From Candidatus Altimarinota bacterium (GTDB lineage: Bacteria > Patescibacteriota > Gracilibacteria > UBA1369 > LOWO2-01-FULL-3): a stretch of 49,477 nucleotides of DNA. Location: positions 1-49,477 of the forward strand of contig JAESSS010000096.1 of the NCBI GenBank assembly GCA_016763975.1, written 5' to 3'. The notes under the pieces are model-generated. The model was not told the origin of the DNA. It saw only the letters and a program-made list of their open reading frames with translations, and ran no database searches. Numbering within the stretch: position 1 is the first letter of the stretch; each line of letters opens with the position of its first letter. The translations under genes were made by a program, and so were the position numbers. This document shows, one piece after another, positions 1 through 49,477 of this stretch.

Positions 1-833
1 GTCGCAGTACGCAAATGATCAGCGATAATTCGTTCAGAACGTTCGACAGACTCACTGGCCAATAGCCTAATCTCCGCTAGCGCCTCAGCAAAAAGTTCAG
101 TCTCATAAACAGACTTTGCTCCACTCAAAACCGCAACTACACGCTCCAATCCCATTCCAGTATCCACATTTTTCTGTTCAAGTTCTACAAAACTGCCATC
201 CTCTTGTTTGTTGTATTGCATGAAAACATCATTCCAAATCTCCAACCACGCAGCATCTTCAGGATCATAAACTTCAGGCGCTTCACCATTTCCAGTCCAA
301 TAAAACATCTCAGAATCAGGACCACAAGGACCGCTAGTACCAGCAGGACCCCACCAATTTTCTTTTTTCGGCAGGAAAGCTATACGATTCTCAGAAACTC
401 CCAGTGACTTCCAAATTTCAAAAGATTCATTGTCACGCGGCGCATCATCGTCTCCTTCAAAACAAGTGAAAGCTAATTTATCCAAAGGCAAATTCAAAAC
501 TGTAGTCAAAAATTCAAAACTCATATTGATCGCTCCTTCTTTAAAATAATCGCCCAAAGACCAATTCCCCAACATTTCAAAAAATGTCAGATGAGAAGCA
601 TCGCCAACCTCATCAATATCTCCGGTACGAATACATTTCTGCACATCCACCAAACGTTTGCCGGAAGGATGAGCCTCTCCCATCAAAAAGGGAACTAGAG
701 GATGCATGCCCGCTGTTGTAAAAAGCACAGTTGGGTCATTTTCCGGGATCAAAGAAGATCCACTAATCTCAGCGTGATCATGTTTTTCAACGAAGAAGTC
801 GATATATAATTTGCGTAGTTCTTTAGCGGTCAT
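1..833 (-). CDS. alaS: Alanyl-tRNA synthetase, N-terminal part (runs off the window)
   Basis: Charges tRNA-Ala with alanine in the cytoplasm. The minus strand translates from ATG at 833 as [20 protein letters not shown], followed by typical class II AlaRS motifs: the [11 protein letters not shown] segment, [26 protein letters not shown]-like [18 protein letters not shown], and [16 protein letters not shown]. About 277 codons are present and the frame is open to base 1, so the rest of the catalytic core, the tRNA-recognition, editing and C-Ala domains lie outside. No Shine-Dalgarno sequence is visible before the start. The 157-aa unknown gene lies 46 nt upstream on the same strand. The identification is firm. 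Confidence 0.96.
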
Positions 834-879
834 GACGAATGTTTAAAAAGCCCGCTTATTCTAGCAGACGAAGCAAAAC

Positions 880-1353
880 TTACAACTTCAGCATGTCCAA
901 AGCTTGCTGAGATAGTGGAAGCACTCTAAACAAAGAGTCCAAAACAGCCCTCAATGTTTCTTCAGTCAATTCATGGTACTGACCTCTTTTCAATGGAAAG
1001 GGTGAAATCTCACTATAAGCCTTGTGTACCGGTTCAACAGTCAGTTTGTTAGCTTTGGTAACATGGCTCAACTTTGATGCATGTGTTTTAAGGCCAGTAC
1101 TTGCTGTTAACCGATAAGCTACACGGCCTCTATTATCAATCAGTTCTCCCACCCTATCTCCAACTTGGCACTCTTCAAGCACTCCATCATGTAAAGGAAA
1201 CCATTTCAATGATTCTATAGGCTCTAGTATACATTCTATTCGTCTTCTGTTTTCATCAGTAAGTAAGTCAAGAGTTGCCCTAAGCTTATCCATATCTACA
1301 TCTTCAGGGTCTATTTGACCCAAGGCTAATTGATCTAGTACACCTAAATTCAT
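880..1353 (-). CDS. Unknown protein, 157 aa
   Basis: I do not recognise a family. The protein is soluble, acidic in its N-terminal third (residues 12-60, helical, with repeated Asp/Glu and Leu) and has a probable beta-rich middle (around VGDRVGELIDNRGRVAYRL, residues 67-85) that could be a small barrel or SH3-like fold; this is only a guess from pattern. There is no signal peptide or membrane segment. It lies upstream of alaS on the same strand. A TATAAC box (1362-1367 read on minus) sits 8 nt before the ATG, which suggests a nearly leaderless mRNA. It is likely real because of its length, amino acid composition and promoter, but lineage-restricted. Confidence 0.6.
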   Translation of the reverse strand: MNLGVLDQLALGQIDPEDVDMDKLRATLDLLTDENRRRIECILEPIESLKWFPLHDGVLEECQVGDRVGELIDNRGRVAYRLTASTGLKTHASKLSHVTKANKLTVEPVHKAYSEISPFPLKRGQYHELTEETLRAVLDSLFRVLPLSQQALDMLKL

Positions 1354-1422
1354 AATAGATTGTTATAAGATCAAACTATAGCGTTAAAAACGATGGAGGT
1401 AAAGGCACAAGCATCTTAAGCT

Positions 1423-1842
1423 CTACTGCAAACTATTGATAAGGCTTTGAAGATGTTTCCTCACTGTGCCCCTCAATTCACCTGAATTTTTCTCAGCTCT
1501 TAATTCTCCATCAACCAGTGTGAAAGAAGCTCCATTTTGATCATTAATATCATAAACTTTTGCCTCTCCAACAGTTTTTGATCCAAAACTTATGTTATGT
1601 CCATCAATCTTCATCACCCCTCTCACAAAACTACCTTCTGCCAAATGCACCTCACTTTCACCCTGTAATTTCATCAGCTGCAAAAGATGATCATAGCTAT
1701 CTACAATCTCTTTTGCTTCCGCATCGTCCAAAGGCAAGCCCTCCATCAGTGACATCCCGACATCAGTTGAGGCATCATTTAAAAGTAGATTTTTATCAAA
1801 AGTCTCCTTGGGGCTAGTCTGAAATATTGGTTCTTTCTCCAT
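1423..1842 (-). CDS. Unknown acidic protein, 139 aa
   Basis: No family recognised. The N-terminal half is acidic and helical (ELE-type segments around residues 30-65, with LPLDDAEAKEIVDSYDHLLQ), and the C-terminal half alternates hydrophobic and polar residues (VHLAEGSFVRGVMKIDGHNI, SFGSKTVGEAKVYDI) like a small beta sheet, ending in a basic helix. No signal peptide or membrane helix is present. A TATAAT box (minus, about 22 nt before the ATG) and AGGGAAG between them could serve as promoter and weak ribosome-binding site. It is divergent from the envelope gene that starts at 1936. Start choice is the first ATG of the frame. Confidence 0.58.
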   Translation of the reverse strand: MEKEPIFQTSPKETFDKNLLLNDASTDVGMSLMEGLPLDDAEAKEIVDSYDHLLQLMKLQGESEVHLAEGSFVRGVMKIDGHNISFGSKTVGEAKVYDINDQNGASFTLVDGELRAEKNSGELRGTVRKHLQSLINSLQ

Positions 1843-1935
1843 TATTTTTATTTAAACTTCCCTATATTATACCATAAATATGCCCTTCAAAAGTAGCCTA
1901 AACTGTGCCAAAATTCACTCACTCTAACTCATTCC

Positions 1936-3714
1936 ATGGGCAAAAAATCCAGCAAGAAAAAGCCTGTCAGAAAGCTTGTTGAAGAAAAACAAGAGAAGGA
2001 AAAAGGGAAAAAGGGGATTTTGACAAAGAAAAAGTCCAAAAAAGAGCTAAAGAAAGAGGCGCAAAAGGAAGTCTCCAAAAATCATAAAAAATCTTTCACG
2101 TCACTATTTAAGAGTGATAGCAAAAAGAAGAAAAAGAAGAAGTCCAAGAAAAAGAAAATAAATATCCCAAAGCAGCAAATTTTTATCGCAGCATTGGTCA
2201 TAATTATGCTGACAATTCTTATTTCAACAGGATTCTTCCTTTTTAGCAAAGCATTCCGAGCCACTCCAGTTGCTCACTACCTTCCTGCAGAAAACACCGT
2301 GCTTACCATCGAATTTAACGTAGATACAAACCACAAACAGATGCAGCAGGCACTGGAATTACTCGATATCCGGGTTCCCAATATTCTGAATTTGAATAAT
2401 TTGTCATGGATCGGCCGCCAAGCCGGTGTCAGCATTCTCTCTTACGAGGATTCACTGCATACTATTTATTTCGCTGAAATTAGTCAGCAAGCTGGTTCTC
2501 AAAAATTCATGGAAGAAAACCCAGACAGCCATCGTTTGGGGGACTACATCTTTATCGCCGAAGATAATCAGGGTATCGCCGCACTCAAAGCCCTGGCAGA
2601 CAAAGAACCCGTATCCAAAACTGAAAAATACATCAAAATCCGCAACAATCTACCATTCAATCGTTTCGGATTCCTTTATTTAAATTTCGACTTAATTGAC
2701 GATAATTTCTTCAAGAATTTCCCTGCACTTAGTCAGCGAGGTCTTAGCAAATCTCTATTGGATCCATTCTTGAAATTATTTGATGCAGAAGGAATTTCTT
2801 TTATCGCACTGGAAGACCGATTCGCCCTTCAAAGTTTTCTTAGTTTGAACACGAATGGTTTGAAAAACAATTCATACATCCACCTGAGCAAAAAATACCG
2901 TGCCGAATTATCAAAATTCATTAGTCCTGACGTGCTCTTTTTCTGGGGTGGCCAAAATGTAGAACATCAGCTCAATAGACTGTTTGAAGTTCTTTCACTT
3001 GGGCGCAGTTCCAAGTTCGCCTTTATGGAAGAATTGCTTAATACCAGCATCCAAAAATATTTTGGTGACGACGTTAATCTCAAAGACGACATTCTCTCAT
3101 TGTTGAGTGATGAATTTGCTTTTGCGGTTGAAGGAAATGCCAAAAACAAAATATACAAAGTTCTTATCGAACTGGATAGTCCCAAGGCTGATGCAGAACG
3201 CTTAAAAAGTTTGGCAGATAGTTTTTCAGCTGCCGGAGCATTTTTTCAAACAAAGGTAGTGCCCTATACACTTCCGGACGGCACACAAAGTCGTGAAATT
3301 GTGGCAGTTCCTGAAGAGATTTTGCAGCAAGAAGACACCTACAAAGAACATGTGATCCATAGTATGACCATGAAAAAGAGGAAATTCGCGATTCATTACA
3401 CAATCAAAGACAATCTAGCAATTATCTCCAATAATATTGATTCCCTCAAACAGAGTATCGACTTAGAACAAGGCACAGATAGCCTGATGAACTCAGAACT
3501 TTTTGCCACAAACATTGAACCGATTTTGCGCAGTTCAGATGCCATTTCATATCTAAATTTGGAAGTTCTCTTGGAAGATCTATTCGAAGATGAGAAAATG
3601 ATCGAGTTATTAAAACCCTTTTCCGCAATTACATCCGGCAAAAACTACTTCAACGACGGAATTAGCTCTATCAACTATTTGAACCTCAGGGAGAATGAAG
3701 AAAAAGCTCAATGA
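1936..3714 (+). CDS. Lys-rich membrane-anchored DUF3352-like envelope protein
   Basis: 592 aa. Residues 1-80 are extraordinarily basic (about 35 lysines in 80 residues), then a single membrane helix spans about residues 81-104 (IFIAALVIIMLTILISTGFF), and the remaining 490 residues face outside. The outer part opens with VAHYLPAENTVLTIEF and later has LSDEFAFAVEG and a repeated pattern of paired beta/alpha segments, which recalls the DUF3352 family of surface proteins; that link is from memory of motif style and not proven. The downstream DUF4012 gene starts 20 nt before this stop, so the two are translationally coupled and may form one envelope assembly. The poly-Lys tail may bind nucleic acid or the negatively charged membrane face. 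Confidence 0.72.
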   Translation: MGKKSSKKKPVRKLVEEKQEKEKGKKGILTKKKSKKELKKEAQKEVSKNHKKSFTSLFKSDSKKKKKKKSKKKKINIPKQQIFIAALVIIMLTILISTGFFLFSKAFRATPVAHYLPAENTVLTIEFNVDTNHKQMQQALELLDIRVPNILNLNNLSWIGRQAGVSILSYEDSLHTIYFAEISQQAGSQKFMEENPDSHRLGDYIFIAEDNQGIAALKALADKEPVSKTEKYIKIRNNLPFNRFGFLYLNFDLIDDNFFKNFPALSQRGLSKSLLDPFLKLFDAEGISFIALEDRFALQSFLSLNTNGLKNNSYIHLSKKYRAELSKFISPDVLFFWGGQNVEHQLNRLFEVLSLGRSSKFAFMEELLNTSIQKYFGDDVNLKDDILSLLSDEFAFAVEGNAKNKIYKVLIELDSPKADAERLKSLADSFSAAGAFFQTKVVPYTLPDGTQSREIVAVPEEILQQEDTYKEHVIHSMTMKKRKFAIHYTIKDNLAIISNNIDSLKQSIDLEQGTDSLMNSELFATNIEPILRSSDAISYLNLEVLLEDLFEDEKMIELLKPFSAITSGKNYFNDGISSINYLNLRENEEKAQ

Positions 3715-5824
3715 CATTCAAGCAAAAGATCAACATACGCGTATTAATTTAGGCAAAAATAAAAAGCCTGAAAAAGCGATGAAAATAAAAACCAGCATCG
3801 CAAAAAAACGCAGCCCAATTCAAAAGATTCAAGACATCAGCCCTCCGGAACAAGAAAATCAAAAATATATTTACGTCTCAGCCAAACTCCGGGAGCCATC
3901 ACGTCTCGCCGCCAGTTTTATACGCGTAGGAATGATGGGATTCCTGATTGTTTTTCTGATCAATACAATGTCGGTTTACAGCAAAGGCAAGGAGTTGGAG
4001 GCTGAAATTTCCGCAGCAGCTTATGAAGGTTATTCATACCTAGTTGATGCTGGAAAATCTGCCAGCAAAATTCAATTCGAATCAGCACTTGAAGCTTTTG
4101 ATAAAGCTTTCTTAATTTTTGATGAAGCCAAAGCTTCTCTTTGGTTTCTTTCCGGCAGCAAAACGCGTTATTCCGCATCATCCTCTAGCACAGCTGCCGC
4201 CAACGCCATTCTCGAAGGAGGCAAAGAATTCGCTAAAGCTGGAAGTTATTTTCTAGAAGCACTGGAAGAATTCAGCAAAATCCCTGTTTATTTTATCGCC
4301 AAAAATGAGAATCCGGACGAAGATTCTCCCTCCATAACAGACGCGCTAAAAGTTGGACTGGAAAAAACCGACCAAGCTCTAGTTCATATCAAAACTGCCT
4401 CAAGTTTCATCAACTCCGTACCCGAAGACCTAATCCCTGCTGACATGAAGGCTCGGGTCAAATTTGCAAAATCAAAAATAGACGAAATCGTCGCCACTCT
4501 CGAGAGTACTTCCGAAAATTTCCCCGCTCTCCTAAAACTCCTCGGCGACCGCTATCCTCATCGCTATCTAATCCTTCTCCAAAACAACAAAGAAATCCGT
4601 CCCAGTGGGGGATTCATCGGTTCTTACGCCATTGTCGACGTCAATGAAGGCTACATCGAAAAACTCTCAGTACACGACGTTTATGACATCGACAACGCCT
4701 ACGGTCCCATCATCGAACCACCTGAAGAATTTAAAGCCTTCACACCCAACTGGCGTTTCCGTGACGCAAACTATTCACACGACTTCCCAACCTCAGCCAA
4801 AAAATTACGCTGGTTCCTCCAAAAAGAGAACGGGCCGTCGGTAGACACCATCATCGCCATCAACCAAGGCCTCCTCCAGCCCCTCCTCGACGTCACCGGT
4901 CCGGTACAAGTCGGTAATTTTGGTAAACTCGACTCCGAAAACTACAACCTCCTGCTTTCCTACATAATTGAAGGTAAAATTTGGGGCAAAGAAAACCCAA
5001 AACACATCCTAAAACTTTTCATCCCGGCCTTTGTTGATTCACTCTTAAAAGAAAAGAACCTCCCTGCCCTTTCCTCAAACCTCTACAAAGCCGTGCAGCA
5101 AAAACACATCATGCTCTATTCATCCGACGAGGAAATCCAAGCCCTCTTCGATTCCGCAAACCTCACCGGCCGCGTACACGAAACGGCTGACAATGAAGAT
5201 TATCTCGCAGTAATAAATATCTCTGCAGGTGGCACCAAATCCGATCATTTCATCGAAGAAAAAATCACCCACCACACCGACATCGACAAAACTGGCCAAG
5301 TCACCAATACCCTCACCATTCGCCGCACTCACAATTGGTCCAACGACACTTACCTCCGCTGGAAAACAATCCTCGCAAACTACGGTTTCAGCGATATGCC
5401 CGACCATTTGATTGATATTTTGGGCCGCGGCCGCAATAAGTCGGTGATGAAAATTTACGTTCCCTCGGACACAATTTTACTTTCCCAAAACGGACCAAAA
5501 GTTCAGTTGAAATATGACAAAGAACTGAAAAAATCATACTTCCTCACAACTATGGAAATCCTTGCCGGCGAAAGCTCCGAAGTCACAATCAAATACCAAC
5601 CCGGCATTCGCCTCGACCTCTCACCAGCCGCCTCATACCGGCTCATAAGCGAAAAACAACCCGGCTCTCTTGGTTCTATCTTCACCAAAACCCTTTCCAC
5701 CGACTCTGATCTCCAAAACCTCGCCATCCATCCTCAAGAAGCCCGCATCGACTCCACCGGCGACGTCACCTACGCTACAAATCTAGTTTACGACCGACAC
5801 TTTTCTGGGGTATGGAGTAAGTAA
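3695..5824 (+). CDS. DUF4012 domain membrane-anchored protein
   Basis: 709 aa. A basic cytoplasmic N-terminus (residues 1-70) is followed by one membrane helix at about 72-94 and a helical stalk (about 100-270). The DUF4012 signature begins near residue 285: RYLILLQNNKEIRPSGGFIG, then the SVHDVYDIDNAYG segment and the later YSHDFPTSAKKL and INQGLLQPLLDVTGPV segments. This family is common in CPR and Gram-positive bacteria and is thought to work at the cell surface; its biochemical role is unknown. It overlaps the DUF3352-like gene by 20 nt, and both have Lys-rich cytoplasmic tails, so a joint function is likely. It ends exactly against the mutL stop on the other strand. Confidence 0.88.
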   Translation: MKKKLNDIQAKDQHTRINLGKNKKPEKAMKIKTSIAKKRSPIQKIQDISPPEQENQKYIYVSAKLREPSRLAASFIRVGMMGFLIVFLINTMSVYSKGKELEAEISAAAYEGYSYLVDAGKSASKIQFESALEAFDKAFLIFDEAKASLWFLSGSKTRYSASSSSTAAANAILEGGKEFAKAGSYFLEALEEFSKIPVYFIAKNENPDEDSPSITDALKVGLEKTDQALVHIKTASSFINSVPEDLIPADMKARVKFAKSKIDEIVATLESTSENFPALLKLLGDRYPHRYLILLQNNKEIRPSGGFIGSYAIVDVNEGYIEKLSVHDVYDIDNAYGPIIEPPEEFKAFTPNWRFRDANYSHDFPTSAKKLRWFLQKENGPSVDTIIAINQGLLQPLLDVTGPVQVGNFGKLDSENYNLLLSYIIEGKIWGKENPKHILKLFIPAFVDSLLKEKNLPALSSNLYKAVQQKHIMLYSSDEEIQALFDSANLTGRVHETADNEDYLAVINISAGGTKSDHFIEEKITHHTDIDKTGQVTNTLTIRRTHNWSNDTYLRWKTILANYGFSDMPDHLIDILGRGRNKSVMKIYVPSDTILLSQNGPKVQLKYDKELKKSYFLTTMEILAGESSEVTIKYQPGIRLDLSPAASYRLISEKQPGSLGSIFTKTLSTDSDLQNLAIHPQEARIDSTGDVTYATNLVYDRHFSGVWSK

Positions 5825-7561
5825 TCACTTCCTCCCAAACATCTTATTCAACTCATCTAGAGTTAGTTTCAACATAGTCGGGCGACCGTGCGGACAGGTG
5901 AATGGTCTTTTTAATCCTTCCATTTGTTCCATCAAGGCATCCATTTCACTGATCTGCAAACTCTGACCAAATTTGATCGCTGAACGACAAGACATATAAG
6001 TCAAAACCTCCTCCACACGTCCCTGAAATTTGGAGCCTCCTTTTCCACTCAAAATATCATCAATCACTCCACGAATCACTGTACCCAAATCCTCACCGGC
6101 CAAACAACTCGGCACCTCGCTGACAGAAAAAGTTTTGCCACCAAAGTGTTCGATCGCAAATCCCAATTTTTCGAAAATCTCTTTTTCACTCTCCACCACA
6201 CCCACTTCATCCTGAGTTAATTCCAAAGCCAAAGGCATCAATAGGGGTTGAACAGGGGCTTGTTGCGCTTCATAGCCATCCATCAACTCTTCATAACGAA
6301 CTCGCTCATGAGCGGCATGCTGATCGATCAAAACCAGACCTTCCTCATTTTCCGCCACAATATATGAATTGAGAATTTGTGTAATTGCACGAATTTTAGG
6401 TTTCTCTTCCGCTAGACCTCCCTGCACTCTAAATTCCATCGAAGGTTGAGATGCGCGTGCAGTAGAAAAATTAGCCACCGAACCCCCAAAACTACCATGT
6501 CCAACCGGCGCAGATACTGGAAAGGCATCGGACATATAACGTTGAGATTCTGTATATGCTTTTGGAATTAGACTGACTTTTTCCAATGCAGTTTTGACCG
6601 CTCCATAAATCACAGACATCATTTTTTTCTCATCTTCAAAACGAATTTCAATTTTACGGGGATGCACATTTACATCAATTAGAGCTGGATCAATCTTGAT
6701 ATTAAGTATGAAAATCGGTCTCTTATCTTCCATCAGCATTGAATGGAATGCTCGTTTAATGGCATTAGCTAGAAGAAAATGCTGAATAGGTCGACCATTC
6801 ACAAAGAAATATTGGTGTTTGGAAGAGCTTCTGGCCAATAGAGGTTTGCCAATGAAACCATCCATCGCAAAATCACTTCCTCCATAAAAAATTGGAATCA
6901 TTGCATCAGCTGTTGCCGATCCAAATACATCCGCAATACGAGAAATTAAATCAGAACTAGCTGCAAGATCAAAAACTTCTCGGCCATTATGCAGCAATTT
7001 CAATGCAACTCTCGGATTAGCCAAAGTAACTTTATTCAAAACACTGGAAATATGTCCGAGCTCAGTACTCTCTTTTTTTAAATATTTTTGTCGTGCCGGA
7101 GTATTAAAGAATAATTCTTTAATCTCAATCACAGTCCCAACCGCCATACCACATTCACCTTCACGAGTGACCACACCCCCTTCCACAACTATCTCATGTC
7201 CCGCAATGTCTCCCTCACGCCGACTTTTAATAGTCATTTTGGAGACAGACGCAATACTGGCCATCGCCTCACCACGGAAGCCCATAGTTGCGATTTTCCA
7301 CAAATCCGCCTCCACAGAAATCTTGGAAGTAGCATGCCGCAAAACCGACAAACGCAGATCCTCCGCATTCATACCACGACCATTATCTTTGACTCTAATC
7401 ATTGTAGTTCCTCCATTTTCCACCTCCACAGAAATCACAGAAGACCCCGCATCAAGCGAATTCTCCACCAATTCCTTCACAACTGAAGCCGGACGCTCAA
7501 CAACCTCGCCAGCTGCAATCTGGTTCACTAAGTTATCTGGAAGAAGTTTGATAATCGACAT
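5825..7561 (-). CDS. mutL: DNA mismatch repair protein MutL
   Basis: 578 aa, a normal length. The N-terminal GHKL ATPase is complete: ELVENSLDAG (motif I), VKDNGRGM (motif II), GFRGEAMASIASV (motif III). The C-terminal domain has the endonuclease motif DQHAAHERVRYEE (DQHA-X2-E-X4-E) and a CPHGRP zinc-site motif near the end, so this is a nicking-type MutL as expected in bacteria without MutH. It couples MutS mismatch recognition to strand incision. mutS lies 1.5 kb upstream on the same strand, separated by a lipoprotein gene. The stop is TGA, showing the standard code. A TATAAT box lies 9 nt before the ATG. Confidence 0.97.
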   Translation of the reverse strand: MSIIKLLPDNLVNQIAAGEVVERPASVVKELVENSLDAGSSVISVEVENGGTTMIRVKDNGRGMNAEDLRLSVLRHATSKISVEADLWKIATMGFRGEAMASIASVSKMTIKSRREGDIAGHEIVVEGGVVTREGECGMAVGTVIEIKELFFNTPARQKYLKKESTELGHISSVLNKVTLANPRVALKLLHNGREVFDLAASSDLISRIADVFGSATADAMIPIFYGGSDFAMDGFIGKPLLARSSSKHQYFFVNGRPIQHFLLANAIKRAFHSMLMEDKRPIFILNIKIDPALIDVNVHPRKIEIRFEDEKKMMSVIYGAVKTALEKVSLIPKAYTESQRYMSDAFPVSAPVGHGSFGGSVANFSTARASQPSMEFRVQGGLAEEKPKIRAITQILNSYIVAENEEGLVLIDQHAAHERVRYEELMDGYEAQQAPVQPLLMPLALELTQDEVGVVESEKEIFEKLGFAIEHFGGKTFSVSEVPSCLAGEDLGTVIRGVIDDILSGKGGSKFQGRVEEVLTYMSCRSAIKFGQSLQISEMDALMEQMEGLKRPFTCPHGRPTMLKLTLDELNKMFGRK

Positions 7562-7570
7562 AGGACTTCG

Positions 7571-7599
7571 ATTATAGCTATCTCTGAAGTCTAACCCAA
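7571..7599 (-). promoter_or_regulatory. Putative mutL promoter, near-leaderless
   Basis: Read on the minus strand, TATAAT (7571-7576) lies only 9 nt before the mutL ATG at 7561, with a poor -35 match TTGGGT at 7594-7599 (17-nt spacer). If transcription begins the usual 6-7 nt after the -10 box, the 5' leader would be 2-3 nt. No Shine-Dalgarno sequence fits in the gap. It overlaps the 3' end of the upstream gene. Confidence 0.5.
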
Positions 7600-9113
7600 G
7601 AGCTTTTTATATCACGATCCACCGCGTTCAAATCTTTCACCAAATTAAAGGCAAAACCAGGTCGCTTAGAAAAATCCATCAACATTGGCACACCATTCAC
7701 AACGCTGACCGGAAAAAGTGAAAGATCAAAATATTGATCACTAGCAGAAATTCCCACAACAACACCCTCAGAATCTTCATTTACTTCCAGCGCCAAACCT
7801 CCTTCTCTAATAAAATCCCCTAAACCATATAGAATCAAAGATCCCTCATACATCGACACCGGATGTATGCCTTTTAAGCCCTGTGCCACAAAGATATCAA
7901 CTCCGGCATTCACCAACAGTCCAGCAGTCTGTTTAGCTGCACTATTCAGTTCGTCATCGGCATATTTGTAGATTAAATAAACTACATCTGATTTTTCATT
8001 TTCAGCAAATATTTCTGCCTCAATTTCTTCAAAACTTTTGTCACCCTCTACAAATTTACAATAACTAACCCGCATTCCGTTTTGTTCATGAAAATTACAA
8101 GTATTGTCGATCAAATCAAAAGCCAAAAAGTCCGCACCAATTAATGCACGATCTTCCCTCCCACGAAAATCTATTAACATTTTTTCCACTCCCAAATCCA
8201 AAGCCTCATCATAATTTTTGTCCCAGGCCCAACCCTTATATAGTCCCAAATCATGCCCTCCAGGCAGAGAACCAAAGGCAAGCGTACTCACTCTGCGCAT
8301 CTCCTCTTTTTCACCATCAGCAAAAGTCATAAACAAATAACTAGTCGTATCTTCCAAATGTTCCAACTCAAAATCCAATGAATTTTTATGCGCAACACGT
8401 CTCACTTTGCCAGAACCATCCAGACTACCCATCATCATTGCGATAACATTAGCCGCTTCGGAATTGATATTAGCTGCCGATACAACATCGAGATTTTTCA
8501 TCGTAGTGTAGGCCGCCAGATCGTAAAATTGTGCCATTTCGAATGGCAGATATTCCACGAAATTTGTCGAAATAATAATCAATGAATTCGCAGGTAAATT
8601 TTCCTTCAACCACTCTGAATGCCCCTGCCCTCCTACAAAATCACGGTCAAACAACAATGGCAAAACTGGCACTTCTCCCAAATACTCTCGAATAAAAGCA
8701 GTTTGAACATTAATCGAATCAGCCTGCAAAAAGGCCTCATCCATAATTTCCACCAAATCATCTTGCTTCATTTTTTTCACCATCTCCTCATCAACCATCA
8801 ACGCTCCAGCTGTAGTTTGAAAAATACAATCATCACAACTCAACACAGTTTCACCTTCGACAGCAAAATCCTCAACCCCCATCAAAACAACTAAGTCCGG
8901 CTTAATACTCAATCCAGCATAAAAGCCATTTATCTCTTCATTTACCCTCAAATCACTTGGCACAATCATCGCACGAATGCTCTCATCCATTTCATAAGAA
9001 ATCTCCGAAGCAAAAGTTTTTTCCCAAAACTTACTGTCCTCAAACTCCGCAGACTGGATATCCAATCCACTACATCCAGTGAGGAACAAAGCTATGATAA
9101 GAAATTTTTTCAT
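7578..9113 (-). CDS. Lipoprotein with degenerate MEMO-like and CapA-like domains
   Basis: 511 aa from the ATG at 9113; an earlier in-frame ATG at 9146 lies inside mutS, and only the later start places a signal peptide at the N-terminus (MKKFLIIALFLTGC, lipobox LTGC). Residues about 35-220 follow the outline of the MEMO family (AmmeMemoRadiSam B): the PDLVVLMGVEDF, IFQTTAGALMVD and VLPLLFDRDF stretches match its strand order, but its usual His residues (PHAG, GPNH, EHS, DLSH) are replaced. Residues about 250-460 resemble the CapA/PGA_cap metallophosphatase-like fold, ending VDIFVAQGLKGIHP and SLILYGLGDFI, again with weakened motifs. It lies 10 nt after mutS. The function is unknown, and the fold calls are inference from motifs. 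Confidence 0.72.
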   Translation of the reverse strand: MKKFLIIALFLTGCSGLDIQSAEFEDSKFWEKTFASEISYEMDESIRAMIVPSDLRVNEEINGFYAGLSIKPDLVVLMGVEDFAVEGETVLSCDDCIFQTTAGALMVDEEMVKKMKQDDLVEIMDEAFLQADSINVQTAFIREYLGEVPVLPLLFDRDFVGGQGHSEWLKENLPANSLIIISTNFVEYLPFEMAQFYDLAAYTTMKNLDVVSAANINSEAANVIAMMMGSLDGSGKVRRVAHKNSLDFELEHLEDTTSYLFMTFADGEKEEMRRVSTLAFGSLPGGHDLGLYKGWAWDKNYDEALDLGVEKMLIDFRGREDRALIGADFLAFDLIDNTCNFHEQNGMRVSYCKFVEGDKSFEEIEAEIFAENEKSDVVYLIYKYADDELNSAAKQTAGLLVNAGVDIFVAQGLKGIHPVSMYEGSLILYGLGDFIREGGLALEVNEDSEGVVVGISASDQYFDLSLFPVSVVNGVPMLMDFSKRPGFAFNLVKDLNAVDRDIKSSWVRLQR

Positions 9114-9123
9114 CCCCAATACT

Positions 9124-11640
9124 TTAGCAGTTCTTCTTAATTTCATCCAGAGCTCCGAGTGCCTGTAGGGGAGTCATGTTTTCTGTATCCATTTCTTTGA
9201 TGCCGTCGATCACCTTTTTGTGTTTTTTGTCCAAGCTGCTCGCCTCCCTAAACATTCCCATTTGTCCCGGCGACTGCACCCCTCTTCGAATATGTTTAGT
9301 TTCCAATTCTCCCAACACTCCTCGTGCCCGTCCCACAACTCCCACCGGCAATCCCGCTAACTTGGCCACCTCAATTCCATAACTCTTATCAACTGCACCT
9401 TCCACAATTTTGTATAAAAAGACCACACCTTCATCAGCATTTTCCCTCACCGCCACACTCAAATTTTTGCCACAGGCCAGACTATCAGCCAATTCCACCA
9501 ACTCGTGATAATGCGTCGCAAACAAAGTTTTGGCCCCAATCTCATCATGAATATGTTCTACAATCGCCCAAGCAATACTCACCCCATCATAAGTCGAAGT
9601 CCCACGCCCCACTTCATCCAAAATAATCAGCGATCGATCCGTCGCCTTATTTAAAATATAAGCCACCTCCTGCATCTCAACCATAAAAGTACTTTCGCCC
9701 TTGGAAAGATTGTCCGACGCCCCAACTCTCGTAAAAATCTGATCAAAAATCGGCATCATCGCACTTTCACAAGGAACAAAACTCCCAATCTGCGCCATCA
9801 AAACAGTCAGCGCAACCTGCCTCAAATATGTGGACTTACCACCCATATTTGGACCGGTAATCAGGAGAAAGTTAGCATCACTATTCATCTCACAATCATT
9901 CGGCACAAAGTCTCCAAATAGTTTTTCTACCACGGGATGTCTGCTATTTTTCAAATCAAAAACTTCCCCAAACTGCGGCCGACAAAATCTCTCCTTTATT
10001 GCAATAAAAGCAAAATTACTTAAAACATCGACCTCTGCTATCTCCCTAGCCAAAGCCTGTAACTTGCTTATTTCCTTCACCACCTCCATTCTAACTGAGT
10101 AGAAGAGTTCGAATTCCAACTCCTTGATTTTGTCCTCGGCGGAGAGCACTTTTTCCTCATATTCCTTTAATTCAGGAGTGATGTAACGTTCAGCGTTTAC
10201 TAGAGTTTGTTTGCGAATATAATCGTCAGGAACGGCTGCCAAATTGTTTTTGGAAATCTCAATGTAATATCCGAATACTTTATTGAATTTTACCTTTAAT
10301 GAGTTGATGCCAGTGCGCTCAATCTCTCTTCTCTGCAACTCAGCGATAAAACTTTTGCCTTCTGAACTTAATGAACGCAAAGCATCTAATTCCTGATTGT
10401 ATCCATCAGCAATTACTCCACCATCGCGTACCAAAACAGGACAATCTTCTTTTATCGCCCGGCCGATCAAGCTCGCCAACTCCGGCAAAGATTGCAAACC
10501 TCTATTCACCAAAGCCTCCAGCTCGGGCACCACCTGCAAACTCTGTTTCATCGCAATCAAATCCCGCCCACCTCCAGATCCCAAACTAAGCCGACTCAAC
10601 AAACGTTCGATATCATAAATCTTGCTCAGCAATTCTCGTGTCTGCCGCAAGAGAGAAGAATTCTGTACAAATTTATCAACTTGATCATGTCGAGCCTCAA
10701 TCAGTGACTGCTCCAAGAGCGGATGCAGAAGCCATTTTCTCAGTAGGCGCCCTCCCATAGAATTCATAGTCTGATCCAGCACTGAAATCAAAGTGCCAAA
10801 TTTTTTCTCACCACGTGTCGTATAAAAAAGCTCCAAATTTCTCACCGTCGCTTCATTCAAAGGCATGAAATCACTGCGCTCTTGATAGGTGATTTTGCCA
10901 ATATGTTTCAAATCTGTTTTTTGAGTTTCTTTTAAATAAGCATAAAGCATGCCGGAAGCCCGGGTCGCTAAATCACGATTTTCCAATCCAAAAATCACCA
11001 AAGATTTCAAATTAAAAGCCTGTAAAAGATCTCGCTCAGCTGATCCCGCGTACAAAAATGGAAAAACACACAAACGTGAAAACTTCCCCAAAAAATCTCT
11101 CATAGAACCTGCCAGCTCCTCACTACAAATTATTTCCGCCAAATCCAAACGCATAATCTCATCCTCCAAATCACTCGATTCAGGATATTCACTAACCCGA
11201 AACTCGCCAGTTGTCACATCGCTATATGCTAGCGCAAATCCAGACTTACCCCGCACCAAAGCTGCCACATAATTATTAGCATTTTGCTCCAGAATATTAT
11301 GATCAAAAGTTGTGCCAGGCGTCACCACCCTCGCCACTTCGCGCTGCACAATCCCCATGCCATCAGGCGATGTAGTTTGCTCAGCAATCGCTACTTTTTT
11401 GCCAGCCCTCGTCAATTTGGCCAAGTAATTATCAAGAGCGTGATAGGGCACACCGCACATCGGAATCTTGTCCTCACTCTTGCCCCGCGCCGTCAAAGTA
11501 ATCTGCAAAATCTCCGCCGCCTCAACCGCATCCTCAAAAAACATCTCATAAAAATCCCCCAGCCTAAACATCAAAACGCAGTCCTGCTGTTGGGCTTTGA
11601 TCTCCTGATACTGCGCCATCATGGGGGTGAGCTTTGCCAT
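9124..11640 (-). CDS. mutS: DNA mismatch repair protein MutS
   Basis: 838 aa, normal length. It binds mismatches as a dimer and hands the signal to MutL by ATP-driven clamp formation. The mismatch-contact motif is present near the N-terminus (RLGDFYEMFFEDA, Phe-Tyr-Glu). The ATPase domain has Walker A GPNMGGKSTYLRQ, the signature around GESTFMVEM, Walker B LIILDEVGRGTSTYDG and the H-loop ATHYHELVEL. The N-terminus MAKLTPMMAQY is typical. A promoter with TAGAAT 9 nt before the ATG is visible. mutL is the second gene downstream. No truncation or odd residues were seen. Confidence 0.98.
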   Translation of the reverse strand: MAKLTPMMAQYQEIKAQQQDCVLMFRLGDFYEMFFEDAVEAAEILQITLTARGKSEDKIPMCGVPYHALDNYLAKLTRAGKKVAIAEQTTSPDGMGIVQREVARVVTPGTTFDHNILEQNANNYVAALVRGKSGFALAYSDVTTGEFRVSEYPESSDLEDEIMRLDLAEIICSEELAGSMRDFLGKFSRLCVFPFLYAGSAERDLLQAFNLKSLVIFGLENRDLATRASGMLYAYLKETQKTDLKHIGKITYQERSDFMPLNEATVRNLELFYTTRGEKKFGTLISVLDQTMNSMGGRLLRKWLLHPLLEQSLIEARHDQVDKFVQNSSLLRQTRELLSKIYDIERLLSRLSLGSGGGRDLIAMKQSLQVVPELEALVNRGLQSLPELASLIGRAIKEDCPVLVRDGGVIADGYNQELDALRSLSSEGKSFIAELQRREIERTGINSLKVKFNKVFGYYIEISKNNLAAVPDDYIRKQTLVNAERYITPELKEYEEKVLSAEDKIKELEFELFYSVRMEVVKEISKLQALAREIAEVDVLSNFAFIAIKERFCRPQFGEVFDLKNSRHPVVEKLFGDFVPNDCEMNSDANFLLITGPNMGGKSTYLRQVALTVLMAQIGSFVPCESAMMPIFDQIFTRVGASDNLSKGESTFMVEMQEVAYILNKATDRSLIILDEVGRGTSTYDGVSIAWAIVEHIHDEIGAKTLFATHYHELVELADSLACGKNLSVAVRENADEGVVFLYKIVEGAVDKSYGIEVAKLAGLPVGVVGRARGVLGELETKHIRRGVQSPGQMGMFREASSLDKKHKKVIDGIKEMDTENMTPLQALGALDEIKKNC

Positions 11641-11649
11641 AGTGGATGA

Positions 11650-11677
11650 ATTCTAACTTAAACTCATCGTTTCGCAA
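11650..11677 (-). promoter_or_regulatory. Putative mutS promoter
   Basis: On the minus strand TTGCGA (11672-11677), a 16-nt spacer and TAGAAT (11650-11655) precede the mutS ATG by 9 nt. As for mutL, this predicts a transcript with almost no leader and no Shine-Dalgarno sequence. The rest of the 105-nt gap to the next gene shows only a small unassigned hairpin (GCTGTC-TTT-GGCAGC). Confidence 0.5.
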
Positions 11678-11745
11678 GATCTATCCAATATTTTTCCAAA
11701 AACAATTCAGACACACTACTTTGTAGGGGCTGTCTTTGGCAGCTA

Positions 11746-12396
11746 TCATTGCTTCCTATAAATCGCGATTGCATCTCTCACTTGCTGATTGATTGTGTCT
11801 CGCTCAAATTCCACTGGTACAGTAGCGGGGACCTCACCATCAAGCTTCCATCTTTGATAGTGCAAATGGTCGCTGTCCATACAGCCGGTCCTGGCAGTCT
11901 CCGCAATCACTTGCCCTTGCTCAACTCTATCTCCTTTTTTCACCGAAACATTTCCAATGTGTGCATAAGAGCTGAAAATACCCCCCTCATGCTCCAAAAC
12001 TATGGCATTTGTAATTAGGCTAATATAAATCCCCATCTTCATTTTTTGAGTCATTCTACTGAAGGCATCCGCTGTAATTGTCTGTGTTTTTCCCTCCAAG
12101 CTAACCTCAACCATATCTCCAACTCTGCGCATATTAGGAGTGGCAAACATCAAAGCCTCCAATTTCTCCACATTCTCAGGCTTAATCAATTCGTCATAGT
12201 CGCTGCCCTTGAGCATTGTTGTAGAGTCTCCATACGCTCTAACAACTGTGCCTGTCGAGTCAGCCACCACCTTGCTACCAGGCTTACAAACAATATCAAT
12301 GGCATGTTTGGACCCAGCATCGTCAGCATGCGTCGGCTCATCCACGATTGTATATTTCGCATCATCCTCCAGGGGAAACTGACATTTCTCACTCAT
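11746..12396 (-). CDS. M23-family (LytM-like) metallopeptidase domain protein
   Basis: 216 aa. M23 enzymes cut peptide cross-bridges in peptidoglycan using a zinc ion. The ligand pattern is visible: HAIDIVCKPGSKVVAD (His and Asp of the first motif, residues about 30-45), SSYAHIGNV (residues about 143-151), and HLHYQRW near residue 180 (HxH motif). The VKKGDRVEQGQVIAETA stretch is the usual beta-hairpin between them. Oddly there is no signal peptide or membrane helix at the N-terminus (MSEKCQFPLEDDAKYTIVDE), so either export is by another route or the substrate is met after lysis. It stands alone between mutS and dinB on the minus strand. Confidence 0.85.
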   Translation of the reverse strand: MSEKCQFPLEDDAKYTIVDEPTHADDAGSKHAIDIVCKPGSKVVADSTGTVVRAYGDSTTMLKGSDYDELIKPENVEKLEALMFATPNMRRVGDMVEVSLEGKTQTITADAFSRMTQKMKMGIYISLITNAIVLEHEGGIFSSYAHIGNVSVKKGDRVEQGQVIAETARTGCMDSDHLHYQRWKLDGEVPATVPVEFERDTINQQVRDAIAIYRKQ

Positions 12397-12437
12397 GAAA
12401 ATAATTAGATTTCCTCTAATTATAGCATAAACAAGCC

Positions 12438-13628
12438 CTAAATCCCATGCCTCAACACGTTCGTGCCATAAAGCTTCCTCACTTTGTCTATGGCATAAAA
12501 AAGCTTCTCCTCCTCATCACTACGCTCAAAAAGACTCAAATTGTACACCGATTTCAACCCACTAACCCCAATCCCCACCAACCTCACCGCTTCCCCCTCT
12601 CTCAAATTCTCCAAAAACAATTTCTTAGCCTCCGCAAACAATTTGGTGTCACACATACTCGGCAAATCCAAATGCCTCTGAAAACCATTGTCATCAAACT
12701 TCGCCCCCCCGTCCTCATAAACCTTGTATCTAATCTTCACAAAAATTGTACTGGCCTTCATGTTGTGACTCCTCAATTTCTCAAAAACCTGTCCCGACAT
12801 TTCCTTTAATTGTTTGATACAAGTCTGCTTCGAACTAACAATGCGATAAAAAGTATGTTCCTTGGAAATGGATTTGGGGGGAGGTCGCAGCGAAACAACT
12901 TCTGAATTATCAACACCCCGACACCTCTTCCAAAGCATAATAGTTTGTAATCCAAACTTGCCAATAACCTCTTCAGGACTCATCACTGCCAAATCTCCAA
13001 GTTTTTTCACCCCAACTCCTTCCAACAACGCACAAGTCCGTGGACCAATGCCCGGCATCGCCCTCAGGGAAAGAGGCGCCAGAAAATCCGCCTCCTTCCC
13101 AAACGGCACTACCGTCAACTTGTGTGGTTTATTCAAACCAGAAGCCACTTTGGCCACAACCTTGCTACTGGCCATGCCACAACTAACCGACAATCCCAAA
13201 TTGGAATGAACCTCCAGCAAAATGCTCTTAGCCAACATCTCCGCACTCTCCCCCCAAGTCTCCCCACATCCAGTAATGTCTAAATACGCCTCATCAATCG
13301 AAGCCATCTGAACGTCTGGAGTATATTTGCAAAAGACCTCATACATCCTTTTCGAGAAGTCTCGATAAGCCTCAAAATTCCCCCTCACCACAACTGCTTT
13401 CGGACACTTCTGTTTAGCCAAATACATTGGCATTCCCGACTTGATTCCAAAGCGCCTCGCTTCATAACTTGCGGCGGAAACGATACCGTTCTTGGAGCTC
13501 GGCCCACCAACTAATAGTGGAAGGCCTCTCAATTTAGGATTTAATATTTGCTCAACAGAGGCAAAAAAAGCGTCGGCATCAATGTGCAAGATGTGGCGCT
13601 TTCTCTGTTTTAAAGGGATATCAAACAT
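12438..13628 (-). CDS. dinB: DNA polymerase IV (Y-family translesion polymerase)
   Basis: 396 aa. It copies past damaged bases with low fidelity. The catalytic motifs are complete: HIDADAFFASVEQ at the N-terminus (first carboxylates), SYEARRFGIKSGM (nucleotide-binding fingers), and MASIDEAYLDIT (second carboxylates). The helix-hairpin-helix MPGIGPRTCALLEGVGV lies near residue 190 and the little-finger domain follows. The N-terminal MFDIPLKQRKR precedes the motif by about 15 residues. The start lies 2 nt after the stop of a 67-aa ORF, with lexA just upstream, so an SOS response link is likely, although I see no lexA-type operator directly before this pair. Confidence 0.96.
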   Translation of the reverse strand: MFDIPLKQRKRHILHIDADAFFASVEQILNPKLRGLPLLVGGPSSKNGIVSAASYEARRFGIKSGMPMYLAKQKCPKAVVVRGNFEAYRDFSKRMYEVFCKYTPDVQMASIDEAYLDITGCGETWGESAEMLAKSILLEVHSNLGLSVSCGMASSKVVAKVASGLNKPHKLTVVPFGKEADFLAPLSLRAMPGIGPRTCALLEGVGVKKLGDLAVMSPEEVIGKFGLQTIMLWKRCRGVDNSEVVSLRPPPKSISKEHTFYRIVSSKQTCIKQLKEMSGQVFEKLRSHNMKASTIFVKIRYKVYEDGGAKFDDNGFQRHLDLPSMCDTKLFAEAKKLFLENLREGEAVRLVGIGVSGLKSVYNLSLFERSDEEEKLFYAIDKVRKLYGTNVLRHGI

Positions 13629-13630
13629 GG

Positions 13631-13834
13631 CTAAAACATTGCTACTTGACCATCAATTTTGTAGGTCAGTTTTTTCAAAGACTTTTTCCAGTCTTTAGCT
13701 TTTTGCCATAAACTTCTTTTTTTGATTTGGAGTTTTCTTCTCCATCCGTTTGTGGCATCAAACTTTCTAGTGTGTAGTCTGACACTTTTGTGAGACTTTG
13801 CCTGTGATGTATCGATTGTGAGTGTTAAGAACAT
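13631..13834 (-). CDS. Small basic ORF coupled to dinB, 67 aa
   Basis: Unrecognised. The predicted peptide is strongly basic (Lys/Arg rich, with RRKLQIKKRSLWQKAKDWKK at its centre) with no membrane segment. Its TAG stop is followed after 2 nt by the dinB ATG, so ribosomes could pass directly from one to the other. It sits between the lexA terminator-like hairpin and dinB. It could be a small DNA- or polymerase-binding partner of DinB, but the composition alone could also arise by chance, so coding status is uncertain. Confidence 0.4.
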   Translation of the reverse strand: MFLTLTIDTSQAKSHKSVRLHTRKFDATNGWRRKLQIKKRSLWQKAKDWKKSLKKLTYKIDGQVAMF

Positions 13835-13858
13835 AATTCTTAGGGGTTAGGAAAATAC

Positions 13859-13879
13859 GGCTTCAATAAAACAGAAGCC
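13859..13879 (-). terminator. Possible terminator downstream of lexA
   Basis: On the minus strand, GGCTTC (13874-13879) pairs with GAAGCC (13859-13864) around a 9-nt loop, followed by GTATTTT. It lies 38 nt after the lexA stop and before the 67-aa ORF. The stem is only 6 bp, so termination would be partial. Confidence 0.45.
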
Positions 13880-13916
13880 AAATAACGATTTTTACTTTAT
13901 AAAGTTTGGGTGATTG

Positions 13917-14531
13917 CTAGTACTGCCGTATCAGGCTCGTCACCACTCCTTGGATTTCTAATTCATTCTCTGCATAAATATCTGAGTAGTCAGGATTTTC
14001 AGCTTTTAGGTAAAATTTGCCTTTCTGTTCAACAAATCTTTTGATTGTATTGCCACCATCAACAAGTGCAACAACGATATGACCTTTTCTCGCTTCTTTT
14101 TTCATATCTACCACTACAATATCTCCTTCAAAAATTCCTGCATCAATCATACTATCGCCTGTTACTTTTAGGAGGAAGTAGTCTTTTGAATTGGATGCGA
14201 TATCTTCACCAACTGACATCCAGCTATCTATGTATTCTTCGCTGAGTACAGGTCCTCCAGCGGGGATTGAACCGAGAAGAGGAAGTCTGATACCACTTGG
14301 AGCTTCAAATCTTTCTCTAACGGAACTAAGCAGTTTGATACCACGAGGTGTGTCGTCTTTTTCAATGAATCCTTTTTCTTTTAAAGCTTTGATATGTTTG
14401 AGGATACTATTGTCAGAGCTCACTCCAAAATTTTCACGCATCTCACGAAGAGTAGGAGACTTGCCTTCTGCAAGTTGGTATTCTTCGATGAATTTAAATA
14501 CCGCTTCTTGTTTTTCTGTGAGGTGTTCCAT
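13917..14531 (-). CDS. lexA: LexA repressor
   Basis: 204 aa. Represses SOS genes and cleaves itself when RecA filaments form. The N-terminal winged helix (residues 1-65) has the usual LTEKQEAVFKFIEEY opening and SPTLREMRENFGV recognition helix. The cleavage bond is Ala91-Gly92 in GSIPAGGPVL; the catalytic dyad is Ser127 (VTGDSMIDAGI) and Lys164 (GGNTIKRF). All are intact. It is transcribed from a promoter that carries two copies of an 18-bp palindrome, which implies autoregulation. The integrase gene lies immediately upstream on the same strand and dinB downstream. Confidence 0.97.
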   Translation of the reverse strand: MEHLTEKQEAVFKFIEEYQLAEGKSPTLREMRENFGVSSDNSILKHIKALKEKGFIEKDDTPRGIKLLSSVRERFEAPSGIRLPLLGSIPAGGPVLSEEYIDSWMSVGEDIASNSKDYFLLKVTGDSMIDAGIFEGDIVVVDMKKEARKGHIVVALVDGGNTIKRFVEQKGKFYLKAENPDYSDIYAENELEIQGVVTSLIRQY

Positions 14532-14540
14532 ATGTTTTTG

Positions 14541-14590
14541 GGTAAGTGTATGCTCACCCCCAATATAGGTGAGTAAACACTCACCGTCAA
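14541..14590 (-). promoter_or_regulatory. lexA promoter with two LexA-type operators
   Basis: On the minus strand: TTGACG (-35, 14585-14590), a 17-nt spacer, TATATT (-10, 14562-14567). A perfect palindrome GGTGAGT-N4-ACTCACC (14568-14585) fills the spacer; a second, near-perfect copy GGTAAGT-N4-GCTCACC (14541-14558) lies just after the -10 box. Centres are 27 bp apart. Repressor on either site would block RNA polymerase, so self-repression by LexA is the natural reading. The motif differs from both the E. coli (CTGT-N8-ACAG) and Bacillus (CGAAC-N4-GTTCG) boxes. Confidence 0.8.
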
Positions 14591-14609
14591 GACTAATTTA
14601 CTAAAAAAG

Positions 14610-15464
14610 TCATAAAGGACTCTGGATTGTCTTGAGATAGGGCTTTGTCAGTTTGGTATAGCGCTGAGTTGTGCGGATATCTTTGTGGCCTAAGAGTTCT
14701 TGGACATGGCGGATGCTGCAGCCATTTTCTAACATATGCGTGGCAAAACTGTGCCTGAGGGAGTGAAAAGTTGCGTCTTTGTAAATGCCTGCTCTAAATA
14801 GGGAGTTGTTGAAAACTTTTTGCAGTGATCTACTGGTCAATTTGCCTCCACGCCGACTGGGGAAGATGAAGTCGCTGGGTGAAATTTCCCTGAAGATGCT
14901 GCGTAATTGCTCGTGTAGTTTTGCTGAAAAGATTGTGAGGCGATCCTTGCCGCCTTTGCCATTGCGGACCGTGAGTAGGGAATTGTGGAGGTCAATGTCC
15001 TTCATTTTTAGATTCAAAACTTCTGATATTCGCAATCCTGAGCTGTAGGCGAGGCTAATCATTAGGGAATATTTTTTATTTTCGGTTACTTCTATTAATT
15101 TGGAAATATCTTCACGAGTGAGTACCACCGTCAATTTGTTGTTTGTGACAGCTAGGGAAATGGGGTTTTTGAATTGAATTCCTCTGACATAACGATAGAA
15201 AAATTTGATTGCTTGTAGATAAAGGTTTGTACTTGAGGAGGAAAGGCCAAGTTCTCTTCTGGAAATTATAAAAAGTTTAACGACCTCGGCATCATAGTTA
15301 ACCGAGCCCTCGGTAAAAATCAAAAATTTCTTCACACAATAAAGATAAATATGAAGAGTATTTTTGCTATAGCCCTTCAACATAATCTCATGCTCAAGTT
15401 TGATCAGATGATCTCTCATAATAGTGGGTGATAAGTAACTAGGACTACACATGTTACAGATCAA
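14610..15464 (-). CDS. Tyrosine recombinase, candidate integron integrase
   Basis: 284 aa from 15464; the in-frame ATG at 15419 (MRDHLIKLEHEIMLKGYSKN) may be the true start, since it matches the usual Xer/IntI N-terminus better. The core-binding SAM-like domain spans about residues 16-100. Catalytic residues are complete: Arg145 (SGLRISEVL), Lys170 (NGKGGKDR), His234 and Arg237 (HSLRHSFATHM), His260 (LLGHKDIRTT) and Tyr269 (RYT). The extra IntI-specific segment normally found between the Lys and His-x-x-Arg motifs is absent, so by sequence it is XerC/XerD-like. Its position decides the reading: it faces away from a series of plus-strand genes bounded by attC-like sites, as integron integrases do. 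lexA lies 78 nt downstream. A plain chromosomal Xer is the alternative. Confidence 0.88.
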   Translation of the reverse strand: MICNMCSPSYLSPTIMRDHLIKLEHEIMLKGYSKNTLHIYLYCVKKFLIFTEGSVNYDAEVVKLFIISRRELGLSSSSTNLYLQAIKFFYRYVRGIQFKNPISLAVTNNKLTVVLTREDISKLIEVTENKKYSLMISLAYSSGLRISEVLNLKMKDIDLHNSLLTVRNGKGGKDRLTIFSAKLHEQLRSIFREISPSDFIFPSRRGGKLTSRSLQKVFNNSLFRAGIYKDATFHSLRHSFATHMLENGCSIRHVQELLGHKDIRTTQRYTKLTKPYLKTIQSPL

Positions 15465-15540
15465 ACTTAAAATTTTCTTAAAAAAAACTTAAAAAAACTA
15501 AAAGCCCCAAAACCCGCAGCAAAAAAACAAAACCAAGCTG

Positions 15541-15578
15541 TTTACACAAACAAAAGCATGCTATTTTGTTCGTATAAA
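15541..15578. repeat. Inverted repeat, candidate recombinase or regulator site
   Basis: Arms TTTACACAAACAAAA (15541-15555) and TTTTGTTCGTATAAA (15564-15578) match at 13 of 15 positions around the 8-nt spacer GCATGCTA. The size and spacing are like a two-arm tyrosine-recombinase core site, and it ends 5 nt before the putative insertion point GTTGTCG. It could equally be a repressor operator. Confidence 0.6.
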
Positions 15579-15582
15579 CAGA

Positions 15583-15595
15583 CGTTGTCGGAAAT
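15583..15595 (+). repeat. Candidate attI crossover (first copy of CGTTGTCGGAAAT)
   Basis: The 13-mer CGTTGTCGGAAAT occurs here and again exactly at 16017-16029. Both fit the pattern GTT-NNNN-GAAAT also seen as GTTAGGCGAAAT at 16559 and 18095. In integrons the strand exchange point is G^TTRRRY, so this copy is the likely attI or first cassette boundary. Confidence 0.6.
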
Positions 15596-15685
15596 TAAAA
15601 GGAGTTCTCACTCATAAAAAATTGGTTCGCTTTTTTTTCAAAGAAAATTTGATACAATCAAGAACCTAATAATTAACGATATCAC

Positions 15686-15982
15686 ATGCTTGAACAACAC
15701 GTATACGATCCTGATGCAGTAGTCATAGATCTATCTCGCCGACTAGATCGTGGAGATACTTCACATATCAGAATAGAAAATCCTGTAGAAGGTGATCCCA
15801 TCCCGGATGCTTTGTTAAGCCGACTCGATCATCTTTTTGATGGCAATTCAGCGCCAAGTGATATAGGTGGCCTTACCTTAAAAACCGGAGCAATTGCTGA
15901 GGAAAAAAAAGGCGAAATTGTTGATTGTCTACGATCACTTTTGGATGCTGGAGCAGAAATTTCTGTTCAATCAAATCCTTAA
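15686..15982 (+). CDS. Cassette 1 protein, unknown, 98 aa
   Basis: No family recognised. It is a soluble, acidic protein: residues 10-40 hold DLSRRLDRGDTSHIRIENPV and then PIPDALLSRLDHLFDG, with a C-terminal helix EEKKGEIVDCLRSLLDAGAE. No signal peptide or membrane helix. It is the only gene between the two copies of CGTTGTCGGAAAT (15583 and 16017), so it reads as the first cassette, although no paired attC arms are visible in the 35 nt after its stop. An extended -10 box (TTGATACAAT, 15649-15658) may drive it and the following cassette genes. Confidence 0.6.
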   Translation: MLEQHVYDPDAVVIDLSRRLDRGDTSHIRIENPVEGDPIPDALLSRLDHLFDGNSAPSDIGGLTLKTGAIAEEKKGEIVDCLRSLLDAGAEISVQSNP

Positions 15983-16016
15983 GCCAAGGAAATTAGAACT
16001 CATTTTTACATCCAAC

Positions 16017-16029
16017 CGTTGTCGGAAAT
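16017..16029 (+). repeat. Cassette 1/2 boundary (second copy of CGTTGTCGGAAAT)
   Basis: This is an exact second copy of the 13-mer at 15583-15595. The G^TT crossover would be at 16018/16019. Upstream TACATCCAACC resembles the right ends of the attC sites (CCAGCC, GACC before GTT), but no left arm is found, so the attC of cassette 1 is truncated or decayed. Confidence 0.55.
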
Positions 16030-16062
16030 GACTTTTGTCCTTATTATCTCAACAACAACGTT

Positions 16063-16443
16063 ATGAAAAAATTACTTGGTATATCATTAAGCTTCGTCAT
16101 TTTGCTTGCTGGCTGTTCTGGGGGAAATGATGCGTATGTGGAAGACAAGCTCGCAACTCCTCTTCAAGCTATTATTGCGGAAAATCTTTTACTGATTGAA
16201 AATAGTGATACATATCCGTTAAATACAGAATTGCACATAGAAAGAATGTTGCCTGAAAACCCCAAAGATTTACCTTGGCTCAAAGTAGTTATTATACAAG
16301 ATGGCCTACCTGATGATTCAATCAAAAGAGAAGAATCTGAACTTCATCTAAAACGCCAGCAAGATGGCTTATGGGAAGTAACCTACAGTGAGCTATTAGA
16401 CTTTGAATGTTATAGAGAAAAATCTAAGCAAGGTTGTATTTAG
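16063..16443 (+). CDS. Cassette 2 lipoprotein, unknown, 126 aa
   Basis: An N-terminal lipoprotein signal (MKKLLGISLSFVILLAGCSG, lipobox LAGC) predicts export and acylation on Cys18. The mature part is about 108 residues, with PLNTELHIERMLPENP and LPWLKVVIIQDG segments and two Cys near the C-terminus (FECYREKSKQGCI) that could form a disulfide. No family recognised. The gene fills the cassette between 16018 and attC site 1, with a 34-nt leader and 15 nt between the stop and the attC left core. Exported small proteins are a frequent cassette cargo. Confidence 0.72.
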   Translation: MKKLLGISLSFVILLAGCSGGNDAYVEDKLATPLQAIIAENLLLIENSDTYPLNTELHIERMLPENPKDLPWLKVVIIQDGLPDDSIKREESELHLKRQQDGLWEVTYSELLDFECYREKSKQGCI

Positions 16444-16458
16444 ACAAAAGTAACAAGA

Positions 16459-16565
16459 GCTAACAGGAGTATATCTGGTTCGCTCATTCCATTCACTCAC
16501 CCAAAATAGCTAGTGCACAAAAATTGTAGCACTAGCTATCTTCAGATATACTCCAGCCGTTAGGC
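16459..16565 (+). repeat. attC-like recombination site 1
   Basis: 107 bp. Left core GCTAAC (16459-16464) and right core GTTAGGC (16559-16565) flank perfect 12-bp inverted arms GGAGTATATCTG (16466-16477) and CAGATATACTCC. The unpaired patch between core and arm is A on the left and AGCC on the right, the kind of asymmetry that marks the recombining strand of folded attC sites. A second inner stem TAGCTAGTGC/GCACTAGCTA lies in the centre. The structure and its place directly after a gene match integron attC sites. Confidence 0.85.
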
Positions 16566-16649
16566 GAAATAGTAATAAATACGAAACAGGAAAACCTTGA
16601 CAGGGTACATAAGACATGGTTCAATGTGTCCTTAGTTAATCCGAACAAT

Positions 16650-17015
16650 ATGTTTAAAAAATTAGAAAGTATCAACCCCGGTCCATGCCTAGGTGTAAAT
16701 GACCCAATCAAAATAGGAGAACCTGTTGATTACAAGATCCCTCCTCAACCACTGAAACCTGATGAAGCAACTTATCCAACAGTTCTTGTAAAAGGCCTTG
16801 AAATTGTCGGAATTCGTGGCTGCATATACGCAAATTCGGGGCGAGGTAAAGACGCTACTGTTACATGTATGGCCGGTATCAAAGATCAAGATACGCCACT
16901 AACAGATAGTCAGAGACTTCCAGCATGCCTTCAAACTAGAACAGCAGTTTCTAATACAGTCGATATCAGCTCACTGTGGTCTAAAATGAAAGGGAATGTA
17001 ATACCTCAAAGATAA
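16650..17015 (+). CDS. Cassette 3 protein, unknown, 121 aa
   Basis: Starts at ATG 16650; an in-frame GTG at 16626 would add eight residues. No signal peptide or membrane segment and no known family. The first third is Pro-rich (INPGPCLGVNDPIKIGEPVD, then KIPPQPLKPDEATYP), the middle has LVKGLEIVGIRGCIYANSGR, and five Cys residues are spread over the chain, which is unusual for a cytoplasmic protein of this size. It lies between attC sites 1 and 2. The cassette leader is 85 nt, longer than the others. Confidence 0.6.
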   Translation: MFKKLESINPGPCLGVNDPIKIGEPVDYKIPPQPLKPDEATYPTVLVKGLEIVGIRGCIYANSGRGKDATVTCMAGIKDQDTPLTDSQRLPACLQTRTAVSNTVDISSLWSKMKGNVIPQR

Positions 17016-17031
17016 GTATTTATTACTAATC

Positions 17032-17137
17032 GCCTAACAGCGTATATGCGGCTCATTGCATTCGCGCAAATTTGCCAGCGGAACACCTGCGGTGTATTTT
17101 ACCGCTAGCAAACATCAGATATACGCGACCGTTAGGC
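17032..17137 (+). repeat. attC-like recombination site 2
   Basis: 106 bp with complementary end cores GCCTAAC (17032-17038) and GTTAGGC (17131-17137) and inner arms GCGTATAT (17040-17047) / ATATACGC (17119-17126). The centre holds a nested hairpin TTTGCCAGCGG...CCGCTAGCAAA with a smaller AACACC/GGTGT stem, nearly identical to that in site 3. The cassette that begins at 16560 starts TTAGGC, which pairs perfectly with this left core. Confidence 0.88.
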
Positions 17138-17172
17138 AACATTTACCACAGCGATACATCAATAATATACAA

Positions 17173-17550
17173 ATGGGATTAAATAAACCAAGAGAGACAG
17201 GAGAAGAAAGCGATGCAAGGAAAGAGGAGTTACGCCTAAAATATCTTCCAAAATTTCAAATGCTTCGACACGAGTACATCGAAGTTCTTCCATCACAAAG
17301 AATTAGTTGGGATTTGCCCGACTATTTAAAATACAAAGCTAGAGGATCATTCTTCACAATGATTAGAGCTGACATAGAATTCCTTGTTACTTCCGGTGTT
17401 ATTACCGATACAACAGTAATTGCCCAAGGAGAAGAATTCGCAAGATATATGTTGGAAGAACACCCATATCCTGAATTTACAAGAATGGAAGATATACAAG
17501 TTGCAAATAATATTCTAGACGTACTAATAACATCGCTTTCAGGTCACTAA
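17173..17550 (+). CDS. Cassette 4 protein, unknown, 125 aa
   Basis: The open frame reaches back into attC site 2, but the ATG at 17173 (MGLNKPRETGEESDARKEEL) gives the sensible start, 36 nt after the cassette boundary. It is a mainly helical soluble protein, with charged N-terminus, a central ISWDLPDYLKYKARGSFFTM segment and a C-terminal helical pair (EEFARYMLEEHP, VANNILDVLITS). No family recognised and no export signal. It ends 15 nt before attC site 3, giving the compact gene-plus-attC unit expected of a cassette. Confidence 0.62.
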   Translation: MGLNKPRETGEESDARKEELRLKYLPKFQMLRHEYIEVLPSQRISWDLPDYLKYKARGSFFTMIRADIEFLVTSGVITDTTVIAQGEEFARYMLEEHPYPEFTRMEDIQVANNILDVLITSLSGH

Positions 17551-17565
17551 TCTGTGGCAAACATC

Positions 17566-17672
17566 GCCTAACAGCGTATATGCGGCTCACTTCTGTTCGC
17601 CCATATTTGCCAGCGGAACACCTCCGGTGTATTTTACCGCTAGCAAACATCGCCTATACCCTGCCCTTGTCG
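17566..17672 (+). repeat. attC-like recombination site 3
   Basis: 107 bp. Left core GCCTAAC (17566-17572), right end CTTGTCG (17666-17672), arms GCGTATA / CCTATAC (partly paired), and the same nested central hairpin as site 2 (TTTGCCAGCGG to CCGCTAGCAAA). The left half belongs to cassette 4, whose own start is TTAGGC and pairs with GCCTAAC; the TTGTCG right end belongs to the next cassette. The mismatch between the two halves of one site is therefore what cassette insertion predicts. Confidence 0.8.
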
Positions 17673-17721
17673 AAAAAGAAAATATATGTTATAGTACTGC
17701 TCTATACATAATTTATAAACC

Positions 17722-17982
17722 ATGGAATCTAAAAATTTACTAAGCGAAGGATCGAGAGCAGAAATGATAGATGATCCAAAAGTAGGTGATGAAATTACGG
17801 TCAGAGGTGGAGAAGTGAGGGTAGCTTGGGTAAGCCAGACTGAGGTTTGTGTTCAGAGACTGCCATTAAGTCCAATAAATGCAAGAAACGTTGGACTAAC
17901 ATCAAAATTAGGAGCTGATTTTCAAAATTTTTGCAACGAAGCTGATCATGGAAACTCAGCCTTCTATAAAGGATTGATATAG
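17722..17982 (+). CDS. Cassette 5 protein, unknown, 86 aa
   Basis: Small soluble protein. Residues about 20-45 (VGDEITVRGGEVRVAWVSQT, then VCVQRLPL) look like two beta hairpins of a KOW/SH3-like or LSM-like fold, though that is only a pattern guess; the rest is polar. No family recognised. The leader contains several TATA-like words (TATACATAATTTATAAACC just before the ATG), so it may have its own promoter. The cassette spans 17667-18095 and is bounded by attC sites 3 and 4. Confidence 0.55.
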   Translation: MESKNLLSEGSRAEMIDDPKVGDEITVRGGEVRVAWVSQTEVCVQRLPLSPINARNVGLTSKLGADFQNFCNEADHGNSAFYKGLI

Positions 17983-17994
17983 TATTTTCTCATC

Positions 17995-18101
17995 ACACAA
18001 CAGCGTATATCTGGCTCGCTAACGCTCGCCCATATTTTGCGCTGCAATCACTTCGTGATATTTTAGCATCACCAAACATCGCATACACCCAGCCGTTAGG
18101 C
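17995..18101 (+). repeat. attC-like recombination site 4
   Basis: 107 bp. Left core ACACAAC (17995-18001), right core GTTAGGC (18095-18101), arms GCGTATATCTGG / GCATACACCCAG region, and a central ATCAC-TTC-GTGAT hairpin. ACACAAC does not fit the right core here but its complement GTTGTGT shares five bases with GTTGTCG, the start of its own cassette 5. In an excised circle the left core pairs with the cassette's own start, so this supports a mobile origin. Confidence 0.8.
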
Positions 18102-18122
18102 GAAATATCAGAACAAACAACT

Positions 18123-18581
18123 ATGGAAACAAGAACGGCAATAATTAGCGACGCAAAAGAAATGCAACTCCTGCATACAAATGCTATTAAAAAAACCTGT
18201 AGTGATTGTTATTCAAAAGTACAAATAGATGTATGGCTTGATGGCCGAACGCCGGAGGGTTATCACGAAGCTATCAATAAGGGAGACATGTATGTGGTAG
18301 TAGAAAATAGAATGATAGTTGGGTTCGGCCATGCAATTCCTGGCGAAATTGTTGCCATTTACGTAGATCCAGCTTCACATAAAAAAGGAATTGGGAAATT
18401 GTTACTAGAGTACGGACTCCAGATTGCATTAAAAGGCCACACAAATGTCAAAGTCGAATCGAGTATCAACGCAGAAGGTTTCTATAAAAAACATGGTTTT
18501 ATCAAAATTCGTGATGGCGTTCATATCACTAAGGGCGTTGAGTCTCCCACAGTCATTTTAGAATATTCAAAATCAAGCTAA
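18123..18581 (+). CDS. Cassette 6 GNAT-family N-acetyltransferase
   Basis: 152 aa. Transfers an acetyl group from acetyl-CoA to an amine; substrate unknown. The N-terminal motif is METRTAIISDAKEMQLLHTN; motif A with the CoA pyrophosphate loop is VAIYVDPASHKKGIGKLLLEYG (residues about 80-100, Q/RxxGxG/A as KKGIGK), and motif B is AEGFYKKHGFIKI (residues about 119-131). The His23-like N-terminal region CSDCYSKVQIDVWLDG is shared with many stand-alone GNATs of this size. Acetyltransferases are among the most common integron cassette genes. It begins 21 nt after the GTTAGGC of attC site 4. Confidence 0.88.
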   Translation: METRTAIISDAKEMQLLHTNAIKKTCSDCYSKVQIDVWLDGRTPEGYHEAINKGDMYVVVENRMIVGFGHAIPGEIVAIYVDPASHKKGIGKLLLEYGLQIALKGHTNVKVESSINAEGFYKKHGFIKIRDGVHITKGVESPTVILEYSKSS

Positions 18582-18610
18582 CCGCAAACATTGTACGCCA
18601 TGCTGAAAAG
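18575..18610 (+). repeat. Possible decayed attC remnant
   Basis: After the GNAT stop the sequence GCTAACCGCAAACATTGTACGCC resembles the right half of the good sites (CCGCTAGCAAACATCGCCTA...), sharing GCTAAC-like and CAAACAT words, but no GTTRRRY end and no paired arms follow. It may mark the old end of cassette 6. Confidence 0.3.
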
Positions 18611-18630
18611 AAAATAAATTTTTACACCTT

Positions 18631-18978
18631 ATGACACTAGAAAACAGAAGTTCCGAAGATTCTCCACAACAAGCAGTAAACTTTTTTTAATTACTCGGCA
18701 AAATAAACACAACCACTCCTGAGCAAATTAGTGCGCTCAGAGCAAAAATGTCTGTAATACACCAAGGCTATTTTGATACAGCTGTTTCTAATGCAGATAA
18801 GCAGATTTTGACATTGTTCGATAATTTATCTGATGAAGAATTATTAGCATTGGTGACAATGGAAAGAGCGCAGGGCAAATTAGTCGGCTTTCACGAAGTC
18901 GGTAGACATCTCCATAGTCTCCAATTATTAACAGGAAATGAGCGATATCGCAGAATCGTTGAAAAGAGTCAGCAGTGA
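18631..18978 (+). pseudogene. Unknown cassette-type gene with internal TAA
   Basis: From ATG 18631 the frame reads MTLENRSSEDSPQQAVNFF, meets TAA at 18688-18690 directly after a T7 run, and continues in the same frame as LLGKINTTTPEQISALRAKM and on to 18978. The part after ATG 18748 (MSVIHQGYFDTAVSNADKQI) is an intact 76-codon ORF, so a shortened protein may still be made. Family unknown; helical, acidic centre (FDNLSDEELLALVTMERAQG). Because both sides share one frame, this is a substitution rather than an indel. Confidence 0.55.
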
Positions 18979-19076
18979 AAATATTTTCTCTTCATTAGAT
19001 GCTCACTTATTCGCAGCCATTTTACGAAAGAACAAAAAAATGTTAAGTTTAAAAACCACCCATAATATAATCAAAT

Positions 19077-19394
19077 ATGTTAGAAAAAAATCATCCGGAT
19101 AACGAACAAGCGGCTATGTCCCCAAAAGAGATCGATGCATGGAAAGGTCTCGCACGATCGATTAACTTTGATGCATTCAATGGTAAAGGGACCCCAACTC
19201 AAACAAATGAGGTTACATCAATCATGGATTTAAGTGACAGTGAATTAAGAAAAATTATAGACTTTATGGAAATAAACTCCAGTATGTCAGTAATTGAGAT
19301 CATTAGTTTTACATTAGAACGAACATGTACGATTGGAGACATAGTAGCCTTCAGAAGTGCATTCCAAATACGGATCGCAGCACTATTGAAATAA
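19077..19394 (+). CDS. Unknown protein, 105 aa
   Basis: No family recognised. Soluble, helical: KEIDAWKGLARSINFDAFNG, then IMDLSDSELRKIIDFMEINS and a C-terminal VAFRSAFQIRIAALLK helix. A TATAAT box (19066-19071) lies 5 nt before the ATG with a TTAAGT -35 word 17 nt upstream, so it likely has its own promoter and an almost leaderless mRNA, unlike the promoter-poor genes between the attC sites. It lies 19 nt before a GNAT gene on the same strand. Confidence 0.55.
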   Translation: MLEKNHPDNEQAAMSPKEIDAWKGLARSINFDAFNGKGTPTQTNEVTSIMDLSDSELRKIIDFMEINSSMSVIEIISFTLERTCTIGDIVAFRSAFQIRIAALLK

Positions 19395-19413
19395 TTATCT
19401 TTATTGTTCAAGT

Positions 19414-19875
19414 ATGAGTATTAGAAAGGCGAATAAAACTGACAAAGTTCAAATTCAAACTCTTATGAATGAACTTAATTTGTATAGAAAAAATATTTTC
19501 AGCCCTGATAACCAAAAATTTCATGAAAGACTAACTCCATATCCTCCTCTGCAAGATGCAGACTTTGATGAAAGTTTAATTTTTGTAGCAGCCAACGACT
19601 CAGCTCAGATAGTTGGATTTATTCAAGGCAGTGTCGAAGAAAGAAAAAATCACAAACTAAGTAAGCTCGGGTACATTGATGAAATTTACGTTCAAAAAGA
19701 AGCTCGAGGCCAAGGAGTCGCCAAAAACCTTTTTTCAGAGCTTCAATCTGAGTTCAAAAACCAAGGGTGTGATCACATGACAACTCATACAGACTTTGAG
19801 AATGAATTATCTCAGCAGTTTTATTCGAAGGCTGGTATGCACAAAGCAACAGTTGAGTTGTGGCAAAAATTGTAA
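19414..19875 (+). CDS. GNAT-family N-acetyltransferase
   Basis: 153 aa. The N-terminus MSIRKANKTDKVQIQTLMNE is typical; motif A is IDEIYVQKEARGQGVAKNLF (residues about 89-108) with the RGQGVA CoA loop, and motif B is LSQQFYSKAGMHKATVELW (residues about 133-151). Substrate unknown. It is the second GNAT of the island, not close to the one at 18123 by eye. It follows the 105-aa gene by 19 nt. No attC site is visible on either side, so if it arrived as a cassette its site has decayed. Confidence 0.86.
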   Translation: MSIRKANKTDKVQIQTLMNELNLYRKNIFSPDNQKFHERLTPYPPLQDADFDESLIFVAANDSAQIVGFIQGSVEERKNHKLSKLGYIDEIYVQKEARGQGVAKNLFSELQSEFKNQGCDHMTTHTDFENELSQQFYSKAGMHKATVELWQKL

Positions 19876-19951
19876 AGGAGCTCCAATTGACGATTTCCAG
19901 GAAAGGATACGATCAGCAATCCAAGAAATTTTAAAAAGGGCAGAAGCATAA
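19871..19951 (+). pseudogene. Possible C-terminal remnant of a lost gene
   Basis: In a frame shifted from the GNAT stop, the sequence reads GAPIDDFQERIRSAIQEILK and RAEA then TAA (19949-19951). A well-formed amphipathic helix with no start codon in its frame suggests the tail of a deleted gene. It is short, so chance is not excluded. Confidence 0.3.
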
Positions 19952-19967
19952 TTTCACATCAACAACC

Positions 19968-20504
19968 ATGAAAGAAGCACCTTCTCCCAAGCTAGCAGTA
20001 CAAGACATTATAGATCACTCAAGCGGAGAAGATGGCAAATTTGATGCCCACAAAGCTTGGGAGCACCTTTCAACAATAGTTCAGCTTATGTCGAGTATAG
20101 ATTTAGCTGAATTAATCAAAGAATCAGAAGAAATATTCAGGGACAATCCACAATGGAGACAGTTGGTAGAGCTATTAAGACAATTGCACACTTCACAAAC
20201 GAAAGCTCCAAGCATTTTTCGCTTAATTCATCCAGGAAATCTGATTAGATTTGCGCAATATTCAACGCACAAAAAGGCATTACAAGCACTCTATGAAGAC
20301 TCGTATCCGGCTCATTGTAGAACGTTCATGCAATTACATAGTCTAGGGGAAGCAAAGACATATATCGACACGATATTAGCAAGCGAGAACGCTTTGCCCG
20401 CATTCATAAACATATTAATCGCTACATTACGTGATATAGATTCAGGCTTAGCACCACAAACAATTAGAAAAAGAAATGGTAGAGCCAATCTAAGAGTAGT
20501 TTAA
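19968..20504 (+). CDS. Unknown helical protein, 178 aa
   Basis: Not recognised. Helix-rich and soluble: VQDIIDHSSGEDGKFDAHKA, STIVQLMSSIDLAELIKESE, QWRQLVELLRQLHTSQTK, then a basic C-terminus with IRKRNGRANLRVV. No signal peptide, membrane helix or catalytic motif noticed. It stands 16 nt after the possible gene remnant and 73 nt before the next ORF. A CATAAT word 20 nt upstream could be its -10 box. It sits in the attC-poor tail of the island and is probably accessory. Confidence 0.55.
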   Translation: MKEAPSPKLAVQDIIDHSSGEDGKFDAHKAWEHLSTIVQLMSSIDLAELIKESEEIFRDNPQWRQLVELLRQLHTSQTKAPSIFRLIHPGNLIRFAQYSTHKKALQALYEDSYPAHCRTFMQLHSLGEAKTYIDTILASENALPAFINILIATLRDIDSGLAPQTIRKRNGRANLRVV

Positions 20505-20577
20505 AACTAAAACACACAAAAGTTGTACCCAATAGTTAAAAATGCTAATTTAACTTCCTAATTAATAATAAGTAAAA

Positions 20578-21000
20578 ATGGTAGAAACACTAGGAGACAA
20601 AGAAAGATGCATAGCATCCATTCGACAAGGTGCTGAGGAATCACCTAATATGCAAATTTGGCCTGATTCAGAAGGATTAACACCTGAGGCTCTCATAAAA
20701 GAAATACAACAAGGCACAGAAACAGGGCTAGACTATTTGGGTCTATTTCTAGAAGATGAAGCAGATACAAAGTCTAATGGGGAAAGAGTACGAAGAATAG
20801 CTCATTTATCGGATAGGGAAGCTATGCAGGCCATAGCAGATGACATACGCCCAATGCCAGACCACTCAGTACCATCAGGTACACCTGGTTACACAGTGGG
20901 AGGACTCATAGCATGTTTAGAGAAAGGGGATGAAATAGGAAGAGAGTGCCTGGCATCACGACGAGCTGCTGAGCTAGTATTAGAAAATGGCAGTCAATAA
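20578..21000 (+). CDS. Unknown protein, 140 aa
   Basis: Not recognised. Acidic and soluble, with helical stretches (EALIKEIQQGTETGLDYLGL, REAMQAIADDIRPMPD) and two conserved-looking Cys (around residues 11 and 112). No export signal. The leader is AT-rich (TAATTAATAATAAG) and may hold a promoter. The next gene, the alkylation repair protein, starts 23 nt after its stop, so the two may share a transcript. It is the last of the run of unknown small plus-strand genes after the integrase. Confidence 0.55.
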   Translation: MVETLGDKERCIASIRQGAEESPNMQIWPDSEGLTPEALIKEIQQGTETGLDYLGLFLEDEADTKSNGERVRRIAHLSDREAMQAIADDIRPMPDHSVPSGTPGYTVGGLIACLEKGDEIGRECLASRRAAELVLENGSQ

Positions 21001-21023
21001 AAGATACGATAACTCCTCATTCA

Positions 21024-22115
21024 TTGGAACTACTAAAAGACCAGCTTTTTCATAAAAAAAATGTGCAATATTTGGCACAGCTCATAAACAAAACTTATGC
21101 AGAATTTGATGAGGAGCAATTTTCAAAGAAAGTTTTGAGCAAGTTTCCGGAATTGGAATTAAAGGAAAGGATCTTTTGGATTAGGGAGAATATGGAGAAA
21201 CAACTGCCTCAAAAGTATGAAGAAACTTTGGAGATTCTGACAGAGTCTATAAAAGGCGCAAAAGTAGATTTTATCTTTGCCGCCTATTCAGATTATGTGG
21301 AGAAAAATGGCTGTACCAAGGAGCATTTGGCAAAGTCACTGGATGCACTTGGAGAATTTACTAAATACTTTTCTGCTGAATTTGCGATCAGGTTTTTTAT
21401 AAATGATTTTCCAGAACAAACTTTTGCCATGATGAAAAAATGGTCAAAAAGTGACGACGACGATCAGCGCAGATTTGCTTCTGAGGGCTTGAGACCCAAG
21501 TTGCCATGGGCCAAGGCCATCAATTTTGATTATAAGAGAGGGGCTAAAATTTTGGATAGTCTTTTTTACGACAAAAATAGATACGTCACAAGATCAGTTG
21601 CCAATCACCTGAATGACATCTCAAAGTTTGATGCGGATTTTGTTGTGGAAAAACTGGAACAATGGCGCGACTCCAAAAAACAAAATGACAAAGAGATGAA
21701 CTACATAATCAACCATTCACTAAGGACATCGGTCAAAAGGGGACATGCCAAAACATTAGAATTTCTGGGATATAACCCCGAACCGCAGATAGTTGTCGAA
21801 AACTTAAAAATCAAAAATCCAAAAATAAGCATCGGAGATACATTGGAATTTTCTTTTGATATAGCGGCCGCAAAACAAGAGAACTTGGTCGTCGACTACA
21901 AAATCACCTACCCAACTCCACATAAACGCAAATCAGAAAAAGTTTTTAAAATCAAAAAAATTAGCCTCAAAAAGGGAGAAAAAATCCACATTTCAAAGAG
22001 GCAAATATTCAAAGAAATGACAACCAAACGTCTTTACTCAGGAAATTACAAATTGGAAATTCAAATCAATGGTGGCATAGTGGCTGAGACGGAATTTTAT
22101 TTAGAAGTATTATGA
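21024..22115 (+). CDS. DNA alkylation repair protein (AlkC/AlkD-like HEAT fold)
   Basis: 363 aa, starting at TTG 21024 (MELLKDQLFHKKNVQYLAQL); no ATG is available near by. The HEAT-repeat glycosylase region covers about residues 1-250: FAIRFFINDFPEQTFAMMKK, then the characteristic RRFASEGLRPKLPWA motif (about 150-165) and RYVTRSVANHLNDISK (about 190-205). Residues about 260-363 form a beta-rich Ig-like C-terminal domain, as in AlkC-type proteins. It removes alkylated purines from DNA. It shares an ATGA overlap with apbE downstream. Whether it was once part of the cassette row is unclear. Confidence 0.85.
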   Translation: MELLKDQLFHKKNVQYLAQLINKTYAEFDEEQFSKKVLSKFPELELKERIFWIRENMEKQLPQKYEETLEILTESIKGAKVDFIFAAYSDYVEKNGCTKEHLAKSLDALGEFTKYFSAEFAIRFFINDFPEQTFAMMKKWSKSDDDDQRRFASEGLRPKLPWAKAINFDYKRGAKILDSLFYDKNRYVTRSVANHLNDISKFDADFVVEKLEQWRDSKKQNDKEMNYIINHSLRTSVKRGHAKTLEFLGYNPEPQIVVENLKIKNPKISIGDTLEFSFDIAAAKQENLVVDYKITYPTPHKRKSEKVFKIKKISLKKGEKIHISKRQIFKEMTTKRLYSGNYKLEIQINGGIVAETEFYLEVL

Positions 22116-22936
22116 AACGCTACGATTATCTTCAAAAATTAATGGGTTGTGAGCTCCAGGTCTCAATTTTTAGCGACGATGTACAACAAGCCGACCTCTC
22201 CTTTGCCGATGTCTACATCCTTGGCCAAAAACTTGAGGAAGAATTTTCACGCTTCCTCCCCGACAGCGCCCTCTCACAATTAAACCGCCACAAAGAAATA
22301 ACTCCTTCCCGAACTTTTAGAGAACTTTTCCTCAAAGCAAAACAATTATACGAAGAAACAGATCACATATTTAATCCCACAATCCGCCTCGACCTCCTCG
22401 GCTACGACAAAGATTTCTCCCAACACAAAACCTTCACGCCTAAAGAAGGCCAACTCGACACCGACTTTTCACAAGCAACACTACAAGAAAAAATCACCCT
22501 CCCCGCTAATCAAAAAATAGATTTTGGCGGCTTTCTCAAAGGATATTTTTGTGATCGCGCGATAGAAAATTTACCATCAGCAATAGTAAACCTTGGCGGA
22601 GATTTACGCACCAAAGGTCCGGCTCACACTTTTGAAATACTAAACCCCCTCACACAAGAAGCCATAGAACTAACTCTGCAAAACCAGGCACTAGCCACTT
22701 CCGGCACTTATAAGCGCCAATGGCAGGACCAAGCACACATTGTCACCGAAAAAAATCAAAACCCCGACACAGACCTTCTTTCAGTTTCTGTCATCGCCCC
22801 CACAGCAGAAATTGCCGATGCCTACGCCACCACAGCATTTATACTCGGAAGTGAAAAAGCGACAGAACTTCTCAAACGAAAGAAATTAGACTATATTTTC
22901 GTAGTAAAAAATGGAAACATCATCAGAACAATATGA
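22112..22936 (+). CDS. apbE: FAD:protein FMN transferase (ApbE family)
   Basis: 274 aa, slightly short for the family. It uses FAD and Mg2+ to attach FMN to a Thr of a partner flavoprotein. Visible motifs: GCELQVSIF near the N-terminus, FSRFLPDSALSQLNR (residues about 45-60), IDFGGFLKGYFCDRAIE (130-146, the DxGGxxKG site), SAIVNLGGDLRTKG (150-163), LATSGTYKR (190-198), and DAYATTAFILG (235-245, the metal site). There is no signal peptide, so it probably works inside the cell. It overlaps the repair gene and the MsrQ-like membrane gene by 4 nt on each side, forming one operon. Confidence 0.93.
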   Translation: MKRYDYLQKLMGCELQVSIFSDDVQQADLSFADVYILGQKLEEEFSRFLPDSALSQLNRHKEITPSRTFRELFLKAKQLYEETDHIFNPTIRLDLLGYDKDFSQHKTFTPKEGQLDTDFSQATLQEKITLPANQKIDFGGFLKGYFCDRAIENLPSAIVNLGGDLRTKGPAHTFEILNPLTQEAIELTLQNQALATSGTYKRQWQDQAHIVTEKNQNPDTDLLSVSVIAPTAEIADAYATTAFILGSEKATELLKRKKLDYIFVVKNGNIIRTI

Positions 22937-23553
22937 AAAATTATTTCAAAGCGGTCAATTTATTTAACGATTTTCTCAGTCTTCTTTCAGTCATCGTATT
23001 GATAGTTGTACCTATTCTTTATGCTTATTATGCCGAATTTGCGCCTATTGAAATGCGTGACATACTTTATAATCTCTCACTGATTTTTGTTTTTATTGTG
23101 ATGATCATTCGACCTCTCGCAAATCTTTTTCCTCGATCAGTAATTCTACGTCCACTAATATTGCTCAGAAAAGGTTTTGGCACTTTATCTGCCGCTATCA
23201 TAATCGCTTTTGTTTTGGCAAAAGTACTGGAAATTGGAGCTTCATATTTGTTGAACTATACTGAAGAAGAATTTTGGCGTTTCGATAACTTCTCTTTTTA
23301 CGGCCATCTCGGCGATGTCACAGGTCTAATTCTTTTGGTCACATCCAACGACTATGCCAGAAGGGTAATGGGGAATTGGTGGAAACGAATCCAAAAACTT
23401 GCTTATGTATATTTCTATAGTGGAACTTATTTTGTTTATGCAGCCTTTGTTAAAGACTGGGCACTATATTTAATGATAGTTGCTACCGTCTTGATCGTTG
23501 CGGCCTTCATCAAAAACCATTGGCCTAAAAAAAAGGAACTAGCTAGCTCTTGA
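22933..23553 (+). CDS. MsrQ/YedZ-like ferric reductase-type membrane protein, heme ligands lost
   Basis: 206 aa with about six membrane helices. The order of elements follows MsrQ/YedZ: RPLILLRKGFGTLSAAIIIAF (helix with the family's RRxLG start), FSFYGHLGDVTGLILLVTSN, then DYARRVMGNWWKRIQKLAYV. MsrQ binds heme and passes electrons to periplasmic MsrP; its helix histidines are in RRxLGLxxxxxxxxH, WRRLHRL and LHF. Here these positions are Leu/Lys, Gln (KRIQKL) and Tyr, leaving just one membrane-side His (YGHLG). The gene overlaps apbE by 4 nt, so a flavin-linked role is suggested. Its 3' end overlaps the convergent gene at 23539. Confidence 0.75.
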   Translation: MKNYFKAVNLFNDFLSLLSVIVLIVVPILYAYYAEFAPIEMRDILYNLSLIFVFIVMIIRPLANLFPRSVILRPLILLRKGFGTLSAAIIIAFVLAKVLEIGASYLLNYTEEEFWRFDNFSFYGHLGDVTGLILLVTSNDYARRVMGNWWKRIQKLAYVYFYSGTYFVYAAFVKDWALYLMIVATVLIVAAFIKNHWPKKKELASS

Positions 23554-23889
23554 TTGACGGGAGTTTCGTCTTGATTGTTGTTGTAATGCCATCCATCTAG
23601 CTTGTTCAGCCATTTGTGCTTTTTCAGCAACTTCCTGTGCAGCCGCCGCCGCTTGTCTTGCTGCATAAACAGCCTGTTGTGCTGCTAAATTATTTTCACG
23701 AATGGCTTCAGCCTCAGCTTCTTCCATTGAAATTCTTTTGCTTTCCGATTCAAAAAAACTGGCGGAAGTCCCAGAAAGCCCTTCCACAAACCTATAAATA
23801 TCAATTTTGTCGTGGATGTGATAACTACCACCAAGCACAATAGTAAGCAGTAGGAAGGTCGCCAAAAAATTTCTTGTATCTTTTCTCAT
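23539..23889 (-). CDS. Membrane-anchored Ala/Glu-rich coiled-coil protein, 116 aa
   Basis: Short cytoplasmic N-terminus (MRKDTRNF), one membrane helix (residues about 9-25, LATFLLLTIVLGGSYHI), then about 90 residues outside, with residues 53-100 (RISMEEAEAEAIRENNLAAQ, then AVYAARQAAAAAQEVAEKAQ) predicted as one long alpha-helical or coiled-coil rod and a Gln/Ser/Arg-rich end. No family recognised. It resembles small stalk or TolA-like proteins in composition only. It is convergent with the MsrQ-like gene, overlapping by 15 nt. Confidence 0.6.
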   Translation of the reverse strand: MRKDTRNFLATFLLLTIVLGGSYHIHDKIDIYRFVEGLSGTSASFFESESKRISMEEAEAEAIRENNLAAQQAVYAARQAAAAAQEVAEKAQMAEQARWMALQQQSRRNSRQSRAS

Positions 23890-23965
23890 AAATAATTTTG
23901 TTAATCATATATTACTACGCAGAAAACACCAAAGTTCTTTCATGGAAAATTATGAGCAAAATTGC

Positions 23966-23993
23966 TTGCATAAAGCGATAAGATTGCTATGAT
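23966..23993 (+). promoter_or_regulatory. Putative promoter of the RRM gene
   Basis: TTGCAT (23966-23971), 16-nt spacer, TATGAT (23988-23993). Transcription would start near 24000, leaving a 5' leader of about 110 nt before the ATG at 24109. The rest of the 219-nt gap (23890-24108) shows no ORF. A leader this long is unusual in this window and is typical of cold-regulated mRNAs. Confidence 0.5.
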
Positions 23994-24108
23994 CTGCAAG
24001 AACGTTAGTATTAGTTTTATGTCAGTAGTTAGGTGTGCACAGTTTAATCACTAATTTTGCATAGAAATAAGAACAGTTCGCAAAATTTATCCTTTATCCA
24101 CACTTAAG

Positions 24109-24360
24109 ATGGCTAAAAAACTATTTATCGGAAACATCTCTTGGGGAATCAAGAGTGACCAACTACGCGAAGCTTTCGCAGAATTTGGTGATATCGAAGA
24201 CGCAGTTGTACTAGAAGACAAATTCACTGGTAGATCTAGAGGATTTGGATTCGTTACATTCACAAACGACGAAGACGGTGACAAAGCTGTTGAAGCAATG
24301 CACGAAAAAGAACTAGACGGAAGAGAGCTCGTTGTAAACGAAGCTCGTCCACGTGACTAG
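24109..24360 (+). CDS. RRM-domain RNA-binding protein
   Basis: 83 aa, one complete RNA recognition motif. RNP2 is KLFIGNISWG (residues 4-13) and RNP1 is RGFGFVTF (residues 43-50), both with their aromatic RNA-stacking residues. The bacterial single-RRM proteins of this kind (Rbp family, cyanobacteria and others) bind U-rich RNA and often rise in the cold; that role here is inferred. The chain ends soon after the fold (LVVNEARPRD), lacking the Gly-rich tail of some relatives. It is a single-gene unit with its own promoter and a terminator hairpin right after the stop. Confidence 0.95.
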   Translation: MAKKLFIGNISWGIKSDQLREAFAEFGDIEDAVVLEDKFTGRSRGFGFVTFTNDEDGDKAVEAMHEKELDGRELVVNEARPRD

Positions 24361-24372
24361 TAAAAAATTTAG

Positions 24373-24412
24373 CAGGATATGGAATGTGTGCAGTTCTCTA
24401 TCCTGTTTTTTT
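24373..24412 (+). terminator. Rho-independent terminator after the RRM gene
   Basis: CAGGATA (24373-24379) pairs with TATCCTG (24399-24405), followed by seven T. The loop is 19 nt. It begins 12 nt after the stop codon and overlaps the 3' end of the convergent glycosyltransferase gene by two bases. Confidence 0.7.
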
Positions 24413-25460
24413 ATGTCTGCAACAAAGACCTAAAACACTTCACCAGCTGATCAGCACTTTTCGCCCAATCATATTTTTTTGCTACGCTGGAAGAATCCAC
24501 CATTTTGCCTTCCATCTTTTCTCGCAAACTATCATCACTACCCACATAAACCGCCCCATCCTCAGCCACCTCGTGATGAACAGGAATATCTGACAATATC
24601 AGAGGAGCACCGGCATTTGCCGCCTCTACAACCGGAATATTAAAACCTTCATATTTAGACAAAGAAACAAAAGCCCCACAGCCTGAATACAAAGCCGCCA
24701 ACTCTTCTTCACTGAGGAAACCAGTTTTGATCACACCATCAGCTTCATCAAAACTCTCATACAAAGAACTATCAAAAAGTTTGCCACCAGCCAAAACCAA
24801 AGGCCATTTCTTGGAACGTTCACTCACTAGGCGCGCCACATTTTTGCGATCATCATAACCACCGACATAGAGGAAATATTTACCACTATCCACTCCCAAT
24901 TTCTTCAAAATACCAGAAGCCCCTCCAGAGCCATAAACATCAGCAGCATCATTGTAAATCACCTGCACTTTGTCAGCCGCAACTCCACAAAGTTCTACTA
25001 TTTCACCTTTAGAAAATTCCGAAACGGTCAAAACCAAATCTGCTGCAGCCACAGCCTTTCGACTCATCTTGTGATACATCTTGGACAAAAATCCTCGTCT
25101 ATATTTCGCTAATTTCCAAGGAATACAATCGTGCACCGAAACCACCGTCGGCACAGTCCAGTCACGCGTCCAAGGATTGCATGCATAAGTAAACCAAGCC
25201 AAATCCACGCCTTCTTTTACAAAAAATTCACTGACTTTGATTTGTTCCCAATAAGTTTTGAGCACACCAGCCGTGCCCATCCTTCCTTGCGGCACAACAA
25301 CAATTTGCACTCGATCACCAAAATCATAATCAACTTTTTCAGCAACCACAGCCACAATATCTATGTCCATCTTGCCCAGCTCCTTCAATAGACCAATAGT
25401 ATATTGCCCAATTCCAGTATAGGGTTTTGCCAAAAATCTCGCATTGATACCAATTTTCAT
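24411..25460 (-). CDS. Glycosyltransferase family 4 (GT-B)
   Basis: 349 aa. Transfers a sugar from a nucleotide donor, probably onto a lipid or surface glycan; the exact sugar cannot be told. The N-terminus MKIGINARFLAKPYTGIGQY is the usual GT4 opening with the glycine-rich acceptor-side loop. The donor-binding half shows KYFLYVGGYDDRKNVARLV (residues about 190-208) and the E-x7-E motif in KYEGFNIPVVEAANAGAPLI (residues about 265-284). It overlaps murG by 4 nt and follows ftsW and murG on the same strand, so a cell-wall or surface-polymer role is likely. Confidence 0.9.
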   Translation of the reverse strand: MKIGINARFLAKPYTGIGQYTIGLLKELGKMDIDIVAVVAEKVDYDFGDRVQIVVVPQGRMGTAGVLKTYWEQIKVSEFFVKEGVDLAWFTYACNPWTRDWTVPTVVSVHDCIPWKLAKYRRGFLSKMYHKMSRKAVAAADLVLTVSEFSKGEIVELCGVAADKVQVIYNDAADVYGSGGASGILKKLGVDSGKYFLYVGGYDDRKNVARLVSERSKKWPLVLAGGKLFDSSLYESFDEADGVIKTGFLSEEELAALYSGCGAFVSLSKYEGFNIPVVEAANAGAPLILSDIPVHHEVAEDGAVYVGSDDSLREKMEGKMVDSSSVAKKYDWAKSADQLVKCFRSLLQT

Positions 25461-26446
25461 TTTTTCAGGATTACATCAACAATTTTCCCCAAACTATTTA
25501 TGAATTTACCAGAAATTTTCCCGTCACATGCCATCCTCATCGCACTCAAAAAATCTTCATCAGAAAACTTTCCACTCAACACCGACCATCCCATGCGCCC
25601 AGCAAAAATCCTCGCATTTTCAGCCTGATCACCACGACTACCCGAACCAATCGGGATCACCAGCGCCTTCTTCTTTAATGCCGCAATTTCAGCCAAAGAA
25701 TTAGCTCCACCACGCGTCACCACCAACTCCGTCATCGCATAAACATCCCGCAACTGCGCATCCAAATATTCATACTGAACATATCCTCTTTTTTTCACCC
25801 CAATATCTAATTTTCCCCGGCCACAAATATGAACCACCTGGAATTTCTTCAAAATCTCATTCAAATTTTCACGAATCAATCGATTAACCTGCAAAGCTCC
25901 CTGACTTCCTCCCATCACCAAAATCACCGGCCGATGTTTGTCCAAACCTGTAAACTTGCGCCCAGCATCCGCCGAGCCTTTTAAAACCGAGCTCCTTACA
26001 ATATTCCCAATATCAGAACTAAGCAAAACTTCCGAAGCAAAACGAGAAGACATCTTGTTGGCCAATCCCATCGTCGAATCCAATTCATGCAAAATAATTC
26101 GCAGCCCCAACATCTTGGCAGCCATCACTACTGGAAAACTGACATATCCACCAACGCTAAAAACCACATCAGCACCAAATTCACGGAGTACACGACGCGC
26201 CTGCCAAACTCCACGTGGAATCCGAAACGCATCTTTTACATTTTCTAAAGAAAAATACCTTCTCAATTTCCCACACATCACTCCCTCAAAACGCACACCC
26301 ACACGCTCAATCATCGCGCGTTCCGGCCCACGCACAGATCCCACATACAAAAGCTCATGATCACCTCGCTCACGAAGCTCATCAATCACCGCAATATTCG
26401 GAATCACATGCCCGCCTGTTCCACCTCCTGTAAGTACGATTCTCAT
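25457..26446 (-). CDS. murG: UDP-GlcNAc:lipid I GlcNAc transferase MurG
   Basis: 329 aa. Adds GlcNAc to lipid I to give lipid II at the inner face of the membrane. The N-terminal loop RIVLTGGGTGGHVIPNIAVI is diagnostic; further motifs are DVVFSVGGYVSFPVVMAA (about 95-112), RPVILVMGGSQGALQVNRLI (about 170-190) and ELVVTRGGANSLAEIAALKK (about 240-260). It is a little shorter than the usual 350-360 residues, mostly at the C-terminus. It lies 33 nt after ftsW and overlaps the GT4 gene by 4 nt, so this is a small divided remnant of a dcw-type cluster. Confidence 0.95.
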   Translation of the reverse strand: MRIVLTGGGTGGHVIPNIAVIDELRERGDHELLYVGSVRGPERAMIERVGVRFEGVMCGKLRRYFSLENVKDAFRIPRGVWQARRVLREFGADVVFSVGGYVSFPVVMAAKMLGLRIILHELDSTMGLANKMSSRFASEVLLSSDIGNIVRSSVLKGSADAGRKFTGLDKHRPVILVMGGSQGALQVNRLIRENLNEILKKFQVVHICGRGKLDIGVKKRGYVQYEYLDAQLRDVYAMTELVVTRGGANSLAEIAALKKKALVIPIGSGSRGDQAENARIFAGRMGWSVLSGKFSDEDFLSAMRMACDGKISGKFINSLGKIVDVILKK

Positions 26447-26479
26447 GACTGCAAGAATAGCTCAAAAATGGCAGCAAAT

Positions 26480-27694
26480 CTAGCTCCTACGATACTTTCT
26501 TCTGCTCGTACTCGCCCTCCTTGTAGCTATGCGCCTAGTAGTAGAACGAACATGATAAGAAGTGTTTTCAGAAATTTTCAGCAAAATACCAATGCCCATC
26601 AACGAAGTCACCAGCGATGAACCTCCATAACTAATAAAAGGCAAGGTTATCCCTGTTACCGGAAAGAGCGCCGTATTCACAGCGATATTTATGAAAGCTT
26701 GCACAACAATCCAGGTGGTAATACCCACCGCCGTATACATTTCGAAATCATTTTTGGCATGGTTCGCAATCGTATATCCCCGTAGAGCAATAACAAAATA
26801 AGCCAAAATTATGAAAATTATTCTTATAAAACCCAACTCCTCAGCCGAAGCCGCAAAAATAAAATCATCACTGGCCTGTGGCAGCCAATACGATTTCTGA
26901 ATACCTTGGGTCAGGCCTTTACCAAAAAACCCACCACTTCCCACCGCAATATTTGCTTGCTGTGATTGCCAACAATAATCTTCGATACAATCCTCATCCA
27001 CCCTAGTAAAACCCTGAAAACGTTCACGCACATGCGGCACCGTCGAAATCACCACTATCACCCCAATCATCGCCACCATAAAGCCCAAAGCCAAGTGCCT
27101 CCACTGTGCCCCCGCAATCACATACATACAAACAGCGATCAAACCAATCACCAGTGTAGATCCATAATCATTCTGCAAAATAACCGGCAACATCACCATT
27201 CCGGAAATAATACAGAAGGGGATGAAGCCATCCGCAAAACTATCCACAGAATCTTTTTTCTTAGAAAACCAAAACGCCAAATAGAGAATAATCGATAATT
27301 TCGCCAACTCACTCGGCTGCAGCGAGGTATTAAAAATCGTCAGCCAACTCGTAGCAATCGTGTCATAAGAACTTCCACTAACTAGTACAAATATCAAAAG
27401 CCCCACTATCCCCACAAAAAACAGTCCTGATATTTTCTTCCAAAACTTAATCGGCAATTTATACGCCACAAAAAAGGCTACTAACGCAGCCGCAAGCCTC
27501 ATTAGATGTTTTTTGAATAACAAATAACAATCCACGTTGGCATCACTACAACTTGGATACAAAACTCCCGGCGCAGAGAGCGAAATCGACTTAGGTACGC
27601 CAATACTCGTAATCATCACCAATCCAAAAATCACTAAAAAAAACACAGTCAGTGCCAAAGTATGATCAAATTTCAAAGCCTTTCTCATGGTCAA
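26480..27694 (-). CDS. ftsW: SEDS-family cell-division/peptidoglycan polymerase FtsW
   Basis: 404 aa, about ten membrane helices. SEDS proteins polymerise lipid II glycan chains. Key stretches: HDTLA-like opening [20 protein letters not shown], the [21 protein letters not shown] region with the family's QPSE(L/F)AK motif ([12 protein letters not shown]), [12 protein letters not shown], and [20 protein letters not shown] with [17 protein letters not shown]. The position before murG supports FtsW over RodA. The C-terminus is Arg/Ser-rich. Start is 27694 (MTMRKALKF) or 27688. It is divergent from lspA. Confidence 0.93.
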
Positions 27695-27723
27695 ATACTA
27701 ATGGCTCAGCTACACTAAAGTCC

Positions 27724-28143
27724 ATGAAAAAAGTGACATTACAGATTGCGCTACTCTCGATTTTCTTGGTGATTACAGACCAAGTCAGTAAATATTGGAT
27801 TGTACAAAACGGCTTTTTCATCAAAAATGACGGTATCGCTTTTGGTATAGATCTCCCAATGGCAGTGATCCTCACTGCAAATATTGTCTTGCTGGCATAC
27901 GTTTCCTATCTTTTTGCCCAAGAATTTAATCTCAAAAACAAAATCTCTCAAATTGCCCTCGCCATGATTATTGGTGGTGGCATTGGCAACCTCATCGATC
28001 GTTTGATGCAGGGTTATGTAGTGGATTTTATTTTCATTTGGAGCTATCCAGCATTCAACCTAGCCGACGTCTATATCACCCTCGGCGTATTGCTGATATT
28101 GGCTTTTTATGGTAGAATAAGGGGAATTAAAAAGCACACATGA
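27724..28143 (+). CDS. lspA: Lipoprotein signal peptidase (signal peptidase II)
   Basis: 139 aa from ATG 27724; an upstream in-frame start at 27652 would add 24 residues that overlap ftsW and precede the natural first membrane helix, so it was rejected. Cuts the signal peptide from prolipoproteins after lipid attachment. Four membrane helices; catalytic Asp pair in [17 protein letters not shown] and [12 protein letters not shown]-terminal [11 protein letters not shown] and NDGIAFGI motifs. A TACACT box 7 nt before the ATG again suggests a leaderless mRNA. Several lipoproteins in the window are its likely substrates. It overlaps the next gene by 4 nt. Confidence 0.95.
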
Positions 28144-28928
28144 ATCAAGAAAATTCAATTGGCCCAGCAAAAATTCCTTTCACAACTTTTTTGTTAAAGA
28201 TCTTGGCTGGAACAGGTGGAGGAGTAGTGGGAACCCTGGTTCTCGTACTTATTTTCTTGCTCGCTAATTCAGTTTTGACCCCTTTGAGCGGCAACTTCGC
28301 TACTGGGGATTACATTTCACCAATTTTCATCTTTTTATTGATGATAATGGTTTTTCTTTCTTCTACAGTAGGCAACATGCTTTCTGTATTTCTGCTCGCA
28401 CTTACCGAACCGGAAAAATACAAAAGAAAAGCCACAGCGGTCACTCAAGTTTTTATCGTCAGTTTGGTGATATTTCTTGTAATGGTTCCGGTGTATTTCC
28501 TCACTACAAGTATTGATGTATCCGTAACAGCTTATGCCGTTGCCCTACACATTATCATTTCAGCGCAAGTATCAGCCATTATTTTGGAAATAATCTCAAA
28601 CTACAAACACGCATTAGTAGGTGTTTATGGAGTGACATTTTCTATTCTGGTCGCAGCTGGCCTACTCTTCGGTATCGCCGGTCTCACAGACTATTCCGCA
28701 GCAATTCTCCTCTTTATCGCTCTGCCGGTTGTCTGGGGCTCTATTGCCTTCACACAAAGTGTGGTGACTATGATTTACGGTTGGTTTGCTAGAGTTTATG
28801 ACAAAGACTTCCTCGCCTCAGAAACCTTTTATGGCAAGGATTATGGCAAAGAACTAGAAACACCACAGCAAAAAAGCGAGAATAAGGCCAAAGACGAAAA
28901 AGGTGCCGACTTCTTGAGGAATAACTAG
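28140..28928 (+). CDS. Multi-spanning membrane protein, unknown, 262 aa
   Basis: About six membrane helices (for example [111 protein letters not shown]) and a charged cytoplasmic tail of about 45 residues at the C-terminus. No catalytic motif or named family recognised; similar unknown membrane proteins follow lspA in other CPR genomes as far as I recall, without proof here. It is translationally coupled to lspA by an ATGA overlap and convergent with the small membrane gene at 28930. Confidence 0.68.
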
Positions 28929-28929
28929 T

Positions 28930-29286
28930 CTATTTCCTCCATTTCAGCGGATAATAAACGAATGATACTAATAACCACACTAGGCTTAGTAGAAACAAAA
29001 TGCCCATATCTAAAATAAGCCACAAGAAGAGCAATCCTATACCATCTATAGAATGTAGTGTGACAAGGAGTAGGGCAATCGTAGTGCAGAATGTGAATAA
29101 GAGGGCAAAAGCTTTATGGAAAGTTTCGATCTTAGAGCTAATGATTAATTTTCCAAGCAAGCCATAGGACAGCAAGAACAGCAATAAAATAATCATTTCA
29201 GCATAGGAATAAAGCCCAAGCGCCTTGTATAAAAACAGGGCCAAAATTAATTGTGTCACAATCCCGAGCCAATATATTATTTTCAT
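28930..29286 (-). CDS. Small membrane protein, unknown, 118 aa
   Basis: The frame opens at 29343, but the ATG at 29286 (MKIIYWLGIVTQLILALFLY) overlaps the aroE stop as ATGA and starts directly with a membrane helix, so it is the better start. Four membrane helices fill almost the whole protein, with a short basic end (YYPLKWRK). No family recognised. The coupling to aroE may only reflect genome compaction. It ends 2 nt from the stop of the convergent 262-aa membrane gene. Confidence 0.62.
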   Translation of the reverse strand: MKIIYWLGIVTQLILALFLYKALGLYSYAEMIILLLFLLSYGLLGKLIISSKIETFHKAFALLFTFCTTIALLLVTLHSIDGIGLLFLWLILDMGILFLLSLVWLLVSFVYYPLKWRK

Positions 29287-30065
29287 AATGCGTTGGTTAA
29301 AGCCTCCCTCATCACTTCTACAGGAGCTTCTTGATCTGTCCAAATTTTGAATTGCTCCACTGCTTGATACAAAAGCATTTTTTCCCCAGTAATAATTTCC
29401 TTTCCAGCCGCCTCAGCCGCCACCAGCAGGGGAGTCATCAGTGGTTTATAAACAATGTCCATTACTTTATCAAAACCTTCCACAAATTCCGCCCCACACA
29501 AATCCTCCAACACCGCATCCGGCTTCACAGTCCAAATAGAAGTCGCTTGAATCAAAACATCAGCACTCATAGAAAAATCCCCAACACTACAGCCAAATTC
29601 ACTAGCCAGCGCCGCAGCCTTCTCTTCATTACGAGCAACTACAAAAACCTCAGCTCCAGCCTGAACCAATCCATAAACAATTGCCCTCGCCGCCCCACCA
29701 GCACCCAAAACAACAACCTTCAAACCGGAAACGCCGCCCAACGCCGCTAAAGCACCAAGATGGTCAGTATTGTATCCATACAAATGCCCGCCTTTATTCA
29801 AAACTGTATTCACCGCTCCAATCGTCCGCGCATCTTCCGACACCTCGTGCAACTGGTCGATGATCACTTCTTTGTAGGGTAGAGAAACAGACAGTCCGGA
29901 AATCGGCTCACTCGCAACCCGCTGCATAAAGTCAGCAAATTCGTTTTCTGGAATATCAAAGGCACGATACTGAGCATCAATTCCTAGCTCACGAAAGGCA
30001 GCGTTGTGCATCACCGGTGACAGTGAATGCCCTGCAGGATGAGCTAGGATTCCGTAGTTTTTCAT
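29283..30065 (-). CDS. aroE: Shikimate dehydrogenase
   Basis: 260 aa. Reduces 3-dehydroshikimate with NADPH in aromatic amino acid synthesis. The substrate pocket motifs are intact: SLSPVMHNAAFRELGID at the N-terminus, GLSVSLPYKEVIIDQL (catalytic Lys in the PYK, where most relatives have PxK), AVNTVLNKG and NTDHLGAL (catalytic Asp). The nucleotide fold shows VVLGAGGAARAIVYGLVQAG (about 113-132). The end GEKMLLYQAVEQFKIWTD is typical. It overlaps the SPFH gene upstream by 1 nt. No other shikimate genes are in the window. Confidence 0.95.
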   Translation of the reverse strand: MKNYGILAHPAGHSLSPVMHNAAFRELGIDAQYRAFDIPENEFADFMQRVASEPISGLSVSLPYKEVIIDQLHEVSEDARTIGAVNTVLNKGGHLYGYNTDHLGALAALGGVSGLKVVVLGAGGAARAIVYGLVQAGAEVFVVARNEEKAAALASEFGCSVGDFSMSADVLIQATSIWTVKPDAVLEDLCGAEFVEGFDKVMDIVYKPLMTPLLVAAEAAGKEIITGEKMLLYQAVEQFKIWTDQEAPVEVMREALTNAL

Positions 30066-30823
30066 TATTTTCCAAATTTTTCAGCAAATCCTTCCATTGC
30101 ACGCATCGCTTCGATCGGTACCATCCAAATAGTTGTATTTGAAGTATCAGAAGAAAGGTCATTGATAGATTGCAAAGTTCTCAAGTGTAATGCTCCTGGA
30201 GATTCAGCAAGAGTCTTGGCAGCTTGAGCTAGGTCGTTAGAAGCAGTTACTTCACCTTTTGCTTTGATAATTACTGCACGTCTTTCTCTCTCAGCTTCAG
30301 CTTCCTTGGCCATTGTTCTTTTGAGATCTTGTGGCAGTACTACATCTTTTAATTCCACAGCTTGTACATCAATTCCCCAAGGATCAGAGGCTTTATCGAC
30401 AATTTCTTTGATGCCAATAGCAATTTCGTCACGTTTCTTCAGTAAAGTGTCTAGAGTCACTGAACCCACAGCATTTCTCATCGTAGTTTGAGCCAACTGA
30501 CTTACTGCCCAATAAAAATTTTCCACTTCCAAAATTGCACGAGAAGCATCTTTTACTTTGTAATAAATAACCGCATTGATTCTAATCGAAATATTATCCT
30601 CAGTAATCGCTTCCTGATCAGGAACATCCACCGCTTTCACACGAATATCCACCTTTGTCATTTTCTGAAAAATCGGAATCACCAATCTCCATCCCGGCTC
30701 AACCAACTTAGTAAACTTACCCAAAGTAAACTTCACACCACGTTCATATTGTTTCACCTCACGAATAGAGATGAGCAGTATAAACAGTATAAATCCAATT
30801 CCATAAACCGATACAATATCCAT
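30065..30823 (-). CDS. SPFH/Band 7 (slipin/stomatin-like) membrane protein
   Basis: 252 aa. One N-terminal membrane helix (YGIGFILFILLISI, residues about 7-20), then the SPFH domain (REVKQYERGVKFTLGKFTKL, GWRLVIPIFQKMTKVDIR) and a coiled region (AKEAEAERERRAVIIKAKGE) through which these proteins form rings on the membrane. Function in bacteria is membrane organisation, often with an NfeD partner; no NfeD gene is seen near by. The length is typical of slipins. It overlaps aroE by 1 nt. Upstream is a 110-nt gap shared with the divergent mscS promoter. Confidence 0.94.
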   Translation of the reverse strand: MDIVSVYGIGFILFILLISIREVKQYERGVKFTLGKFTKLVEPGWRLVIPIFQKMTKVDIRVKAVDVPDQEAITEDNISIRINAVIYYKVKDASRAILEVENFYWAVSQLAQTTMRNAVGSVTLDTLLKKRDEIAIGIKEIVDKASDPWGIDVQAVELKDVVLPQDLKRTMAKEAEAERERRAVIIKAKGEVTASNDLAQAAKTLAESPGALHLRTLQSINDLSSDTSNTTIWMVPIEAMRAMEGFAEKFGK

Positions 30824-30880
30824 ATTTTTTTTGTTAATTAACTTCCCAGCAAAAATACACCATCCCTCTGCCCATCGCCA

Positions 30881-30909
30881 TTGAAAAAAAACTTAAAAAA
30901 TGGTATTAT
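30881..30909 (+). promoter_or_regulatory. Putative mscS promoter
   Basis: TTGAAA (30881-30886), 17-nt spacer, TATTAT (30904-30909); the ATG at 30934 follows 24 nt later. It is among the best-matching sigma70-type promoters in the window. No ribosome-binding site is seen in the leader. Confidence 0.6.
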
Positions 30910-30933
30910 ATATAGATTTATTAGAACCCAAAT

Positions 30934-31938
30934 ATGTTAAAAGCTTACGCAGTAGTGGTAAATGCAGAAGAAATAACCGGTGGCACAGCCTCAGAATTGG
31001 TGAAATTACTTGAGCTGATGCTTACTAAAATCCCACTTTGGATTGCAGCGGCTATTGTGATGGTTTTGGCTTTTGTTGTGGCAAAAATCGGTCGTGTAAT
31101 GGTCGAAAACAAGCTTGCTGAGCAGGGAATCGAGGAAGAGCACAAAGAAATTCAGATTCTTGGTGGACGCATGACTTATTCCATGATTTTGATTATTGGT
31201 GTTACGGTTTCGCTGAAAATTGCCGGAATCGACCTCACTACAATTTTGGCTGCAGTAGCCTTTGGTATTGGTTTCGCTTTAAAAGATCTGATTATGAACT
31301 TCCTAGCGGGAGTGATGATTTTGATTGGTCGCGACTTTTCTATTGGAGATTTCATCAATGTTGGTGGCACTCTGGGCAAGGTTGTAGCCATTCAGTCTCG
31401 TGTCACAATTTTGCAGGCGATTGATGGTACCAAGGTAATTGTGCCAAATGCCGAATTATTCAAGAAACAAGTTGTCTCTTACACTTCTAATCCTTTCCGT
31501 CGTCTTGAGGTGATTGTTTCGGTGGATTATCGCACAAACCTCGAAAATACTCTGAAAGTTTGTATGAAATCAGTAAAAGACACTAAGAAAATTCTCGCTC
31601 AACCTAAACCGGCAGTAATTATTGATAGATTTGAAGAAAGTTCAATTAGAATCAAAATTCGAGCCTGGGTAGAATCTAGAAGTGGTTGGATCAAAGTAAA
31701 ATCAAACCTAATCACTAATATCAAAAAAGGATTCGACGAACACGGTATTATTATCCCATTCCCAATTCGTACTATCGCTTACGACAAAGATATGGAATTT
31801 GCTGAAAAGATGATGGAGGAAGAGGTGAAGGTTGAAAAACCTGTAGCTCCTGAACCAGTAGCGACTCCAGTCCCACAGCCCGTACCAATCGCTCCAGGGC
31901 CGGAAGGGGAAGTGAAACCGACAGGCGAATCTAATTAG
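30934..31938 (+). CDS. mscS: MscS-family mechanosensitive ion channel
   Basis: 334 aa. Opens under membrane tension to release solutes. Three N-terminal membrane helices (residues about 25-115), with the pore-lining TM3 as VAFGIGFALKDLIMNFLAGV and the following GRDFSIGDFINVGGTLGKVV of the upper beta domain; the vestibule domain ends near residue 280 (IIIPFPIRTIAY). A Pro-rich acidic tail of about 45 residues (EKPVAPEPVATPVPQPVPIA) follows, unusual for the family. It is monocistronic or reads on into the transporter-like pseudogene 14 nt downstream. Confidence 0.95.
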   Translation: MLKAYAVVVNAEEITGGTASELVKLLELMLTKIPLWIAAAIVMVLAFVVAKIGRVMVENKLAEQGIEEEHKEIQILGGRMTYSMILIIGVTVSLKIAGIDLTTILAAVAFGIGFALKDLIMNFLAGVMILIGRDFSIGDFINVGGTLGKVVAIQSRVTILQAIDGTKVIVPNAELFKKQVVSYTSNPFRRLEVIVSVDYRTNLENTLKVCMKSVKDTKKILAQPKPAVIIDRFEESSIRIKIRAWVESRSGWIKVKSNLITNIKKGFDEHGIIIPFPIRTIAYDKDMEFAEKMMEEEVKVEKPVAPEPVATPVPQPVPIAPGPEGEVKPTGESN

Positions 31939-31952
31939 GGTATAGTGCAGTT

Positions 31953-32545
31953 ATGCTAAAGTACATCGTTTTTATTGGTGCCGCAGTTCATCTATTCGGA
32001 GTTGCTCTTTATATAAAAGATACGATTAGAGGTGATGCCAAACCCAATAGGGTTACATGGTTGGTTTGGATGATAGCTCCTATGATTGCGACCGCAGCAG
32101 CCATATCGGACGGTGTCGGATGGGCAGTTTTACCGGTTTTCATGGCTGGTTTTGGACCTTTATTGGTTCTTATCGCGTCATTTCTTAATCCTGAGTCTTA
32201 TTGGGAATTAAAAAGAACAGATTATCTTTTCTTATACTGTCTATTTTAGCTCTAGTTTTTTGGGGTATTACTCAAGTTGCTTTGGTAGCAATATTCTTCG
32301 CAATTTTGAGCGAAATTTTTGGAGCGATCCCCACGGTTATCAAGTCATGGAAATATCCAAAAACTGAATCAAGAGTTGCTTATCTGACATCCCTTTTCAG
32401 CGCCCTAACAAGCTTCTTTGCAATGAAGAGTTTTAATTTTTCAGAACTGGCTTTTCCGTTATATTTAGTACTACTCAATTCCATATTGGTGTTTGCTCTT
32501 TATGTAATGCCAATAATTAGACAAAGAAAAAACCCCCATAAATGA
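31953..32545 (+). pseudogene. SemiSWEET/PQ-loop-like transporter, split by a frameshift
   Basis: Two overlapping ORFs (31953-32249, 98 aa; 32201-32545, 114 aa) together make one protein of about 197 residues with about seven membrane helices in two similar halves. Half one has DAKPNRVTWLVWMIAPM, half two has VAIFFAILSEIFGAIPTVIK, as in sugar-transporter PQ-loop proteins. The frame change falls at the A5 run 32209-32213: gaa-tta-aaa-aga becomes ELKKNRL if one more A is present or if the ribosome slips back one base on AAA. Either a one-base error, a true mutation or a -1 frameshift explains it. Confidence 0.7.
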
Positions 32546-32582
32546 GGGCAAAAATCTTGATCAGTAAGCAAATATAAAAGCC

Positions 32583-32905
32583 TATAATCTTTTTTGTTTT
32601 TATTTTTTTCAAGAGACCGATCTTGAGGTATACAGCCTTACTTTGGACAATATTTTCGGTCGTACCAACGACTGCCTGTTGATGTGCACCCAGCATGTTT
32701 CCGAAGAAACAAGGAGTGAACCAGGCCCAACCCGTAAAGGGAAGTTGCAGTTCGGTTCAGTTGGTCAGGAAGAACCATTGTAAAGCGTGAGACCTGGTGA
32801 AGAAAATCTGTCTTCCCAAGGGATTGTGTGAGAGAAGAGATTTCTTAACCAGATCTCATGCTTCTAGATACTTGTTGTCAAGGTGCCAATATTAGATTCG
32901 GCTAA
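32583..32905 (+). ncRNA. Candidate structured non-coding RNA, unassigned
   Basis: No ORF covers this stretch. A TATAAT box (32583-32588) precedes a T-rich run and then a series of hairpins: CAAGA/TCTTG (32610-32625), CGGTCGT-ACCA-ACGACTG (32657-32674, 7 bp), TGTTTC-CGAA-GAAACA (32696-32711), a long irregular hairpin from GAACC (32718) to GGTTC (32758) capped by CAACCC-GTAAA-GGG, GAAGA/TCTTC near 32800, and GAGAT/ATCTC near 32835-32858. The irregular hairpin has the outline of SRP RNA helix 8 but lacks its conserved GGUCAGG/AGCAG words. It could be a free RNA or the leader of the serine dehydratase operon. Confidence 0.45.
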
Positions 32906-32984
32906 GGCATCATATGGATAATCCATTACTTAACGCTTCAAGAGACTATATCAAAGCAACAGAGGTTTGCGCAACCACATGCCA

Positions 32985-33011
32985 TGGACAGATAAGGAAG
33001 CGTTTTATAAT
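32985..33011 (+). promoter_or_regulatory. Putative sdaAB promoter, leaderless
   Basis: TGGACA (32985-32990), 15-nt spacer, TATAAT (33006-33011), then 7 nt to the ATG at 33019. The gap fits a transcript that begins at or next to the start codon, and this favours 33019 over the start at 33073. A long open frame back to 32914 overlaps the promoter and was not used. Confidence 0.5.
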
Positions 33012-33018
33012 TAAAAGT

Positions 33019-33759
33019 ATGGACAAAAAGAGTAGCTTTGCTAAACTGGAGAAAACATCCAATTTACAAACTATGTCTGAGACATCCATCTTTGATATCG
33101 CCGGCCCAATAATGGTCGGGCCATCTAGCTCGCACACTGCCGGCGCCTGCAAAATTGGTCAGTTTGCACGTGCTCTTTTTCACGGCACTCCGAAGAAAGC
33201 GACCTTTTATTTGCATGGTTCTTTTGGCGAAGTTTACAAAGGACATGCCACGGATTTGGCTCTGCTTGCGGGGATAATGAAGTTTAAGACCAGTGATTCC
33301 CGCCTCAAAGAGGCTTTTGAAATTGCCAAGAAAAAAAAGATCCAATATGAATTTATTAAGAAAGATCTCGGCAAGGATTATCACCCAAACACTGTGCGTA
33401 TAGTGTTGGAGAATAGGGATCGCAAGATGTCGATGATTGGTTCTTCTGTTGGTGGGGGAATGATAGAGATTCTCAAAATTGATAATTTCCCAGTACATTT
33501 ACATGGACGTGCCGGCAAATACCTTTCGCTTATTATTTGTCACAAAAAAAATGCTGACGTATTGCCGAAAATTAAAGAACAGCTCAAAAAAATAAATATC
33601 GAAGTCGTAAATACCCAACAGGTTTCATATAAAGATAAAACTCTCAGTGTAATTGCACTTGGTCATACAAGAATTACTCTTGCTCAGGTTCAGGATATCG
33701 AAAAAAACACCGAGGGTATCGATTTTATGCGTTCACTTTCTAAACTTGAAAAACAATGA
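33019..33759 (+). CDS. sdaAB: L-serine dehydratase, iron-sulfur type, beta subunit
   Basis: 246 aa from ATG 33019; a start at 33073 (MSETSIFDIAGPIM) would match the family N-terminus more closely. With the alpha subunit it converts L-serine to pyruvate and ammonia with a [4Fe-4S] cluster. The serine-binding motif is FDIAGPIMVGPSSSHTAGAC, followed by LHGSFGEVYKGHATDLALLAG. The C-terminal ACT-like region contains FPVHLHGRAGKYLSLII. It overlaps the alpha gene by 4 nt and starts a four-gene set with sdaAA and purN. The leader before it may be a structured RNA. Confidence 0.93.
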   Translation: MDKKSSFAKLEKTSNLQTMSETSIFDIAGPIMVGPSSSHTAGACKIGQFARALFHGTPKKATFYLHGSFGEVYKGHATDLALLAGIMKFKTSDSRLKEAFEIAKKKKIQYEFIKKDLGKDYHPNTVRIVLENRDRKMSMIGSSVGGGMIEILKIDNFPVHLHGRAGKYLSLIICHKKNADVLPKIKEQLKKINIEVVNTQQVSYKDKTLSVIALGHTRITLAQVQDIEKNTEGIDFMRSLSKLEKQ

Positions 33760-34649
33760 TGGAATACAAATTCACAAATTCGGAAGAGATATTGAGATTA
33801 TGCAAAAAACACAATTTGCCAATTTCTGAAGTTGCTAAGAGATTCGAAGCGGAACGTGCACACAAGTCTATTGCTTCTGTACGTAACCAAATGAAAAAAG
33901 TTCGCGATGCAATGTATGACGCTGTGCGCAAAGGTGTCAAAACAGAGGAGAAATCCAAAATGGGTATGGTTGGTGGCGATGCCAAAAAAATCTATGCCGC
34001 ATTAAAAAATGTCAAAAACATGATGGGCAACAAAGTAACACTTCGCGCTATGGCCTACGCCACAGCAGTAGGGGAGCAAAACGCCTGCATGAACAGAATA
34101 GTAGCTTTCCCAACAGCCGGAGGTGCCGGCGTCGTTCCCGGTGTTCTCTTTTCCGCATCAGAATCATTTAAAGCCGGCAAAAGAAAACTACTTAGAGGAA
34201 TGTTTTGTGCCTCAACTATCGGACTTATCATTGCCGAAAATGCCACACTCTCAGCCGCCAAAGGCGGATGTCAGGCAGAGGTTGGTGCCGCCGCAGGAAT
34301 GGCGGCCGCAGGCCTAACCGAAATGCGCGGCGGCACTCCAGAACAATGTTTCCACGCCGCAGCAATCGCACTCAAAAGTTATATTGGCCTCGCTTGCGAC
34401 CCTCTCGGCGGCCTCGTCGAAGTGCCTTGTATCAAAAGAAACGCCATTGGCTGCATGAACGCCATCGGTGCCTCAGACATGGTTATGGCCGGCGTCAAAA
34501 GTTTCATCCCACTCGACGAAGTAATTGAGGCGATGAGAGACGCAGCTGAACTGATGTCACCAAAATTGAGAGAAACAGCTTTGGGTGGACTTGCCATGAC
34601 AAAGACTGGCATCATGATTAAGAAAAAGCTCGGATTAAAAATAAAATAA
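33756..34649 (+). CDS. sdaAA: L-serine dehydratase, iron-sulfur type, alpha subunit
   Basis: 297 aa, catalytic subunit. The three cluster cysteines are in KGGCQAEVGAAAGMAAAG (about residue 170) and LACDPLGGLVEVPCIKRNAI (about 210-230); the Gly-rich FPTAGGAGVVPGVLF and EQNACMNRIVAFPTAGG stretches are conserved in the family. Start at ATG 33756 inside the beta stop. The gene overlaps purN by 1 nt. Serine breakdown beside purN may feed one-carbon or pyruvate pools; this link is inference. Confidence 0.95.
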   Translation: MMEYKFTNSEEILRLCKKHNLPISEVAKRFEAERAHKSIASVRNQMKKVRDAMYDAVRKGVKTEEKSKMGMVGGDAKKIYAALKNVKNMMGNKVTLRAMAYATAVGEQNACMNRIVAFPTAGGAGVVPGVLFSASESFKAGKRKLLRGMFCASTIGLIIAENATLSAAKGGCQAEVGAAAGMAAAGLTEMRGGTPEQCFHAAAIALKSYIGLACDPLGGLVEVPCIKRNAIGCMNAIGASDMVMAGVKSFIPLDEVIEAMRDAAELMSPKLRETALGGLAMTKTGIMIKKKLGLKIK

Positions 34650-35227
34650 TGTACAAAATCGTAGTCCTCGCCTCAACCAACGGCACTGATCTCCAGGCTA
34701 TCATCGACGAGATGAAAGCCGGCAAAATGTCCGGAATTTCTCTGGAAGCAGTTATTTCCAATAAGGAAAACTGTGGAGCGATGCAAAAAGCCAAGGATTT
34801 CGGTACACAAGCTATCCATATTCCCCAAGACGACTACGAACAAAATCTTCTCAATAAACTACAAGAAATAAACCCAGATTTAATAGTGATGATCGGCTAT
34901 ATGAAAATCCTCAGCCCAGAAATCACAAAAGCTTTTCACAAAAAAATCATCAACGTACATCCTGCACTTATTCCAAAGTATTCTGGCAAAAATTTCTACG
35001 GCAAATCTGTACACGAAGCAGTACTCGAAGCCAAAGAAACAGAAAGCGGTATGACTATTCACTATGTCGATGAAGGTGTAGATACAGGCGAAATAATCCT
35101 CCAAAAAACCTGCACAATCGACGACGACGAAACTCCAGAATCTCTAAAAGAAAAAGTCCAAGCCCTCGAGAAGAAATACTATCCCCAAGTGATTCGAGAA
35201 TTTGCAGCAGCCCACATTGACCTGTAG
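34649..35227 (+). CDS. purN: Phosphoribosylglycinamide formyltransferase PurN
   Basis: 192 aa. Transfers formyl from 10-formyl-THF to GAR, the third step of purine synthesis. The N-terminal fold has IVVLASTNGTDLQAIIDEMK; the catalytic Asn-His pair is in KIINVHPALIPKYSG and the catalytic Asp in YVDEGVDTGEIILQK. The usual phosphate loop GSG-N is changed to STNGTDLQ, a small deviation. It is coupled to sdaAA by a 1-nt overlap. Other purine genes (two purP, purH) lie 5-11 kb away on the other strand. Confidence 0.95.
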   Translation: MYKIVVLASTNGTDLQAIIDEMKAGKMSGISLEAVISNKENCGAMQKAKDFGTQAIHIPQDDYEQNLLNKLQEINPDLIVMIGYMKILSPEITKAFHKKIINVHPALIPKYSGKNFYGKSVHEAVLEAKETESGMTIHYVDEGVDTGEIILQKTCTIDDDETPESLKEKVQALEKKYYPQVIREFAAAHIDL

Positions 35228-35255
35228 AATCACCTCAGCATTTAACAACTCAGCC

Positions 35256-37016
35256 ATGCGAAAACTAAGCATTTTAGTCCTCTCACTTTTTGTTTTGAGC
35301 GGATGCCAATTTTTTAATTTTGAATACGAAGAAGAAGAAACTATTGAACCCACTGAAGAAAGCGAAGAGCTTGAGGAAGAGGAGGAAACTGAAGAGGAAA
35401 CAAAGCCATTCGGAGAAATGACCGACCACTTCAAGCAGGATGTCACATTTACCGAGCCTAAACAGATAGATACTGACAGGGTTGTTTCAAAGGAAACCGG
35501 TGCCCAAATTGCCCAAGCTTATGACAATAGTAATGAATGGTCTAGTGGCACGACTTGGAGTGGTTACTTTGCTGAGCGTTTTGAATTCTTTGAAGTTGGG
35601 GAAATTAACGCAGGAAAATACAAAGGATGGAAGCTGATTTTGATGAATCTCCGAGCAGATGGGCCATCCTTTTCCGCAGACCTCTATCGTTTTGCTTGGC
35701 ATGAAGGAAACAACAACCTGGTTCATTTAGAAAAATACAGTAGCAATAATCAATGGATCTCATCTTCCCTATACCCACTTTTACAAGACGGTGATGACGT
35801 CACTATTGATGGAATTGTTTTGCCGGAAACACTGAAAATTCCGGGAACAAATGAATACCTTACTACTGACTATCTCTATAACCATTACAATTTAGTAGAT
35901 AAACCTTACGGAGAATTAAGTTTTAGTGATTCTGATGCCGGTGATCTTTATTCCGGTTCAGATGCTTGTTTTACAGTTCAATCGCCAGACGGTTCTATTG
36001 CGACTTATAGTTATGATCCTGAATTCTTTAAAGGTGTAGGTACCACTATTACCTGGAACGATGGTGGCAAAAGTAATATGAAAGATAATTATGGCTTCCG
36101 TCCAACAGGCTGTGGCATTATAGGTAATTGTTATGGTATCGAAAAAGATGTCAGTGCCGCAGGTCTCAAATCTGTGGGCAAAACATCGGAAGGTATCGAA
36201 TTATTTGTAGCAAAAAATCCAGTTTACATTGAGCACGACAAAGATACTCCATGGGATGAACAAAAGCTTCTTTCAAATACTTACGATATTTACACTGCAA
36301 CTTCCCAGTACTCTACTTCCACAAATGAAGCAGCAGTCTTCGACAATTTCGAAGATTTTGTAGCAGCAAATCCGATTCTTTTCTGGCAAGATACCTTTGA
36401 CCGCTGGTCTATGCTTATTGCTGATTTTGCCCGACCACCAGCAGAATGCGGAAAACCAGTTATTTACCTCTATCCTGAAGAGCCAATGGACGTAAAGGTT
36501 CAAGTTTTCATCGATCGCTTCACAGAAACAATTCCAGACTATGGCCGTGATGGATGGACAGTCCACGCTCAACCTAATGGCACACTCTATAACTACGCAG
36601 ACGGTCAAACTTATCCATATCTTTATTGGGAAGGTGAAAAAGACGGTGGAATAGATCCGCGTGCTGGATTTTCAGTACATCGTGATGATGTCGAAAAATT
36701 CCTCGACGATAGCCTTACAAAACTCGGTCTAAACCAACAAGAAGAAGATGACTTCACAGAATTCTGGCTCCCAAGAATGCTCAAAGAAGACAAGGACTAC
36801 TTTTCAATTTCCTTTGTTGGAACTCGCGATTTCAATGAAATCGCTCCAATGTCCATCGAGCCAAGTCCGGATTCATTGATCCGTATTTTCATGTATTACC
36901 ATCCAACAGATAGAAAAATACAAATCCAAGCACAAACCCTCAGATCAATTCCTAGAGATGGATTCACTGTCATCGAATGGGGAGGAACCTCATCAGCAGC
37001 ATGGCAAAACTACTAA
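35256..37016 (+). CDS. Large lipoprotein with a KPVIYLYPE domain
   Basis: 586 aa from ATG 35256; the frame opens at 35202 inside purN, but only 35256 gives a lipoprotein signal (MRKLSILVLSLFVLSGCQFF, Cys17). A Glu-rich linker (residues about 25-50) follows. The middle (about 80-390) is beta-rich with no known motif; the C-terminal domain opens with AECGKPVIYLYPEEPMDVKV (about 405), a signature seen in unknown extracellular proteins of bacteria and fungi, and continues DYGRDGWTVHAQPNGTLYNY and SFVGTRDFNEIAPMSI. Surface protein of unknown role. It overlaps the MEMO lipoprotein start by 16 nt. Confidence 0.8.
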   Translation: MRKLSILVLSLFVLSGCQFFNFEYEEEETIEPTEESEELEEEEETEEETKPFGEMTDHFKQDVTFTEPKQIDTDRVVSKETGAQIAQAYDNSNEWSSGTTWSGYFAERFEFFEVGEINAGKYKGWKLILMNLRADGPSFSADLYRFAWHEGNNNLVHLEKYSSNNQWISSSLYPLLQDGDDVTIDGIVLPETLKIPGTNEYLTTDYLYNHYNLVDKPYGELSFSDSDAGDLYSGSDACFTVQSPDGSIATYSYDPEFFKGVGTTITWNDGGKSNMKDNYGFRPTGCGIIGNCYGIEKDVSAAGLKSVGKTSEGIELFVAKNPVYIEHDKDTPWDEQKLLSNTYDIYTATSQYSTSTNEAAVFDNFEDFVAANPILFWQDTFDRWSMLIADFARPPAECGKPVIYLYPEEPMDVKVQVFIDRFTETIPDYGRDGWTVHAQPNGTLYNYADGQTYPYLYWEGEKDGGIDPRAGFSVHRDDVEKFLDDSLTKLGLNQQEEDDFTEFWLPRMLKEDKDYFSISFVGTRDFNEIAPMSIEPSPDSLIRIFMYYHPTDRKIQIQAQTLRSIPRDGFTVIEWGGTSSAAWQNY

Positions 37017-37681
37017 AAATTATCGGAACGAGCGCGGCAATCCTTGCCGCGCTCTCTTCCTGCAGCCCACAAACTCCAAAGGCAGCAATCATTCCACATC
37101 ATCTTTTTGTCGAAAGTATAATCGACGAAATGTACCAAAAAATCCCAGCAACAGACAAAATAGTCCTCCTCAGCCCTAACCATTTCGGCTACGGAATTAA
37201 TTACATCCAAACAAAAAACATCGAGCCTGACAACATGCAAAAAGAACACGGAATCACGATTCACTTGGATTTTATTGAAAAATATTTCCCAGACGCTGAA
37301 ATCCTCCCAATCACAATCAAACAGGGAACTCCCGAAGAAAAATTAGACGAACTAATAACAAGACTTCCCAAAGACGCCTTCATCATCGCCAGCGTAGATT
37401 TTTCCCATCTCATGCCCGAAGATAAATCATATTCCCACGATCTACAAACCCTCAAATACCTAGAAACTCCCAAGAACAAAACACTCAAAGCCCTCACAGA
37501 CCTCGCCGACACAGGAAACCCCGACACCACAGCAATCGATTCCCCGGAAAGCCTTTATGTCTTACTCAAAAGTCTAAATTACCCAAAATTCCAACTCTAC
37601 AGACGCACTTCCTCCCTTTCCCTCAGCAAACTAACCGACCCCAAAGACAACACCTCACACCTATTTGGCCTTTTCTACTAG
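37001..37681 (+). CDS. MEMO-family (AmmeMemoRadiSam B) lipoprotein
   Basis: 226 aa from ATG 37001, giving a lipoprotein signal (MAKLLKIIGTSAAILAALSSC, lipobox LSSC). The MEMO metal-site residues look intact: AAIIPHHLFVESII (PHHL), KIVLLSPNHFGYG (PNH), KEHGITIHLDFIEKYF (EHG..IHL) and FIIASVDFSHLMPEDKSYSH. MEMO proteins share a fold with ring-opening dioxygenases; the bacterial role is unknown. Being exported as a lipoprotein is unusual for this normally cytoplasmic family. It overlaps the preceding lipoprotein gene by 16 nt. A degenerate relative lies at 7578-9113. Confidence 0.85.
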   Translation: MAKLLKIIGTSAAILAALSSCSPQTPKAAIIPHHLFVESIIDEMYQKIPATDKIVLLSPNHFGYGINYIQTKNIEPDNMQKEHGITIHLDFIEKYFPDAEILPITIKQGTPEEKLDELITRLPKDAFIIASVDFSHLMPEDKSYSHDLQTLKYLETPKNKTLKALTDLADTGNPDTTAIDSPESLYVLLKSLNYPKFQLYRRTSSLSLSKLTDPKDNTSHLFGLFY

Positions 37682-37708
37682 CCAAAACTCTGATACAAAG
37701 AAACACCT

Positions 37709-38095
37709 ATATTTAATGAGCGACATGCCAGAAATACCAATTCATCACATTCCACACTCAAAGCTTTAGGCGAAGGTCCTGATGCAATTGCTGTACGCGG
37801 AATTATTGACCTCACCAACGAAAAACTCAAAGCTGCCAGTACTGTCGCCGATATAACCATGATATGCAGCACAATGGTTGCTAATCTCAATAAATGTTTA
37901 GGGCTCGTTGTCGGAGACACAGATAGGTCGAAAAGATTCGGCGCAGGAATCGTGGCCAAACTCTGTAGTGATGCTATGATGGCTTTGAGGCCTAAAAAGG
38001 CTGAATCAAAGCCTGAAATGAAAGATAAACCGATGGGGCAATTGATAGAACTGCAATTTGGGAGAAATGATCCGTCACCTAAGCGTAGTGCCTAA
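37709..38095 (+). CDS. Unknown small protein with unclear start
   Basis: The frame is open from the TGA at about 37691 to the stop at 38095, about 130 codons, but its first ATG is at 37859 (MICSTMVANLNKCLGLVVGD). The upstream part reads sensibly (STLKALGEGPDAIAVRGIID, LTNEKLKAASTVADIT), so a non-ATG start near 37709 (ATA) or a lost start is likely. Predicted helical and soluble, with a basic, Pro-containing tail ending NDPSPKRSA. The minus strand of the same place holds a 93-codon frame that I judge a shadow. The last 4 nt overlap the convergent GT2 gene. Confidence 0.4.
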   Translation: MFNERHARNTNSSHSTLKALGEGPDAIAVRGIIDLTNEKLKAASTVADITMICSTMVANLNKCLGLVVGDTDRSKRFGAGIVAKLCSDAMMALRPKKAESKPEMKDKPMGQLIELQFGRNDPSPKRSA

Positions 38096-38886
38096 CGCCA
38101 CTTCCAGAAATATTTAAAGGCTGAAGATATGTGTATCCAAAACACTCTTTTGCGCAGCAACTTCCACAAAGATCCACCACTCAAACGTTTGTGATTATGA
38201 GTCACTCCAACTTCAGGATAGTAGATTACTTTTTTGCCACGTTTCGAAACTTCCTTACACAAATCAAAATCCTCCATAAACAAAAAGTATCTTTCATCAA
38301 ATCCACCAATTTCTTCATACAATTCCCGCGGAAGAATGAAACAAGCTCCCACCAAAAGATCCACTTCTCTCGTAGTTTCATGATCAAAATCCTCCATCGT
38401 ATAAGTATCTACTCTTTTCTTAAAAATCTTCTTCAAAAAAGTTCTTTTAATCACTAAATCCCAAAAGCTCATATTTCTCCTACAAGAATCTTGCACTTTG
38501 CCATCAGGATAAATCAGCTTTGGCCCCATAATTCCCACATCAGGATGCGCTTCCATATAGTCCACTAATTTTTGGATCGAGTCTGTCTCTACAAAAATAT
38601 CTGGATTCAATATCAGCACATATTTGCCACGGGCTTGTTTGGCTCCCAAATTATTTCCACCTCCAAAACCTAGATTAGTAGGGGACTTCACATATTCGAC
38701 CAATCCTTGTTCAGCAGCTTTCTCCAAATACCCTAAGGAAATCGGATCAGTAGAAGCATTGTCCACAGCGATCATTTCATATTCAAAATCCATTTCACCT
38801 TTGCGAAAAGCATCCACACACATTTTGGGGAAATATTTACAATTAAAATTCAGCATCACCGCTGAAAGCATTATTTTTTTACTCAT
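38092..38886 (-). CDS. Glycosyltransferase family 2 (rhamnosyltransferase-like)
   Basis: 264 aa from ATG 38886 (MSKKIMLSAVMLNFNC); the earlier start at 38901 lies deeper inside the next gene. GT-A fold: LNFNCKYFPKMCVDAF, MIAVDNASTDP (nucleotide site), SPTNLGFGGGNNLGAKQARG, and the LNPDIFVETD metal motif. The GGFDERYFLFMEDFDLCKEV stretch is typical of the WbbL/rhamnosyltransferase group. It builds surface polysaccharide from a nucleotide sugar. It overlaps the sugar nucleotidyltransferase gene upstream by 8 nt, forming one operon with it and the purP genes. Confidence 0.92.
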   Translation of the reverse strand: MSKKIMLSAVMLNFNCKYFPKMCVDAFRKGEMDFEYEMIAVDNASTDPISLGYLEKAAEQGLVEYVKSPTNLGFGGGNNLGAKQARGKYVLILNPDIFVETDSIQKLVDYMEAHPDVGIMGPKLIYPDGKVQDSCRRNMSFWDLVIKRTFLKKIFKKRVDTYTMEDFDHETTREVDLLVGACFILPRELYEEIGGFDERYFLFMEDFDLCKEVSKRGKKVIYYPEVGVTHNHKRLSGGSLWKLLRKRVFWIHISSAFKYFWKWR

Positions 38887-40133
38887 TTTTAAAGTTTTCA
38901 CGATTCATCTCAGCCACATTACACTTATTCTCCGAAATCTTTAATTCCCATTTACCCCTCACAAACGAATTTGCCTCAATATCCTGCCCAACCACTATTC
39001 CGGAAGCGATAAAACTACCTCCACCCACACGAATCCCCGGCATCAAACTGCTCTGCACCCCCACACGTACATTATCGCCGATCACAGCCCCAAACTTGTT
39101 GGCACCGACATCTGAACCTCCAGAGCTCACATCCTTCTCATCCAGCCTTAAATTAGCCGTCAGCGACCCTGCACCAAAGGAAACATTATTGCCGATCACG
39201 CTATCCCCAATGTAATTAGAATGTAGCCAAACATTTTCACCCAAATAACTCCTCGCCACCTCAGTACCAAATCCCACCACCGATCCAGCCCCAACACTCG
39301 ATTCCCTCACCAAAGCCCCAGTCGCCACCACAACATTCTTGCCGAGATAACAAGGCCCCATCACCACTGCATTATCAAAAATCTTCACACCTTCTTCCAT
39401 AATCACATCTCCTTTGACCACAGCACTATCCGCAATCTGCGCAGATTTATGAATGTTTCCAGCACCCATGAAATATTTCCACACCTTCATGATGTGCCAA
39501 GGATATTTAATCGGCTGCCAAAATCCGTCATATTCCACCGCTTTCATTTTTACTCCATCTTTGATCATATTGTCCAAAGCCACTTCATACAGATCATCAC
39601 TCTCACTGGAAACCTTTTCCATATATTCCACTAAACGCTGAGGATTATTGTGCAAATGCACTACCAAGTTTACTAAATCGCTAGGTTCATTGCCTTCTCC
39701 CGGTTTTTCTACGATTCCTTCGATAAAATCATCTTTAACTTTTAGATATCCCCCGGGAAAATATTTATCTACTTTTTTCCCCAACAAGAAACTATCAGCT
39801 CCCTCAGCCTTCCTCACCAACTCAAAAGCACTCTTGTCCACAACATCATTCGAGCTAAAAATCAAAACAGGCTCATCACCCAACAGATCCTTGGCCGCCA
39901 AAACAGCTCCACACATACCGGCATCTAAATCTTTTTGCTCCACAACCTTTACCCCCCAACTCACGAATCGCCTCCAAATTATGCGCTCCCCCAACCACAA
40001 TAATCTCACCAAAACCCTCCAGCATCTCTAGCTGACGGGCCAAAAGTGGTTTGCCCATGAAATCCAAGAAATTCTTGTCACCCAAAGGTGCCATTCTTGT
40101 ACTACGCCCAGCTGCTAAAACAAGTACTTTCAT
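38879..40133 (-). pseudogene. Sugar-1-phosphate nucleotidyltransferase/LbH protein, frameshifted
   Basis: Two frames form one gene of about 418 codons. The first (40133 downwards) has the nucleotidyltransferase signature MKVLVLAAGRSTRMAPLGDK and GKPLLARQLEML; it is lost near 39952. The second continues with VVEQKDLDAGMCGAVLAAKD, IFSSNDVVDKS and a left-handed beta-helix of hexapeptide repeats (residues about 190-370, as in GlmU-like enzymes). They join as REL-G-VKVVEQ if the G6 run (C6 on plus, 39952-39957) had five G. It would activate a sugar for the adjacent GT2. Sequencing error, decay or phase variation are all possible. Confidence 0.85.
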
Positions 40134-40141
40134 ATTGGAGA

Positions 40142-41260
40142 CTAAGTAAGTAGTTCCTCTAATCTATCACTATCAAGCCCATCTCGAATTTCCATCGCAA
40201 TCCTTTCACCATAACTCAAACTTTCACCGTACAAATAACCTGAGTATGGAGTAAATTTTGTTCCTGGTGATCCTGGAATCCTCATTGAAACATCAAAAAT
40301 CACAAATTCTTCTTTGCCCTCATCAGCCGCAACTGCACCCTGCAAAGCAAAGGGTCCAATCATTCCCGGCATATATTCCTGTTTCATCACTTTTACAAAT
40401 TTCTCCCCAATCACAAAAGCCTTTTCCAGCAAACTCTCTTTCATCGTCACTGCATAATGCCCAGTCTCAATAATCTTTGGCTCTATAAATTCCCTCACCA
40501 ATGCCTGCTCCTTGGCTGGCAATCTCAAAAGCCCATCCAAATTTGTCTGACGACGCGTATCCGTCCCCATCAATTCCAACTCCCCAGTCAAAGGTGAATA
40601 AAAGTAATTTAAATTAATATGCGCTCCCACGATATATTCCTCAATCACCGCAGCCTCCAAAGCTTCTCGAGTGATCAAGCCGCTCTTAATGCGTTTCTCC
40701 GCTTCCTCCTCAAAATGTTTAGGTGAATTAGCAAAAAAGAACGCTCTTTCATATTTACGTTCCGCCTCATTCACTTTTACCAAAACCAAACGATCAATTC
40801 GTCCCGCCCCGTTATAAATTCTCGGAATTCTAATCCCAGCTCGATCCAAAAGATAATACTGATTCTTTTCCACATCCCTTTCCTCAAGCAAAACTCCTTT
40901 TCTTAAACCAAAAATTGGAACTTTAAAGTCCTTTTCCACCTTAGAGAAATCAGAAAAATAAACCCAGAAATATCGATTATGAATGAAAATACAATTCAGC
41001 TCTCTCAGTTGATCCTGCACTTTCTCATCCAGCACATCTTCAAATTTATCCACCAAAATCACATGATCCACACAACCTTTGCCATCACGGCTCTTATAAT
41101 ATTTTTCAAAAGTTTTCTCCCGTCCCTTCTGCGCCACAACAACAGTCTCAAAACCATGTTTCTTGGCTCCATGACAAACATCCAGCGCGCTATGCCCACC
41201 GAGTACAGCTATGCGTACTTGGTCTCTGTCGTATCCCTTTAAAATTTCTGCAATATTCAT
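40142..41260 (-). CDS. purP: PurP-family ATP-grasp protein (divergent paralog)
   Basis: 372 aa. PurP makes FAICAR from AICAR, formate and ATP, a mainly archaeal replacement for the PurH transformylase half. Family features: RIAVLGGHSALDVCHGAKKH at the N-terminus, EYIVGAHINLNYFYSPLTGE (about 225-245), GPFALQGAVAADEGKEEFVI and the MRIPGSPGTKF region. The Gly-rich ATP loop, HGAHGGKGYF in the neighbour, is here replaced by VNEAERKYERAFFFA, so ATP or substrate binding may differ. It lies 8 nt downstream of the frameshifted nucleotidyltransferase start and 12 nt after the HD gene. Confidence 0.85.
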   Translation of the reverse strand: MNIAEILKGYDRDQVRIAVLGGHSALDVCHGAKKHGFETVVVAQKGREKTFEKYYKSRDGKGCVDHVILVDKFEDVLDEKVQDQLRELNCIFIHNRYFWVYFSDFSKVEKDFKVPIFGLRKGVLLEERDVEKNQYYLLDRAGIRIPRIYNGAGRIDRLVLVKVNEAERKYERAFFFANSPKHFEEEAEKRIKSGLITREALEAAVIEEYIVGAHINLNYFYSPLTGELELMGTDTRRQTNLDGLLRLPAKEQALVREFIEPKIIETGHYAVTMKESLLEKAFVIGEKFVKVMKQEYMPGMIGPFALQGAVAADEGKEEFVIFDVSMRIPGSPGTKFTPYSGYLYGESLSYGERIAMEIRDGLDSDRLEELLT

Positions 41261-41272
41261 AATAAAAAAAAA

Positions 41273-41812
41273 TTAGCTTAATCCTAACTCATCTGCACTC
41301 TCAGTCAAGGCATCAATCACTCCTTGGATCAATTCCTCCAACTCTATTCCCAATTCCCCAGCCCCCTTCAAAAAATCATCTCTATTCACCGCAGCCGCAA
41401 AACTCTTGGCCTTCATCTTCTTTTTTACTGATTTAACCTTCATTCCAATCATCTTATCGGGCCTCACTTGAGACACCGCCACCACAAAACCACTTAGCTC
41501 ATCAACCGCAAATAGTGTTTTTTCCATAGCTGTTTCCCGCACCGGCCCCTTCCTATCATCATGTTTCAAAATCGCAATCACACTCTCCTCATCCAAACTT
41601 CGTTCCCTCAAAATATCCTGCCCCTTGTCAGGATGCGTCTCCGGCCACTTTTCATAATCAAAATCATGCAAAAGTCCCACCACATACCACATGTCCTTCT
41701 CTCCCTCTGGAGCAAAATGCCTCATAGAACAAGCCACAGACTTGCAATGCCTCTGCAAGCTCTCACTTTCTACGAATTCGTCTAAAATTGATTGTGCTTC
41801 TTTAATCTCCAT
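41273..41812 (-). CDS. HD-domain protein (predicted metal-dependent phosphohydrolase)
   Basis: 179 aa. The HD motif is WYVVGLLHDFDYEKWPETHP (residues about 42-61) with an earlier His (RHCKSVACSMRHF) and a later ILKHDDRKG, which together give the usual H...HD...D metal ligands. HD proteins hydrolyse nucleotides or phosphate esters. It stands between two purP genes in one minus-strand run, which suggests a purine-nucleotide substrate, but that is inference only. The C-terminal 60 residues are helical. Start MEIKEAQSILDEFVE. Confidence 0.86.
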   Translation of the reverse strand: MEIKEAQSILDEFVESESLQRHCKSVACSMRHFAPEGEKDMWYVVGLLHDFDYEKWPETHPDKGQDILRERSLDEESVIAILKHDDRKGPVRETAMEKTLFAVDELSGFVVAVSQVRPDKMIGMKVKSVKKKMKAKSFAAAVNRDDFLKGAGELGIELEELIQGVIDALTESADELGLS

Positions 41813-41821
41813 TTTGAAAGG

Positions 41822-42877
41822 TTAGCCAAGTACTTCATCAAGTCTGTCAGACTCAATCGCCTCTTTGATATCACGCGCCAGTCTACGTCCAGTACTCATC
41901 GGTTCGTTATATCTAAGCCAAGTATATGGAGATCCGTTTATATAAGGATTTGTACCTGCAACGATTCGAGCAGATACTTCAAAAATAAAATAATTCAGTT
42001 CTGGATCAATAATTCCTTCTAAACAGAAAGGTCCAAACAATCCCTTATCTACAAGTTTTTTCGATGCTTTCACTACATTTTCACCCATTTCAAAAAGCTG
42101 AGGCAAAAGTGATTCCCTCAACACAATCGGCACATTCCCCGTAATTGTATAAGTAGTTTTGATACCCGCATCCACTTGATCCTTGGCAGCAATCCTACCG
42201 ATCGAATCAGCATTTGATTCATAACGTTTATCAAATCCCATTATCTCTAGCTCACCAGTCAGCGGACTATAAAAATAATGAGTATAAACCGGCACTCCCA
42301 CAATATATTCTTGCAAAACATATTCTTCATGACCCTTTTTGCCTTTGTATTCTTCATAATGTTCATAAAATTCTTCAGGAGTATTAGCTAGGAAATATCC
42401 CTTGCCACCATGCGCTCCATGAAATTTCACAATCACCGGTCTATCAATATCTTCAGGTTTATCAAAAACCCTTGGAACCTTGATTCCAGCATCCAATAAC
42501 CATTCTCTCTCCTTGCTACGATCAGATTCCCATTCCAAAATCCCTTTGTCCCCGTAGTACATCGCTTTGATATCCATCATGTTTTCTGCACCTACATAAG
42601 CCACAAATGATCCATGAGGAATCAAAATAGCATTCTTATCCATCAACTCTTGTTCAATTTTGAAAAAATCTTTGAAATCATCAACCAAGATAATTTCATC
42701 AGCCACTCCATAGCTCTCATAAGGCCTCTCTTTACCCTTCTGGCAAATACAAATAGTCTCAAAACCCTCATCCTTCGCACCCTTCAGTATCTGCAGGGCA
42801 GTATGGCTTCCCAGTGTCGCTATCTTGTAATCCTTTATGTTAGCCATAAAATGAGAGTAATTATTTTCAGCAAGCAT
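41822..42877 (-). CDS. purP: Formate-dependent FAICAR synthetase PurP
   Basis: 351 aa; ATG 42847 (MANIKDYKIATLGSH) is an alternative start, ten residues later. Typical PurP sequence: KIATLGSHTALQILKGAKDE, YGVADEIILVDDFKDF, the ATP-grasp loop FHGAHGGKGYFLANTPEEFY, EYIVGVPVYTHYFYSPLTGE, and FEVSARIVAGTNPYINGSPY (about 300-320). All motifs look active, unlike its neighbour. Makes FAICAR without folate; PurH in this window can do the same step with 10-formyl-THF. Divergent from the 137-aa gene at 42944. Confidence 0.93.
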   Translation of the reverse strand: MLAENNYSHFMANIKDYKIATLGSHTALQILKGAKDEGFETICICQKGKERPYESYGVADEIILVDDFKDFFKIEQELMDKNAILIPHGSFVAYVGAENMMDIKAMYYGDKGILEWESDRSKEREWLLDAGIKVPRVFDKPEDIDRPVIVKFHGAHGGKGYFLANTPEEFYEHYEEYKGKKGHEEYVLQEYIVGVPVYTHYFYSPLTGELEIMGFDKRYESNADSIGRIAAKDQVDAGIKTTYTITGNVPIVLRESLLPQLFEMGENVVKASKKLVDKGLFGPFCLEGIIDPELNYFIFEVSARIVAGTNPYINGSPYTWLRYNEPMSTGRRLARDIKEAIESDRLDEVLG

Positions 42878-42908
42878 ACTAATAATCCAACTTTTTGTCC
42901 ACTAAAAA

Positions 42909-42937
42909 TTGACAATGTTTAATTAGTACTCCAAAAT
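42909..42937 (+). promoter_or_regulatory. Putative promoter of the repeat protein gene
   Basis: Perfect TTGACA (42909-42914), 17-nt spacer, CAAAAT (42932-42937), then 6 nt to the ATG at 42944. A leaderless transcript is expected. The gap to the divergent purP gene is 66 nt. Confidence 0.5.
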
Positions 42938-42943
42938 CAGGGC

Positions 42944-43357
42944 ATGGAAAAAAAATGGCCAGATAGAACAGAAGATGAAAGTAGAGATGACCGCGAAGGT
43001 CATGTTCATATCCTGCGTGATCCAGAAACAGGAATTGCCTCCCACGATCATGACAATAATCCTATTCCTCCAGGCCATTATCTAAATGATAGCGCCCGAA
43101 GACGTGCAAGTATAAACGCTATACGTGAACCAGTACAGAGGGTGCATAGGGAACTAGGCCGATTTGATAGGGCAGAAGAAGCTCGCTTAATTAGACTTAG
43201 GGCTGGAGAGGAAGAGGCAATTGAGTTTCTCAAAGAAGTAGGTGGTTCTCGAGATGATAGGGAAGGAGGTGTGTTTATTCCTCGAGATGAAAAAGGGATC
43301 GCATATTACGACCATGATGGAATTCCTATAGATTCCAACCATCCACTAAATAGATAG
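42944..43357 (+). CDS. Unknown protein with two copies of a 35-residue repeat, 137 aa
   Basis: Two copies of one unit: residues about 13-49 (SRDDREGHVHILRD...GIASHDHDNNPIPPGHYLN) and 101-135 (SRDDREGGVFIPRDEKGIAY, then YDHDGIPIDSNHPLN). They share SRDDREG, RD, GIA, DHD and PI at the same spacing. Between them is a charged helix (EARLIRLRAGEEEAIEFLKE). The Asp/His-rich DHD words could bind metal, which is only a guess. No family recognised, no export signal. It overlaps the 3' end of uppP by 12 nt. Confidence 0.6.
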   Translation: MEKKWPDRTEDESRDDREGHVHILRDPETGIASHDHDNNPIPPGHYLNDSARRRASINAIREPVQRVHRELGRFDRAEEARLIRLRAGEEEAIEFLKEVGGSRDDREGGVFIPRDEKGIAYYDHDGIPIDSNHPLNR

Positions 43358-44167
43358 CGTAAGTTCCACAGGTGGCTCACAACAAACAATCCCTGCTTGC
43401 CACCACACCAACGCAGCGACGATCAAAAGATAAACCGCAAAAACTACTAGCGAGTGTTTTTTCAAGAACTTCATCAATCCCCACACAGCAAAAAGTCCAA
43501 AAATAAATGCACTGAGAAACCCTACCACCAAAGGTCCAATTGAAACTCCCAACTCTCCACCAGTTTTTAAACTAGTCAGCAGTCCCGCCCCAAAAATCGC
43601 CGGCGCTCCCAACAAAAAACTAAACCTCGCAGCTTCTTCACGTTTTATCCCGGCAAACAAACCAACCACAATCGTCGAACCACTCCTCGACACTCCCGGA
43701 ATTATCGCCACGGCTTGAGCCACACCAATCAACAATGCTTTCCACCAATTCATCTTGCTCGGCCCACGCTTGCGATGCACCCATTCTCCTATCAAAAACA
43801 CCACAGCCATCACAGTCATCGCCAAAGCCACCATATAAACATCTCTAAAAATTGAATCAATAAATTCTTCCCCATACAGCCCCACAAAAACCGCCGGAAT
43901 AGTTCCCACAATAATCCATCCTAAGAGAGGCCGATATTTTTCATCTTTCACAAACACAGCGCGAATCAGTCCCCAAATATCTTTCCAAAAATAAACCAAA
44001 ATAGCCAACAAAGTCCCCACATGAACCACCACATCAAAGCTCTTTAATTCGCTCACATCCAAACCCAAAAAGTACTCTCCCAAAACCAAATGCCCACTCG
44101 AAGAAATAGGTAGAAATTCACTAATACCTTGGATAATCCCTAAAATTAAAGCCTCTAATAAAGTCAT
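43346..44167 (-). CDS. uppP: Undecaprenyl-diphosphatase (BacA/UppP)
   Basis: 273 aa, about eight membrane helices. Recycles undecaprenyl pyrophosphate, the carrier for peptidoglycan and surface glycans. The catalytic motifs are EFLPISSSGHLVLGEYFLGL (residues about 17-36) and IPGVSRSGSTIVVGLFAG (about 155-172), both complete. Start ATG 44167 overlaps the preceding membrane gene stop by 4 nt. It serves the same pathway as murG and ftsW in the window. Confidence 0.95.
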   Translation of the reverse strand: MTLLEALILGIIQGISEFLPISSSGHLVLGEYFLGLDVSELKSFDVVVHVGTLLAILVYFWKDIWGLIRAVFVKDEKYRPLLGWIIVGTIPAVFVGLYGEEFIDSIFRDVYMVALAMTVMAVVFLIGEWVHRKRGPSKMNWWKALLIGVAQAVAIIPGVSRSGSTIVVGLFAGIKREEAARFSFLLGAPAIFGAGLLTSLKTGGELGVSIGPLVVGFLSAFIFGLFAVWGLMKFLKKHSLVVFAVYLLIVAALVWWQAGIVCCEPPVELTLSI

Positions 44168-44754
44168 TTCTTCTTATTAAAAACAAAATAATTCACTACC
44201 ATTGCCGCCGTCATCAAAGCCGGCCCGACTACCACGGTATAAGAAAGCGCCATCACAAACCTGCCTCCAGAGGTAGACATTTTGATGCTCAAAAGTTTAC
44301 AAGTGCTGATCAATGCATCCGTTGTGCCCTTTTCTCCAGCAAAAGCACAATCCATCGCAATTTGCATGTAAGCAAAAGAAATAAGCGCAAAAAGTACAAA
44401 AGCTCCCATCAACCAATGCTTCACATTCAGATCGATCCATTTCCAAAACTCTCTCCAGATAAAGAAGTAAAGCACTACAAAAGCCACTATCGCCACCAAG
44501 ATTGCTATGGAAGATTCCAAACCAAAAGCTATCCCGATCATAAAATACATCCAGACAGGATACAAAACCACCACCGAAACAAGATGCCACATCACATCAT
44601 TGTCCCACTTTTTCAAAGCCACAAGCACCAGCAAAAAGGGCAACAAAACAAAAGCCAAAATCACAAGTTTATTCAAAAACAAAGAAACAAGAAACAAAAG
44701 CACCAAAAACACCAAAGCCGATTTTTTATACTTTCCAGCAACAGGATTTTTCAT
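44164..44754 (-). CDS. Unknown membrane protein, 196 aa
   Basis: Short basic N-terminus (MKNPVAGKYKKS), then about six membrane helices (LVFLVLLFLVSLFLNKLVIL, LVSVVVLYPVWMYFMIGIAF, AILVAIVAFVVLYFFIWREF, LMGAFVLFALISFAYMQIAM, and a last one before NYFVFNKKK). An external loop has two cysteines (MDCAFAGEKGTTDALISTCK) that could form a disulfide. No family recognised. It is coupled to uppP by a 4-nt overlap and lies 3 nt after purH on the same strand. Confidence 0.65.
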   Translation of the reverse strand: MKNPVAGKYKKSALVFLVLLFLVSLFLNKLVILAFVLLPFLLVLVALKKWDNDVMWHLVSVVVLYPVWMYFMIGIAFGLESSIAILVAIVAFVVLYFFIWREFWKWIDLNVKHWLMGAFVLFALISFAYMQIAMDCAFAGEKGTTDALISTCKLLSIKMSTSGGRFVMALSYTVVVGPALMTAAMVVNYFVFNKKK

Positions 44755-44757
44755 ACT

Positions 44758-46278
44758 CTAATGTCTAAAATATCTTCTTCCTGAGAATACCATACTTATG
44801 CCCAACTCATCCGCTCTCGCAATCACTTCTTCGTCACGAATCGAGCCTCCCGGTTGAATAATAGCCGTCACACCGAGCTCAATAGCCGCCTCCATCGCAT
44901 CCGTAAACGGAAAGAAAGCATCCGAAGCCATCACAGAACCCTTTACGCGATCTCCGCCCTTTTTCCCAGCAATATACACACTATCCAAACGAGACATCTG
45001 TCCCGCCCCAACCGCCGTCACAGTGCGACCCTTGGCCATCACTACAGCATTGGACATCACATGTTTACAAACCTGTGTCGCAAATAACATCGATTGAATT
45101 TCTTCGTCTGAAGGGGCTTTTTTAGTCACAACTTTCAAATCCTCCGGCTTCAACTCATAAGTATCCTTGGTCTGAATCAAAATCCCCCCAGCCACTTTCT
45201 TCACATCAGTACTCATCAAATCTCTCTTCAGCGCACCGAGATCCAAAATCCTCAAATTCTTCCTAGTCATCAATCTCTTCAACGCACCTTCAGAATAAGA
45301 AGGTGCCATCACCACTTCCACGAACATTTTTTGTTCCTTCATGTAATCCACCATCTCATCTGTAAATTCACGATTCACCGCAATGATACAACCAAAAGCT
45401 GACATTGGATCCACGCCATGACCCTCTCTAAATGCTTCTTCAATCGTATCTGCCGAAGCCGCACCACAAGGATTATTATGTTTAATAAAAACCGCCGTTG
45501 GATCTTTGAATTCCTTCACCAACTCAAGAGCAGAATTGCCATCGACGATATTGTTGAATGAAAGTTGTTTGCCGTGCAGCACTTTGGCATTGGTAATGTT
45601 GGAATCTTCATTATCTGGATTACGAAAGAATGCCGCCTTTTGATGAGGATTTTCCCCATATCTCAAAGACGAAACTTTTTCATAATGCAAATTCATCAAC
45701 TCCGGCTCATCACAAACCTCCCTGAAATAATTATCAATCGCCAAATCATAACGAGAAGTCATTGTAAAAGCTTTTCGTGCCAATTTTTTCCTCCCAGCCT
45801 CATCCATTTCCAAATCAATCGAATCATAATCTGCAGGATCCACCACCACTGTCACAAATCTAAAATTCTTCGCAGCCGAGCGAATCATCGACGGCCCACC
45901 AATATCAATATTTTCAATCGCCTCGGCTTCCTCAACCCCTTCTTTAGCAATAGTCTCTTCAAATGGATAAAGATTTACCACCACCATATCAATCATTTTT
46001 ACATCATTTTCCTCAGCTTCTTTCATATGTTCCGGATTGTCACGAAGCGCGAGCAAACCACCATGCACTTTTGGGTGCAAAGTCTTCACACGACCATTCA
46101 TCATCTCCGGAAAACCTGTGTAATCGCTTACATCCACCACTTCAATCCCAGCCTCCTTCAAAACACGAGCAGTTCCACCAGTCGACAAAATCTCCGCTCC
46201 CGCATCCGCTAACTTCTGAGCAAAATCAACAATACCACTCTTGTCCGAAACGCTGATAAGTACACGTTGAATCGCCAT
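44758..46278 (-). CDS. purH: Bifunctional AICAR transformylase/IMP cyclohydrolase PurH
   Basis: 506 aa, full length. Last two steps to IMP. The N-terminal cyclohydrolase has LISVSDKSGIVDFAQKLADA, STGGTARVLKEAGI and NGRVKTLHPKVHGGLL; the transformylase half has RYGENPHQKAAFF, FIKHNNPCGAASADTIEEAF (catalytic Lys-His) and SAFGCIIAVNREF, and ends AIIQPGGSIRDEEVI and MVFSGRRYFRH. Both halves look active, so two formylation routes (PurH with folate and PurP with formate) coexist here. The promoter is clear upstream. Confidence 0.97.
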   Translation of the reverse strand: MAIQRVLISVSDKSGIVDFAQKLADAGAEILSTGGTARVLKEAGIEVVDVSDYTGFPEMMNGRVKTLHPKVHGGLLALRDNPEHMKEAEENDVKMIDMVVVNLYPFEETIAKEGVEEAEAIENIDIGGPSMIRSAAKNFRFVTVVVDPADYDSIDLEMDEAGRKKLARKAFTMTSRYDLAIDNYFREVCDEPELMNLHYEKVSSLRYGENPHQKAAFFRNPDNEDSNITNAKVLHGKQLSFNNIVDGNSALELVKEFKDPTAVFIKHNNPCGAASADTIEEAFREGHGVDPMSAFGCIIAVNREFTDEMVDYMKEQKMFVEVVMAPSYSEGALKRLMTRKNLRILDLGALKRDLMSTDVKKVAGGILIQTKDTYELKPEDLKVVTKKAPSDEEIQSMLFATQVCKHVMSNAVVMAKGRTVTAVGAGQMSRLDSVYIAGKKGGDRVKGSVMASDAFFPFTDAMEAAIELGVTAIIQPGGSIRDEEVIARADELGISMVFSGRRYFRH

Positions 46279-46303
46279 AGTTTTTTGGAATTAAGCCCAA
46301 AAC

Positions 46304-46332
46304 AATCTACCCACGCTCAGCTAATAAATCAA
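46304..46332 (-). promoter_or_regulatory. Putative purH promoter
   Basis: On the minus strand TTGATT (46327-46332), 17-nt spacer, TAGATT (46304-46309). The start codon at 46278 follows after 25 nt. It overlaps the stop region of the upstream ORF. No purine-box or riboswitch-like structure was noticed in the leader. Confidence 0.5.
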
Positions 46333-46736
46333 GCATTCTCAATCAAAACCGATGATACTCCTTTACGAATCATCACCCTTACAGCATCGCCAGTTTTTAG
46401 TTTTGCCATCGAATCTCTAGCTTCCCTAGAATCAGAACTATCATCACGAGCGCCACCAAACCTGAGCTGGTCCCGACTAGGGCTAAAAATACCCCTACAG
46501 TGCATCAATGTAATCCGCCTCGGTCCCACACTACCAAAAAGGCTGTGTTCTTTGGGGCTGTCCAGGCCGCAGTCTTGTTCAGAAAATCCCTTCATTACAA
46601 CAGAAGCATTATCAAACAGCTGTTCTCTAAACGCCTCAATCTTTCTGAGAAAAGGGTTTACTTCATTAATAATTTCCTGCCTATTATCTGGGTTATGGCC
46701 CTCGAAGGGGGATTCATTGAGGGTGTTGCTTCTCAA
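46329..46736 (-). CDS. Unknown protein, 135 aa, probably cut at the contig join
   Basis: The frame begins at TTG 46736, just at the suspected join, and stays open further upstream, so the true N-terminus may be missing. The readable part has SPFEGHNPDNRQEIINEVNP, helical FLRKIEAFREQLFDNASVVM, a region rich in Asp/Arg/Ser (RFGGARDDSSDSREARDS) and a beta-like end (KLKTGDAVRVMIRKGVSSVL). No family recognised. The style is like other small unknown proteins of the left-hand genome (for example 1423-1842). It is upstream of purH. Confidence 0.5.
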   Translation of the reverse strand: MRSNTLNESPFEGHNPDNRQEIINEVNPFLRKIEAFREQLFDNASVVMKGFSEQDCGLDSPKEHSLFGSVGPRRITLMHCRGIFSPSRDQLRFGGARDDSSDSREARDSMAKLKTGDAVRVMIRKGVSSVLIENA

Positions 46737-46758
46737 AAAAAAGTTTAAAACGATAAAG
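46737..46758. other. Suspected chimeric junction between two genomes
   Basis: To the left lies CPR-like sequence with purH and an ORF open up to this point. To the right, from 46759, a reading frame begins in mid-domain of NrdB (SIHLAFG, normally preceded by RDE) with no start codon. The join lies in an A-rich word (CTCAAAAAAAAGTTTAAAACGATAAAG). Translation signals and gene style change here. Confidence 0.7.
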
Positions 46759-47121
46759 AGTATCCATCTCGCCTTCGGATGTGACTTGATTAACGCAATT
46801 AAAGAAGAAAATCCGAGTGTCTGGACGCCAGTATTTCAAAAAGAGATAACCGACATGATCGCACATTCTGTTATTCTTGAATCGAACTATGCTCTTGATG
46901 CATGTCCTCAAGGAATGCTCGGTATTAACAGCCAACAGTTTGTCGAATATGTTGAGCACATTGCTGATCGACGCCTTGAACGGCTTGGCCTTCCACAAAT
47001 ATATGGAACTGCAAATCCATTTCCATGGATGTCGCAATCGGTTGACTTAACAAAAGAGAAGAATTTCTTCGAAACACGAGTTACTGAATACAAAACAGCT
47101 GGATCTCTCGACTGGGATTAA
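46759..47121 (+). pseudogene. nrdB: Ribonucleotide reductase beta subunit (NrdB), C-terminal fragment
   Basis: 120 residues of the class I RNR small subunit: SIHLAFGCDLINAIKEENP, FQKEITDMIAHSVILESNYA, VEYVEHIADRRLERLGLPQI, then NPFPWMSQSVDLTKEKNFFE and the C-terminal tail RVTEYKTAGSLDWD that docks to NrdA. The N-terminal two thirds, with most iron ligands, are absent. The plus-strand frame continues leftward to 46267 but that part is antisense to another ORF and does not resemble NrdB. A strong terminator follows. The truncation is best explained by an assembly join. Confidence 0.88.
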
Positions 47122-47141
47122 ACTTTTAAGAGAATTAAAAA

Positions 47142-47180
47142 AGAGAGCCGTTCTAGATCTAGAACGGCTCTCTTTTTTTT
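47142..47180. terminator. Bidirectional terminator (perfect 32-bp palindrome)
   Basis: AGAGAGCCGTTCTAGA pairs perfectly with TCTAGAACGGCTCTCT (47142-47173), followed by T8 on the plus strand and preceded by A6, which is T6 on the minus strand. It can end nrdB from the left and the secreted-protein gene at 47194 from the right. Such a strong hairpin was not seen in the left part of the window. Confidence 0.88.
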
Positions 47181-47193
47181 ATATTATTTTTCT

Positions 47194-48201
47194 TTAACGG
47201 TGACTAATTTTAATTGAAGGAGTTGCAACATCTTTAACTAAGTTGAAAACTTTAAGCAACGACTTGAAATTATTCAAAAATCGTTCGCCAACTGGATGTG
47301 CTGTTGCTCCTGCAGCAACACTCAAAAAAACAGAAGTGATTAGCATACTTTTTGAACTCAACAAGTATTGTGTAAACAGACCATCGAATTTAGTAACTTC
47401 TGTTGAAGTTGAAAGCTTCTGTCCAGATTTTTGTAACAATGTTGGAAGCAATACTTTAAAGATCGATCCAACAACTGGGGACATAAAACGAGTCAGACGC
47501 TTTACTTTTCGTGCATTACATTTTCTAAACAGAGCATATTTAGTTAACGCTTCTGTAACCAATGCACCTGATGCACCAGCCACGCCCTTTTCCCACTGAA
47601 ATTCTAACGTTTCATCATGGGCAGTCGCACCTTCTGTAAACGTACGAATCAAGAAATTCCATCCACCACGCAAGAGTCCCGTTCCTAAAACATCTTGTCC
47701 TCGAGCTGAACTATTAACATACTTTTGAACAAATGCAACTTTATCTTTTTTAGAAATATTCTTATCAAAATCAAGTAAATATAATCCAACTAAATACTTA
47801 ACCATATTATGTACAATTTTTTCACCGAAAAACGGGGCGTACCCTGCTTCTCGTTCTGTGAGCTCATCAGAGTTCTCACGGAGAGCATCCATGCTTGCTG
47901 AAGCGACACCTTCAAGGGCATCCGCTACAACCGGAGCATATTTACCATCAATTTTTTTTAATTCTCCACCAGCCAAGGCCAAACCTTCAGCAAAGCCTTT
48001 AACTGCACCAGGCAAAAGATTGTTCTTTGCTGAAACAACAACTTCTTCGAAACTTGACCCATTTTTATGTTCATGAACGTGATGATGTTCATGCCTTATC
48101 ACAGCATTAGAATCAACATTTTCATCATTTTTTTGCGCAGCACTCAAAGAAAAACAACTCAGAGCAAAAACTACTTGTAAAAACTTTTTATATTTATTCA
48201 T
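47194..48201 (-). CDS. Secreted protein, paralog 1 (His-rich N-terminus), 335 aa
   Basis: Signal peptide MNKYKKFLQVVFALSCFSLSA, cleavage probably after SAA. The mature protein begins with a His-rich stretch (RHEHHHVHEHKNG, residues about 37-49), then helical regions such as LLPGAVKGFAEGLALAGGEL, FFGEKIVHNMVKYLVGLYLL and a basic KCNARKVKRLTRFMSP. A hydrophobic stretch (SMLITSVFLSVAAGATAH) lies near residue 295. The gene at 48404 shares the order of these elements. An AAGGAT ribosome-binding site precedes the ATG. No named family; the style recalls Dependentiae secreted proteins, which is only an impression. Confidence 0.75.
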   Translation of the reverse strand: MNKYKKFLQVVFALSCFSLSAAQKNDENVDSNAVIRHEHHHVHEHKNGSSFEEVVVSAKNNLLPGAVKGFAEGLALAGGELKKIDGKYAPVVADALEGVASASMDALRENSDELTEREAGYAPFFGEKIVHNMVKYLVGLYLLDFDKNISKKDKVAFVQKYVNSSARGQDVLGTGLLRGGWNFLIRTFTEGATAHDETLEFQWEKGVAGASGALVTEALTKYALFRKCNARKVKRLTRFMSPVVGSIFKVLLPTLLQKSGQKLSTSTEVTKFDGLFTQYLLSSKSMLITSVFLSVAAGATAHPVGERFLNNFKSLLKVFNLVKDVATPSIKISHR

Positions 48202-48403
48202 ACATAATCCTTAAATAATTCAATAAAACTATAACTTTTTAATGCGGCACTATTTTTAATACCATTATTAAAATAGATCGACTCTATCGATAGAACAAGC
48301 GGGATTAGATCAAAAATGAGTATTCTAATTAAAAAGAGAGTTTTAATTAAAAAAAAGGAGCTTTCTGGTAGAAAGCTCCTTTTAAAGAAAGAATCAATAT
48401 TTA
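48202..48403. terminator. Gene-free gap with terminator hairpin (minus)
   Basis: The 202-nt gap between the paralogs holds AAAAGGAGCTTTC-TGGTA-GAAAGCTCCTTTT (48353-48383), which on the minus strand is followed by a T-rich run, as expected for termination of the gene at 48404-49438. The remaining bases (48202-48350) probably hold the promoter of the downstream paralog; no clear boxes were singled out. Confidence 0.78.
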
Positions 48404-49438
48404 TTATTTTTGATGAAATATCTTTACAACCTTTGCAATACTACCAATAATATCAATTAAACTTTTCAAAAATTTTGCAGATTGCGTACTCCCTTTCAGT
48501 GGAGCAACTAAAGCAAAGCCAGAAATGATACCACCACCAATTAAAAAAGGCGTTGCTTGTAACAAAAGACTATCATTGACTAATTCCATTCCTTCATAAT
48601 TCCATTTCTTAACTTTATCATGTGCAATTACTTTCATAAAACTACCACCCAAAGTTGAAGCCAAACGACGCAATCTTTGTGCTCGCTTTAATTTTACTTT
48701 TGAGTCTGACTTGCCATCAACAAATAAATTAGCTAACTGTTCACCACAAAAAGAACCTGCAAAAGAACTCAAACCGAGTATCGGATTCCAAACCATTTTA
48801 TCTTCAGAACCATTACCTTCTTCTATAAAAAATCCTTCAGTCACAGTCCTCAAAGCCCCTTCACATAAGATTTGTGATGTAACTTTTTCACTTATTTGAC
48901 GACCTCGAGATAAATTATTGACCCATTTTTCAAGTAACAGTTTTTTACTTTTAGCAGACACTCCATCGTCTTCAGCAAGCATGTCTATAACAACTAATCC
49001 TGTAAGATATTTGATTGTATTATGTATGCTTTTTTCTGCGAAATATGAACCGGCTCCTTCATCAATCTGTAAAAACTGTTCTGGATTTTTTCGCCATGCT
49101 TCAGCACAAAGACTTGATACTGATCCAGCAACATCTGACGCAATAATAGCAGCAACGATTCTACTGTCGTCAATTTCATTACGACCAAGACTGAGACACG
49201 CTTCAGTAATTCCTTCGATTATTCCTGTAGCTACTCCTGGAGCAACATTTCTCTTAACTGATTCAAGCATTTCATCAAATGATGATTCATTACCACTTGT
49301 TTTAACAACATGCGTATGATTCACATTAATATCAGCCGCATCATACGTATGATGCATATTAATATCAGGCTGAGCAAAAAGACTTGCTTCTGAACCAAAC
49401 ATCCCAAACAGAACTAATAAACCTATATTTCTTTTCAT
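48404..49438 (-). CDS. Secreted protein, paralog 2, 344 aa
   Basis: Signal peptide MKRNIGLLVLFGMFGSEASLFA. The mature start is His-containing (INMHHTYDAADINVNHTHVV), followed by SFDEMLESVKRNVAPGVATG and ISDR-like helices; GSYFAEKSIHNTIKYLTGLV matches FFGEKIVHNMVKYLVGLY of the neighbour, and KRAQRLRRLASTLGGSFMKV matches its basic segment. Overall the pair diverged strongly but kept length and order. An AAGGAT site lies before the ATG (minus strand, about 49,446-49,451). Function unknown. The last 39 nt of the window (49439-49477) hold only its leader. Confidence 0.75.
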   Translation of the reverse strand: MKRNIGLLVLFGMFGSEASLFAQPDINMHHTYDAADINVNHTHVVKTSGNESSFDEMLESVKRNVAPGVATGIIEGITEACLSLGRNEIDDSRIVAAIIASDVAGSVSSLCAEAWRKNPEQFLQIDEGAGSYFAEKSIHNTIKYLTGLVVIDMLAEDDGVSAKSKKLLLEKWVNNLSRGRQISEKVTSQILCEGALRTVTEGFFIEEGNGSEDKMVWNPILGLSSFAGSFCGEQLANLFVDGKSDSKVKLKRAQRLRRLASTLGGSFMKVIAHDKVKKWNYEGMELVNDSLLLQATPFLIGGGIISGFALVAPLKGSTQSAKFLKSLIDIIGSIAKVVKIFHQK

Positions 49439-49477
49439 ACCAGCTATCCTTATATTTAATATATTTAAAAATACTCA

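Follow-up and report, generated by a model that had tools for sequence, protein, structure and literature searches.

Does a patescibacterium carry an integron, and if so, which recombinase drives it? Patescibacteria are a large group of host-dependent bacteria with reduced genomes, and integrons are already on record for archaea as well as for many bacterial phyla. The question is raised by a 49,477-nucleotide contig (the whole stretch analyzed, hereafter the window) from a Peregrinibacteria-type patescibacterium with a 1.45-Mb genome, in which an initial annotation had seen an integron of a CPR genome. We put the probability that the locus represents a patescibacterial platform for gene capture, chromosomal and of the integron type, at about 0.88. 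This reading is drawn from sequence, namely, from site architecture, stem covariation, R''/R' units, a single orientation, an attI, association with a recombinase, and differing cassette content. The integron architecture and mechanism are thus strongly supported; the integrase, however, is distinct from IntI and lacks the IntI-specific domain.

As annotated, a minus-strand tyrosine recombinase (14610..15464) faces a row of small plus-strand genes. Its open reading frame (ORF) is intact, encoding 284 amino acids without an internal stop, its top Pfam match is Phage_integrase (4e-44), and the alignment places in it all residues that are invariant among its relatives (R145, K170, H234, R237, H260, and Y269). 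With 190 bits, the protein stays below the 265-bit cutoff of the IntI profile TIGR02249, which was passed by none of the 30 genomes of the window's family and by none of 362 Patescibacteria genomes. It is also below the NF040815 cutoff (204 versus 220 bits) and far below those of the XerC/XerD profiles, while a XerA-type profile scores as high on it as the IntI profile does. The predicted structure (pLDDT 88.7) is matched best by IntI4 in the integron recombination complex (2a3v; Z 23.9 over 256 residues), with XerA as a second close match (Z 23.0), so the fold alone does not separate IntI from XerA. What does is the IntI-specific domain around patch III: it is absent from the window's recombinase, and profile and structure-sequence matches alike skip the region. 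Because a test for this defining domain showed that it is missing, we do not class the protein as IntI. Accordingly spaced are its relatives: the box II arginine and the catalytic histidine have 58 residues between them in 42/42 clade members examined, compared with 97 to 100 in IntI and 56 to 71 in most other relatives. In a maximum-likelihood tree built without columns less than 30% filled, a filter expected to take out most of the IntI insert, the 42 recombinases form a single clade (100/99) that is sister to IntI (96/90) and lies outside both the IntI clade and the Xer sequences. By alignment and tree, this clade is the closest cousin of IntI, a sister lineage that is neither IntI nor Xer; the genomes that hold it have separate Xer-like recombinases as well.

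Further recombinases were found near attC sites. The one from genome G169 had been expected from an end-to-end alignment to be a true IntI, an assignment that we rejected, as its extra residues lie elsewhere and the IntI motif is absent; it represents a second non-IntI lineage with its own, different insertion and adjoins attC sites in a divergent arrangement (L216 57-3301, L205). In the parcubacterial locus L013, a recombinase with no IntI insert, placed by the tree outside the main clade, has attC sites upstream of it.

The palindromic sites described after the plus-strand genes were recovered at 16458-16565 (s1), 17032-17137 (s2), 17566-17672 (s3), and 17995-18101 (s4). They are 106 to 108 nucleotides (nt) long, and three of them, 64 to 100% alike, are copies of one 107-nt repeat family. 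The complementary ends GCCTAAC/GTTAGGC, which had been ascribed to every site, form an exact pair at 17032 only and are imperfect in the other three, partly because the R'' of an integron site should pair with the R' that starts its own cassette. From related loci we defined a strict attC geometry: TCRNNYAAC, one base, an 11-bp L'' arm, a variable middle, the L' arm, four bases, and GTTRNNYGA. In a set of 28 sites, pairing of the L stem reaches 97%, with changes on both sides in 10 of 11 pairs and a covariation score of 0.476 (0.143 in shuffles and <0.06 when slid). The proposed run of an attC covariance model on the window returned all four sites, including s3 and s4, which had been left out of training (E values of 1.7e-8, 1.2e-9, 1.2e-4, and 3.6e-8 for s1 to s4). 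Folding of the bottom strand, also proposed, gave a more divided result: s1, s2, and s3 beat dinucleotide shuffles (z of -6.6, -3.2, and -4.4), but s4 does not (z of -0.6), which marks it as degenerate. Arrays of attC sites with foldable R''/L'' and L'/R' arms, by which integrons are recognized, are therefore present. Rfam, which may hold no attC model, gave no match in the window. Elsewhere, the sites of L188 (G274) come in pairs just 70 to 130 bp apart, possibly delimiting gene-less cassettes, and most junctions of L185 (G041) read A|TT in place of G|TT.

A cassette that is a circle opened between G and TT is expected to show it in its two ends. In a first set, R'' was perfectly complementary to the R' of its own cassette in 15/20 cases and to that of the neighbor in 2/20; over 31 loci, the figures are 50/75 for the own R' and 5/75 for the following one, while 20,000 permutations of the own-start pairing averaged 5.2 and never exceeded 15. 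This own-start complementarity implies circular cassettes inserted at G|TT. At the same 31 recombinase loci, the 104 detected attC sites share a single strand and are all located on the array side, with none on the opposite strand; here the strand bias is stronger than the side bias, because most of the sequence examined was array-side.

At the window's locus, the array appears to comprise six cassettes, all on the plus strand, judging by truncated junctions at about 16018 and 18590. Cassette 1 (15585..16018) carries an ORF of 98 amino acids without a family (15686-15982) and ends in an R'-type junction, GTTGTCGGAAAT, with no complete attC; a 13-bp repeat, CGTTGTCGGAAAT, occurs at both of its boundaries (at 15583 and again at 16017). 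Cassette 2 (16019..16559) combines a lipoprotein ORF (16063-16443) with s1, cassette 3 (16560..17131) an ORF without a family (about 16653-17015) with s2, and cassette 4 (17132..17666) a 125-amino-acid ORF without a family (17173-17550) with s3, whose 3' core is eroded to CTTGTCG. Cassette 5 (17667..18095) holds an 86-amino-acid ORF without a family (17722-17982) and the degenerate s4, and cassette 6 (18096..18590) a GNAT ORF (18123-18581) and, behind it, the remnant of an attC end, GCAAACATTGTACGCCAT (18584-18601), which is truncated and, matched by eye, resembles R' ends in other arrays (L116, L121). The cargo named at the outset was borne out, the lipoprotein by a LAGC lipobox in its sequence and the GNAT by Pfam; the remaining cassette proteins have no Pfam match. 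The own-start rule holds exactly in cassette 3 and over seven core bases in cassette 4 and is clear only in these two, cassettes 2 and 5 being eroded. Given that cassette 1 lacks a complete attC and that s3 and s4 are eroded, the array, as its sequence reads, may be partly fossil. Beyond the last attC, between 18600 and 21000, further small plus-strand ORFs follow, among them a second GNAT (19414-19875); these may be eroded older cassettes.

Between recombinase and array lies a candidate attI, GTTCGTATAAACAGAC|GTTGTCGGAAAT (15568..15595, plus strand), with the predicted crossover between G15584 and T15585. Such sites were discovered by searching upstream of the recombinase for an R' that matches the R'' of the first cassette. 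A consensus, TTCGYATAAnAACGA|GTTRNNYGAAAT, precedes the recombinase in about 20 genomes, usually 60 to 190 bp from its start. With a weight matrix built only from 19 sites of other genomes, the window's attI scored 22.2 bits and ranked first of 98,900 positions (runner-up, 12.3). Integrase, attI, attC sites, and one-way cassettes are hence all supported by sequence in the integron order and orientation that had been claimed. The left arm of attI repeats the R box in inverted orientation and resembles one arm of dif, which hints at a Xer/dif-type origin. Around this arm, an imperfect inverted repeat found by eye, CTGTTTACACAAAC ... GTTCGTATAAACAG (15540..15580), is a possible pair of integrase-binding arms.

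The recombinase is flanked on its other side, at 12438-14585, by lexA (13917-14531, minus strand) and a DinB-type polymerase gene. Because lexA adjoins the recombinase, CTGTTTACACAAACA and TTGTTCGTATAAACAG upstream of the latter were first read as LexA boxes; comparison with other genomes identified the second as the left arm of attI, and the reading was dropped. The palindrome upstream of lexA itself, GGTGAGTAAACACTCACC (about 14568-14585), differs from both, and no site matching it was seen upstream of the recombinase. Nor does lexA adjoin the recombinase in L010, the one relative whose neighbors were examined in full. For these three reasons (the identity of the attI arm, the different lexA palindrome, and the L010 locus), we do not claim SOS control.

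In the reading that we favor, the locus would work as follows. The recombinase would recombine a circular cassette, through its attC, with attI at 15584|15585, and joining of attC to attC would excise and shuffle cassettes. Each attC would be recognized as a one-strand hairpin in which an unpaired spacer accompanies an R stem and an 11-bp L stem, and cleavage would fall at G|TT in R'. We infer that the recombinase beside the array is the catalyst and that it acts on the folded single strand, and the window's copy is presumably still active. Unlike IntI, it would do so without the IntI-specific domain. This is a point against the proposal, as that domain is reported to be necessary in IntI (Messier and Roy 2001, through PMC9668308).

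How widespread is the system? The initial annotation had presented it as a striking device in a CPR genome; it is no one-genome oddity, the recombinase being present (E <= 1e-33) in 52 of 380 sampled Patescibacteria genomes, or about 14%, and covariance-model attC sites in at least 60. Both occur in 38 genomes, the recombinase only in 14, attC only in 22, and neither in 306 (Fisher P = 3e-25); within the window's family of 30 genomes, the corresponding numbers are 13, 4, 3, and 10 (P = 0.009). Because only a limited number of candidates was scored in each genome, the true attC numbers may be higher, and the P values are inflated by shared ancestry. The 22 genomes with attC only could be CALIN-like, incompletely assembled, or served by another recombinase. 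Orthologues are found in 17 of the 30 family genomes (the window's included), the others having 43 to 48% identity; several sit directly at contig ends, where arrays that disrupt assembly would be expected to leave them. The closest named relatives of the window's recombinase are from Peregrinibacteria (48% identity), and a scan of viral contigs gave a single distant match only. Among 44 named non-CPR genomes that served as controls, three had covariance-model attC matches, one of them a woesearchaeote (G403). The latter has 13 matches, of which those in L210 keep the R''/R' rule; no recombinase of the Patescibacteria kind was found on three stretches of it (L210, L211, and L212). In Flavobacteria, L209 (G442, Gillisia) and G410 yielded short attC-model matches of about 69 nt.

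These distributions bear on three other accounts of the locus. The array could be a CALIN whose cassettes owe their movement to a canonical IntI or to XerCD, the neighboring recombinase being an unrelated Xer or phage enzyme. Its lack of the IntI insert, its score below the IntI cutoff, and the 22 genomes that have attC sites but no detected orthologue would all agree with this. We nevertheless consider it improbable, since 0/362 genomes of the phylum hold a protein over the IntI cutoff, recombinase and attC co-occur (P = 3e-25) in the same divergent arrangement with attI in between, and the recombinase clade is sister to IntI rather than nested in Xer. Even less credible is that the contig is a contaminant or that a mobile integron was newly gained from a non-CPR organism: although the assembly comprises 103 contigs with 2.3% contamination, the nearest recombinases are all patescibacterial (42 to 49% identity), related arrays are carried by large contigs, among them the only contig of genome G021 and a 0.98-Mb contig of G155, and only 3/44 control genomes have matching attC sites.

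We give the least credence of all to the idea that the palindromes are transcription terminators or REP-like or MITE-like repeats downstream of genes. Every site does follow a gene, most fold into a stem, and three of the window's sites are 64 to 100% alike, yet neither terminators nor dispersed repeats are expected to complement the start of their own unit (50/75 versus 5/75). The sites also co-occur with the recombinase, and a search of the remainder of the window's 1.45-Mb genome found none away from the array.

The integron-type platform that we favor has much in common with IntI chromosomal integrons such as the Vibrio superintegrons (IntI4, 2a3v): a divergent integrase with attI upstream of it, co-oriented cassettes, attC sites of about 80 to 200 bp with R''/R' logic, an inner L stem, and a variable tip, and crossover at G|TT. 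It differs in its integrase, which lacks the IntI insert (58 versus 97 to 100 residues from box II Arg to His) and belongs to a separate sister clade, in its highly variable R cores, extended to TCRNNYAAC/GTTRNNYGA, and in its attI, which has a conserved TTCGYATAA arm, the inverted R-box copy. With XerA/XerC acting on dif, the recombinases share the catalytic fold, the length, and the absence of an insert, but they group with IntI in the tree and are associated with attC arrays. Archaeal integrons likewise place attC arrays outside classical hosts, but for archaeal IntIs the presence of the IntI-specific domain has been reported (PMC9668308), whereas the Patescibacteria recombinases lack it. 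In contrast to CALINs, a dedicated recombinase adjoins the Patescibacteria arrays.

A recombinase without the defining IntI domain would explain why standard searches have missed these integrons. IntegronFinder requires matches to both PF00589 and an IntI-specific profile (PMC9668308), and such a search would probably label the Patescibacteria arrays as CALIN or miss them. Surveys limited to the complete integrons in IntegronFinder output (for example, PMC12259885) would probably leave them out as well, a blind spot. Our literature search, whose coverage lay outside preprints and most subscription journals, found no report of a Patescibacteria integron, and from sequence comparison we rate the variant with an IntI-sister integrase, phylum-wide in Patescibacteria, as new. 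We lean toward the view that Patescibacteria own a phylum-wide integron class whose integrase split off the IntI lineage before the IntI-specific domain arose, or lost that domain. On this view, recombination at attC would need no IntI-specific domain, and integrons may predate IntI as now defined. The sister integrase offers a natural test of whether folded-attC recombination needs the domain and of the origin of integrons from Xer-type enzymes. If the reading is true, host-dependent bacteria with reduced genomes own a gene-capture machinery. The cassettes of these arrays include restriction-modification and other defense-like genes.

Across arrays, 125 of 146 ORFs (median, 176 amino acids) share the array orientation. 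Their products include EcoRI-type and HaeIII-type endonucleases, several DNA methylases, HNH proteins, GNATs, and AbiLi-like proteins. Cassette turnover, which the initial annotation had suggested looking for in related strains, is supported in that homologous cassettes occur in the arrays of different genomes (for example, 69% between G026 and G022, 64% between families f116 and f54), and the congeners G024 and G025 have the non-array side of the recombinase in common, while their array sides, compared over partial stretches, show no mutual match. At L117 (6748-12013), two attC sites are separated by 5.3 kb with ORFs of 686 and 927 amino acids, suggesting a very large cassette, as the own-start rule is still obeyed across this distance.
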